A stretch of 42,229 bases of DNA from Pseudoselenomonas ruminantium. Its GTDB lineage: Bacteria > Bacillota > Negativicutes > Selenomonadales > Selenomonadaceae. A program made the position numbers and the translations under genes. Numbering within the stretch: position 1 is the first letter of the stretch; the number at the start of each line of letters is the position of its first letter. Where the stretch lies: NCBI RefSeq assembly GCF_900104055.1, contig NZ_FNJQ01000029.1, positions 1 through 42,229 of the forward strand. The letters run 5' to 3'. Below the pieces are notes generated by a model. The model ran no database searches, was not told the DNA's origin, and saw nothing but the letters and a program-made list of their open reading frames with translations. Shown here in pieces: positions 1 to 42,229 of this stretch.

Positions 1-277
1 GAATTTTGTAATTTTTACAGACATCCAACAGACTCCCTTCACCATTCAAGTAGGAAAGAACCGCTTTTGTCTTCACTTCTGCTGTATAAGTACGATTCTT
101 CTCATATGGCAGGAATGCAGCTTCCCCTTCAGCCTCGTACTGCTTAATCCATCGCTGAATGGAGGCAAGACTTACCTCTAGCTCACGAGCTGCGGCTCGT
201 TGTCCAATTTTTCCAGCTAAGTATTTGCGGATAGTTTTTAATTTATCTTTCGCTGACACTTTTGACTTGTGTAACAT
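1..277 (-). CDS. IS3-family transposase OrfA-like protein, truncated by the window edge
   Basis: The reverse strand opens with ATG at 277 after a strong purine-rich ribosome site (GGGGGGAG, about 6 bases upstream) and stays open to base 1, giving 92 codons. The product starts MLHKSKVSAKDK and contains a helix-turn-helix stretch (GQRAAARELEVSLASIQRW) as in the DNA-binding OrfA subunit of IS3-type elements. A second, catalytic OrfB would lie beyond the window. The call is family-level: a stand-alone helix-turn-helix protein is possible, but the adjacent element-like end supports an insertion sequence. Confidence 0.75.
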   Translation of the reverse strand, partial: MLHKSKVSAKDKLKTIRKYLAGKIGQRAAARELEVSLASIQRWIKQYEAEGEAAFLPYEKNRTYTAEVKTKAVLSYLNGEGSLLDVCKNYKI

Positions 278-343
278 AAAAAATACTCCCCCCAATGATG
301 ACAGTTTAATTTTTTTACTGTCTCTCATAAGGGGAGCATATCA
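278..343 (-). mobile_element. Putative terminal segment of the IS3-type element
   Basis: Between the transposase start and the next gene the reverse strand reads TGATATGCTCCCCTTATG, beginning at 343. TG at an outer end and a short leader before OrfA are usual for IS3-type elements. The other end is outside the window, so neither the inverted repeat nor a target duplication can be confirmed. The exact boundary is inferred. Confidence 0.4.
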
Positions 344-386
344 AAATTGACTGGTCAACACCGCCCACCTAATCCTGATTAGGAAC

Positions 387-1020
387 CTATTCCTCACCAT
401 AATCCGTATCCATGATCACCTGCAGCTCATAATCCGGGAACTCCTGCTGCACATCCTTTATAACCGCCTGAAATGCCGCCTTCCTGTCGGCAGCAGCAAA
501 GCTGATGACCACATCAAAGCGAATGTTTTTTGTCTCCTTGGTCAGATAGAAGCCATGTATCTGCCACACATGCGGATGCGATGAGGGCATCTGAGTTGAC
601 CTTTTCCCCCACGGCCTTGACATAACGCCCCAGAATTATCTTTACCACCACAGCCACCGCCACAATCACCAGAGAAAGGGTGCTGTAATCTGGCGTTTCC
701 GGCTGCAGTATCTGCTTGACCGATTCTACCAGCGAGGTCATGCCCGCATAAAACACGAGGACGGAAATGATGATGGCGCTCATGTATTCAATGCGGCCGT
801 AGCCAAAGAGATGTTCCTTATCCGGTTCCCTGGCGGCCAGCTTGGCTCCTACAATGGTAATCAGGGAGCTTGCCGCATCGGAAATGTTATTGACCGCATC
901 CAGCATGATGGCAATGGAATTGCTGACAAAGCCAATGAACGCCTTGAATGCGGCCAGAAAAAGATTGGCCACAATCCCGATGATGCTGGTCCGGACAATT
1001 GTTTTCTCACGCGATTCCAT
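387..1020 (-). pseudogene. Cation diffusion facilitator (CDF) transporter, inactivated by internal deletion
   Basis: The first 160 codons (from ATG at 1020) encode the first four membrane segments of a CDF metal exporter, including the metal-site sequence LDAVNNISDAASS and the HLFGYGRIEYM loop. At about 595-610 the reading frame breaks. The C-terminal cytoplasmic domain (QIHGFYLTKETK through VIMDTDYGEE) resumes in another frame and runs to 387. The part between SDALIAS and QIHGFYL, which in intact relatives holds the last two membrane segments and the start of the C-terminal domain (roughly 100 residues), is missing. So this is a deletion with a frameshift, not a point error. It starts three bases after the aldolase stop and probably belonged to its operon. 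Confidence 0.8.
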
Positions 1021-1023
1021 CTT

Positions 1024-1812
1024 TTATTTCATCCCGTCCTTGAACATCTTGAGCGCCGCATCTGCTCCCTGCGTCAGGAAAGCCGTGTCCGCGCCAACGC
1101 CCAGGAAGCTGACGCCCAGATCGGCAAAATGCTTGGCCTGTTCCGGCGTCACGGCAATGGTCCCTACGGGAACGCCCAGCTCCTTGATGCGGGTAATGGC
1201 ATAATCCATGGCCTTTTCCACTTCCGGATGGAAGATGTTGACGCCATGTCCCATTTCCACCGCCAGGTCAATGGGCCCCAGGAACACACCGCCGATGCCC
1301 GGCGTTTTGGCGATGGCCTCAAGGTTTTCGATGCCCTTCGGGCTTTCAATCTGGGGCAGGATGCAGATTTCCTTGGCAGCACGCTCGAAATAATCCGCAT
1401 GGCGGCCAAAACGGGCCGCACGAACAACGGAAGCCCCCATGCCGCGATTGCCCCGCGGTGCATAGGAAGCCCAGTACATGATGTCTTCCGTCTCCTCGCC
1501 ACTTTCCACCTTGGGAATGATGATGTTCTGAATACCGCTGTCCAATAATTGCTTGAGGATACCTGTGCCCGCCTGGGGAATGCGGACAACCGGTGTCATA
1601 TCATAGGGCGCAATCGCTCTGGCAACGGCCAGAATGGTCTGCACCGTATGCGGTCCATGCTCTCCATCCACGAACAGCCAGTCATAATCCGAGGTTGCCA
1701 GCACCTCGGCCACATCCATAGACGTGGTTTCCTGAGCTACGCCAAACTGCAGCTTCCCGGCTTCGATATTGTGTTTGAATTTGTTTTCCAGATAATCCTT
1801 CACCATCGGCAT
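1024..1812 (-). CDS. HpcH/HpaI-type aldolase (2-oxo acid class II aldolase)
   Basis: The 262-residue protein belongs to the HpcH/HpaI family, metal-dependent (beta/alpha)8 enzymes that cleave 2-oxo-hydroxy acids such as 4-hydroxy-2-oxoheptanedioate or 2-dehydro-3-deoxyglucarate. Family signatures include FVDGEHGPH near the N-terminus, the catalytic-arginine region VVRIPQ, a metal-binding stretch [14 protein letters not shown] and [12 protein letters not shown]. The start is set at ATG 1812 (MPMVKDYLE) because a G-rich ribosome site precedes it; a GTG at 1839 in the same frame has a poorer one. It is divergent from a TetR-type regulator, which may control it, and is followed by the broken CDF gene. 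The true substrate cannot be told from sequence. Confidence 0.85.
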
Positions 1813-1966
1813 GATAAGATACCCCCATTTCTTTTGCACAATATTCTGTATTTACTCACCAAATTCATTATATAATTATTTTCCCTTGAACTCGATAGAG
1901 GAAAAATACAAAATGACAACGAACTTTATAAAAAATGCAATTTATAAAGATAAGGCAGGAACCGCT

Positions 1967-2515
1967 ATGATCATACGCCAGACAACCAAAGAACTGCTGG
2001 CTGCCTCCCTGCAGGAGCTGGCGCAGAGCAAGTCCATGGATAAGATAACCATCCGGGAAATCACCCAGAACTGCCAGCTCACCTCCACCACCTTCTACAA
2101 TCATTTCCAGGATAAATATGCATTGCTGGCCTGGATATACCATCGGGAACTTACGCCTTTATATGAGCGCCTGGGCAAGGACATCGATTGGAACACTCTG
2201 ATTCGGCAGGGAATCATAGCCGTCCAGCAGAATAAGCAGTTCTACCGCAATGCCATGAAAAACACGTCTGGACAAACCTCCTTCCAAAAGGCCGTCAGCG
2301 ACTATTTCATCGGCCAAATCCATAACTATATCTGTAAACAGCAGGGCATAAATGAGCTACCGGAAAAGCTGCAATTCATGATCCGCTTCTATGTGCTCGG
2401 CATTTTCCCCTTCCTCTGTGAATGGGTTTTATATCATGATGAACCACCTGCCAAAGAATTCATCCTTCTTTTGCATGATGCCATGCCCCAGGAACTGCGG
2501 CCTTATTTACTCTGA
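1967..2515 (+). CDS. TetR-family transcriptional regulator (DhaS-like)
   Basis: The 182-residue protein has an N-terminal helix-turn-helix (KITIREITQNCQLTSTTFYN, then HFQDKYALLAWIY) and an all-helical C-terminal ligand domain resembling the TetR_C group of DhaS-like regulators. The start at 1967 puts the usual seven residues before the first helix and follows an AGGA ribosome site. An in-frame ATG at 1913, also with a purine-rich site, would add 18 residues. The gene diverges from the aldolase gene at 1812, so it may regulate that gene or itself. The ligand is unknown. Confidence 0.85.
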   Translation: MIIRQTTKELLAASLQELAQSKSMDKITIREITQNCQLTSTTFYNHFQDKYALLAWIYHRELTPLYERLGKDIDWNTLIRQGIIAVQQNKQFYRNAMKNTSGQTSFQKAVSDYFIGQIHNYICKQQGINELPEKLQFMIRFYVLGIFPFLCEWVLYHDEPPAKEFILLLHDAMPQELRPYLL

Positions 2516-2699
2516 CTTGTCAAATTGATATATCAAAAAGGGGCTATGACAATAGTGTCATCATTGGTGCATAACGCTTTCGAGCTTTTATTCGTAAATA
2601 TACTGCTTAATGACTCAACTAAAGCCGATCCCTTGAAAATACTGGCATTGCGTAGGATATAAATCCTTTCTTGACAACAAATAGCACCTGCGCAACTCC

Positions 2700-3055
2700 T
2701 CCTTCAATTGGAAGAAGGTTCTCCAGCTACTGGCCGTTTGGGTAACGGCTGCTCTAAGGAAGCTTATCTGCAAGAACAGGGTCACTGTGCTTGTCTTCGA
2801 TGATTCAGTGCTGCGGCGCTGTTATAATGGGCACTTGTACACTTTGCCACAGCTGACAAAAATCACCATGAACAAGAGCAATGACCGCCTGTACCGTTCC
2901 CTCATGATAAGGACAAGGAAGCATCATCTTCCTGTTCGCATTGTCTTTGTCAGGAACCGCAGCATAAAGAGCGGGATGCTGTATATTCTGTCTACGGACG
3001 CACGCTATACATTTATCGAATGGATGCACCGTCAGGAAAACGCCCCCCAAAACAG
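2700..3055 (+). pseudogene. Decayed IS4-like transposase fragment
   Basis: One frame through this otherwise non-coding stretch gives pieces that look like an IS4-type DDE transposase: NWKKVLQLLA, then KNRVTVLVFDDSVLRR (resembling the block with the first catalytic Asp), and later LPVRIVFVRNRSIKSG and LYILSTD (as in the LP(V)KIVFVR...LSTD block). The region between the blocks is missing and no intact start or inverted repeats are visible. It lies just upstream of the HNH/DGQHR island and suggests past mobile-element activity there. Assignment is by recalled motif similarity only. The rest of 2516-2699 shows nothing recognisable. Confidence 0.5.
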
Positions 3056-3092
3056 ATTATTGTATTTAGATCTAAATGCAATAATCTGTTTT
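3049..3092. repeat. 44-bp near-perfect palindrome containing the first operator-like core
   Basis: The arms AAAACAGATTATTG and CAATAATCTGTTTT enclose the ATTTAGATCTAAAT core, with one mismatched pair (3063/3078). A run of T follows. It could be a terminator for transcription entering from the IS remnant, a cruciform, or a high-affinity binding site. It directly precedes the island promoter. Confidence 0.75.
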
Positions 3093-3132
3093 TTAGATCT
3101 AAATACATAAGACTTGACATTTAGATCTAAAT
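3064..3132. promoter_or_regulatory. Three-copy palindromic operator array, ATTTAGATCTAAAT
   Basis: Perfect 14-bp palindromes lie at 3064-3077 and 3119-3132, and a copy with one changed end base at 3092-3105 (12-bp perfect core TTTAGATCTAAA). Centres are 27 and 28 bp apart. The last copy starts at the final base of the putative -35 box and fills most of the spacer, so a bound protein should block RNA polymerase. The arrangement suggests cooperative autorepression of the downstream two genes. The binding protein is not identified; the DGQHR protein is a candidate because its relative DndB is a known repressor of the dnd operon. Confidence 0.75.
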
Positions 3133-3142
3133 ATGATAATAT
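3114..3142 (+). promoter_or_regulatory. Promoter of the HNH-DGQHR operon
   Basis: A perfect -35 hexamer TTGACA (3114-3119) is followed after 17 bp by TAATAT (3137-3142); GATAAT at 3135 is an alternative -10. The spacer contains the third ATTTAGATCTAAAT palindrome. Transcription would begin close to 3149, leaving a short leader before the GTG start at 3167. Confidence 0.65.
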
Positions 3143-3166
3143 ACTATGCAACGGGAGGTGAAAAGT

Positions 3167-3649
3167 GTGATAAATGATATTGAGGCGTTGGACTCAGCTG
3201 TTGCCGAAGCATTTTTGTTGGGGAAGTTTAAAATATTCTGTAATAGAAACGCAACACCGGAAAGTAAAAATCGATTACGCCGCATCTTCGATAAAAGCAA
3301 TGATATCGGGCAGACTATTGAAAACATCTTCAGAATTGAATTAAATACTACATTATCAGAAGTGCAGATAAAAAGAATGATACTTTTAGTGAAGGCGCAT
3401 CTTAATAAAAAAAGCTACCGAAGGCCAATCAGCAAAGAATACAGACATTTTTTATTGGAACAGCAGTTTCACAGATGTAAATTATGCACGAACATAATTG
3501 ATGAAAGCGCTCATGCCGATCACATCGTCCCATTCAAGTATGTTGGTGATGAATTAGAAAATAACTTGCAACTTCTGTGCGGCCCCTGTAATGAAGCGAA
3601 GAATGAGAATATTGATTATCAAATTAGAAAATTTTTGGATTTGATTTAA
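3167..3649 (+). CDS. HNH endonuclease-domain protein, first gene of AT-rich island
   Basis: The 160-residue protein ends in a zinc-finger HNH nuclease domain: CKLC (residues 104-107), the catalytic-type DHIVPF (D118-H119), N132/N133, then LLCGPCNEAKN with C138, C141, N142 and K145. The first 100 residues are charged, helical and unrecognised. GTG at 3167 is chosen as start because GGGAGGTG lies six bases upstream; the in-frame ATG at 3146 falls within the promoter and initiation region. The gene is 18 bases before the DGQHR gene, so they are co-transcribed. HNH domains occur in restriction, homing and defence enzymes; a DNA-cutting role is inferred. Base composition is much more AT-rich than the flanking genes, which fits horizontal transfer. 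Confidence 0.85.
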   Translation: MINDIEALDSAVAEAFLLGKFKIFCNRNATPESKNRLRRIFDKSNDIGQTIENIFRIELNTTLSEVQIKRMILLVKAHLNKKSYRRPISKEYRHFLLEQQFHRCKLCTNIIDESAHADHIVPFKYVGDELENNLQLLCGPCNEAKNENIDYQIRKFLDLI

Positions 3650-3667
3650 GAAAGAAGAGTGATTCAT

Positions 3668-4762
3668 ATGAGAGAAATGTATTTGCTGGAAGTAATTCAA
3701 CATGATGTAAAAAGTTACGTAGGTTTTTTCCCTGCAAGAGAATTGGTAAAGTTGGCTACGAAAGCAGAGCTGCAGGAACCCCAGGAAGCGCAAAGACCTA
3801 TAAATCAGAAACGTCTGGAAGAAATTTCGGATTTCGTTGCAGACAAAGGCATCTTGTCTACATCGATAGTAATTGGGACAAAGGATGATAGACTATCTGT
3901 AAAACCAGTGTCTGACAAAATACCATATCTATATAAAATAGAATTTCCTGAAAGTGAAAATGAATTTGATGACTACAAAGACTCATTCGATATTATGGAT
4001 GGTCAGCATCGTTTGTTTTCCTTTTTACCAGAATATATAAAGATAAGTGATAGTGTGCCGTTTGATATACCATTTGTAGTTTATATAAAACCAACATTAA
4101 AAGAAAGAAGAATTATCTTTAAAAATACGAATGAAAAGCAAGAAAGTGTAGCATCTAATTTGCTAATGTGGTTTAGAGAAAAGCTGAATATGTTGAGTGG
4201 GAAGGAAAAGACATACCATTCTGTGGTATCCTCGCTAAGCTGCGAAGCACGTTCTCCACTAAAAGGAAGAATAATAATGGGGGCTGAGAAGATTACAGGT
4301 GGTTTTAAAGCACAGCAGGTCATAACTATTTTGGATAAAGCAGACATAAAAGATGTTGATAAAAAACCTTTAGATAATGACCAAATGTTTAAGCTTATCA
4401 CAAATTATTTGCTGGGATGGGAAAAAGCGGTAGGATCTAAATTTTGTGACAGAGACAAAGCTTTTGGCGCATTTTCCAAGATTTCTGGTTTTCGATTTAT
4501 GATTTCAATGCTTCCGGAATTCTACAATCAGGCAAAAACTGATAAAAGAAAGATTGATTGTTCTTATGTTGTTGAAAAGCTAGAAGAGCTTTTTGCAACT
4601 TATGGTATGGTAGCTAGTGATTTGTTTGTTAAAGATAGTCAATATATGACTAAACTTGGTTCGAACCCTTTCTCTGCGGAAACACCAACTACCTTATTGG
4701 CCAAAGAGTGGATTAATAATCTTAAAGCTCTAAAAGGGGGGGAGTTTGATCCGCTAGCTTAA
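3668..4762 (+). CDS. DGQHR-domain protein, DndB-like
   Basis: The 364-residue protein carries the family-defining DGQHR motif (D111-R115, context FDIMDGQHRLFSF) and the downstream block FKNTNEKQESVASNLL, as in DndB and related DGQHR proteins. An N-terminal PINQKRLEEISDFV segment is also typical. DndB represses operons for DNA phosphorothioation; other DGQHR proteins occur in DNA-modification and defence clusters, mostly without known activity. ATG 3668 is preferred over GTG 3659 because the GAAGAG ribosome site lies eight bases before it. No dndC/D/E or deazaguanine-insertion genes lie nearby, so the pair with the HNH gene appears self-contained. The role (repressor, sensor of modified DNA, or nuclease partner) is open. 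Confidence 0.85.
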   Translation: MREMYLLEVIQHDVKSYVGFFPARELVKLATKAELQEPQEAQRPINQKRLEEISDFVADKGILSTSIVIGTKDDRLSVKPVSDKIPYLYKIEFPESENEFDDYKDSFDIMDGQHRLFSFLPEYIKISDSVPFDIPFVVYIKPTLKERRIIFKNTNEKQESVASNLLMWFREKLNMLSGKEKTYHSVVSSLSCEARSPLKGRIIMGAEKITGGFKAQQVITILDKADIKDVDKKPLDNDQMFKLITNYLLGWEKAVGSKFCDRDKAFGAFSKISGFRFMISMLPEFYNQAKTDKRKIDCSYVVEKLEELFATYGMVASDLFVKDSQYMTKLGSNPFSAETPTTLLAKEWINNLKALKGGEFDPLA

Positions 4763-4795
4763 GTAATACGATTATAAATGTAAATAACGCAACTA

Positions 4796-4829
4796 AAGAA
4801 GAGCCGCACATTAGGTGTGGCTCTTCTTC
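4796..4829. terminator. Bidirectional terminator between the island and the acetyltransferase gene
   Basis: The arms AAGAAGAGCCGCAC and GTGTGGCTCTTCTT pair through a five-base loop, allowing one G-U pair. It sits between convergent genes. Neither side has a long T-run, so termination may be moderate. Confidence 0.7.
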
Positions 4830-4859
4830 AAGTAAAATGCGAAATAGCAGGCTTTTCTT

Positions 4860-5489
4860 TTAACCTTCAGCAAATATCTGCCCAGGCAGAATCAGCTTCT
4901 CCTTTGCTGGGAAAGTGGCTTCATAGCGGGCAAATTCTTCGGGCTGCTCCGCAGCTGCAAAATAACAGGCTGGCGCAGCATATTCACCCTGCACATTTTT
5001 AAGGGCACCCACCACCAGTTCCTTACACAGGAAGAAGGAGCTATCCGCCCCTTCCGGCAGGCCGTGACAGCGGATGCCGTAAGTCGCTGCCGTTACAAAG
5101 CCGCTATGCCTATAAAAGTCGATATTTCCTTCAAAACACAAAGCTTTACAGACGTATTCTGCGGCTTTTTGCAGGTAATAATCCAAAAGGATTTTTCCAT
5201 ATCCCTGCCGTTTGTAAGCCGGGGCTATACATATCGGCCCCATGGTCATAATGGGAAAGGACGCGCCATCATCACAGGCGATTTCGGCCTTCACAAAGAC
5301 ATTCTGACCGATGATTTCCCCGTCTTTTTCCATGACGAAAGCCAGCTCCGGCACAAAAGCCTCTGCCTGGCGCAAGCATTTCAGTACATAATGCTCCACG
5401 CAGCCTGGCTGGTACACATTCCAAAAGCTTTCACGTACCAGCGTTTCTACGGTTCTGTAATCTGCTTTCGTTTCCCTACGGATAATAAT
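4860..5489 (-). CDS. GNAT-family N-acetyltransferase with a non-standard or frameshifted start
   Basis: The protein shows the acetyl-CoA loop APAYKRQGYGKILLDYYL and the late FYRHSGF motif of GNAT enzymes. The recognisable fold begins with IIIRRETKADYRTVETLVRE, upstream of the first standard codon in frame (GTG at 5417, within VYQPGC). This 5' part is open from 5501 but has no ATG, GTG or TTG. Either ATT (near 5489, six bases after AAGG) initiates, or the original ATG at 5505, in another frame, has been cut off by a small indel in the TTATTATTAT run. The start given is the ATT hypothesis. It lies directly behind the PH-domain gene in the same direction. The substrate is unknown. Confidence 0.7.
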   Translation of the reverse strand: MIIRRETKADYRTVETLVRESFWNVYQPGCVEHYVLKCLRQAEAFVPELAFVMEKDGEIIGQNVFVKAEIACDDGASFPIMTMGPICIAPAYKRQGYGKILLDYYLQKAAEYVCKALCFEGNIDFYRHSGFVTAATYGIRCHGLPEGADSSFFLCKELVVGALKNVQGEYAAPACYFAAAEQPEEFARYEATFPAKEKLILPGQIFAEG

Positions 5490-5509
5490 AATTTGCCTTA
5501 TTCATATTA

Positions 5510-5890
5510 TCACTTTCCCACACATTCGGCTAACAGCGCCTGCACCTTATAAACATCCGCATCCTTGCTGAAGGTGTAGACCAGTGGCTCTGCCCCGAGT
5601 CCTGCTACCCAGATCTTCAGTTCCGCCTCCAAATCAAAATGGCCCGTGGATTCCACGGCAAAGTGGCGGATGCTCTTATAGGGAATGGAATGGTAATCCA
5701 CCTTCTTGCCGGTTGCCCCCTGGATATCCACCAGGATAAGCCGGAAATCGGTAAAGATCAGCAAGTCCCGAACCCACTGATAGGCCTGAATCACATCCTC
5801 GTTGCGGCCCAGGAGCTTACCATAATCCTTCTTTACATCCACAATATCCGTCTCCGCTGCATTGCCAATCAAGCCACTAAAAATGCTCAT
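5510..5890 (-). CDS. Bacterial PH-domain protein (bPH_1 type)
   Basis: The 126-residue protein matches the compact bacterial pleckstrin-homology fold (YvbH/bPH_1 type): LGRNEDVIQAYQWVRDLLIFTDFRLILVD followed by KKVDYHSIPYKSIRHFAVE, in two short blocks, and a C-terminal helix. It has no signal peptide, so it is cytoplasmic. The biological role of such single-domain proteins is unknown. It lies 21 bases after the metallophosphoesterase gene and immediately before the acetyltransferase gene, so the three are probably one transcription unit from the MerR-type promoter near 7300. Confidence 0.85.
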   Translation of the reverse strand: MSIFSGLIGNAAETDIVDVKKDYGKLLGRNEDVIQAYQWVRDLLIFTDFRLILVDIQGATGKKVDYHSIPYKSIRHFAVESTGHFDLEAELKIWVAGLGAEPLVYTFSKDADVYKVQALLAECVGK

Positions 5891-5911
5891 GATGATTCCC
5901 CCTCATATCGG

Positions 5912-7192
5912 TTACTCTGCTTTTGTCACTTTTATATGATCAATTTCCTGACCATCCGGCAGGAAACATTTGACGGTTATTTCCTTGTCCGTCACCTTCA
6001 TGGTAAGATAATTGTCCGTTTCCGGCTGGGGGGCCACCACTTCATCCAAATGGTGATCCACCCATAAGCCGGGATAGCGGACATTGCCGGCCACGCCGGT
6101 CAGGATATATAATGGCCCCTGACTGTCCCGCTGGAAGTTCTTGATGTGCCCCCGATTGCGGTAGGTATGCAGATGGGCGGTAAAGACAATATCAATGCCC
6201 AGCTCATCAAACAGGGGCATGAAATTTTTGCCCAAATCCGAGATGCCCTCCTGCCGTTCCGGGCGTTTATGGATGCGGTATTGCAATACATCCTTATGCA
6301 CCAGCACGATTTTCCATTTTTTGTTGCTTTGCTGGGCATCTTTCCGCAGCCAGTCCAGCTGTTCTGCCATCAGCCCCGGCTTGAACTCCTCCGTTTCATC
6401 CCATTGGCTGTTGAGCACCATGAAATGCACGGCTCCGTAGTCAAAGGAATAGTAGTAGCGGCCGAAATTTTGACTGTCATTTTCCGGCACAGCAAAATAA
6501 TGCAGATAGGCCTCCGGCAGCCGGACTTTCCAGTTCTGGTCATAGGTCTCGTGATTGCCCATCAGGGGAACAAAGGGCATGCGGTCAATCATGCCGTTTA
6601 CGCCATGGAACCAGGCCTGCCATTGGGTATGGTCTTCGCCATTGTCCACGATATCCCCCATATTGATAAAGAACGCTGCCTGTGGATTGCGCTGGGCGGC
6701 ATTTTGCGCTAGATTTTCCCAATCGCTGTAATCACTGGACTGGGAGTCGGGAAATATCAGGCACTCAAAATCGCCCGTTCCTGCCGTATGCATCTTATGC
6801 CAGTCGCTGGCGGCTCCCTCGGCTATCACCCGGTATTCATATTCCGTATCGGCCTGCAGTTCCTCTAGCTTTGCTAGATACTGCTGATTCTTCACCCCAT
6901 CATCGGTGAAAAAATCTTCCTGCGCTGGCACCTGCCGCACTTCTTCCTTCCCCCTGATGCGGTATTCGATGGCGGGCTTGTTCAAGACATCCTCCGCCTG
7001 CCACATGATTGTCCGGCTATGGGCAGCATCTGCCGTAATGATCTGCCGCAGATACTGGGCATCCAGATCACCCGCCAGACTGCGCACCCCATTGGCCGCC
7101 TTGCGGTACAAAGTTCCCTTGGCCAAAAATGCGCTTCCCGCCAGCAGCCCCAAAGCGCCCATACCGCCGATAATAAATGTTCTTCTGTTCAT
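5912..7192 (-). CDS. Exported metallophosphoesterase, purple-acid-phosphatase-like
   Basis: The 426-residue protein begins with a Tat-like export signal (NRRTFIIGGMGALGLLAG). A fibronectin-like N-terminal domain (about 45-135) is followed by a calcineurin-type phosphoesterase domain with its metal ligands: FPDSQ, GDIVD, GNHE, VLVHKD and TAHLHTYRN. The arrangement is that of purple acid phosphatases, which hydrolyse phosphate esters outside the cytoplasm. The leader from the MerR-type promoter is about 100 bases. It heads a unit with the PH-domain and GNAT genes. The signal peptide is strikingly like that of the unrelated hydrolase at 33292-34416. Confidence 0.88.
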   Translation of the reverse strand: MNRRTFIIGGMGALGLLAGSAFLAKGTLYRKAANGVRSLAGDLDAQYLRQIITADAAHSRTIMWQAEDVLNKPAIEYRIRGKEEVRQVPAQEDFFTDDGVKNQQYLAKLEELQADTEYEYRVIAEGAASDWHKMHTAGTGDFECLIFPDSQSSDYSDWENLAQNAAQRNPQAAFFINMGDIVDNGEDHTQWQAWFHGVNGMIDRMPFVPLMGNHETYDQNWKVRLPEAYLHYFAVPENDSQNFGRYYYSFDYGAVHFMVLNSQWDETEEFKPGLMAEQLDWLRKDAQQSNKKWKIVLVHKDVLQYRIHKRPERQEGISDLGKNFMPLFDELGIDIVFTAHLHTYRNRGHIKNFQRDSQGPLYILTGVAGNVRYPGLWVDHHLDEVVAPQPETDNYLTMKVTDKEITVKCFLPDGQEIDHIKVTKAE

Positions 7193-7296
7193 TTCTCCAC
7201 CTATTCTTTACAGCTATCTTACTAACAAATTCGCCCATGCACAGGCAGATACCTTCCTGCCGTTAGGATTTTCCCCTGCGCCCTTGGCATGTTATT

Positions 7297-7327
7297 ACTT
7301 TAGCACTTGGAGTCCGCTCCAAGTCAA
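7297..7327 (-). promoter_or_regulatory. MerR-type promoter with 19-bp spacer
   Basis: On the reverse strand TTGACT (7327-7322) and TAAAGT (7302-7297) are separated by 19 bp, too long for ordinary initiation but typical of MerR-controlled promoters. The spacer region contains the dyad CTTGGAG-TCCG-CTCCAAG (7306-7323). The same layout recurs at 35586-35616. No MerR gene is present in the window. Confidence 0.8.
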
Positions 7328-7346
7328 TCCCGATTCAGTAATACCG

Positions 7347-7405
7347 AAACGCCCAGAGGGCGGCTGACCGGTCAAACTGACGGATCAGCCGCCCTCTGGG
7401 CGTTT
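7347..7405. terminator. Strong terminator, 21-bp perfect stem
   Basis: Arms at 7347-7367 and 7385-7405 (AAACGCCCAGAGGGCGGC... and its complement) are perfectly paired. It lies two bases after the stop of the small gene at 7408 and separates it from the upstream control region of the phosphoesterase gene. Confidence 0.85.
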
Positions 7406-7407
7406 AT

Positions 7408-7629
7408 TTATGCCGACAGGCTTGCCGCCTCATTGGCTTCGGTGTACTCAGCTTGAAGTTTGTCGAGGCCTGACATGATGGCATCGTAGGTATCCAGACA
7501 AATCTGGGGCAAATCCTTCTCCTTGGTGGCCGCCTGATAATCCCGGCGGAAGATGGCCACGGCCTTTTCGATTTCCTGCCGGATTTCGGCAATTTTATCA
7601 GGGTTGCCTTGGGCAACGTGAGCGGCCAT
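7408..7629 (-). CDS. Small helical protein of unknown function (73 residues)
   Basis: The reading frame MAAHVAQGNPDKIAEI... is soluble, charged and predicted helical, with no cysteine after the start. It ends just before a strong terminator, which supports real expression. No good ribosome site lies directly before ATG 7629; an AGGAG sits about 21 bases upstream, so the true start may differ. An overlapping frame (7404-7661) has less plausible composition. It diverges from the unknown 475-residue gene. I do not recognise the family. Confidence 0.55.
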   Translation of the reverse strand: MAAHVAQGNPDKIAEIRQEIEKAVAIFRRDYQAATKEKDLPQICLDTYDAIMSGLDKLQAEYTEANEAASLSA

Positions 7630-7818
7630 GCTGAGAATGCAGCTACAATCGCTCCTGCCATGTATATTATCGGAGAAAGGGCCTATTTTGTTAAATCTTT
7701 TGGTAAATAGAGCGTGAAAAATACAAAATACAACTTAACCAATCCCCCTTTCCTGCCGATAATATATTGGGACGAGTTCGGTTTTACAGGGAGGTATGTT
7801 TACAGGAGGGATTATACC

Positions 7819-9246
7819 ATGCTTATTGGACGAGCAGCAGACGGCAGCAATCTAAGTGTCAGTGCCGCCGTAGATACCTTAAAGGCGGTACAGCGTCAGC
7901 AGAAAACGGTTGCGCAGCAGGACTCCCCTGCGTATCAGGTGGAACTGAGCGGGGCGAAAGAAAGCTATAAAAGCCATTGGATTGAGCGCGGGTCAACGGC
8001 CTATCTGACCCACCGTGCTGACCAGAGTCTGGAAGATGAACTGGCCGAATTGCAAGCAGGGATAGAGGAGATTTTGTCACGCCCCAGAACAGGCGTGGTT
8101 AAGTCTGCTAATGCCACGCTGGACAATCTCGACGGCAAGATAGAAGTGGTTGATCTTACCCCTTTGCTGAAAAAGGAGCTTACCCCGGAAGAAAAAGCCA
8201 TCCGGGCAGAGCTTGACCGATTATCCCAAAACAATCGCCCTGGCTATATCGGTAATATAAAATTAAACCTTGATGCCAACGGCAAGCTGACCCGCCCCGA
8301 CATCACTACCATAAAAAGCCAGCACTACACTTGGACTTTTGCAGAGGGCCTGAAGGAAAACACCGCAATAAGCAAAGCTGCCGATGTGCAGACTGTTACG
8401 GATAAACTGCAAAACACCCTGAAACAGAGCATCAGTGACACCATCAGCGATATTTTGAAACCATACGCCAGCTATTCAGAAGCTTACGATGTTCTCAAAG
8501 ACAATAATGTTACCGTGATGACTTATGCCCAAGCCGGAGATACCGTGCTGGAAAATTCCAAAGAAATTTCCGGCGGCCTCTTTGGCCAATTGGCCAGCCA
8601 GCTGAATGATTACGCCAAAAACTTCGGTACAGATGATAAATTCTTTGAGGATATAAAAACTGCTTTTGGCGTTATTACTGGCGATAACCCCGATAAAAAT
8701 CCCCTGCTGACCCAGATAGAGAAAATGGTACGTTATGTTCAGGGGGGCGGCGAACTGGACATTAAGGACAAAAAATATCAAGAGGATGTGGAAGCCGCCA
8801 TCGCCAAAGCCTATAAAAAGAAGAACAACGCCCGGAATGTGGAACCCAACAAAAAGAAAGCCCAGGAAACCTTCAAAACGGATACCAGCTACCTGGACAA
8901 CCTGCGCCAGCAGTTCCAGCAGACTGCCGAAATGCTAGACAAGATGACCGGCAAGCAGGATGAGGATAGCCAGCATAAAGTCAAAAGCGCCCGGGATGTG
9001 CTGGATAGCCGTGCCCCGGAGGACAGCTTCGATATGGACTTCCATCAGCGGCTTGCCCATGTGGACGACAGAAGCGCCCCCGTCACCGATACTTCTCATG
9101 ACATCTTTAACCATAAGAAGCCCACGGATGCCCTGACGGAGAATGATACCAATGAACTGGCTGCCTTGCAGGCTGGCTGGAGTGATTACGTCCAGAGCCA
9201 TAACCTTATCGATGCCAGCAAAGTTACATCCGTTTTCCTGTCATAA
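7819..9246 (+). CDS. Unknown 475-residue, cysteine-free, partly coiled-coil protein
   Basis: ATG 7819 is chosen because AGGAGG lies eight bases upstream; an ATG-less extension to 7714 is less likely. The product has no signal peptide, no membrane segment and no cysteine. It is rich in Lys, Asp, Asn and Gln. Helical stretches include EDELAELQAGIEEIL, LRQQFQQTAEMLDKMT and a basic run AYKKKNNARNVEPNKKK. The start (LIGRAADGSNLSVSAAVDTL) is low-complexity and polar. Such a cysteine-free, unstructured-start protein could be exported without a Sec signal or be an intracellular scaffold; neither is shown. It stands alone between a divergent small gene and a candidate sRNA. Function unknown. Confidence 0.8.
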   Translation: MLIGRAADGSNLSVSAAVDTLKAVQRQQKTVAQQDSPAYQVELSGAKESYKSHWIERGSTAYLTHRADQSLEDELAELQAGIEEILSRPRTGVVKSANATLDNLDGKIEVVDLTPLLKKELTPEEKAIRAELDRLSQNNRPGYIGNIKLNLDANGKLTRPDITTIKSQHYTWTFAEGLKENTAISKAADVQTVTDKLQNTLKQSISDTISDILKPYASYSEAYDVLKDNNVTVMTYAQAGDTVLENSKEISGGLFGQLASQLNDYAKNFGTDDKFFEDIKTAFGVITGDNPDKNPLLTQIEKMVRYVQGGGELDIKDKKYQEDVEAAIAKAYKKKNNARNVEPNKKKAQETFKTDTSYLDNLRQQFQQTAEMLDKMTGKQDEDSQHKVKSARDVLDSRAPEDSFDMDFHQRLAHVDDRSAPVTDTSHDIFNHKKPTDALTENDTNELAALQAGWSDYVQSHNLIDASKVTSVFLS

Positions 9247-9296
9247 CCACGCAATGCAGGCGGATTGACCGGGCGTGACAGATTACGCAAATTTTC

Positions 9297-9325
9297 TGGT
9301 CAGGCCATAGATGAAGTGCTATAAT
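9297..9325 (+). promoter_or_regulatory. Putative promoter of the candidate small RNA
   Basis: A perfect TATAAT (9320-9325) lies 17 bp after TGGTCA (9297-9302, four of six consensus bases). No ORF follows on this strand, so it would drive a short RNA. Confidence 0.55.
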
Positions 9326-9331
9326 AAGACT

Positions 9332-9411
9332 ACAAACGATATAGAGAGGTAGCCCACTGGGTTACACCGAAAGAGAGTCTCCAGCTTGGTAACCTGTGAG
9401 GCTCTTTTGGT
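9332..9411 (+). ncRNA. Candidate small RNA with two hairpins
   Basis: Downstream of the promoter a 7-bp hairpin (GTAGCCC-ACT-GGGTTAC, 9349-9365) is followed at once by a long interrupted stem (9366-9411): ACC/GGT, AAAGAG/CTCTTT, CTC/GAG and CAG/CTG around the loop CTTGGTAAC. The second stem ends in CTCTTTTGG and may help terminate. No start codon with a ribosome site is seen. I do not recognise a known riboswitch or 6S RNA. The ends are estimates. Confidence 0.5.
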
Positions 9412-9419
9412 ATACAGAA

Positions 9420-9447
9420 AAGCGCCAATGCTGATGCACTGGCGCTT
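9420..9447. terminator. Terminator serving the DUF134-NifX gene, possibly bidirectional
   Basis: AAGCGCCA and TGGCGCTT pair around a 12-base loop. On the reverse strand the stem is followed by TTTCTG, so it mainly ends the gene that stops at 9534. It may also stop the candidate small RNA. Confidence 0.7.
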
Positions 9448-9533
9448 CCTTGCGTCATCCATCCGGGTGGTAGGGCTGAGTTGGCCCTGCCCTTTGGTGT
9501 TTCGTTATCCCTTTTCTGCCTGCGCAGAGAATA

Positions 9534-10277
9534 TTACTCCATATGCCCATGGCCGCCGCAGCCGTGGCTGCCGCAGGTATGGCCTTCCCCATGTCCATGA
9601 TGGCTGCAGTGCACAGCTGGATCATAGGCCAGTTTCCCCGCCAGGAAATCCTCCACGGCCTTATCCGCTTCGCCCTGCACGCCGCCATAGAGCGTAACGC
9701 CGACCTGGGCCAGGGCATTCTGGGCGCCTAGACCAATGCCGCCGCAAATCAGGGTGTCGATATGCTCATCCTGCAGCAAGGTGGCCAATGCACCATGCCC
9801 GGCTCCATTGCTGTCCAGGATATGCGCTTCCTGCACCGCATTGTCCTCCACGGTGTAGATCTTGAACTGGCTCGTATGGCCAAAATGCTGGAAAATCTGA
9901 CCGTTTTCATAGGTAACTGCAATTTTCATATTCGCTGTACTTCCTTTCTGCTGTACAAATCTTACGGCATGTCGGCTCCCCGGACAGGCAGGGCATAGTT
10001 CAAAATTGCCGCCGGTAATCTGCAGCGGCCGTGCCTCCACCAGACAGCCGGCAATCCGCTTGCGGGCCGCCATATAAAGGGCCTGCACCGTGGTACGGGC
10101 CACTCCCATCTGCTGGGCGCATTCCTCCTGCGTCATGCCTTCGTAATCCATCAGGCGCACGCATTCATATTCTTCCAAAGAAATCTGCACCGGCGGCTTG
10201 CCTTCATCCGTTTCCGGAACAAAACACGCACACAGGGGCTCAGCACATACCCGTCTTTTTTTCAATGGCCTGCTCAT
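9534..10277 (-). CDS. DUF134 / NifX-type (dinitrogenase FeMo-cofactor) fusion protein
   Basis: The 247-residue protein has two parts. Residues 1-95 form a DUF134 domain, a sigma-like helix-turn-helix (EEYECVRLMDYEGMTQEECA, then MGVARTTVQALYMAARKRIA). Residues about 115-215 form a NifX/NafY-like domain (MKIAVTYENGQIFQHFGHTS through CGGIGLGAQNAL), known for binding iron-sulfur or FeMo-cofactor precursors. The tail (about 222-247) is rich in His, Gly and Cys (HCSHHGHGEGHTCGSHGCG) and should bind metal. A cysteine cluster FELCPACPGS joins the halves. No nitrogenase genes are nearby; stand-alone members are common in anaerobes. A metal- or redox-sensing regulator is inferred. Twin palindromes at its promoter suggest autoregulation. 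Confidence 0.88.
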   Translation of the reverse strand: MSRPLKKRRVCAEPLCACFVPETDEGKPPVQISLEEYECVRLMDYEGMTQEECAQQMGVARTTVQALYMAARKRIAGCLVEARPLQITGGNFELCPACPGSRHAVRFVQQKGSTANMKIAVTYENGQIFQHFGHTSQFKIYTVEDNAVQEAHILDSNGAGHGALATLLQDEHIDTLICGGIGLGAQNALAQVGVTLYGGVQGEADKAVEDFLAGKLAYDPAVHCSHHGHGEGHTCGSHGCGGHGHME

Positions 10278-10297
10278 CCGTACCCCCCCTTGTTTTT

Positions 10298-10343
10298 GAC
10301 ATATGTCTTAATAGGATTATAGCATATTTATGACATATGTCAA
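10298..10343 (-). promoter_or_regulatory. Promoter with twin GACATATGTC palindromes
   Basis: On the reverse strand TTGACA (10343-10338) and TATAAT (10321-10316) are 16 bp apart, both perfect hexamers. One palindrome TGACATATGTCA (10331-10342) overlaps the -35 box. A second, GACATATGTC (10298-10307), covers the expected start of transcription. Their centres are 34 bp apart. This is a classic repression layout. The regulator is probably the DUF134-NifX protein itself, by inference. Confidence 0.8.
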
Positions 10344-10438
10344 TTTCTAAAACATCATAACCGTATATCTAGAGGAAATCTGTCCGATTTGGTATAATAG
10401 CAGCAAAGCTATCATCCGTGGAGGCCTGCGAAATTACC

Positions 10439-10694
10439 ATGAAACAAAAACACCGTCAACTCCTGAATATCCTCGAAGCAGCCCCGTTGCCAGCACGGAC
10501 AACAGGAGCTTCCTATCCATACAACGTTGAAAATTCACGACTTCCTTCATGATGTTCCTTACAGCCTCCGTTATCAGCGGATATACTTCAACTGCCAGGT
10601 CAAACTCATCCCTGCCGAAGACCATGGCTTCTCCAAGGATATCAAAGGAGCCGCCAGAACTGTTGCTGACTTCTTTAAACAGCAGTTAATATAA
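10439..10694 (+). pseudogene. Remnant of an alpha/beta hydrolase gene (C-terminal end)
   Basis: In the frame of 10551-10694 the sequence gives LKIHDFLHDVPYSLRY, then YFNCQVKLIPAEDHGFS and RTVADFFKQQLI before the stop. This is the catalytic Asp-His end of a serine hydrolase (pattern IHG..D..VPY...LI...DHGF). The core and N-terminal part are absent and upstream frames are broken. A short frame from ATG 10439 is behind TATAAT at 10393 and may be the old start. The remnant is followed by a good terminator. The coordinates of the 5' limit are uncertain. Confidence 0.65.
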
Positions 10695-10696
10695 GC

Positions 10697-10740
10697 AAAA
10701 ACTCACTGCAAACTTTTCCCAAGTTCGCAGTGAGTTTTTT
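10697..10740 (+). terminator. Terminator after the hydrolase remnant
   Basis: AAAAACTCACTGC pairs with GCAGTGAGTTTTTT, and the loop contains a second short stem. The T-run on the forward strand marks it as the old hydrolase terminator. It also faces the convergent gene ending at 10793. Confidence 0.85.
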
Positions 10741-10792
10741 ATAATTCATTGACCAATTTTCCCATGATATGTTCCGGCACGAGCGCCAAGCA

Positions 10793-11248
10793 CTAGTCGC
10801 GCAGTTCGCAGGAAATCTTCACGATCACGCCATCCCTGACTTTGAACTCCAGCTTCTTGCTGCCATCGGCAGTGCGATAGGTGTACTCTGTGTCATTGCG
10901 ATCCTGATCCACTTTGTCTGCCTGTCCATAGGCGCCATTGAGTTCATCGGCGCTCATGCCCAAAGCAATCCCCGCCGGAGTAGCCGCCGTGCCCTGTTTG
11001 ATCACGACTTCTTCCACAATGCCGGGACGGTCATCATCCACTTTGACAATCACGCCGCTCTTGAATACGGTCTTCTCGTAATCGGCATAAGCCACTTCGC
11101 CGCCAATTGCTTTGGCCTGCTCCAGACTCATGCCCGGCTCGATGCCCGCGATAGCCACCTGCTGGGGTGCCACACTGGCCATCGCTGCCGAAGCAGCCAG
11201 CATCATAGTGCCCAAAACCACTGCACCAAGCTTTTTCTGCAATCTCAT
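10793..11248 (-). CDS. Small exported protein with repeated BamE-like motif
   Basis: The 151-residue protein starts with a signal peptide (MRLQKKLGAVVLGTMMLAAS, cleavage near AMA-S). The mature part holds two similar units, each starting with a GMS turn: IEPGMSLEQAKAIGG and LALGMSADELNGAYGQ (written from IALGMSAD), the second ending in strands LEFKVRDGVIVKISCEL. This resembles the SmpA/BamE-type fold used by many small periplasmic proteins. It lies 74 bases after the GH1 gene in the same direction and could be a distal operon member. Function unknown. Confidence 0.75.
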   Translation of the reverse strand: MRLQKKLGAVVLGTMMLAASAAMASVAPQQVAIAGIEPGMSLEQAKAIGGEVAYADYEKTVFKSGVIVKVDDDRPGIVEEVVIKQGTAATPAGIALGMSADELNGAYGQADKVDQDRNDTEYTYRTADGSKKLEFKVRDGVIVKISCELRD

Positions 11249-11322
11249 TACAATTCCTCCCTACCTCTGAAATCATCAATCAAATATAAAATTCGCTTTC
11301 CTGCGGACAAAATCCTTTTTTC

Positions 11323-14639
<3,317 letters not shown>

Positions 14640-14644
14640 AAATA

Positions 14645-15604
14645 TTACTCCTCAATTCTCTCCGGATCATAAACGATATTGCCAATGCCGCCATCGAGGC
14701 GATTATGGTCGGGGCCAATCTCGTAGGCGATATTGGCCTTCTGCCCCATGAACTCAAAGGGCACCTTGTCGTCCTTGCCTGCCATGATATTGTCGCAGTC
14801 CTCAATCAGCCGCTGCAGGTAGTCCACGGTCAAATCCCCGCCGCCATGGGAACAGTACACCTTGTCGTACTTCCCTGCCGTGGCTTGCTGCAGTTTCTGC
14901 AGGCTAGCTTTATAGCTCTTGAGCCCCAGCGTTTCCTGCGAGAACAGGAACGTGAACATATTTGCCCCGTCCCCGGTAATAAGGGCGCGATTCTCCCGCA
15001 GCAGTACCGCTTTCATGCCATGGGTATGGCCCTCGATATCGTAGATATCCAGATGCACGCCGCCTAAATCGATGCTGTCCCCCGCTTTTAAATCCTGGAA
15101 GCGTTCGGGATTATCCAGAGGCTGGAAATCGGCTTCGGTAAGTGTCTTGGCAAAGGCAGGATTGCCTGCCCCGATATAGCCGGCACGGTTGGCCAGGGAA
15201 GTATGTTCCCGGAACAGCTCTTTATCGGCCTTGCTCATATAGACATTGGCAAACTCTGCCGTGCCCGAAGCATGGTCCACATGGCCATGGGTAAGGATTA
15301 CCACGAGCGGTTTATCCGTCAGTTTTTCCACATATTTTTTCAAGCTGCCCACACCCACGCCGGTATCGATCAGCGCGGCTTTGTCCCTGCCTTCCACCAG
15401 GTACATCATGTCCCCCGTCATATCCTTGATGCGGGTGATATTGCTGTCAATCCTGGCCGAGCGGAATGGCATAAGTACCTGCTGCTGTGCTTCCGCATTC
15501 ACGGCAGGAGCAGCAGCTGCTGTGCTGATTCCCATTCCCGTCAGCGGCATTGCCCAGCAGGCTGCCGCTACGGCCATGGCTAAATATTTTTTCGTTATCA
15601 TCAT
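14645..15604 (-). CDS. Exported MBL-fold metallohydrolase
   Basis: The 319-residue protein has a signal peptide (start to about AAAAPA) and a metallo-beta-lactamase domain: LIDTGVGVGSL, the metal site THGHVDHASG, EGHTHGMKAVLL and GDGANMF, then YCSHGGGDL. It should act in the periplasm. The family includes lactonases, esterases and glyoxalases. Its start abuts the rhamnosidase stop, with the ribosome site (GAGGTCAG) inside that gene, so translation is probably coupled. In a locus for rhamnosides it may open an ester or lactone on the natural substrate; this is a guess from context. Confidence 0.85.
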   Translation of the reverse strand: MMITKKYLAMAVAAACWAMPLTGMGISTAAAAPAVNAEAQQQVLMPFRSARIDSNITRIKDMTGDMMYLVEGRDKAALIDTGVGVGSLKKYVEKLTDKPLVVILTHGHVDHASGTAEFANVYMSKADKELFREHTSLANRAGYIGAGNPAFAKTLTEADFQPLDNPERFQDLKAGDSIDLGGVHLDIYDIEGHTHGMKAVLLRENRALITGDGANMFTFLFSQETLGLKSYKASLQKLQQATAGKYDKVYCSHGGGDLTVDYLQRLIEDCDNIMAGKDDKVPFEFMGQKANIAYEIGPDHNRLDGGIGNIVYDPERIEE

Positions 15605-18600
15605 TTATCTGACCTCGAATTCATAGGTTCCGGAACCAATCTCGATATTTTCCTGCCAGGACAGCTCCTTGCCATTGCACAGGAGTCTATGGGCAGGCTT
15701 TGCTAACTGCACCGTAGCCGTAGTATTGGCCGGCACCACGAAGCGGAACTTATAGCCCGTCGCTGTCTTTCGCCAGCTGCTCTCAATCCTGCCGTAAACA
15801 CTGTCATAATGACCGCTGGCCTCTGTCATCTGCCCGTTTGCATCCACTTCCGGACACAGGAAGAAATGCTTGAAGCCTGGATTTTCCTCATCCCGGCGAA
15901 TACCCAGCGAGGTATCCAGCATCCAGGCACCCACGGCGCCAAAGGAATAATGATTGAAGGAATTCATGCTGTTATTGCCGCCGAAGCCCCGCTCTTTCGT
16001 ATAGGAGTCCAACCGTTCCCAAATGGTGGTGGCCCCGTTCTTCACGGGATAGAGCCAGCTGGGATACTGGTCGTTCTGCAGGAGCCTGTAAGCGGCTGCC
16101 ACATTGCCGGTATGGGAGAGCGCATGGCTGATGGCCGCCGTGCCGATAAAGCCGGTCATCAGGCTGTAGGCCGGCCGCATCTGCTTCAGGTCATCCACAT
16201 TCTGGCGGGTAACAGTCTGCAGGAGACTTTCTGCCACTTTGGCTTCCTTGTCCTTGCGGATGACATTCAGCGCCAACGGCACCGCATAAGCGGTCTGGGT
16301 ATCCATGCTCGCTCCTGTGGAAGTGAGTGCCTTGCCCTCTGCTGTCAGGAACTTGTCATTGAAATAAGCTTTGCGCTCCTCATAGAGCGTATGATACTTA
16401 GCCGCATCCTGTGTTCTGCCCAGTTTTTCCGCCGTTTTCCAAAGGATTTCCAGATTGCTGATGCCATAAGCCTGCCAGAGATACTGCGGCTCGTTCCTGC
16501 TGTTCTCCGGGCCGAGCCAGTCGCCCAAACCGGGCAGGCCTTTGGCTTCTTTATAGAGGCCGTCCGGCTGCTCGCAGGCAAGCATATAGTCCACATAGGC
16601 CTTCATGGCCTCATAATGCTCGGCCAGCACTGCCGTATCGCCATATTGCAAATACATCTGCCAGGGAATCTGCACGCCTACGCTGCCCCAGATAAAACCG
16701 CCGGCACCGTGCCCCATGGGCGCGGTATCGGTAAAGCGGCCATCACTGGCCTGCGTATCCCGCAGGGCCTGCATATGCTGGCGCAGGAAACTGTCACTAT
16801 TGGCCAAGTACACAGCAGTATTGCCGAATACATTAAGGTCCCCCGACCAGCCCATACGCTCATTGCGCTGGGGACAGTCCGTGGGGATGGCCAAAAAATT
16901 GGCCCGGGTGGACCACTGGATATTCCGGAACAGGCGATTGACATCCTGGTTGGAAGTACGATAATCTGCCGTATCCTGCGGAACAGAGGTCAGCACCTTG
17001 CCCCGCACGGCCTTTAAGGGCAGCGCCTTATCGAGGCCTGTGATTTCCAGATAGCGGTAGCCATGGAAGGTAAAGCGGGGCGAAATCGTTTCCCTGCCGC
17101 CTTTGAGGATAAAGGTATCCCGCACCATGGCAGCCCGCAGGTTCTCCACCATCAGCATGTCCTTGTTTTCGCCATCGGGATAGGTAACTTCCGCATAACG
17201 CAAGGTCACCTGCTGGCCCTTTTGACCGGTCAGATCGATCTCCGGCACCCCGGCAAAGTTCTGTCCCATATCGTAGACGAACACGCCCGGACGGACTTCC
17301 TGTACGGATTTGGCGGTCAGCTGATGCTGTTGCGCCTCTTTGACCTCACTGCCGCTTTGGGCCACAAAGTCAATATCCGTAAACTCCTGCTCATAATCCC
17401 GGTCGGTCAGGAATTCATGCCATTTGCCCGTAGCCGTGGTGCCGGCCAGGCTGATTTCCCCGGCCGGTTTCCAGCCATTTTCAGCGGCATCATAGCCGGG
17501 TTTGTCCCATCCCTGCAAGGCCGCAGCTTTCGTACCATCCCGTACCTGACCTTGGAACAGGCTGCCCAGTTTCACAGGCCCATCGGCATAATACTGCCAG
17601 GTATCCGGCTGGGTGGTGATGATATCCTTTGTGCCATCTTCATAGATAACGACGAGTTTGGCCCGCAGGGACTGGCGGTCCCCGAAGTAATTCCAGTTCG
17701 TGCCCAGGAAGGTGCTGGCCCCGCTCCACCATCCTTCAGCCAGCTGGGCGCCAATGGCATTAGCCCTGCCGGACTGCAAGAGTTTCGTCACATCATAGGC
17801 CTGATAAAGCTGTGTCTTGTTATACTGGGTAAAGCCCGGCGCAAAGTAAGCATCGCTGACCTGCTGACCGTTAAGGGAAATATCATAGATGCCCCGCGCC
17901 GTGGCATAGAGCCGGGCCTGTTTGATTTTCTTCCCCTGCGTCTTGAACTCTGTGCGCAGCATGGGCATCGCATCATGGGAGGGACTCATCAGCTGCATTT
18001 GACCGGTCAATTCCCGCGCTGCTTCCTCCTCATAGAGAGGTGCAAAGGGCTGGCGGAAGTTTTTGACCGTCAGCTTGGACAGCTTCGCCATTTGGCCATC
18101 AGGTACGGCATAGCCGATATCGGCCAGCGCCGGGAAGGCATTGGAACCGCCGCTCATGCCGAAGGGATTGCCGTTGATGCCTTTGCTCCAGGGATCAAGC
18201 TCTGTCACCGGCAGATCCTGACCGTCCACACTGGCGGCCAGGATGCCATACATGCTGCTGATTTCGATATTGTGCTTCTGCTGATAATTATCCTTATGGA
18301 CAATCCCCGCCGGGATGACAATGCAGCCGATGGGACTCGTATCGTTATCCCCTTTTACATAGCCATACCGATAGAAATTGATTTTGGCGTCGCCGCCGCT
18401 TTTCAGAGCCGAACAGTCAAATTCTGCCCGGAAATAGCTCTTGTCCTTCTCTGCTGCCGTGCCCACCATATTGAAATTCTTGTCCAGCAGCCGCTGGTCA
18501 TTGGCGCCGAAAACCAGGCTGGCCCGTTCTGCTGTCTGCCCCAGCTCCATATCGCAGGCAATGCGGAACACCGTAAGGCTCTGCGACTCCAACGGCAAGG

Positions 18601-19078
18601 TCTTTTCCCGGTTGCCAATCCACTTGGCCCCGGACCAATCTCCTTCGCCCTCGCGGTCGGGATTCAGGCCCATGGCAAAGCGGGAACTCTTTTCCCGCAG
18701 CTGCCCCTGCTTATCCCAAACCTTGACCTCCCAGATATAATCCTGTCCGGCCGCAAGCTCCCTGCCTTGATAGGCAATATCCACGGCATGACCGTCGGCC
18801 ACCTTGCCACTGTCCCAAAGGATATGCCCCTGCAGATCTTTGACGGTCAACTGGTAGAACGCCTGCTCGACATTCCTCTCCCCTTTATCGGCTGTCATCT
18901 GCCACGAAAAGCGGGGCTGCTGTCTGTCAACAGCCTGCGGATTTTCCAGATGGTCAACCGCCAATCTATCCAAAGAAAAGGCCTCCGCTGTCGTGCCGCC
19001 GGCAAAGGGTACGCCCATGGCAGCTATGGCGGCCAGTAAACCAGCCATGCCCTTAGATTTATAAAACTTAGATTTCAT
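15605..19078 (-). CDS. Exported alpha-L-rhamnosidase, glycoside hydrolase family 78
   Basis: The 1157-residue protein has a signal peptide, then the multi-domain plan of bacterial GH78 enzymes: beta-sandwich domains (to about 580), an (alpha/alpha)6 catalytic domain and a C-terminal beta domain. The catalytic signature TDCPQRNERMGWSGD lies at about residues 731-745. Other family marks are LARLYATARGIYDISLNG-like text (RLYATARGIYDISLNGQQV), FAPGFTQYNKT and WERLDSYTKERGF. The enzyme removes terminal alpha-L-rhamnose, in the periplasm or at the surface. It is 17 bases after the SLH-porin gene. Cytoplasmic GH78 is more common in Firmicutes; export fits the diderm envelope here. Rutinosides, neohesperidosides or saponins are plausible substrates. 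Confidence 0.92.
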   Translation of the reverse strand: MKSKFYKSKGMAGLLAAIAAMGVPFAGGTTAEAFSLDRLAVDHLENPQAVDRQQPRFSWQMTADKGERNVEQAFYQLTVKDLQGHILWDSGKVADGHAVDIAYQGRELAAGQDYIWEVKVWDKQGQLREKSSRFAMGLNPDREGEGDWSGAKWIGNREKTLPLESQSLTVFRIACDMELGQTAERASLVFGANDQRLLDKNFNMVGTAAEKDKSYFRAEFDCSALKSGGDAKINFYRYGYVKGDNDTSPIGCIVIPAGIVHKDNYQQKHNIEISSMYGILAASVDGQDLPVTELDPWSKGINGNPFGMSGGSNAFPALADIGYAVPDGQMAKLSKLTVKNFRQPFAPLYEEEAARELTGQMQLMSPSHDAMPMLRTEFKTQGKKIKQARLYATARGIYDISLNGQQVSDAYFAPGFTQYNKTQLYQAYDVTKLLQSGRANAIGAQLAEGWWSGASTFLGTNWNYFGDRQSLRAKLVVIYEDGTKDIITTQPDTWQYYADGPVKLGSLFQGQVRDGTKAAALQGWDKPGYDAAENGWKPAGEISLAGTTATGKWHEFLTDRDYEQEFTDIDFVAQSGSEVKEAQQHQLTAKSVQEVRPGVFVYDMGQNFAGVPEIDLTGQKGQQVTLRYAEVTYPDGENKDMLMVENLRAAMVRDTFILKGGRETISPRFTFHGYRYLEITGLDKALPLKAVRGKVLTSVPQDTADYRTSNQDVNRLFRNIQWSTRANFLAIPTDCPQRNERMGWSGDLNVFGNTAVYLANSDSFLRQHMQALRDTQASDGRFTDTAPMGHGAGGFIWGSVGVQIPWQMYLQYGDTAVLAEHYEAMKAYVDYMLACEQPDGLYKEAKGLPGLGDWLGPENSRNEPQYLWQAYGISNLEILWKTAEKLGRTQDAAKYHTLYEERKAYFNDKFLTAEGKALTSTGASMDTQTAYAVPLALNVIRKDKEAKVAESLLQTVTRQNVDDLKQMRPAYSLMTGFIGTAAISHALSHTGNVAAAYRLLQNDQYPSWLYPVKNGATTIWERLDSYTKERGFGGNNSMNSFNHYSFGAVGAWMLDTSLGIRRDEENPGFKHFFLCPEVDANGQMTEASGHYDSVYGRIESSWRKTATGYKFRFVVPANTTATVQLAKPAHRLLCNGKELSWQENIEIGSGTYEFEVR

Positions 19079-19095
19079 CGTTATTTTCCCTCACA

Positions 19096-20655
19096 TCAGA
19101 AGAACATATTGAGCTGAGCGCGCACGTCATTGCGGCGTTCGCCCGTATCGATATCCTTGGCAAAGGTCGCATAGGCCTCGAGCAGGAGTTTTTCATCCAG
19201 CACATAGTTGATGCCCGGACGCCAGCCCTTGGCGTTGAAGAATTCCTGCGTATCGGAGAACTGCGAGAGCGTCGGCTGATAGAGATAGGAGAGCCATGCA
19301 GACCAGGACCCCCGCTTCATGATATCGGCCTTGCCATAGGTCAGGCGGCCATAGAATACCGGCTTGCTGCTGGTATAGTTCTTATTTCTGAAGCCCCGGC
19401 CTTCACGGTCGAGACGCACAAGTTCCATATCCACATGGGCATTGCTGTCTTCCACGACCGCTGTAATATTCCATTTCTTGGTAAGCTGGCGTTCATACCC
19501 CATAAAACCATAGAGCACACGGTGCTTGTCATCCTTCTGATAATGACGGGCTGAAGGAGAAATGCCATAGAGACCAAAGGAGAGCTTGCTCTTGGCATCT
19601 GGTGCCGTCTCAAACTTCAGGGCTGTATAGTCCAGCCAATCTTTCTGCCGGCCCTGATAGATTCCCATCAGCTGCCCCATATTGGCATTATTGGCAAACC
19701 AGCTGTCGCCGGGGCCGCCCGGCCAGTCAATGACGCGACCATGGAAAGCAGTGGTGGTGATCTTGCCGGGTACCCGTACCTGCACGCCCGTTACGCGGCT
19801 GTCAATGCCGAAACCATAGGTGCCGATATCATACATGCGGCCAATGGACACATCGAAATGCTTGAATTTGCCTTCGAGGATCAGCTCATTGGCCAGGTTG
19901 GTCTGCATATCAAGGTCCGCATCGGCATGCCGCGGTTCCTTGTCATTGATGGTATCCAAGCCGCGCTGGAACTCATTGCCGACCACGATGGTCCAGCGGG
20001 GATTGACTTTGTACATATGAACCAGATGCACATTGTAGTGATTGTAACGACGGTGCATGCCATCGCCCCAGTCATTGTTCTGGAAACGCATGCGGGCAAA
20101 GCCCCACAAGCTGTATTTATCATCCAGGAGCGGTTTTTTCGGTGGCGGTGCAGCTTCCTTGCTAGCCTGCTTGGCCCCCACAGGATAGGCCTCGACCTTG
20201 CCCGCATCATTGGTATTTTTCACATCCTGCGGCGTAAGTTTGCGCGGTTCAACCTGCGGACGCACCGGCGTGCCTGCATAAGCATCATCTGTACTATTCT
20301 GCAAAGCATCCATTCGTTCGAGCTGTCCCAAAAGCTTTACCTTGCGCACATCGCCAGCATAGGCTTCCGCAAGTTTGCTGAGCGCCTCCTGCTGGGCTGC
20401 GCTCAGTCCTGCCGACTCCTGCGCATCCTTGACGATAACCGCCATCTCAAAACGGCTCAGCACCCGTCCGCTCGGGATGATTTCCTTATGATGCTCGATA
20501 TTTCCGCCTGCAATGAGTTCATTCACCACCCCGTAAGTCCAGTCCCCTGCCGGCACTTCCTCGAAGAAGCTCGTCTCGGCCGATGCACTGCCGGACACGC
20601 ATAACATCGTTCCCAAAAGTGCCCCTAAAATTTTCCTGCTTGCTGACTTTTGCAT
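19096..20655 (-). CDS. SLH-domain outer-membrane porin (OmpM type)
   Basis: After a signal peptide (ends SGSASA) the 519-residue protein has one SLH domain (about residues 30-85: VPAGDWTYGVVNELIAGG through RFEMAVIVKD), a linker with a proline-rich part and a long beta-barrel-like region from about 175, with alternating aromatic strands. It ends in LNMFF, a C-terminal Phe as in porins. SLH-porins tie the outer membrane to peptidoglycan in Negativicutes. As first gene of the operon with a rhamnosidase and PTS it probably admits the specific glycoside. This is the strongest taxonomic marker in the window. Confidence 0.9.
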   Translation of the reverse strand: MQKSASRKILGALLGTMLCVSGSASAETSFFEEVPAGDWTYGVVNELIAGGNIEHHKEIIPSGRVLSRFEMAVIVKDAQESAGLSAAQQEALSKLAEAYAGDVRKVKLLGQLERMDALQNSTDDAYAGTPVRPQVEPRKLTPQDVKNTNDAGKVEAYPVGAKQASKEAAPPPKKPLLDDKYSLWGFARMRFQNNDWGDGMHRRYNHYNVHLVHMYKVNPRWTIVVGNEFQRGLDTINDKEPRHADADLDMQTNLANELILEGKFKHFDVSIGRMYDIGTYGFGIDSRVTGVQVRVPGKITTTAFHGRVIDWPGGPGDSWFANNANMGQLMGIYQGRQKDWLDYTALKFETAPDAKSKLSFGLYGISPSARHYQKDDKHRVLYGFMGYERQLTKKWNITAVVEDSNAHVDMELVRLDREGRGFRNKNYTSSKPVFYGRLTYGKADIMKRGSWSAWLSYLYQPTLSQFSDTQEFFNAKGWRPGINYVLDEKLLLEAYATFAKDIDTGERRNDVRAQLNMFF

Positions 20656-20764
20656 ACGTTCGTTCCCCCTGATAATCTCGGATTCTTGAAGCTAAAGATA
20701 GTTTAACAAGGGAGCGGTCATTCCACTATATAACAATCGGCCATGAATATTATCCTCTGCGGAC

Positions 20765-20793
20765 ATGACAAATAATAAACTTTCCCTTATAAT
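20765..20793 (+). promoter_or_regulatory. Promoter of the AraC-type regulator gene
   Basis: ATGACA (20765-20770, five of six consensus bases) is 17 bp before a perfect TATAAT (20788-20793). It lies in the 179-bp divergent region shared with the SLH-porin operon, whose own promoter probably includes TATAGT on the other strand near 20730. Confidence 0.6.
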
Positions 20794-20834
20794 GAGCATA
20801 AAGTAAGAATAACCATAAGCTAAGAGGACATAAA

Positions 20835-21896
20835 ATGATTTATTTCAGCGATTTGATGCCGCTGACAGCGGTTGAACTGGATTACAGGGCACTGATGCAG
20901 GCTTATCCTTTCATCCACGAAAATAAGGGTGCCTTGCGCACCCTGCCGGAACTCATTGCCGCCACCGCCCCCTATCCCCGCTATGAAACGGCCTATCTCA
21001 AGCACTTTGCCCGTTTCGAGCACGAGGAAAAACTCACGGAAAACCTGTTCCGCCGTAAGCAGGCCGTGGAAGTCATGATGCATCCCCGCTTCGTGCCGGG
21101 CTTTCTGCACACCCATGATTTTTTCGAGCTCATCTATGTGCTGAGCGGCACAGTGGAACATTACACAGGCCAGGAATGCCAGCAGCTCTCCCCCGGCGAT
21201 ATCTGCATCGTTGCCCCCCATGTCACCCACGGCATCGGCACATGCCAAAAAGACACGCTCGCCATCAATGTGGTCTTGCGTGCCAGTACCTTTGCGGAAA
21301 CTTTTTTCAATATTTTGCAGGAAGACGCCATGCTGACCGCCTTCTTCACCCGTGCCCTCTTTAACAGCGGCAATGGCAGTGGCATGCTGCACTTCCGCAC
21401 AGAAAACAATGCCGAAATCCGGCAGATCATGCTGACCATGCTCTACGAATTCCGGCAAAACAAGCTCTATGCCGATAAAATGCTCAACTCCCTGATGACC
21501 TCCTGCTTCATCCTCCTTCTGCGCAGCCATGCTGACAGCGCCAAAACAGCCATAACGGCTGACCGCCGAACAAACTTAGTGCCCATCCTCCATTATCTGC
21601 AGAACAACAGCGAGAGCCTCACCCTGCACCGGCTCGCGCAGCATTTTTCCTACAGCGACCGCCAGATGACGCGCCTGCTCCTGCAGAGCACAGGCAAGAA
21701 CTTCACCCAGCTCATCCAACACCTGCGGCTTACCAAAGCCCGCAACCTGCTATCCCATAGCAACCTGCCCATCCAGGAAATCATCAATCGCTGCGGCTAC
21801 ACCAATCCTACCTACTTCTATCGACTGTTCAACCAGCAGTTTCAGATGACACCAGCAGAATTCCGCAGCCAAGCACAGGATGCTTCAAGCGGTTGA
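20835..21896 (+). CDS. AraC-family transcriptional regulator
   Basis: The 353-residue protein has a cupin-like ligand domain (HTHDFFELIYVLSGTVEHY, about residues 95-165) and a C-terminal pair of helix-turn-helices (LTLHRLAQHFSYSDRQMTRL, then IQEIINRCGYTNPTYFYRLF and MTPAEFR). AGAGGA seven bases upstream supports ATG 20835. It diverges from the porin-rhamnosidase-PTS operon and is very likely its regulator, responding to rhamnose or the glycoside. AraC-type regulators of this plan usually activate. Confidence 0.9.
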   Translation: MIYFSDLMPLTAVELDYRALMQAYPFIHENKGALRTLPELIAATAPYPRYETAYLKHFARFEHEEKLTENLFRRKQAVEVMMHPRFVPGFLHTHDFFELIYVLSGTVEHYTGQECQQLSPGDICIVAPHVTHGIGTCQKDTLAINVVLRASTFAETFFNILQEDAMLTAFFTRALFNSGNGSGMLHFRTENNAEIRQIMLTMLYEFRQNKLYADKMLNSLMTSCFILLLRSHADSAKTAITADRRTNLVPILHYLQNNSESLTLHRLAQHFSYSDRQMTRLLLQSTGKNFTQLIQHLRLTKARNLLSHSNLPIQEIINRCGYTNPTYFYRLFNQQFQMTPAEFRSQAQDASSG

Positions 21897-21951
21897 CATC
21901 CTGAGCAAACAAACTGATGAATTCGGCCCCATATTCATGATGGGAAAATCT

Positions 21952-21992
21952 GAAAAAACCACCCCTTTTTCCAATCAAGGAGTGGTTTTTTC
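21952..21992. terminator. Bidirectional terminator between araC-type gene and deoxyribose operon
   Basis: GAAAAAACCACCCCTT and AAGGAGTGGTTTTTTC form a stem with one mismatch and T-runs on both strands. It lies between convergent genes ending at 21896 and 22034. Confidence 0.85.
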
Positions 21993-22033
21993 ACACTATC
22001 GAATGACAACTTCAGAATGATGGATGCTTTTCT

Positions 22034-22951
22034 TTAACACTTTTGTAAGAAAGCATCTACTTCCGCGGGCGCAGGATATGATTTTTGCGTTCCTTTTTTG
22101 GTTACGCTCAATGCCGCAAATGCACTGGCCTGACGCATAGATGCCCATACATCATGTGTTTTCACATAATGGTTAGCGAAACAGCCTATAAACGCATCAC
22201 CAGCTCCGGAAGTATCTACCGTATCAACCGTAAATGCCGGTAACATTTTACTGCCATTAGCAGATACCCATAAACTGCCGCGTCCCCCTAATGTAACAAT
22301 TACATCCTTCAAACCTTTTTCAATCAGCATTTCTGCAGCAGCCTTTACCTCATCATCCGTACTCGTCGGCCTGCCGGTCAGTATAGCCAGCTCAGATTCG
22401 TTTGGCATAAAAAACGTGCAATGGCATACTTTCTCAATATCCAGCTCTTTCGTCGCTGGTGCTGGATTTAACAGTACAGGGATATGATGCTGTTCACCAA
22501 ATTCGATTGCATGATAAACCGTCTCCAATTTGATTTCCAGCTGTAAGATTATTAAATCGCAGGCAGATAAATCCTTTGCAGCTGCATCAATATCAGCTGG
22601 AAGCAAATAGTTATTTGCCCCTTTAATAATGAGGATACTATTACGGCCATCTTTATCCACAAAAATAGGTGCCACCCCGCTGGATACGCCAGCGACTTTC
22701 TGTACATAGGTTGTATCAATTCCCATTTTTTGGAAATTCTTAATCGTATTATCAGCGAAGGCATCATCACCGACTTTAGTCATCATAAGCACATCAGCAC
22801 CACATTTAGCCGCAGCTACCGCTTGATTTGCGCCTTTACCGCCACAGCCCATTTCGAAAGATGGAGCTTCCAGCGTCTCGCCAATTTGAGGCATCCTTTC
22901 AATATAGGATGTTAAATCAACCATATTGGAGCCTATTACTGCAATTTTCAT
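22034..22951 (-). CDS. deoK: Deoxyribokinase / ribokinase, PfkB family
   Basis: The 305-residue protein has both PfkB signatures: GCGGKGANQAVAAAKCGADV near residue 36 and the ATP/active-site motif VDTVDTSGAGDAFIGCFA near residue 240. The start IAVIGSNMVDL has Met where ribokinases usually have Asn (GSxNxD), as recalled for Salmonella DeoK, which phosphorylates 2-deoxyribose at O5. The operon contains deoC, whose substrate is deoxyribose-5-phosphate, which supports deoxyribokinase over ribokinase. It is the last gene of the operon. Confidence 0.88.
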   Translation of the reverse strand: MKIAVIGSNMVDLTSYIERMPQIGETLEAPSFEMGCGGKGANQAVAAAKCGADVLMMTKVGDDAFADNTIKNFQKMGIDTTYVQKVAGVSSGVAPIFVDKDGRNSILIIKGANNYLLPADIDAAAKDLSACDLIILQLEIKLETVYHAIEFGEQHHIPVLLNPAPATKELDIEKVCHCTFFMPNESELAILTGRPTSTDDEVKAAAEMLIEKGLKDVIVTLGGRGSLWVSANGSKMLPAFTVDTVDTSGAGDAFIGCFANHYVKTHDVWASMRQASAFAALSVTKKGTQKSYPAPAEVDAFLQKC

Positions 22952-22970
22952 AATATCACCTGCTTGAATC

Positions 22971-23996
22971 TTATTCTTTCAACCCTGTAGTCACCTTAAA
23001 GTCACGAACCTCATCCGGCTTCAACATAATAAGCGTACCGGCTTTTTTCGCAGCATTAAAGCCCTCCGGACGGCAAGTCGCCGGCAGACAAAAAGCTGCA
23101 ACCTGTAAATCAGGATTATACATAATCCAACGTGTAGCACAAGGAAAATCATGTGAAGAAAACTCTGTCTTAAAGCCATAACCTTTAGGTGAATCCATTT
23201 CCACCATTATTTCTTCCGCATACTGGTCGATATGGTCAGCCATAAACACGATTTCCGGATCATACATTTCTGGCTGATTCAAAACAGACAGGGACTTACC
23301 TTCTTTTTGCAGTGTTTTTATCTCTTCATTGTAAGCCAGCCATTTTTCTGTCGGATGAACATGTCCTGGAATTGATTCACGCAGCTTAAACGCGGCAGCT
23401 GGAATATTCGAATTGAAAGTGCCCCCATCGGTATATGCATAGTTCATATGACACATATACTGCAACGGCATAGGAGCTGCCGTCAAATTATGTACATGCA
23501 TTTCAATGATAAAACGTCCGGAACCTTTGGACAGCGTAACTTTCGGCTCAGCAATATAATGATAGCCGAATCCCTGCAAATACTCATAATGGCTGACCAA
23601 AGCCACCGTATCTCCATTTAATTCCAGCCAAGCATTGTCCATCTCTGCACAGGAAAACTCACCATGCATAGGATGATTATCATCCGGTGCCGGACAGCCA
23701 TTGGCCAGTAATCCGGAATGAAAGGCAAAGCATCCATAGGTATCCACAATGCATGCAGCGGGTTTTGGTTGAGAGAAAATATTCTTCAAGCGCAGGCTTA
23801 TACCATCAAAATTGGCATCCCAAATAATTTGCCCCATATAAGGCAGCAGTTCAACATACCCCCGAGAGTTTTTAATCTTCAAGGATTGAATTCCTGACGG
23901 ATACTGAAAAGCTGTTACCTGAAACTCATCATTTTCCAATAACACCTTGGCAGTTTCCGTAAAAAAACTCCTATCAAGCATAATTTTCGTACTCAT
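22971..23996 (-). CDS. deoX: DUF4432 aldose-1-epimerase-like protein (DeoX-like)
   Basis: The 341-residue cytoplasmic protein has the galactose-mutarotase-like beta-sandwich pattern of DUF4432 (YELLPYMGQIIWDANFDG-like text, HGEFSCAEMDNAWLEL, and HVHNLTAAPMPLQYMCHMNY). The family contains DeoX of the Salmonella deoxyribose operon deoKPX. A sugar-anomer or isomer conversion feeding the kinase is the usual proposal and is not proved. It sits between the permease and kinase genes with short gaps, so it is in the same transcript. Confidence 0.82.
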   Translation of the reverse strand: MSTKIMLDRSFFTETAKVLLENDEFQVTAFQYPSGIQSLKIKNSRGYVELLPYMGQIIWDANFDGISLRLKNIFSQPKPAACIVDTYGCFAFHSGLLANGCPAPDDNHPMHGEFSCAEMDNAWLELNGDTVALVSHYEYLQGFGYHYIAEPKVTLSKGSGRFIIEMHVHNLTAAPMPLQYMCHMNYAYTDGGTFNSNIPAAAFKLRESIPGHVHPTEKWLAYNEEIKTLQKEGKSLSVLNQPEMYDPEIVFMADHIDQYAEEIMVEMDSPKGYGFKTEFSSHDFPCATRWIMYNPDLQVAAFCLPATCRPEGFNAAKKAGTLIMLKPDEVRDFKVTTGLKE

Positions 23997-24019
23997 AATG
24001 AATCACCCCATCAAACAAT

Positions 24020-25357
24020 TTAGTGCTGACCTACAATATGTTCTTCCGATACACCTTCCTCCATATGCTTCGTTTCCCGAATTTTGCTAAGGAAATAATA
24101 GCCTACATAGGCAAAGCAAAGGAAGTTAACGATGAAGGAGAATTGCAAGGAACCCGTGATATCCGAAACATAACCTTGAACAGCAGGTACAACCGCACCA
24201 CCGATGATGGACATAACCAAAACTGCACCAGCCGTTTCCGTATATTTCTGTTCAACAGTTTTTAAGGTTTCAGCATAAATTGTTGCCCAGCACGGCCCCA
24301 TAAGAACACTAATCGCTACAGCCGCGTAAACAGCTGTAAAACTCGGCATAAAGGATACATAGAGAATCAGCAAGCATCCCACAACAGCATAGGAAGCCAA
24401 AACTTTATTCGTCGAGAATTTTGACAAAAGGAAGTTGGCGATGAATTTACCTACAAAGAAACAAGCATAACTAATTACCATAAAGTTAGCAGCCATACGT
24501 TCATTTATAGAAGCATCCATTTCCAAAGCCAGGCGAATCGTAAAAGACCAAACAGCTACCTGCATCCCCACATAAAGGAACTGACACAAAATACCTTTCT
24601 TAAAAGGCACATTGCTTGCTAAATAACCAAGCGTTTCCTTCATCGATACGCTGCTCTTCTTCTCCTCACCGGCAACCTTACAAGATGGATATTTCGTAAT
24701 GGCAAACAATGCCAATACTCCCAACAAGACAAAAATCATTGTCTTATACGGTTCCAACGTATTCATCAGCATATCCAAACGATAAGCATGAGCCTGCTGA
24801 GCCGTCATCGTTGCCAGCTGGCTGGCCATGCTATCCCCTTCTTGGAAAATCAAATATTTTCCCAGCAAGATGCCCCCTGCTGCGCCAATCGGATAGAAAG
24901 TCTGGCTGATATTAAGGCGTAAAGTTGAATACTTTTCCGGCCCCAACATAGTACTATATGTGTTGGATGCAGTCTCCAAGAATCCCAACCCAATCGCAAT
25001 AGCAAATATGGCAAACAAGAACATGGTATATGTTGCCATATGTGATGCTGGGAAGAACAACGAACAACCAGCTATATAGAATAACAGGCCACAGATAATT
25101 GCCGTTTTATACGTAGTTTTCCGAATAACCATTGATGCCGGAATTGATACGATGAAATATCCACCATAAAATGCACTTTGAACCAGAGCGCTTGCAAAGT
25201 CACTCAAATCAAATACACTCTTGAATTGGGTAATCAATACGTCATTTAGACTTGCCGCTGCCCCCCACAACGGAAACAGGCAAGAAAGCAGAATAAACTG
25301 GAAGATAGGTGTACGATCGAGATAACCATTTTCTAACTGAGTCCACTTTTTTCCCAT
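24020..25357 (-). CDS. deoP: Sugar:H+ symporter, FucP-type MFS (probable deoxyribose permease)
   Basis: The 445-residue integral membrane protein has about 12 membrane segments. The N-terminal part (FILLSCLFPLWGAAASLNDVL, split by the family's N-D pair, and FKSVFDLSDFASALVQSAFY) is typical of the L-fucose permease FucP branch, in which DeoP also falls. Between deoC and deoX/deoK it should import 2-deoxyribose with protons. Other 6-deoxy sugars would also fit FucP alone; the operon decides the call. Confidence 0.85.
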   Translation of the reverse strand: MGKKWTQLENGYLDRTPIFQFILLSCLFPLWGAAASLNDVLITQFKSVFDLSDFASALVQSAFYGGYFIVSIPASMVIRKTTYKTAIICGLLFYIAGCSLFFPASHMATYTMFLFAIFAIAIGLGFLETASNTYSTMLGPEKYSTLRLNISQTFYPIGAAGGILLGKYLIFQEGDSMASQLATMTAQQAHAYRLDMLMNTLEPYKTMIFVLLGVLALFAITKYPSCKVAGEEKKSSVSMKETLGYLASNVPFKKGILCQFLYVGMQVAVWSFTIRLALEMDASINERMAANFMVISYACFFVGKFIANFLLSKFSTNKVLASYAVVGCLLILYVSFMPSFTAVYAAVAISVLMGPCWATIYAETLKTVEQKYTETAGAVLVMSIIGGAVVPAVQGYVSDITGSLQFSFIVNFLCFAYVGYYFLSKIRETKHMEEGVSEEHIVGQH

Positions 25358-25389
25358 GGTATGATTCCCTCCAATACGTTTATGTATTT

Positions 25390-26043
25390 TTACAGTTCAG
25401 ACTGTAATACTTTTACTGCAGCACTCGCACCCAGACGGCAGCAACCAGCCTTTAGATATGCTTCCATCTCTTCACGCGTATGAATACCACCTGAAGCCTT
25501 CATCCCCACGCCCTCTTTAATGTGTTTACGGAACAGCTCGATGTCTTCCAGCTTAGCCCCTGCCGAACCAAATCCAGTGGAAGTCTTGATGATATCGGCG
25601 CCACTTTCATTTACACACTGACAAGCTGCGATCTTTTCCTCTTCGGTCAGAAAGCAAGTTTCTACAATTACCTTCAAAATTCTGTCCCCTGTTAAGCGTT
25701 TCAAAGCCTTGATTTCATCGGTAACGTAATCTTTTTCTCCAGCCTTCAGCATACCAACATTTATTACCATGTCAATTTCAGAAGCTCCGTCTGCCAAAGC
25801 CTGCGCCGTCTCTGCAATTTTGGCTGCGGTATTGCAATTACCGTTAGGAAAGCCTACCACTGTAGCTATCTTTATTGCATCACCATATTGTTTCTTAATA
25901 CGTGACACATAGCAAGAAGGTACCATCACCGTAGCTGTATGATACTTTTGAGCCTCATCGCAGATTTTCTGAATCTCAGCCCAGGTTGCTGTTTGTTTCA
26001 GGTACGTATGATCAACACGCCCTAAAATCTCGTTTGCATTCAT
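25390..26043 (-). CDS. deoC: Deoxyribose-phosphate aldolase
   Basis: The 217-residue class I aldolase splits 2-deoxyribose-5-phosphate into glyceraldehyde-3-phosphate and acetaldehyde. It carries VDHTYLKQTAT at the start, EIDMVINVGMLKAGE, the first active Lys in ILKVIVETCFL, the Schiff-base Lys in GADIIKTSTGFG and GVGMKASGGIHT. Length matches the bacterial family. It is the first structural gene downstream of the DeoR-type operator and promoter, with an AGGAGAGGA ribosome site. Confidence 0.95.
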   Translation of the reverse strand: MNANEILGRVDHTYLKQTATWAEIQKICDEAQKYHTATVMVPSCYVSRIKKQYGDAIKIATVVGFPNGNCNTAAKIAETAQALADGASEIDMVINVGMLKAGEKDYVTDEIKALKRLTGDRILKVIVETCFLTEEEKIAACQCVNESGADIIKTSTGFGSAGAKLEDIELFRKHIKEGVGMKASGGIHTREEMEAYLKAGCCRLGASAAVKVLQSEL

Positions 26044-26090
26044 TCTTTATCCTCTCCTTTTGTTGACTGAAAATTTTCTTTACAGTGATT

Positions 26091-26141
26091 ATTGTAGCAC
26101 TATCCTGAAATAATGTAAAGTTGTTTTTGAAATTTATTTCA
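26091..26141 (-). promoter_or_regulatory. deoC operon promoter with DeoR-type operator
   Basis: On the reverse strand TTTACA (26119-26114) and TACAAT (26096-26091) are 17 bp apart. Upstream of -35 is the dyad TGAAATTTATTTCA (26128-26141, 6-bp arms). A half copy, TGAAAT at 26106-26111, lies in the spacer in the orientation of the dyad's second arm when read from the gene strand (ATTTCA). This dyad-plus-spacer-half-site plan is the one described for the Bacillus subtilis DeoR operator. Deoxyribose-5-phosphate would release DeoR. Confidence 0.8.
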
Positions 26142-26158
26142 GTCCCAAATAATCGAAA

Positions 26159-26183
26159 GGCCGTAACATCACTTGTTACAGCC
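26159..26183 (-). terminator. Terminator of deoR
   Basis: GGCTGTAACA and TGTTACGGCC (reverse strand) form a 10-bp stem with a five-base loop and one G-U pair, followed by TTTCGATTATTT. It separates deoR from the deoC promoter, which therefore works independently. Confidence 0.75.
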
Positions 26184-26203
26184 TCTTAGATAGATATTCA
26201 ATT

Positions 26204-27145
26204 TTACGCCAGTAAAAGCTTCGCCGTATACTGGTCCGTCACCAAAGCAGTAGCAAATCCGCCACCTAATGCTGCCTTTATGGCGGAAACCTTGTGTTTT
26301 CCACCAGCTAAAAGAATACGCGTTTGTTTCTTCTTCAGGTCACTTAACGTAATCCCCACAGTCCGAGCATCAAGCTCTGGTTCACAAATTTCGCCATCTG
26401 CATCGTAAAAACGCGAACAAATATCGCCCACAGCACTGGATGCAATGCGTTGCCTTTCTTCTTCGTTTATAAAATACCCTAAATGAAATATAGTTGAACC
26501 TTCGCTGGCTGAACCGACTGTGAACACAGCTATATTAGCGTCTCGTCCTAATTGAAGGATATGCTTGATGAACTTATCTTGATAAACAATGTCTTTTACC
26601 TCCACTGTGTCAAACATAACCGGCAAAGGTAAATAACACCCCTCTGCTGAGAACGCCTGCGTAAAAGAATCCAAAATTTCCTGTGCATAGGTCTTGTTAC
26701 TATTAAGGCTTATACCGCCCTTCAACTCCACCACCTTCGTGTGTTGCAGCGGTTTTACCGGCAGCCGCTTAGCCATCTCATAGAGTGTCGAGCCCCAGCC
26801 AATCCCAATAATATCTCCATCCTTTACAATATTGACGATGTACTCTGCTGCTAATTCGCCAATAGCTTTTTTTTGCTCGATTATAGTTTCCATCGAGGCT
26901 CTTGCTACTTTTACAACCTGAAGGCCATATTTTATTTGCAGCCTGTTTTCCAACACAGCCATACTTTCAACCGGATCGCTGATTTTAATGCTAACATAGC
27001 CTTGGTCCTTAGCATATCGTAACAGACGAGACACTGTTGGTCTTGATAGTTTCAGTACCTCTGCAATTTTCTGCTGGCTCATATCTGATTCATAATATAG
27101 TTTTGCAACGGCAATACTTTGTTCATCCCTAATATCTATGGCCAT
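26204..27145 (-). CDS. deoR: DeoR, deoxyribonucleoside operon repressor (SorC family)
   Basis: The 313-residue protein has an N-terminal helix-turn-helix (YYESDMSQQKIAEVLKLSRP, then TVSRLLRYAKDQGYV) and a SorC-type sugar-phosphate domain with GDIIGIGWGSTLYEMA, VVELKGGIS and AVGDICSRFYDADGE. Length and motifs agree closely with Bacillus subtilis DeoR. ATG 27145 is chosen because GGGGAG lies eight bases before it; GTG 27154 is too close to that site. It has its own promoter and terminator and lies directly upstream of deoC in the same direction. It should bind the operator at 26106-26141 and respond to deoxyribose-5-phosphate. Confidence 0.92.
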   Translation of the reverse strand: MAIDIRDEQSIAVAKLYYESDMSQQKIAEVLKLSRPTVSRLLRYAKDQGYVSIKISDPVESMAVLENRLQIKYGLQVVKVARASMETIIEQKKAIGELAAEYIVNIVKDGDIIGIGWGSTLYEMAKRLPVKPLQHTKVVELKGGISLNSNKTYAQEILDSFTQAFSAEGCYLPLPVMFDTVEVKDIVYQDKFIKHILQLGRDANIAVFTVGSASEGSTIFHLGYFINEEERQRIASSAVGDICSRFYDADGEICEPELDARTVGITLSDLKKKQTRILLAGGKHKVSAIKAALGGGFATALVTDQYTAKLLLA

Positions 27146-27184
27146 ACACAACACTCCCCATCAATATCTGTCTTTTTCTCAATC

Positions 27185-27213
27185 AGTATAGCACGGAGAA
27201 AACATCATGTATA
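27185..27213 (-). promoter_or_regulatory. deoR promoter
   Basis: On the reverse strand TATACA (27213-27208) and TATACT (27190-27185) are separated by 17 bp. The leader to ATG 27145 is about 33 bases. Confidence 0.55.
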
Positions 27214-27274
27214 CCTTTATTCTTATTGGCCAAACACCTGACACCATGTCAGCCGGCAGAGAAAGAATTTCATC

Positions 27275-27847
27275 TCAGTGCAAGACCTGCTGAATCATGC
27301 CCAGCACCAATCCGGCCACACCTGTCCCAGCCAAAAGCTTGATCACACCGACTTTTCTGCGCACAGCCACCAGCGAAACCGCTAGAATAAGCATCCCCAG
27401 TGGATCAACCGTACTCAGGTCTTCCGGCAGGGTTTCCACATTCCAGAGGGCCAGGACCACGAAACTGATGCCTGCAGCGGCAATCAGGGCCACCACGGCG
27501 GGACGCAGGCCGTTGAGGATGCCGCGGATGGGGCCGATATCGCCGTATTTGAAGAAGAGATTAGCCAGCACGATGCCCAGGATAAGAGAAGGCGTACAGA
27601 AGCCCACCGTGGCACAGATGGCACCGGGAATCCCGGCAATCTTCATGCCGGCAAATGTAGCGGCGTTGATGCCGATTGGCCCCGGCGTCATCTGGGAAAT
27701 GGTGAAGATATCCACGAATTCCCCCAGGCTCATCCAATGGTAAGTATCCACCACGGCAGCCTGGATCAGCGGCATCGAAGCATAACCGCCACCCACGCAG
27801 AAAATGCCAACTTTGGCAAATTCCCAAAATAAAGTCAAATAAATCAT
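27275..27847 (-). CDS. Chromate transporter, short-chain (second half)
   Basis: The 190-residue membrane protein is a one-domain CHR (ChrA) protein: FWEFAKVGIFCVGGGYASMP at the start, TISQMTPGPIGINAATFAG and three or more further membrane segments. Short CHR proteins function as pairs with opposite membrane orientation. Its partner is encoded 12 bases upstream. The pair may export chromate or another oxyanion; in many gut and soil bacteria the true substrate is not known. Confidence 0.88.
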   Translation of the reverse strand: MIYLTLFWEFAKVGIFCVGGGYASMPLIQAAVVDTYHWMSLGEFVDIFTISQMTPGPIGINAATFAGMKIAGIPGAICATVGFCTPSLILGIVLANLFFKYGDIGPIRGILNGLRPAVVALIAAAGISFVVLALWNVETLPEDLSTVDPLGMLILAVSLVAVRRKVGVIKLLAGTGVAGLVLGMIQQVLH

Positions 27848-27859
27848 GTGCTCGCCTCC

Positions 27860-28447
27860 TTATTTGCCATACTCTGCACCGCGCAGGAACATCAAGCCCA
27901 GCAGGCCGTCAATCACGACCAGCAGCATGATGTTGATATCAAAAAAGAAATTGGCCACAAAAGTGCCTGCGATGATGGCCAGAGGCCATAGCAATTTTTT
28001 CTGCCACTGCTTCTTGAGCAGGTCAATGGCTACATTGACAATCAACGCCGTTGCTCCGCACTGCATGCCCTTCAAGGCATAGCGCACATAGGGATTGGCC
28101 GCAAACCAATCATAGGCGCAGGATATGATGGACAGGGTGATCAGTGGCGGCAGGATGGTCGCCGATAGCGCCGTCAACGCGCCTGCTATGCCTGCCATGC
28201 GATACCCCAGGATGATGGATGCATTGACCGCCACCACGCCGGGCATGGACTGGGCAATGGATACAAGGTTCAATGTATCCTTATCATTGAGCCAGCCATA
28301 TTCATCCACATACTTGGCCCGCAGCAGCGGAATGATCACAAAACCGCCGCCTACCGTAAAAGCGCTGATGAGAAAAGTCGATTGGAAGAGTTTCCAATAA
28401 AAATTGGGGCAGGCTGCTTCCACAGATTTCATTTCCTCGTTGGACAT
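27860..28447 (-). CDS. Chromate transporter, short-chain (first half)
   Basis: The 195-residue membrane protein has the matching CHR signature: FWKLFQSTFLISAFTVGGGF (starting at YWKLF), VSIAQSMPGVVAVNASIILG and several membrane segments. It is encoded directly after a LysR gene, whose stop is immediately before this ATG, and before its partner. The three form a LysR-chr-chr operon, in which the LysR protein is the likely regulator. Confidence 0.88.
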   Translation of the reverse strand: MSNEEMKSVEAACPNFYWKLFQSTFLISAFTVGGGFVIIPLLRAKYVDEYGWLNDKDTLNLVSIAQSMPGVVAVNASIILGYRMAGIAGALTALSATILPPLITLSIISCAYDWFAANPYVRYALKGMQCGATALIVNVAIDLLKKQWQKKLLWPLAIIAGTFVANFFFDINIMLLVVIDGLLGLMFLRGAEYGK

Positions 28448-29356
28448 TTATTTTCCCTCCTGATTCGTATCTGCATCTGCAGCAAGGTCCAAGCCGCAAA
28501 GGGCCGTCAAAAATTCCTTGCCAATCCTGGAAAGGTTCGTATTGCGCCGCCAAACAGCCGCAATATGGGTTTCCAGTGCCGGCTCATCTATGATCTTGAT
28601 ATGAAGATGCTCATGGGCAGCCAGTTCCACTGCCGAGAGCGGTGCAATGCCAATCCCCAGACCGGCATTGGCCCAAAGGACGGTGGTACGGGCATCATCA
28701 TTGCGGCAGTATATCTCGGGCTTTATCTGCTTTTGGTCAAAAACCTCCTGCAGCAATTGCTGGAAGCGCCGATAAATAATCAGCGGACGCTCATCCAGTT
28801 CCGCTACGGTAATCCGCTCCTGCTCGGGACACCAGTCTAAATCAGCCGTCATCACCGCGGCCATAGGCTCCGTATTCAGGAACTGACAGTTGAAGGGGCT
28901 AGTGTTGAAGGGCGTACGCACGATGCCGATTTCAATGATGCCCTTCTCGAGTTCCTCAATCAGCTGATAGGTATTGGCATCGTGGATTTCAAAATGGACA
29001 CCCTGGTACTCCCGATGGAATCTCTGCATTCCCGGGCTGAGCAGGATGCTGCCGGACGAGGATATCGTCCCGATGGAAAGCGTCCCCTGCAGGCTCTGAC
29101 TGAGTTCGTCGATCTCCCGGATGGTATTATCGGCCATATCCAAAAGCTGCTGTGCCCGCCGCGCCAGCAAGCGCCCCGCCTCTGTCAACTCAATATACTG
29201 AGAACCGCGGTTGAACAACTGGGTTCCCAGTTCCTTTTCCAGCAGCTTCATCTGATAGGATAACGGCGGCTGTGTCATATTCAGCTTCTTGGCGGCGGCA
29301 GTAATCTGCTGTTCCGTAACAATGGTCATGAAATAATGCAACTGCTTCAGATCCAA
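28448..29356 (-). CDS. LysR-family transcriptional regulator of the chr operon
   Basis: The 302-residue protein starts at TTG 29356 (GGAGG seven bases upstream) with a typical winged helix-turn-helix (LHYFMTIVTEQQITAAAKKL, then MTQPPLSYQMKLLEKELGT) and a periplasmic-binding-like effector domain (LSIGTISSSGS, GIIEIGIVRTPF, NAGLGIGIAPLSAVE). It lies first in one transcript with the two chromate-transporter genes. Effector unknown. Confidence 0.9.
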   Translation of the reverse strand: MDLKQLHYFMTIVTEQQITAAAKKLNMTQPPLSYQMKLLEKELGTQLFNRGSQYIELTEAGRLLARRAQQLLDMADNTIREIDELSQSLQGTLSIGTISSSGSILLSPGMQRFHREYQGVHFEIHDANTYQLIEELEKGIIEIGIVRTPFNTSPFNCQFLNTEPMAAVMTADLDWCPEQERITVAELDERPLIIYRRFQQLLQEVFDQKQIKPEIYCRNDDARTTVLWANAGLGIGIAPLSAVELAAHEHLHIKIIDEPALETHIAAVWRRNTNLSRIGKEFLTALCGLDLAADADTNQEGK

Positions 29357-29470
29357 AGTATTGCCTCCTTCATATATTTTTTATATATCATTCACTGTTA
29401 AATATCTTTTTTGTATTTAGTTCTGCTATATCATACCGCTATTGTCTGCAATTTGCAAGTCTCTGTGCAT

Positions 29471-29522
29471 AAAAAAATCCCTTCAAGCCTGCCCCTGAAA
29501 AAGGGCTTACTTAAAGGGATTT
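29471..29522 (-). terminator. Terminator of the tlpA-ccdA operon
   Basis: On the reverse strand GAAATCCCTTTAAG... pairs with ...CTTGAAGGGATTTTTTT, with an inner AAGCCC/GGGCTT-type stem, ending in seven T. The remaining intergenic sequence up to 29597 shows no further feature. Confidence 0.8.
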
Positions 29523-29597
29523 CCATACTGCTATCTCTGCCTAGCACAGCAAAAAACAATGCCCACATCCATCCTGGCCCGCTCGGCAGTTTCCAAC

Positions 29598-30251
29598 TCA
29601 AAGGATGATTTTGACCAAATCATTTCGCCAAAGCAGGATTCCCAGAAGGATCAACACGACACCGGAAACTTTCTGCAAATTCGGCAGGAAGCGATAAACT
29701 CCAGGCAGCTTGGTCAAATAGCTGCGCCATACTGCGGTAAAGAGAAAAAAGGGAACTGCAAAGCCCAGCGAATACGCCAAGAGCAGGATGACACCTGTCC
29801 CCAACGTATCAGCCTGACTAGCATAGACCAATATTGCTGCCAGGATTGGCCCGGTACAAGGCGTCCAGCCCAGGGAAAAGGCTGCCCCCAACAGGAACGT
29901 TCCCCCCGCAGACTGCGCACCATGCTGCAAAAAGGGGCGATACTCCCGGGCAAGGATGCGCAACGGTAAAAGGCCGGTCAAAAAAACTCCCATTATCACC
30001 ATCAGGACGGCTCCCAGCCGCCGCAGCACTCCCTGATAAGCCCACAATAGCTGCCCCAAAGCAGATGCCGTGGCCCCCAGCAGGATAAATACCAGACTGA
30101 AGCCAGCCAAAAAGGCCAGGACATTTCGCCAGCCTTTGGCGTTGTCCTGCACCAATATCAAGGCAAAGGTTGGCAGCATGGGCAGAACGCAGGGCGAAGC
30201 AAAGGACACCACACCTGCCAGAACGGCAGCAGCCACAGATACTTCACTCAT
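29598..30251 (-). CDS. ccdA: CcdA-type thiol-disulfide transporter
   Basis: The 217-residue protein has about six membrane segments and the CcdA/DsbD-type conserved Pro-Cys sites: GVVSFASPCVLPMLPTFALI near the start and FSLGWTPCTGPILAAIL in the middle. It carries electrons across the inner membrane to exported redox proteins. Its ATG overlaps the stop of the TlpA-like gene (TGATG), so the two are translated together and probably work as a pair. Confidence 0.92.
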   Translation of the reverse strand: MSEVSVAAAVLAGVVSFASPCVLPMLPTFALILVQDNAKGWRNVLAFLAGFSLVFILLGATASALGQLLWAYQGVLRRLGAVLMVIMGVFLTGLLPLRILAREYRPFLQHGAQSAGGTFLLGAAFSLGWTPCTGPILAAILVYASQADTLGTGVILLLAYSLGFAVPFFLFTAVWRSYLTKLPGVYRFLPNLQKVSGVVLILLGILLWRNDLVKIIL

Positions 30252-30781
30252 CAGCGATCCCCCGCAAGTTTTGCCAATTCTGCCTCCAGCTCAGCCTTGG
30301 TTACAGCACCTGTCTTCCGATACTGGATAATACCGGACTTGTCAATCATGATGGTCGTGGGAATCCCCTGCACATGATAGGCATCGGCATTGTCCCCATC
30401 CTTATCCAGCAGCACGGGCATTGTATAGTTATGCTTCCGCATAAAGTCAGATACCTCATTGGCCGACTCCTGGATGTTCACCGCATAAAATGAAACTTTA
30501 TCCTTGTTTTCCTGCGCAAATTCATTTAGTTCCGGCATTTCCCCTTGACAGGGCGGGCACCAGGTCGCCCAGAAGTTCAGCACATAAATCCGCTGGTCCT
30601 GCGCAGCATTGATATGCACCGCATTTCCCTGCAAATCCTGCAGTTGGAGCTCCGCAGCCCGTTTCCCCGGCAGCACGCCTACCTCTGCGCTTTCCTCCGA
30701 CTCTGCAAAAGCCTGATAGCCGATAATACCGGTTATCGCCAATAAGATAATTGCCAGCCAGGCAAGCATGTTTTTGCGCAT
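30251..30781 (-). CDS. TlpA/ResA-like exported thioredoxin
   Basis: The 176-residue protein has an N-terminal membrane anchor or signal (MLAWLAIILLAITGIIGY) and a thioredoxin fold with active site FWATWCPPCQGEMPEL, then YHVQGIPTTIMIDKSG with the cis-proline. It reduces disulfides outside the cytoplasm and is recharged by the co-encoded CcdA. Client proteins could include cytochromes or other exported enzymes; none is encoded in this operon. Confidence 0.9.
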   Translation of the reverse strand: MRKNMLAWLAIILLAITGIIGYQAFAESEESAEVGVLPGKRAAELQLQDLQGNAVHINAAQDQRIYVLNFWATWCPPCQGEMPELNEFAQENKDKVSFYAVNIQESANEVSDFMRKHNYTMPVLLDKDGDNADAYHVQGIPTTIMIDKSGIIQYRKTGAVTKAELEAELAKLAGDR

Positions 30782-30843
30782 GCGAACCCCTCCTTCTTGT
30801 TAGTTGCCTCTAGCATAATTTTTTCGTTCTTTTCTATTTTTCT

Positions 30844-31842
30844 CTACTGCCTGTCGCAGCCAAAAACAATGCCTGCATCCTTTCTGGCCTGCTCAGCAGT
30901 TTCCAAAACGGTTTGGGACACCTTGAGGCCGGCTTCCATAGCGGCGTAGTCCTGCGCCGCATACAGGGCGGCGAATTCTTTGAACTCATGCACCATGCGG
31001 TGGGCATAGCGGTTCAGCTCATAGCGGGTGACGGCCCGGCTGCCGTGGATGGATACTTCAAAGGCTGCCAGCGCATTGGGGGCGCCCAAGACCTTCAGCC
31101 AGCCCTTTTCTCCCTGTATGGTGATGAAACAGGGACTTTCAGAGTCCTTTGCCCCCAAGGCTGTTGCCGTGAAGTCCTTGTACTTCAGCAGCAGCGTGCC
31201 AGAAGTGTCAATGCCGTTGAAACCGATATTCGGCGTATAGCTTACATCATTCGGTGCACCGAAAAGTCCGATGATAAAGTTCAGGTTATAGATATTAATA
31301 TCGTAGAGGGCACCGCCGGAAAGCTCCGGATCAAAGGCGGGCAGCACTTCCCCTTTCAGATACCGGTCATAGCGGCTGGAATACTGGGAGTAATTGGCCA
31401 TGACCGCCGTGATTTTGCCCAACTCGGCCAGTTTTTCCTTGATGGCATGGAAATTGGGCAAATGCAAGAGCGTCACTGCTTCAAAGATATAAAGATGTTT
31501 GGCAAGGGCCAATTCCACCAATTCCCGCACCTCTGCTGCCGTGGAAGCGAAGGGCTTTTCCATGATGACATGCTTGCCCGCCAGAAGCGCTTTTTTCGCA
31601 TATTCGTAATGTACGCTGTTGGTCAGACCTATATAGACAAATTCCACGTCCTGACTTGCCAGCAGTTCGTCATAATCTGTATAAACCTTGGGTATATCAT
31701 ACTGCACAGCCAGTTTGTCCGCCACACCCTTGCTTTTCTCACGGGCAAAAATTGCCGTGACTTCAATCTCCGGCACTTCCCGCAGGGCCGGCAGTGCGCC
31801 TTCCTTGACAATAAAACCAGTTCCTAAGATTGCTAGTTTCAT
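30844..31842 (-). CDS. Gfo/Idh/MocA-family oxidoreductase
   Basis: The 332-residue protein has a Rossmann fold at the start (KLAILGTGFIVKEGALPAL), the family EKPFAST motif (VIMEKPFAST) and a C-terminal alpha/beta domain with GGALYDINIYNLNFI. Members use NAD(P) to oxidise or reduce sugars and cyclitols; which one cannot be read here. ATG 31842 is preferred: GGAGGAA lies seven bases upstream and the longer frame to 31896 lacks this. It appears to be a single-gene unit. Confidence 0.88.
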   Translation of the reverse strand: MKLAILGTGFIVKEGALPALREVPEIEVTAIFAREKSKGVADKLAVQYDIPKVYTDYDELLASQDVEFVYIGLTNSVHYEYAKKALLAGKHVIMEKPFASTAAEVRELVELALAKHLYIFEAVTLLHLPNFHAIKEKLAELGKITAVMANYSQYSSRYDRYLKGEVLPAFDPELSGGALYDINIYNLNFIIGLFGAPNDVSYTPNIGFNGIDTSGTLLLKYKDFTATALGAKDSESPCFITIQGEKGWLKVLGAPNALAAFEVSIHGSRAVTRYELNRYAHRMVHEFKEFAALYAAQDYAAMEAGLKVSQTVLETAEQARKDAGIVFGCDRQ

Positions 31843-31970
31843 ATATAGTTCCTCCCCATAATAATCCGCTGTTTCTATCTGCTTACAGTATACCATCCGT
31901 TTTTAACCGGCTCAATATTTCCATATGCAAGGCGGCCATTATCCCACGGTGCACCTTTTTCCAGACAATC

Positions 31971-32540
31971 CTATCCTTGACGCATCTTATGCTGACAGAT
32001 AAGCTGCGTCAATGTGCCCATCGGACAGTAGACGCACCAGGAGCGAGGCCGGAAGAGCAGCATCGTCCCCAAGGCAATAACCTCGGAGGTCAGCATCAGG
32101 CTGTAAAGTCCAAAGGCAAACTGCGCTGCCCAGGGAGAAACCGCACCGCTATAAGCCCACTCCCAAGGAAAATGGAAGGTCCAGAGCAGGCTTACCATCT
32201 GCTGCAGGGACTCTATCCCGCTGTAAACCAGCCAGGTCGTATAGACCACGCTCCCGAACATAGCGAAGAAAAACACCATGAAGCCATAGCGGAAGGCCTT
32301 GCTTTTCATCCAGCCCGGCATATCCCGCCGGCGGGACAGGCCGAGCTGGCCGAGAGCCCGCAAGGTCTGCCCCCGGTCACAATAACGGTTGCAAAAGAGC
32401 TTGTTGCCATAGCCGATGGCCATGATTAGCGGCAGGGCAAAACTAATAAGCCCCAGCCAGGCAAAGAGGATATTGAAGAAACCCATGCCAAAATAGAACA
32501 ATGACCACAGCCACAAATAGTGATACCAATGTTTCTTCAT
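31971..32540 (-). CDS. NapH-like 4Fe-4S membrane protein
   Basis: The 189-residue protein has several membrane helices and two cysteine sites: LFCNRYCDRGQTL near residue 50 and WCVYCPMGTLTQLIC near the end. They resemble the NapH/RsxB-like polyferredoxin membrane family, reduced to a short form. ATG 32540 follows GGAGG by seven bases and overlaps the ferredoxin stop (ATGA). It probably forms an electron-transfer pair with the upstream ferredoxin; the redox partner enzyme is not visible. Confidence 0.8.
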   Translation of the reverse strand: MKKHWYHYLWLWSLFYFGMGFFNILFAWLGLISFALPLIMAIGYGNKLFCNRYCDRGQTLRALGQLGLSRRRDMPGWMKSKAFRYGFMVFFFAMFGSVVYTTWLVYSGIESLQQMVSLLWTFHFPWEWAYSGAVSPWAAQFAFGLYSLMLTSEVIALGTMLLFRPRSWCVYCPMGTLTQLICQHKMRQG

Positions 32541-32743
32541 CTTCTCGCCTCCACCCGAATAATGGAAGCAGGACACTCCCTGGCACACTTGCCGCAGCCG
32601 ACACAGATTTCCTCATGGATTTGAGCATAACTGCCTCTGTAGATGGAAATGGCCTCCCTCGGACACACATCCACACATGTTCCGCAAGCCACACACTCAG
32701 CTGCGGGAATCACCGCATGGCGGGGTGATAACTTCTTCATCAT
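32537..32743 (-). CDS. 2[4Fe-4S] ferredoxin
   Basis: The 68-residue protein has two complete cluster motifs, CVACGTCVDVCP and CVGCGKCARECP, each able to hold a [4Fe-4S] cluster. ATG 32743 is chosen because GGAGG is six bases upstream; the ATG at 32749 directly abuts it. It is translationally coupled to the NapH-like gene. It should carry low-potential electrons in the cytoplasm. Confidence 0.92.
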   Translation of the reverse strand: MMKKLSPRHAVIPAAECVACGTCVDVCPREAISIYRGSYAQIHEEICVGCGKCARECPASIIRVEARR

Positions 32744-32924
32744 ACGCATCCTCCGTTTTCATCCGTATCTTAAACTGCTGTTATAATACAGATCACTTTC
32801 TTTCGTCGATTATACCAATTTTTCGCTTTCGACGTATGTGAGTGGATTACAAAATGCACAGGCGAAAACGTGAAAATAGCCTCGATTCATAGTATAATCC
32901 TATCTATCCATCAAAAAGCCGTAT

Positions 32925-32953
32925 TTCACATACTGCCGCGAGTATGTCATAAT
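32925..32953 (+). promoter_or_regulatory. Promoter with spacer dyad, upstream of the 54-codon gene
   Basis: TTCACA (32925-32930) and CATAAT (32948-32953) are 17 bp apart. The dyad ACATACT-GCCGCG-AGTATGT (32928-32947) fills the spacer and should bind a repressor. The leader to 33023 is about 65 bases. The rest of 32750-32924 shows a reverse-strand TATAAT-like site near 32785 that may serve the ferredoxin gene, and little else. Confidence 0.6.
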
Positions 32954-33022
32954 GTATGTAAATAAAAGCATCGCCTGTTCATATCTTTCAATTATGTGCA
33001 AGCAGCAAAGGAGCGGATTATC

Positions 33023-33187
33023 ATGATGAATAAGTTCTTTGATTTCGTTGAAGATTACACTCGTGTAATCATGGCGGAAAATGCCGACAATCTCGATATG
33101 TTTGAGATTCGTCCCGGGATCTATTCCAATGTTGACCCGTCAAAACTCATGGACTGCCATGTGGCAGACTTTGACCTTAACCGTTAA
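33023..33187 (+). CDS. Small orphan protein (54 residues)
   Basis: ATG 33023 follows AAAGGAG at nine bases. The product (MMNKFFDFVEDYTRVIM, then ending DCHVADFDLNR) is acidic, has an amphipathic N-terminal helix and no signal peptide. It has its own promoter with a dyad and a strong terminator, so it is probably a real, regulated gene. I recognise no family; a small regulator, antitoxin-like or stress peptide are possibilities without evidence. Confidence 0.7.
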   Translation: MMNKFFDFVEDYTRVIMAENADNLDMFEIRPGIYSNVDPSKLMDCHVADFDLNR

Positions 33188-33204
33188 GATATTACCCCCA
33201 CCCT

Positions 33205-33241
33205 AAAAGCGGCCGCTTGCGGAAAGCAAGTGGCCGCTTTT
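33205..33241 (+). terminator. Terminator of the 54-codon gene
   Basis: AAAAGCGGCCGCTTGC pairs with GCAAGTGGCCGCTTTT over a five-base loop, allowing one G-U pair, followed by T-rich sequence. Confidence 0.88.
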
Positions 33242-33291
33242 GATTTTTACACCTCCATAAGCAGCAGCTTGGCTAACTGCACAGGCTTCCT

Positions 33292-34416
33292 TTATTTCAT
33301 GCGCTCCCACCAGGCGTCAAACAGCTTTGGCTGTTCGCTGCCGATATAGGCCAGTTCTCCGATTTCAGGCGTCAACAGTTTATAGCCCCTGTTCTGGCTG
33401 GCCCGTGTCAGCTCCCTGTAGGGTTCCTGCCAAGCATGGCGGGAGAGGGCGAATTTGCCGCCATGGGCAGGCAGGAGCAGCTTGGCCCCCACATCTACCG
33501 CCGCCTGGGCCGTTTCCTCGGGCAGCATATGGATAGCGTGCCAGGCCATATTGTACTGGCCATTTTCCCCGAGCATCAGGTCAAAGCCGCCAAACTTTTG
33601 CCCAATGGCCTTGAAATGCTCCCCATAACCGCCATCACCGGTGTAGTATACCTTGCGCTTCGGCGTCACAAAGGCCATGCCGCACCACAGCGTCGGATTG
33701 CGCCTCAGAAACCGCCCCGAAAAATGCTGGGAGGGCAGGATATGGACGGAAAAATCATCCGCCAATCTGATCTCCGTATCCCAATCTTCCTCATGGATAA
33801 TGGAGAGGTCAAAGCCCCATTGCTCGAAATATTCCCCCACGCCCAGCGGACAGACAATATTCTTGATTTTTGGCTTCAGCGCCATCACCGTGGGATAATC
33901 CAAGTGATCCCAATGATCATGGGAGATGGCCAGCACATCAATCTCCGGCATATCCGCCGCTGTATAGATATTGCTGCCCGGAAAAGCCTTGTTGATGAAA
34001 AACACTGGCGAAGCGTAAGAACTGAACACTGGATCGATCAGGATGCGCCGTCCGCCCAGTTGCAGGAAAAAACTGGAATGTCCCATCCAGACCACCGCAT
34101 CCTGGGAAACGTCCAATGTCTTCAAATCCGTTTTATCCGAGAGCATTGCCTCTTTGGGTGAGAGCTGGGACTTATCGCCGAACAGGAATTTCGCCGTGGC
34201 GACAAAGCGGTTTTCGCCGCTTTTCTCGTTCATGACCTGTACCGGCACCAGATTCTGGAACTGGCCATTCATATAGTGAGGCGATGCCTCCATACGGGCC
34301 AGCCGCGCTCCCTGGGGCGGCCTGCCAAATTCCGGGCGGTTCACAAACAACGCCCCACCTCCAGCCATCATGCCCAATGCGCCCAAACCTCCCAAGATAA
34401 AAGTCCTTCGCTTCAT
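33292..34416 (-). CDS. Exported MBL-fold hydrolase, NAPE-PLD/UlaG-like
   Basis: The 374-residue protein starts with a Tat-like signal (KRRTFILGGLGALGMMAGG). The MBL domain has VWMGHSSFFLQLGGRRILID, the metal site SHDHWDHLDY, LPSQHFSGR, YYTGDGGYG and LLPAHGGKFALS, as in NAPE-PLD-like and UlaG-like metallohydrolases. Substrate class (phosphodiester, lactone or other) is unknown. The signal sequence is nearly the same as that of the phosphoesterase at 5912-7192, although the mature proteins are unrelated. Confidence 0.87.
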   Translation of the reverse strand: MKRRTFILGGLGALGMMAGGGALFVNRPEFGRPPQGARLARMEASPHYMNGQFQNLVPVQVMNEKSGENRFVATAKFLFGDKSQLSPKEAMLSDKTDLKTLDVSQDAVVWMGHSSFFLQLGGRRILIDPVFSSYASPVFFINKAFPGSNIYTAADMPEIDVLAISHDHWDHLDYPTVMALKPKIKNIVCPLGVGEYFEQWGFDLSIIHEEDWDTEIRLADDFSVHILPSQHFSGRFLRRNPTLWCGMAFVTPKRKVYYTGDGGYGEHFKAIGQKFGGFDLMLGENGQYNMAWHAIHMLPEETAQAAVDVGAKLLLPAHGGKFALSRHAWQEPYRELTRASQNRGYKLLTPEIGELAYIGSEQPKLFDAWWERMK

Positions 34417-34466
34417 ATAGATAACCTTTCTGCTAAATGACTAGCTTATCCCCCGCAATTCCTTTT

Positions 34467-34964
34467 TCACTCTGCCACAAGTGCGACCGTTACTTCGTCA
34501 TGGCTTAATAAAGCTGTCATTTCCTGTTGTGACAGTTCAATATGCCCCAGTCGCGTGTAAGACCAGGAATTGGAGCCATAAAAAATGACCAGCTTGTTCC
34601 CCGCATAGAGGACGATATCACCATATTGCGTGGTCATCTGCTCATCTGCACTGTCAATACTATGACCAATAGAACCCACCTGCTCAAAGCCGCCATAAGG
34701 TGACATTTTGATGGTCAACGGCAAAAGTTTCTGCAACGCCGCCGTAGAAGCATTCTGTTCCCAGGTAACGGGAACAACTTTATCATCAATGATGAGTTTC
34801 ATCACCTGCTCCTTCTTAGGTTCTGCCACGGATTTATTTTCCTGTGGGACGGCCTCCTGCACCTTACTGCCAGTATCCGCAGCAGTCTCCTGCGCACCTG
34901 TACAGCCGGATAGCAGCAGCATCACCGACAGCATGACCACACTTATGATTTTCCGATTTGGCAT
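34467..34964 (-). CDS. Cyclophilin-like-fold lipoprotein
   Basis: The 165-residue protein has a lipoprotein signal with lipobox LLLSGC and a linker rich in Glu, Lys and Pro. The rest matches the cyclophilin-like fold family: MKLIIDDKVVPVTWEQN, LLPLTIKMSPYGGFE, TTQYGDIVLYAGNKLVIFYG and SWSYTRLGHIE. Function of the family is poorly defined, and it is often found near flavin/NADPH reductases, as here (flavodoxin-like gene about 50 bases upstream, same direction). It may be co-transcribed from the MerR-type promoter. Confidence 0.85.
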   Translation of the reverse strand: MPNRKIISVVMLSVMLLLSGCTGAQETAADTGSKVQEAVPQENKSVAEPKKEQVMKLIIDDKVVPVTWEQNASTAALQKLLPLTIKMSPYGGFEQVGSIGHSIDSADEQMTTQYGDIVLYAGNKLVIFYGSNSWSYTRLGHIELSQQEMTALLSHDEVTVALVAE

Positions 34965-35014
34965 TGCCCTCTCTCCTTATGCAAATACAGCTGCAAGACA
35001 TTATTTTGCAGACT

Positions 35015-35554
35015 TCAAATATTCTTGCCAGCCTGTCGGGCTTTTTCCAATGCGGCATTGCCAGCAATATCACCTGTGTCCGTCACACCGCCACAAAAAA
35101 GCGTCTCCTTCAATTCGGCCTTGTCAAAGCAGTCTACCCAGCCCTGCACGCCGACGCGGGTTCCGGCTACGGTATCTGCTTCATCCTCTGCCGCCGTAGC
35201 CAGCAGATAAACTTCACGGAAACGATAATCCGAGGGGAACAACGGATTTGCCCGGTCCAGCAGCGTCTTTAACTGGCCGCACATACTGTAGTAATAGACC
35301 GGCGTAGCAAAGGCCACCACATCTGCCTGACCGATTTTGGTCGTGATTTCATTGGCATCGTCCTTGATCACACACTGCATGGTCTTTTGGCAGGCCAGAC
35401 AGCCTTTGCAGAAATTTATAGTCTTATCCCACAGGGTAATCTGCTCCACCTCGTGTCCTGCCTCCCTGGCACCTTCAGCAAAAGCCTTGGCCAATGCCTC
35501 AGAATTGCTGTTCTTTCTCAGGCTCGTGGAAATAATTACTACTTTCTTGCTCAT
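35015..35554 (-). CDS. Flavodoxin-fold NAD(P)H-dependent FMN reductase
   Basis: The 179-residue protein has the flavin-binding start VVIISTSLRKNSNSEALAKA, the cysteine motif FCKGCLACQKT and the ATPVYYYSMCGQLKTLLDR segment of the iron-sulfur-flavoprotein-like NADPH-dependent FMN reductase group. ATG 35554 follows GGAGGAGA; the longer frame from 35572 is unlikely. It is the first gene behind the MerR-type promoter and probably reduces quinones or electrophiles, a common role for MerR-controlled reductases. Confidence 0.88.
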   Translation of the reverse strand: MSKKVVIISTSLRKNSNSEALAKAFAEGAREAGHEVEQITLWDKTINFCKGCLACQKTMQCVIKDDANEITTKIGQADVVAFATPVYYYSMCGQLKTLLDRANPLFPSDYRFREVYLLATAAEDEADTVAGTRVGVQGWVDCFDKAELKETLFCGGVTDTGDIAGNAALEKARQAGKNI

Positions 35555-35585
35555 ATTCTCTCCTCCATACACATTATCCTCTTTT

Positions 35586-35616
35586 ACTCTATCACTTGGA
35601 GTCTACTCCAGGTCAA
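35586..35616 (-). promoter_or_regulatory. MerR-type promoter with 19-bp spacer, second copy
   Basis: On the reverse strand TTGACC (35616-35611) and TAGAGT (35591-35586) are 19 bp apart, with the dyad CTTGGAG-TCTA-CTCCAGG in the spacer. It is nearly the same as the element at 7297-7327, so both genes likely answer to one MerR-family protein encoded elsewhere. Confidence 0.8.
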
Positions 35617-35628
35617 GCCATATAATAC

Positions 35629-35674
35629 AAATGCCGCCCAACAAATTCTTGCACGATTTCGCAGGGCGGCATTT
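35629..35674 (-). terminator. Terminator of the first alpha/beta-hydrolase gene
   Basis: AAATGCCGCCC and GGGCGGCATTT form an 11-bp perfect stem with a longer loop, just after the stop at 35683 and just upstream of the MerR-type promoter. Confidence 0.8.
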
Positions 35675-35682
35675 CTTGCTTT

Positions 35683-36849
35683 TTACTTCAGGTTCTTATC
35701 AAAGAAGGCAAACAGCTTGTCAAACGGAATCTTGTCCATCTGGTCATAAAGGTCTACATGGGTAGCACCAGGAACGACGATTTCTTCCTTCTCCCCTTTG
35801 ATGGCGGCATAGACATTGTCGGAGAAATACTTGGAATGCGCCTTGTCCCCGGTAATCAGCATGACCGGCGTCTTACCCAACTCATCAATATTGCTCATAA
35901 GCTTGAAGTCAAAGAAGCCATACGGGGTTACCGAATCCCAGGCCAGCTTATTGGAGTTGATGGCGCGCGGATGGAAGGCGCGGCCTACATAGTAGCCAAA
36001 GAAATCCTTGATGACAGGACTGGCATCCGCAGGCAGTTTATCGGGGAACATAGTATCGAAGGTCTCCACATTACCATTGGCATCCACCCCCAGCTCATGG
36101 GCTCCGCGGATGGCTTTGCCGGTCTTGGCTTCTTCATCACGCATCTTGGCCAGATGCTGTTTCACGAGTTCCCTCTGCTCCGGCGTGTAGTAAGCACCAT
36201 TATAATGGTCGCTGATGCTTTCACTCATATCATACATTGCCGAAGTTGCCACCGCCTTGATGCGGCTGTCACTGCCAGCGGCAGTGATGGCCATGCCGGA
36301 CAAACCGCAGATGCCCATGGCCCCCACCTGATCCGGGTTCACGAATTTCAAGTTGGAAACGAAATCCACGGCGGCATGATAGTCTTCCGTGAAGATTTCC
36401 GGGGAGCCCATATTGCGGCGGCTGCCACTGCTCTCACCTGTGGTGGAAGGATCAAAGGCTACGGCCACATAACCATGCTTGGCAAATTCCTGTGCATAAA
36501 GTCCAGAGGACTGCTCCTTCACCGCGCCAAATGGTCCCGTAATCACGACCGCCTTATATTTCCTGCTGGCATCAAAATCCTTGGGCAGATACATATGGCC
36601 GGCCACTTCAAAGCCAAAGCGGTTTTCAAACTTCACATTCTTGGCTTCGATTGACTTGTCAATCTTGAATACGCGGGTGTCATTGTTCAGTTCGCTGATA
36701 GATGAACGCTGCATCTGCGAAGCCGCTGCCAATGCTTTAACCAGAGTTGCGGCCATTGTCACCTCACTCCCCATAAGGCCAAAAGACATCACACCTGCCA
36801 CCAAGGCTGCCAAAACCATCTTTTTGTTTTTGCCAATTTTCTTCATCAT
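35683..36849 (-). CDS. Exported alpha/beta hydrolase, dienelactone-hydrolase/YcjY-like (paralog 1)
   Basis: The 388-residue protein has a signal peptide (KKMVLAALVAGVMSFGLMG) and an alpha/beta-hydrolase fold: VITGPFGAVKEQSSGLYAQE, FDPSTTGESSG, the nucleophile region MGICGLSGMAI and a catalytic His in VPGATHVDLYD. The only residue shared with paralog 2 at the elbow is Cys (GICGL/W), so the nucleophile is probably Cys. ATG 36849 has GGAGAG seven bases upstream. Its promoter carries the 33-bp element shared with the MFS exporter and paralog 2, so it belongs to the LysR regulon. Substrate unknown. Confidence 0.85.
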   Translation of the reverse strand: MMKKIGKNKKMVLAALVAGVMSFGLMGSEVTMAATLVKALAAASQMQRSSISELNNDTRVFKIDKSIEAKNVKFENRFGFEVAGHMYLPKDFDASRKYKAVVITGPFGAVKEQSSGLYAQEFAKHGYVAVAFDPSTTGESSGSRRNMGSPEIFTEDYHAAVDFVSNLKFVNPDQVGAMGICGLSGMAITAAGSDSRIKAVATSAMYDMSESISDHYNGAYYTPEQRELVKQHLAKMRDEEAKTGKAIRGAHELGVDANGNVETFDTMFPDKLPADASPVIKDFFGYYVGRAFHPRAINSNKLAWDSVTPYGFFDFKLMSNIDELGKTPVMLITGDKAHSKYFSDNVYAAIKGEKEEIVVPGATHVDLYDQMDKIPFDKLFAFFDKNLK

Positions 36850-36901
36850 TTCGTTTCTCTCCTTTACATCACTTACATCTTTTAACATTTAGCTTGATTT
36901 C

Positions 36902-36959
36902 ATTATAGCGATTATGTTTTTGAATTACCAATACTTATAAAAAATACATCACTATGCTT
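36902..36959 (-). promoter_or_regulatory. LysR-regulon promoter 1: shared 33-bp element plus promoter
   Basis: The element ACCAATACTTATA-N12-CTATGCTT is at 36927-36959. On the gene strand TTGGTA (36931-36926) and TATAAT (36907-36902) are 18 bp apart. The -35 overlaps the end of the element. It has the same geometry as the two other copies. Confidence 0.85.
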
Positions 36960-36983
36960 ATAGAGCATACAAAATATCATCTA

Positions 36984-38177
36984 TTACTGCTCAGTCTGAA
37001 CCATCAGCTGCGGATTGCTGCGCTGACGATAACACTGCACCCAAACCGTCAAGGCCGCCAGCAGGCAGAACAACAAACCGCCCAGCACCACATATTGCGT
37101 CCCCCAGGCATCAATGAACTGACCGCTGACCGTTGTCCCCAGCACGCAGCCCATATTGGCCGCCGTCAAAAAGAGACCATTGGCAAAGTCCGGGGCTTCC
37201 GGGGCGGCACTGGCAATCCAATACTGATTGATATTGGCATTGATGCCCCCAAGCAATCCCCAGAGTACCACGATAAGTCCCATTACCGGCCAAATGCTGC
37301 CGCCGCCCAGCAGGGCAATATAGATTACCGCAACCGCCAGCGGAAAGATTTTGACCACCATCAACGGCCGCACGGTCAGCAGATTTCCCGCCAGCATACT
37401 GCCGCCAACATTGCAGAGACCATAGACTAACAGCAATATACTGATCAAGGAAGGTGCAATACCGGAAACCACACCCAGATACTCCGCCAGATAATTGAAT
37501 ACACCGAAAATCGAACCATTAAGGAAAATCACCGCCGCAATCGATGCCCAGAGCATGGGCTTTTTCAGCACGGCAAGCTGCTCGCCATAGCCCAGCTGTT
37601 CCTTGACCGGCATCGAAGGCATAAAATATAACGTGGCCAACATGACCAGCCAGGTGGCCAGAGCAAAAAACGCCATCGAGAACGCCAGACTGAACTGCTC
37701 CGCCAAAAAATTGCTGATAGGCACCCCCGCCACCATACCGGCGGCTACGCCCATATTGATTTTTGCAATCATCTTTGGCTCTTCACCGGTCTTTGCCAGC
37801 CCTGCCGCCACCGTAAAGGCCATAGCGCAGTAAACCGGATGGAAGAACGCCGGCAGCACCCGCACGGCCAAAAGCACATAGAAATTTTCGGCAAAAACAG
37901 CAATCGTACTGCAAACGGTAAACAGTCCCAAAATAAAGACCATAACCCACTTGCGATTAAAGCGGGACATAATAAGCGGCATCGTTGGCCCCGCCACGGC
38001 CACTCCCAGCGCAAAGAGACTGATGAGCCAACCTGCCTGCACCACCGTCACCTGATAGTTTTCGGCAATATAAGGCAGAATGCCGATAAAGCCCATTTCC
38101 GTATTCAGGATACTAAAAACACCAGTGGCCAGGATAAGCAGAAGCAGCTGTTTGTTTATCCCTTTTTCCTTCTCCAT
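36984..38177 (-). CDS. MFS transporter, AraJ/drug-efflux type
   Basis: The 397-residue protein has 12 predicted membrane segments and begins KQLLLLILATGVFSILNTE, with the loop motif GPTMPLIMSRFNRKWVM of DHA1 exporters (AraJ/YdhP-like). ATG 38177 is chosen since the upstream in-frame ATG 38201 overlaps the promoter's TATAAT; the leader would be short. It is divergent from a LysR gene and its promoter contains the shared 33-bp element. It probably exports a toxic or signalling compound sensed by that LysR protein. Confidence 0.87.
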   Translation of the reverse strand: MEKEKGINKQLLLLILATGVFSILNTEMGFIGILPYIAENYQVTVVQAGWLISLFALGVAVAGPTMPLIMSRFNRKWVMVFILGLFTVCSTIAVFAENFYVLLAVRVLPAFFHPVYCAMAFTVAAGLAKTGEEPKMIAKINMGVAAGMVAGVPISNFLAEQFSLAFSMAFFALATWLVMLATLYFMPSMPVKEQLGYGEQLAVLKKPMLWASIAAVIFLNGSIFGVFNYLAEYLGVVSGIAPSLISILLLVYGLCNVGGSMLAGNLLTVRPLMVVKIFPLAVAVIYIALLGGGSIWPVMGLIVVLWGLLGGINANINQYWIASAAPEAPDFANGLFLTAANMGCVLGTTVSGQFIDAWGTQYVVLGGLLFCLLAALTVWVQCYRQRSNPQLMVQTEQ

Positions 38178-38199
38178 AAATTCACGTCCTTTCAATCCC

Positions 38200-38257
38200 A
38201 TTATAAATTCTCCACATATGCAATACCAATACTTATACATAATCATTACCTATGCTT
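38200..38257 (-). promoter_or_regulatory. LysR-regulon promoter 2: shared 33-bp element in the MFS/lysR divergent region
   Basis: The element ACCAATACTTATA-N12-CTATGCTT is at 38225-38257. For the MFS gene TTGGTA (38229-38224) and TATAAT (38205-38200) are 18 bp apart. Its far end touches the -35 box of the lysR promoter, so one bound dimer pair could control both genes. Confidence 0.85.
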
Positions 38258-38284
38258 TACAGTAATAGATTTTCATAGTATTAT
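38256..38284 (+). promoter_or_regulatory. Promoter of the divergent lysR gene
   Basis: TTTACA (38256-38261) and TATTAT (38279-38284) are 17 bp apart. The -35 overlaps the last bases of the shared element, consistent with autoregulation. Confidence 0.7.
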
Positions 38285-38316
38285 AGAGTCAAATTCAGAC
38301 CAAGGAGTTGAATATC

Positions 38317-39204
38317 ATGGAATTGCGGGTTCTCAAATACTTCCTTACCGTGGCGCAAGAAGAAAGCTTTTCCCGGGCTGCGGAAAAACTGCATCTGTCC
38401 CAGCCTACCTTATCCCGTCAATTAAAGGATTTGGAAGACGAGTTTGGCAAGCAGCTGCTGGTCCGTGAGCCACGGCGCATCCTGCTTACGGAAGACGGGC
38501 AGCTGCTGCGCCGCCGGGCAGAGGAAATCCTGTCGCTGGTAGACAAGACAACCGGAGAACTATTGCGCAATGAAGAAATCAGCGGCGATATCCGTATTGG
38601 GGCCGGAGAATCCATACATTTCGGACAGATCATGGAAGTAGCCCAGCGTTTGCGCCAAAAACATCCCGGCCTGCGTTTTCATATCGTTACCGGTGACGGC
38701 AGCACGACCATGACACGCCTGGACCGTGGCCTGATTGACTTTGCCTTTGTCTACGGCAAGCTGGACCCGGCTAAATATCAGGAACTGCCCCTGCCTGTCC
38801 GCGACCGCTGGGTGCTGTTCTTGCGCGCAGATGATGAACTGGCGCAACAAGATGTCATCCGGGCAGAGGATTTATGGCAGCGCCCTTTGCTTTTCTCCCG
38901 GCAGACTCTTTCGGCCAGTACCCATGGCGATGAACTGCTGAATTGGCTGCAAAAGCCTCTAGCCGAACTAAACATCGCCGGTTCCTACACCTTGCTCTAC
39001 AATGCCACCCTGATGGTCAAAGAGGGCATGGGCTACGCCATCTCCTTTGATGAACTCATCAACACCACGGGCACCAATCTCTGCACACGCCCTCTGGAGC
39101 CTGCCATTTTTGCCGAGCCCTCAATCGCCTGGAAGAAAAATGCCGTCTTTTCCAAAGCCTCCCAAGCATTCCTGGCGGCACTGCAGGAAAGATTTACCCT
39201 CTGA
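38317..39204 (+). CDS. LysR-family transcriptional regulator of the hydrolase/MFS regulon
   Basis: The 295-residue protein starts at ATG 38317 (AGGAG nine bases upstream; ATG 38308 is less well placed). It has the winged helix-turn-helix LKYFLTVAQEESFSRAAEKL then LSQPTLSRQLKDLEDEFGK, and a substrate-binding-like effector domain (GDIRIGAGESIHFG, RLDRGLIDFAFVYGK). It diverges from the MFS gene and likely binds the 33-bp element at three promoters in this window. LysR proteins usually activate when bound by a small effector; the effector is unknown. Confidence 0.9.
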   Translation: MELRVLKYFLTVAQEESFSRAAEKLHLSQPTLSRQLKDLEDEFGKQLLVREPRRILLTEDGQLLRRRAEEILSLVDKTTGELLRNEEISGDIRIGAGESIHFGQIMEVAQRLRQKHPGLRFHIVTGDGSTTMTRLDRGLIDFAFVYGKLDPAKYQELPLPVRDRWVLFLRADDELAQQDVIRAEDLWQRPLLFSRQTLSASTHGDELLNWLQKPLAELNIAGSYTLLYNATLMVKEGMGYAISFDELINTTGTNLCTRPLEPAIFAEPSIAWKKNAVFSKASQAFLAALQERFTL

Positions 39205-39212
39205 CGCAAAAT

Positions 39213-39246
39213 ATCCCCCCGCAAACCTAAATCTTTGCAGGGGGAT
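39213..39246. terminator. Terminator between lysR and the second hydrolase gene
   Basis: ATCCCCCC-G-CAAA pairs with TTTG-CA-GGGGGAT around a short loop, followed by TCCTTTT on the forward strand. It serves lysR and perhaps also the convergent hydrolase gene. Confidence 0.75.
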
Positions 39247-39284
39247 TCCTTTTGGGGAAGTTTTTGTCATGGGGAAATTGGGGA

Positions 39285-40424
39285 TTATTTCAAGTTAGCC
39301 TGAAAGAAGGCTGCTAACTTGTCAAAGGGGATTTTGGCTTTGTTATCGTAAAGATCGATATGGGATGCACCGGGGACGATTACCAATTCCTTGTTGTCCC
39401 CTTTCAGTTTCTTGAAAGCATCCTCACCAAAATAGCGGGAATGAGCCTTCTCCCCATGAAGCACCATTACGGCACTCTTGATTTCATCTGCATAGGAAAG
39501 AATCGGCATATTCATGAACGAAAGTGCTGTCGTTTGGTTCCAGCCGCCATTGGAGTTCAGGGAACGGGGATGGTAGCCGCGCTCCGTCTTGTAATAGGTG
39601 TAGTAATCCTTCACAAACCAGGGAGCATCATCAGGCAAAACATCCGGCACGCCGCCAGCATTCTTGTAGAAACCGTTTTTATAATCCTCTGTACGCTGGG
39701 CATTCAGGGCTTCACGATTGGCATAGCGTTCCTTTTTCAAGGCCGCTTCGTCCTTATCCTTATCGAAATAGCCATTGGCCATCACCCGGCTCATATCGTA
39801 CATGGTGGAAGCCACCGTGGCCTTGATGCGGGTATCATTGGCCGCAGCATTGATAGCCATGCCGCCCCAGCCGCAGATACCGATGATGCCGATGCGGTCT
39901 TTATCCACATTCTCCTGGGTAGAGAGGAAATCCACCGCCGCTGAAAAATCTTCGGTGTTGATGTCCGGCGAAGCCACATAGCGGGGCTGGCCGCCGCTTT
40001 CCCCGGTAAATGACGGGTCAAAGGCAATGGTGAGATACCCCCGCTCGGCCATTTCCTGAGCATAAAGGCCAGAAGACTGCTCCTTGACAGCACCAAAGGG
40101 ACCGCTGACCGCGATAGCAGGCAGCTTGCCTTTGCGATTCCGGGGCACATACATATCCGCCGCCAGCGTAATGCCATAACGGTTCACGAAAGTCACCTTG
40201 CGATGTTCAACTTTGTCGCTCTTGGGGAATACCTTGTCCCACTCCTGGGTGAGCTGCAATTTTTCGGCCTTGATCATTCTGTCGCTTTTGACCTCTGCAC
40301 TCTTCATGCCTGCCGCTCCTGTATCTGCCGCCTCTGCGCCGTCTCCCATAAGGCCAAAGGACATCATCCCAGCCATAACCGCCGCCAGCAGCATCTTCTG
40401 CTTTTTGCCCATAAGTATTTTCAT
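39285..40424 (-). CDS. Exported alpha/beta hydrolase, dienelactone-hydrolase/YcjY-like (paralog 2)
   Basis: The 379-residue protein is a clear paralog of the one at 35683-36849: signal peptide (KMLLAAVMAGMMSFGLMG), SGPFGAVKEQSSGLYAQE, FDPSFTGESGG, nucleophile region IGICGWGGMAI (Cys, no Ser) and VPGASHIDLYD. Both also share G-[DE]-KAHS-[KR]-YF. ATG 40424 has GGA eight bases upstream and is preferred over 40430. The promoter bears the shared 33-bp element. Two exported hydrolases under one LysR regulator suggest processing of a related pair of substrates in the periplasm. Confidence 0.85.
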   Translation of the reverse strand: MKILMGKKQKMLLAAVMAGMMSFGLMGDGAEAADTGAAGMKSAEVKSDRMIKAEKLQLTQEWDKVFPKSDKVEHRKVTFVNRYGITLAADMYVPRNRKGKLPAIAVSGPFGAVKEQSSGLYAQEMAERGYLTIAFDPSFTGESGGQPRYVASPDINTEDFSAAVDFLSTQENVDKDRIGIIGICGWGGMAINAAANDTRIKATVASTMYDMSRVMANGYFDKDKDEAALKKERYANREALNAQRTEDYKNGFYKNAGGVPDVLPDDAPWFVKDYYTYYKTERGYHPRSLNSNGGWNQTTALSFMNMPILSYADEIKSAVMVLHGEKAHSRYFGEDAFKKLKGDNKELVIVPGASHIDLYDNKAKIPFDKLAAFFQANLK

Positions 40425-40474
40425 AGCCATTTCCTTTCTATCGCTCTACACGGCCTCTTTCCTTAACTGATTTC

Positions 40475-40532
40475 ATTATAATGGCTATGCTTGTACATTA
40501 CCAATACTTATATGTAATGTATTTCTATGCTT
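40475..40532 (-). promoter_or_regulatory. LysR-regulon promoter 3: shared 33-bp element plus promoter
   Basis: The element ACCAATACTTATA-N12-CTATGCTT is at 40500-40532. TTGGTA (40504-40499) and TATAAT (40480-40475) are 18 bp apart, the same geometry as the copies at 36927 and 38225. Confidence 0.85.
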
Positions 40533-40572
40533 TTTTGTAATACATCCTCATCAATTTCCCTTTCGCACCGCA

Positions 40573-40797
40573 TCAGCAGGAACTGCTTCCCAAAACCGGA
40601 TGCTTTACCTGCCGCAGGGCCCGCACACGGATAAGCCGCAGGGCTTCCGATAAGTCTACATCAGACCGCTGCCCATTGTTTTCGTAAACGCATAGGGGAT
40701 CTTCCACGCCGATTTCACTGGCGGGCATATAAACATATTCGCAGGTGTTATTGTCACCAAAGATAACGCCTGTCTTTAATTCCGATATGGTAATCAT
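40573..40797 (-). CDS. Small protein of unknown function (74 residues)
   Basis: The reading frame (MITISELKTGVIFGDNNTCE...) is soluble and acidic in its middle, with a C-terminal GSSSC. It lies 37 bases after the DUF5131 gene in the same direction, so it is probably its operon partner. I recognise no family. The 5' part resembles a strand-rich small domain. Confidence 0.65.
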   Translation of the reverse strand: MITISELKTGVIFGDNNTCEYVYMPASEIGVEDPLCVYENNGQRSDVDLSEALRLIRVRALRQVKHPVLGSSSC

Positions 40798-40834
40798 TTA
40801 TTTTGCTCCTATTCTGCTTCTTCTACTTGTACAG

Positions 40835-41710
40835 TTAATTCCCGCACTTGCCGCAATGGCTGCATCCATTGCATATCAATCTGCTGCCGCAGGCATGGCA
40901 GTGCGGACCGTCATAGACTGCTCGATAGCAATCATCTGGCGTTACCGGAATGCCAATGGCATACCGCAGGTCAAAATGCATGGGCTTGCCCTTGAAATTC
41001 AAACCTGCCTTAAATGCCTGCTCCGCCTGTTTCTGCTTGCTTTGCAAACGATAATGCTTGCCGTCTTTAATGAAATGCGAGCCGATTTCAATGAAGGAAA
41101 AGGATACACTGGCTTCCTGGCACTCTTCATGCAAAGCCAGTACCCAATCATAATTGCAGGGCCGTGCCCCCTCATAGTTCTCGCCACCGCAGATAACCTG
41201 CTCGATGAAACCTTCCTCCAGATAGGGCTTCAAACTTACGGCGCCAACCAAGGGCGCACACATCACACCTTTGTGCTTGAAGGGCAAATCCTTAAGCAGC
41301 GGCAATCTGATGTCAGCCATTTTTTGATTCTCGCAGGTGACATTGAACCAGATATTTTCCCAGCCGCCGCCAAAGTCTTGAGGCAGACAGTCCGCCACCC
41401 GCTCCGGCCGTTTGGTCAGCAGATAGAAAATGACATCCGGCCGCTGCCGCATGATTTCCCAGGCCTCGTCCCGCCATTTGTCCGCCTCTTCCAGAAAAAA
41501 ATCCGAAGTCATGCAAACCCGGATAAGCTCGCCGCTCTTTACCTTATAGCTGCCATAGCGATCTTTCTGCAAAGGGTAGGCAAAATTGTCCGTGCGATAA
41601 ATGACGGAACCGTCCTTCCCTCTTTGCTTATCCAGCGTATACATATAGCAATTGGCACAGCCAGGACTGATTTTCCTGCAGCCATGCCATGGATTCCAGA
41701 TGTCATGCAT
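40835..41710 (-). CDS. DUF5131 family protein (phage Gp37/Gp68-like)
   Basis: The 291-residue protein begins IWNPWHGCRKISPGCANCYM, the cysteine motif of the DUF5131 group, followed by VCMTSDFFLEEADKWRDEAW, YLLTKRPERVADCLP, IWFNVTCENQ and VICGGENYEGARPC. These features resemble a radical-SAM-like core. The C-terminus has CHACGSRLICNGCSHCGKCG, a Cys-rich zinc-ribbon-like end. Members are found in phages and bacteria with unknown substrate. It begins six bases after the Rrf2 gene, so the two are linked. Confidence 0.87.
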   Translation of the reverse strand: MHDIWNPWHGCRKISPGCANCYMYTLDKQRGKDGSVIYRTDNFAYPLQKDRYGSYKVKSGELIRVCMTSDFFLEEADKWRDEAWEIMRQRPDVIFYLLTKRPERVADCLPQDFGGGWENIWFNVTCENQKMADIRLPLLKDLPFKHKGVMCAPLVGAVSLKPYLEEGFIEQVICGGENYEGARPCNYDWVLALHEECQEASVSFSFIEIGSHFIKDGKHYRLQSKQKQAEQAFKAGLNFKGKPMHFDLRYAIGIPVTPDDCYRAVYDGPHCHACGSRLICNGCSHCGKCGN

Positions 41711-41716
41711 AATTTC

Positions 41717-42148
41717 TCACTCTGCCGCTTCTTTCGCCTCGATAGACGCCAATAAATCGGCAATGGTGACTTTCTTGAAATCGGCCAACATGTGCTGTCT
41801 GACCTCTTCGAGCCTGTCCCCTAGCACTCCATGGATATTCCTGCCCACCGGGCACTTCGGATTGGGGTTCTCCTGAAAATGAAATAAATCTTCATCCTCT
41901 TCCACAGCCTGGAAGACATCCCACAAGGTGATGTCTTGCGGGCTTTTTGTGAGTTTGGCCCCACCGACACCTGCTGCCACCTCCACCAGGCCGGCGGCTT
42001 TGAGCTGGCCCAATGTTTTGCGGATGATAACCGGATTGACATTGACACTGCTGGCCAAAAAGGTGGAAGTAGCCTTGTACTCATCCTTGAACCGCTCGAT
42101 ACAAAGCAATATATGTGTCGCTACCGGCAGACGAAACGAAAACTGCAT
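41717..42148 (-). CDS. Rrf2-family transcriptional regulator
   Basis: The 143-residue protein starts FSFRLPVATHILLCIE with the Rrf2 winged helix (LASSVNVNPVIIRKTLGQLK) and wing GGAKLTKSPQDITLWDVFQA. It has one cysteine in the usual effector region (NPKCPVGRNI) plus one near the start, fewer than IscR, so it probably does not hold a normal Fe-S cluster. AGGAGG precedes the ATG. It heads an operon with DUF5131 and a small gene, and likely binds the TCGTTGTA repeats upstream. Confidence 0.9.
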   Translation of the reverse strand: MQFSFRLPVATHILLCIERFKDEYKATSTFLASSVNVNPVIIRKTLGQLKAAGLVEVAAGVGGAKLTKSPQDITLWDVFQAVEEDEDLFHFQENPNPKCPVGRNIHGVLGDRLEEVRQHMLADFKKVTIADLLASIEAKEAAE

Positions 42149-42166
42149 GAAAAATCCTCCTAAAAG

Positions 42167-42214
42167 TCGTTGTATCTATTGACATTACAACAATCGTTGT
42201 ATATAATCGTTGTA
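42167..42214 (-). promoter_or_regulatory. Rrf2 operator region with three TCGTTGTA repeats
   Basis: TCGTTGTA occurs at 42167-42174, 42194-42201 and 42207-42214. The middle copy forms a perfect dyad TACAAC-AATC-GTTGTA (42186-42201). These surround the leader and probable promoter of the Rrf2 operon, suggesting autoregulation. The promoter's -35 may lie partly outside the window. Confidence 0.7.
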
Positions 42215-42229
42215 ACATATTATATTACA

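Follow-up and report, generated by a model that had tools for sequence, protein, structure and literature searches.

Two AT-rich genes in the 42,229-nucleotide stretch of Pseudoselenomonas ruminantium DNA analysed here (the window) raise the question of what a DGQHR protein of the DndB family does next to an HNH nuclease. The genes lie on the same strand with a gap of 18 nt and form an operon. The HNH gene (3167..3649, plus strand, 160 aa; identified by Pfam matches, alignment and predicted fold) runs from a GTG start at 3167 to a stop at 3649 and is preceded by GGGAGG at 3153-3158, as read by eye. The DGQHR gene (3668..4762, plus strand, 364 aa; identified by Pfam and TIGR profiles and predicted fold) runs from an ATG at 3668 to a stop at 4762. 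GC content is 34-36% across 3001-4750 against 41-59% on the flanks, so the AT-rich co-directional pair described in the initial annotation is real. The IS4-like transposase relic that it placed upstream is real as well, but short: in a frame at 2790..3110 (plus strand) the matched part covers about 2820-3017, and residues 11-76 correspond to positions 248-316 of the 449 of the IS4 model (NF049925, 1.8e-7; 30.2 bits, below the cut-off of 250). This remnant is outside the module and is its upstream border. The terminator noted after the pair corresponds to a terminator-like hairpin at 4796..4828 (plus strand), an inverted repeat folding at -24.6 kcal/mol (z -6.8), where the one call of a simple terminator scan is an overlapping site on the minus strand. 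The close flanks consist of aldolase, TetR and GNAT genes, with no defence island.

The DGQHR protein scores above the cut-offs of PF14072 (DndB; 42.8 bits, cut-off 29.1) and TIGR03187 (DGQHR; 75.9 bits, cut-off 58.85) and below those of the DndB equivalog TIGR03233 (24.3 bits, cut-off 328) and the DpdB model NF041060 (22.4 bits, cut-off 300). In the alignment of its subfamily, the DGQHR and FxxxN motifs are present in 11 of 11 rows and QRP in 10. Its predicted fold consists of a ParB/Srx-type domain (residues 8-160, approximately) and a helical domain (approximately 178-358). In comparisons of predicted structures, residues 8-160 resemble ParB/Srx proteins including the repressor KorB, and this N-domain matches SspE with a Z of 3.8; the helical part matches BrxU, of the GmrSD family, with a Z of 4.7 over 129 residues, which is little above unrelated rows (Z 3.0-3.4), and all Z values, those of the HNH model included, lie below 8. 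At an E value of 0.001 or lower, Foldseek found nothing in the PDB for the DGQHR or the HNH model, and a search of PDB sequences with the DGQHR profile gave none up to E 1.

Its partner scores above the cut-offs of PF01844 (32.4 bits, cut-off 21.4) and PF14279 (32.1 bits, cut-off 27.5). A helical N-terminal part (about residues 1-85) precedes a predicted ββα-metal HNH domain (about 87-160), in which four cysteines are conserved; it is mostly this domain that finds matches in the PDB by sequence, and its model resembles chains of the Cas9 HNH domain, McrA, Cap5 and the retron Ec78 effector. The HxDH motif, the four cysteines and a GDE motif are present in all nine HNH rows of the alignment.

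Whether the pair is more than an accident of one genome can be judged from its recurrence. Full-length members of the DGQHR subfamily number 11, namely eight among the loci listed (117 used), the window, G1104 and G819; in ten of them an HNH gene, always from one family, lies alongside in the same direction, and in the eleventh, G819, a TIR gene takes its place. All eight members among the 117 loci listed (423-503 bits) show the adjoining same-strand HNH match, compared with none of the 88 other DGQHR-profile loci among those listed within 1000 nt, a count for which the HNH profile was made from members, so that other HNH kinds could escape, and in which 27 of 89 "other" rows come so close to a locus end (within 400 nt) that a partner may have been truncated away. 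Of the three refutations that the initial annotation had named, two are thereby contradicted, since the genes are adjacent elsewhere and the nuclease motif is conserved.

These counts take six entries (L002, L004, L005, L011, L013 and L105) as the single Mitsuokella locus that they represent, and three more (L001, L006 and L010) as the window itself; nine weak matches of 75 bits or less were left out. A truncated subfamily frame from a Thermoplasmata archaeon (L143), with no HNH match in its genome, was not counted as full-length. Two candidates were dropped: G597 (2e-4), whose frame lies among CRISPR Csm-like genes on reading, and G077 (7.7e-4, 25%), which belongs to another DGQHR kind. Beyond the members, a weak HNH match at L059 (3e-4) is more than 1000 nt away from the DGQHR frame, and loose regular-expression passes also matched at four non-member loci (L074, L089, L096 and L100), none of which was accepted as an HNH gene on inspection by eye. 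Among the phylum-sample loci, L015 carries a divergent 339-aa HNH gene beside another kind of DGQHR gene. Both gene orders exist in the subfamily, and they separate along a 4|7 split in the DGQHR tree (100/100); two clades have support both in this tree and in that of the HNH proteins, with no supported conflict between them. The module is rare, with two accepted members in 189 genomes of the host's own family, and profile scans of viral contigs confirmed no close relatives in viruses.

The promoter region shows how such an operon might be controlled. Three exact copies of the palindrome TTTAGATCTAAA precede the HNH gene at 3065..3076, 3092..3103 and 3120..3131, with starts 27 and 28 nt apart. 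The third falls in the 17-nt spacer of a promoter-like site at 3114..3142 (plus strand; TTGACA at 3114-3119, TAATAT at 3137-3142; 10 of 12 matches); the initial annotation had already described a three-operator promoter. In score, this site and one other lead all promoter-like sites of the stretch, and of these two only this one has a TG ahead of its -10 box; with 8 such sites, the stretch does not exceed its shuffled versions (7.2). Operator 1 also sits at the apex of a terminator-like hairpin followed by a T run (3049..3092, plus strand), a 44-nt near-perfect inverted repeat (95%) folding at -21.6 kcal/mol (z -10.6).

Exact TTTAGATCTAAA occurs three times in the 3.2 Mb of the host's own genome, and a general host regulator is unlikely because all three copies sit at this promoter. 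With one mismatch there are four sites in the genome versus five for a reversed control pattern, and with up to two mismatches the window holds four versus 1.38 expected, a number reached by 6 of 100 shuffles and hence not rare. The exact core TTAGATCTAA is found within 150 nt upstream of 6 of 10 members, the TIR member included, and nowhere else in the 181,803 bases of their loci, with members counted as independent although they are related; the 12-mer with two mismatches has zero to six off-promoter matches per locus. The remaining four promoters (RGIG6850, Lapin-008, BA3 and Mitsuokella) are without the palindrome: that of RGIG6850 carries TTACATGTAA twice in place of its core, those of Lapin-008 and BA3 have nothing resembling it, and an apparent transposase remnant, seen by eye, lies upstream of the Mitsuokella pair. 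The operator is conserved across families. Both its presence upstream of six members and the confinement of the exact 12-mer to this promoter lend weight to the idea of an operon silenced until needed, and because pair and operator recur in other genomes, from scattered bacteria, the pair is a real unit rather than a product of chance.

In G819, too, the palindrome stands ahead of the operon, which here pairs DGQHR with TIR and adjoins no HNH gene; for this reason the protein expected to bind in all cases is the DGQHR protein, and the sequence pattern points to it as a putative autorepressor at the palindromes. A precedent is DndB of Salmonella, an autorepressor at two palindromes according to PMC4507180, where the operator is given as TACGN10CGTA, unlike TTTAGATCTAAA. 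The Pfam search lists no helix-turn-helix for the HNH or the DGQHR protein, so DNA binding by the latter rests on analogy. Likeness to KorB-like ParB-CTPase repressors lies in the predicted N-domain fold, the palindromic DNA sites and a repressor role, which would apply here by inference and is ascribed to KorB; the module differs by its DGQHR motif, another helical domain and a nuclease partner, and nothing in it suggests a partition role.

G819 is a single case, on a contig of 4,613 bases. Its TIR partner matches the PADLOC ThsB1 model at 1e-52 and so resembles the ThsB-type TIR proteins of Thoeris, with the difference that it adjoins a DGQHR gene; reading the frames beside it (L167) on this short contig revealed no ThsA. 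Annotation of selected neighbouring ORFs via Pfam or PADLOC places a type II restriction-modification system with Vsr near the pair of SIG274, TIR, caspase and DUF4062 genes near that of RGIG6850, an HKD-SNF2 helicase, PDC-M33 and a IIG-like enzyme near that of Butyrivibrio, and a PbeA-like PLD-helicase and KAP near that of BA3. No defence genes were recognised on reading the frames adjacent to the Lapin-008 pair.

The pair does not appear to be a piece of a known locus. The initial annotation had separated it from dnd clusters, and dndC is indeed below cut-off in all 11 member genomes, some of them incomplete (the host's own, 99.98% complete, has one match of 19.4 bits versus a cut-off of 290.4); the reading as a dnd fragment was therefore set aside. 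What the module shares with DndB is the broad family (PF14072 and TIGR03187), palindromes at its own promoter and a ParB-type predicted fold; it differs in falling short of the TIGR03233 equivalog, in lacking dndC and in having a nuclease gene as partner. A known PADLOC system was set aside too, the matches being at domain level only. One of them links the HNH protein to Septu PtuB (6.4e-5), and PtuB and the CBASS effector Cap5 resemble it in sequence or predicted fold of the HNH domain; the partner here is a DGQHR protein, not the ATPase PtuA or a cyclase.

On balance, we consider it probable that the operon is an autorepressed two-gene sensor-effector module, most likely directed against phages, whose DGQHR protein represses the operon and gates the HNH protein. 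The DGQHR protein, as a predicted ParB/Srx-fold NTPase, would bind TTTAGATCTAAA at its own promoter and keep the operon almost silent, and would also contact the HNH protein and restrain an activity that is presumably toxic. Invading DNA or a disturbed nucleotide pool may then alter its NTP-bound state; one DndB-like protein binds ATP and GTP, as shown in PMC12704722. Once off the operators, it would allow more of both proteins to be made and the HNH protein to be released or activated, which would nick or cut DNA and halt the infection, perhaps with loss of the cell. The pair looks like an undescribed self-silencing antivirus module. By analogy, it is best read as working like a split GmrSD or SspE built from other families, a likeness that the initial annotation had not raised. 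Like GmrSD, BrxU, SspE and DndI (DUF262 + DUF1524), it combines a predicted ParB/Srx NTPase that carries a DGQxR motif with an HNH nuclease; QR, DGQxR and FxxxN motifs are present in 10-11 of 11 rows, and the predicted helical domain weakly resembles that of BrxU. It departs from them in having two genes in place of one protein, other Pfam families (PF14072; PF01844/PF14279) and a conserved promoter palindrome.

The same likeness supports a split type IV restriction enzyme, a possibility to be taken seriously even if we do not favour it: the two proteins would form a complex like GmrS/GmrD, with modified phage DNA as the target recognised by the DGQHR NTPase and cut directly by the HNH protein, and the cell would come to no harm. 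GmrS (DUF262, DGQQR) is reported to resemble DGQHR proteins and GmrD to carry an HNH motif in PMC4619093, and DndI and SspE couple NTP hydrolysis to nicking according to PMC11662687. The structural matches to BrxU and SspE and the agreement of the two trees are in keeping with such an enzyme. Against it, neither protein matches DUF262 (PF03235) or DUF1524 (PF07510) up to E 0.1, one member has a TIR gene in the nuclease's place, and three operators would seem needless for a constitutive restriction enzyme.

We regard as unlikely a mobile-element system of the toxin-antitoxin or addiction type, with an HNH toxin and an autorepressing DGQHR antitoxin that serve element maintenance over defence. 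A two-gene operon under operator control would suit it, as would the relaxase gene near the Butyrivibrio copy, the frames read by eye as ParA and a plasmid-type primase on the contig of the Mitsuokella copy, the IS4 remnant that abuts the window copy and the apparent transposase remnant, read by eye, that abuts the Mitsuokella copy. The DGQHR protein is, however, large, with conserved NTPase-type motifs needless for a plain antitoxin, and in tblastn with single members, 50,697 phage records yielded no match and 72,556 plasmid records either none or partial DGQHR matches that are all distant (23-29% identity, in 4 and 8 records). There is little to recommend the DGQHR protein as the effector itself, degrading nucleotides or nicking DNA with the HNH protein as an accessory: ParB proteins of conflict systems are proposed to do such things in PMC10853773, but the recognised toxic chemistry sits in the exchangeable partner, HNH or TIR. 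Least credible is that a selfish homing endonuclease happens to sit next to a DndB-like regulator with which it shares no function. HNH domains are common in homing enzymes and have look-alikes in many phage proteins, but the two genes are neighbours, in either order, in 10 of 11 members versus none of the 88 other loci among those listed, which largely refutes it, and the trees agree with each other.

Beyond the autorepressed module itself, we offer as a tentative speculation, which we would not expect to hold, that the DndB-family protein is a general switch with exchangeable effectors, silencing its own operon at GATC-cored palindromes and arming an HNH DNase, a TIR NADase or perhaps a DUF4062 protein. 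The core of the operator, GATC or in one member CATG, is a four-base sequence that can be methylated, which is why the switch might sense DNA modification on the operator itself; host marks lost or changed during infection would in this way lead to release of the effector.

DndB is known as a repressor of phosphorothioation operons; here, in a minimal case of two genes and one operator, the partner of a DGQHR protein is a nuclease, with no dnd genes around. What DGQHR proteins sense thereby becomes directly testable, the operator providing a ready reporter assay, and so does the question whether the likeness to the sensor domains of GmrSD and SspE means that a nuclease is gated by NTP in the same manner, in this case in trans.

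A compact AT-rich operon occupies positions 3049-4829 of the window (34-36% GC, against 41-59% outside it), in which open reading frames on the forward strand specify a 160-residue HNH protein (GTG 3167 to 3649) and a 364-residue DGQHR protein of the DndB family (3668-4762), 18 nt apart. Upstream lie, in this order, a short IS4 transposase remnant, a 44-nt palindrome and a near-consensus promoter-like site; a strong hairpin follows the operon at its 3' end. The palindrome (3049-3092) is near-perfect, is followed by a T-run and folds as a terminator-like hairpin whose apex carries operator 1; a possible role is to shield the operon from the IS remnant.

The initial annotation had proposed that the two genes form a self-contained pair, and their adjacency does recur in other genomes: among the matches listed there are 11 full-length members of this DGQHR subfamily, ten with an HNH partner and one with a TIR gene. 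A control set of at least 117 stretches, taken from a motif scan of an 84,980-genome collection, was scored with DGQHR and HNH profiles built from the members. At least 8 of its loci carry the subfamily at 423-503 bits, and 8 of 8 have an adjoining HNH match on the same strand (that of the Bacillus member BA3 ends at the locus end and is complete in a longer BA3 sequence). None of the 88 further loci listed with weaker DGQHR matches has an HNH match within 1000 nt, a truncated archaeal DGQHR frame (170.6 bits) has no adjoining one, and 20 loci have no DGQHR match. This truncated subfamily frame lies at 5709-6647 of a Thermoplasmata locus (L143), from a genome lacking an HNH match. A different HNH-DGQHR neighbourhood occurs at 1267-3537 of L015, a locus outside the subfamily, where the DGQHR gene is of the dnd type and the HNH gene next to it (339 aa) is divergently oriented.

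The module is rare. Two members were accepted among 189 genomes of the organism's family, where a third match was rejected, and none was found in 21 genomes of its genus. Searching 398 genomes of the phylum for the DGQHR protein gave a single full-length relative (33%, same family, HNH gene adjoining in the opposite order) and one match that is weak and partial; a general DGQHR model matches 16 of these 398 genomes, and of its matches only the window's and this relative belong to the subfamily. The family of the Butyrivibrio member (397 genomes) gave 12 matches, three of them full-length: Butyrivibrio itself, G1104, which has an HNH partner, and G819, whose partner is the TIR gene. The family of RUG11153 (150 genomes) gave only RUG11153 itself. 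Gene order coincides with the 4|7 split of the DGQHR tree (support 100/100): seven members have the HNH gene first and four the DGQHR gene. Two clades, window/SIG274/Butyrivibrio and RGIG6850/Lapin-008, have support in the HNH as well as the DGQHR tree, and no supported branches conflict; RUG11153/G1104 is supported for DGQHR and not settled by the HNH tree, Mitsuokella/BA3/Coatesbacteria has moderate support only (86/87 and 81/90), and end branches are longer in the HNH tree (median 1.2 vs 0.6).

The DGQHR and FxxxN motifs are present in all 11 DGQHR rows and QRP in 10, the three motifs described as common to DGQHR and GmrS (PMC4619093). CxxC, HxDH, GDE, LC and CNxxK are kept in 9/9 HNH rows and the middle Asn in 8/9; the tenth protein, from G1104, reads alike. 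AlphaFold2 models (mean pLDDT 83.9 for DGQHR from a 9-row alignment, 92.0 for HNH from an 8-row alignment) gave no Foldseek match in the PDB at E 0.001 or better. In a second structural comparison, predicted DGQHR residues 8-160 resemble ParB/Srx proteins, namely PadC (Z 7.9, 100 residues, 2.9 Å) and ParB, Noc and KorB (Z 5.6-6.8), and the predicted N-domain matches SspE (Z 3.8, 119 residues, 4.8 Å) and residues 179-358 BrxU (Z 4.7, 129 residues, 4.0 Å), where unrelated rows begin at Z 3.4. These matches alone do not prove kinship, yet they agree with the sequence families. Predicted HNH residues 87-160 resemble Cas9 HNH domains, McrA, Cap5 and retron Ec78 effector chains (Z 5.5-7.4), and residues 1-85 are predicted to be helical.

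Three exact copies of TTTAGATCTAAA, spaced by 27 and 28 nt, lie in the window, the third inside the promoter spacer, and they are the only exact copies in the 3,211,419-base genome. Allowing one mismatch adds one site, and a reversed control pattern then has five matches, so it is location and exactness that count. Exact TTAGATCTAA stands within 150 nt upstream in six of the ten members with upstream sequence (three copies in the window, two in SIG274, one each in Butyrivibrio, RUG11153, G1104 and G819; Coatesbacteria, at a contig end, was left out), and nowhere else in 181,803 bases of the members' loci. With a chance of 5e-4 per promoter under a first-order model, the binomial value is 4e-18 for independent members, which is too strong because the members are related; G819 and RUG11153, both with the site, are far from the window's clade. 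By eye, a copy follows directly after the -35 box in the window, SIG274, Butyrivibrio and, imperfectly, RUG11153, and an exact copy lies upstream of that box in G1104 and G819. The RGIG6850 promoter (L156, upstream of 9771, minus strand) has the operator-like TTACATGTAA twice, with a CATG core replacing GATC, and the palindrome was not found upstream in Lapin-008, BA3 and Mitsuokella. Because the window's genome has the exact site at this promoter only, and in G819 the site precedes an HNH-less operon, the DGQHR protein would be its natural binder; Salmonella DndB offers a precedent for a DGQHR-family protein binding palindromes in its own promoter (PMC4507180).

In G819 the HNH gene is replaced by a ThsB-like TIR gene (1862-2308 in locus L180, and likewise in L167), 40 nt downstream of the DGQHR gene, and the only HNH-domain match in that genome is partial and on another contig. 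Other neighbours, identified from selected ORFs, comprise Vsr, C5 methylase and MutH/type II REase genes (SIG274), TIR, caspase, ThsB-like and DUF4062 genes (the rumen isolate RGIG6850), relaxase, PDC-M33, HKD-SNF2 helicase and an IIG-like enzyme (Butyrivibrio), a PLD-SNF2 helicase near PbeA, a KAP NTPase and another HNH (BA3), and a PLD-type NgoFVII-like gene (Mitsuokella). Seven members besides the window have at least 14 kb of sequence; such neighbours accompany five of these (the wider G1104 stretch being left out), and are absent from the Lapin-008 frames read and the window's close flanks. The RGIG6850 DUF4062 frame (L058 2234-3169) shares 13 nt with the 3' end of the DGQHR frame, and its product is a possible third component. 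Upstream of the BA3 pair, a three-gene run (L153 1163-7486) of an 821-aa Sigma70_r4-containing protein, a DGNRR ParB-like protein and the PLD-SNF2 helicase may represent a further undescribed defence operon.

The pair corresponds to no PADLOC model, and no title or abstract among the open-licence papers listed describes a pairing of DGQHR with HNH. The nearest published statements include fusions of ParB-CTPase folds with HNH domains (PMC12704722) and, for BREX loci, GmrSD enzymes of the ParB-HNH kind (PMC12839542). The main rival, a split type IV enzyme, is less likely, as the conserved operator together with the one TIR case weighs in favour of a toxic effector that is kept silenced; the TIR case, a single one on a small contig, is thin support. 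We somewhat favour, as the most likely mode of action, an autorepressed sensor-effector pair, which is proposed to work like GmrSD/SspE and to share DndB-style autorepression, although by the tests applied it belongs to neither group. In such a pair the DGQHR protein would repress its own operon and gate the HNH nuclease, probably in defence against phage.
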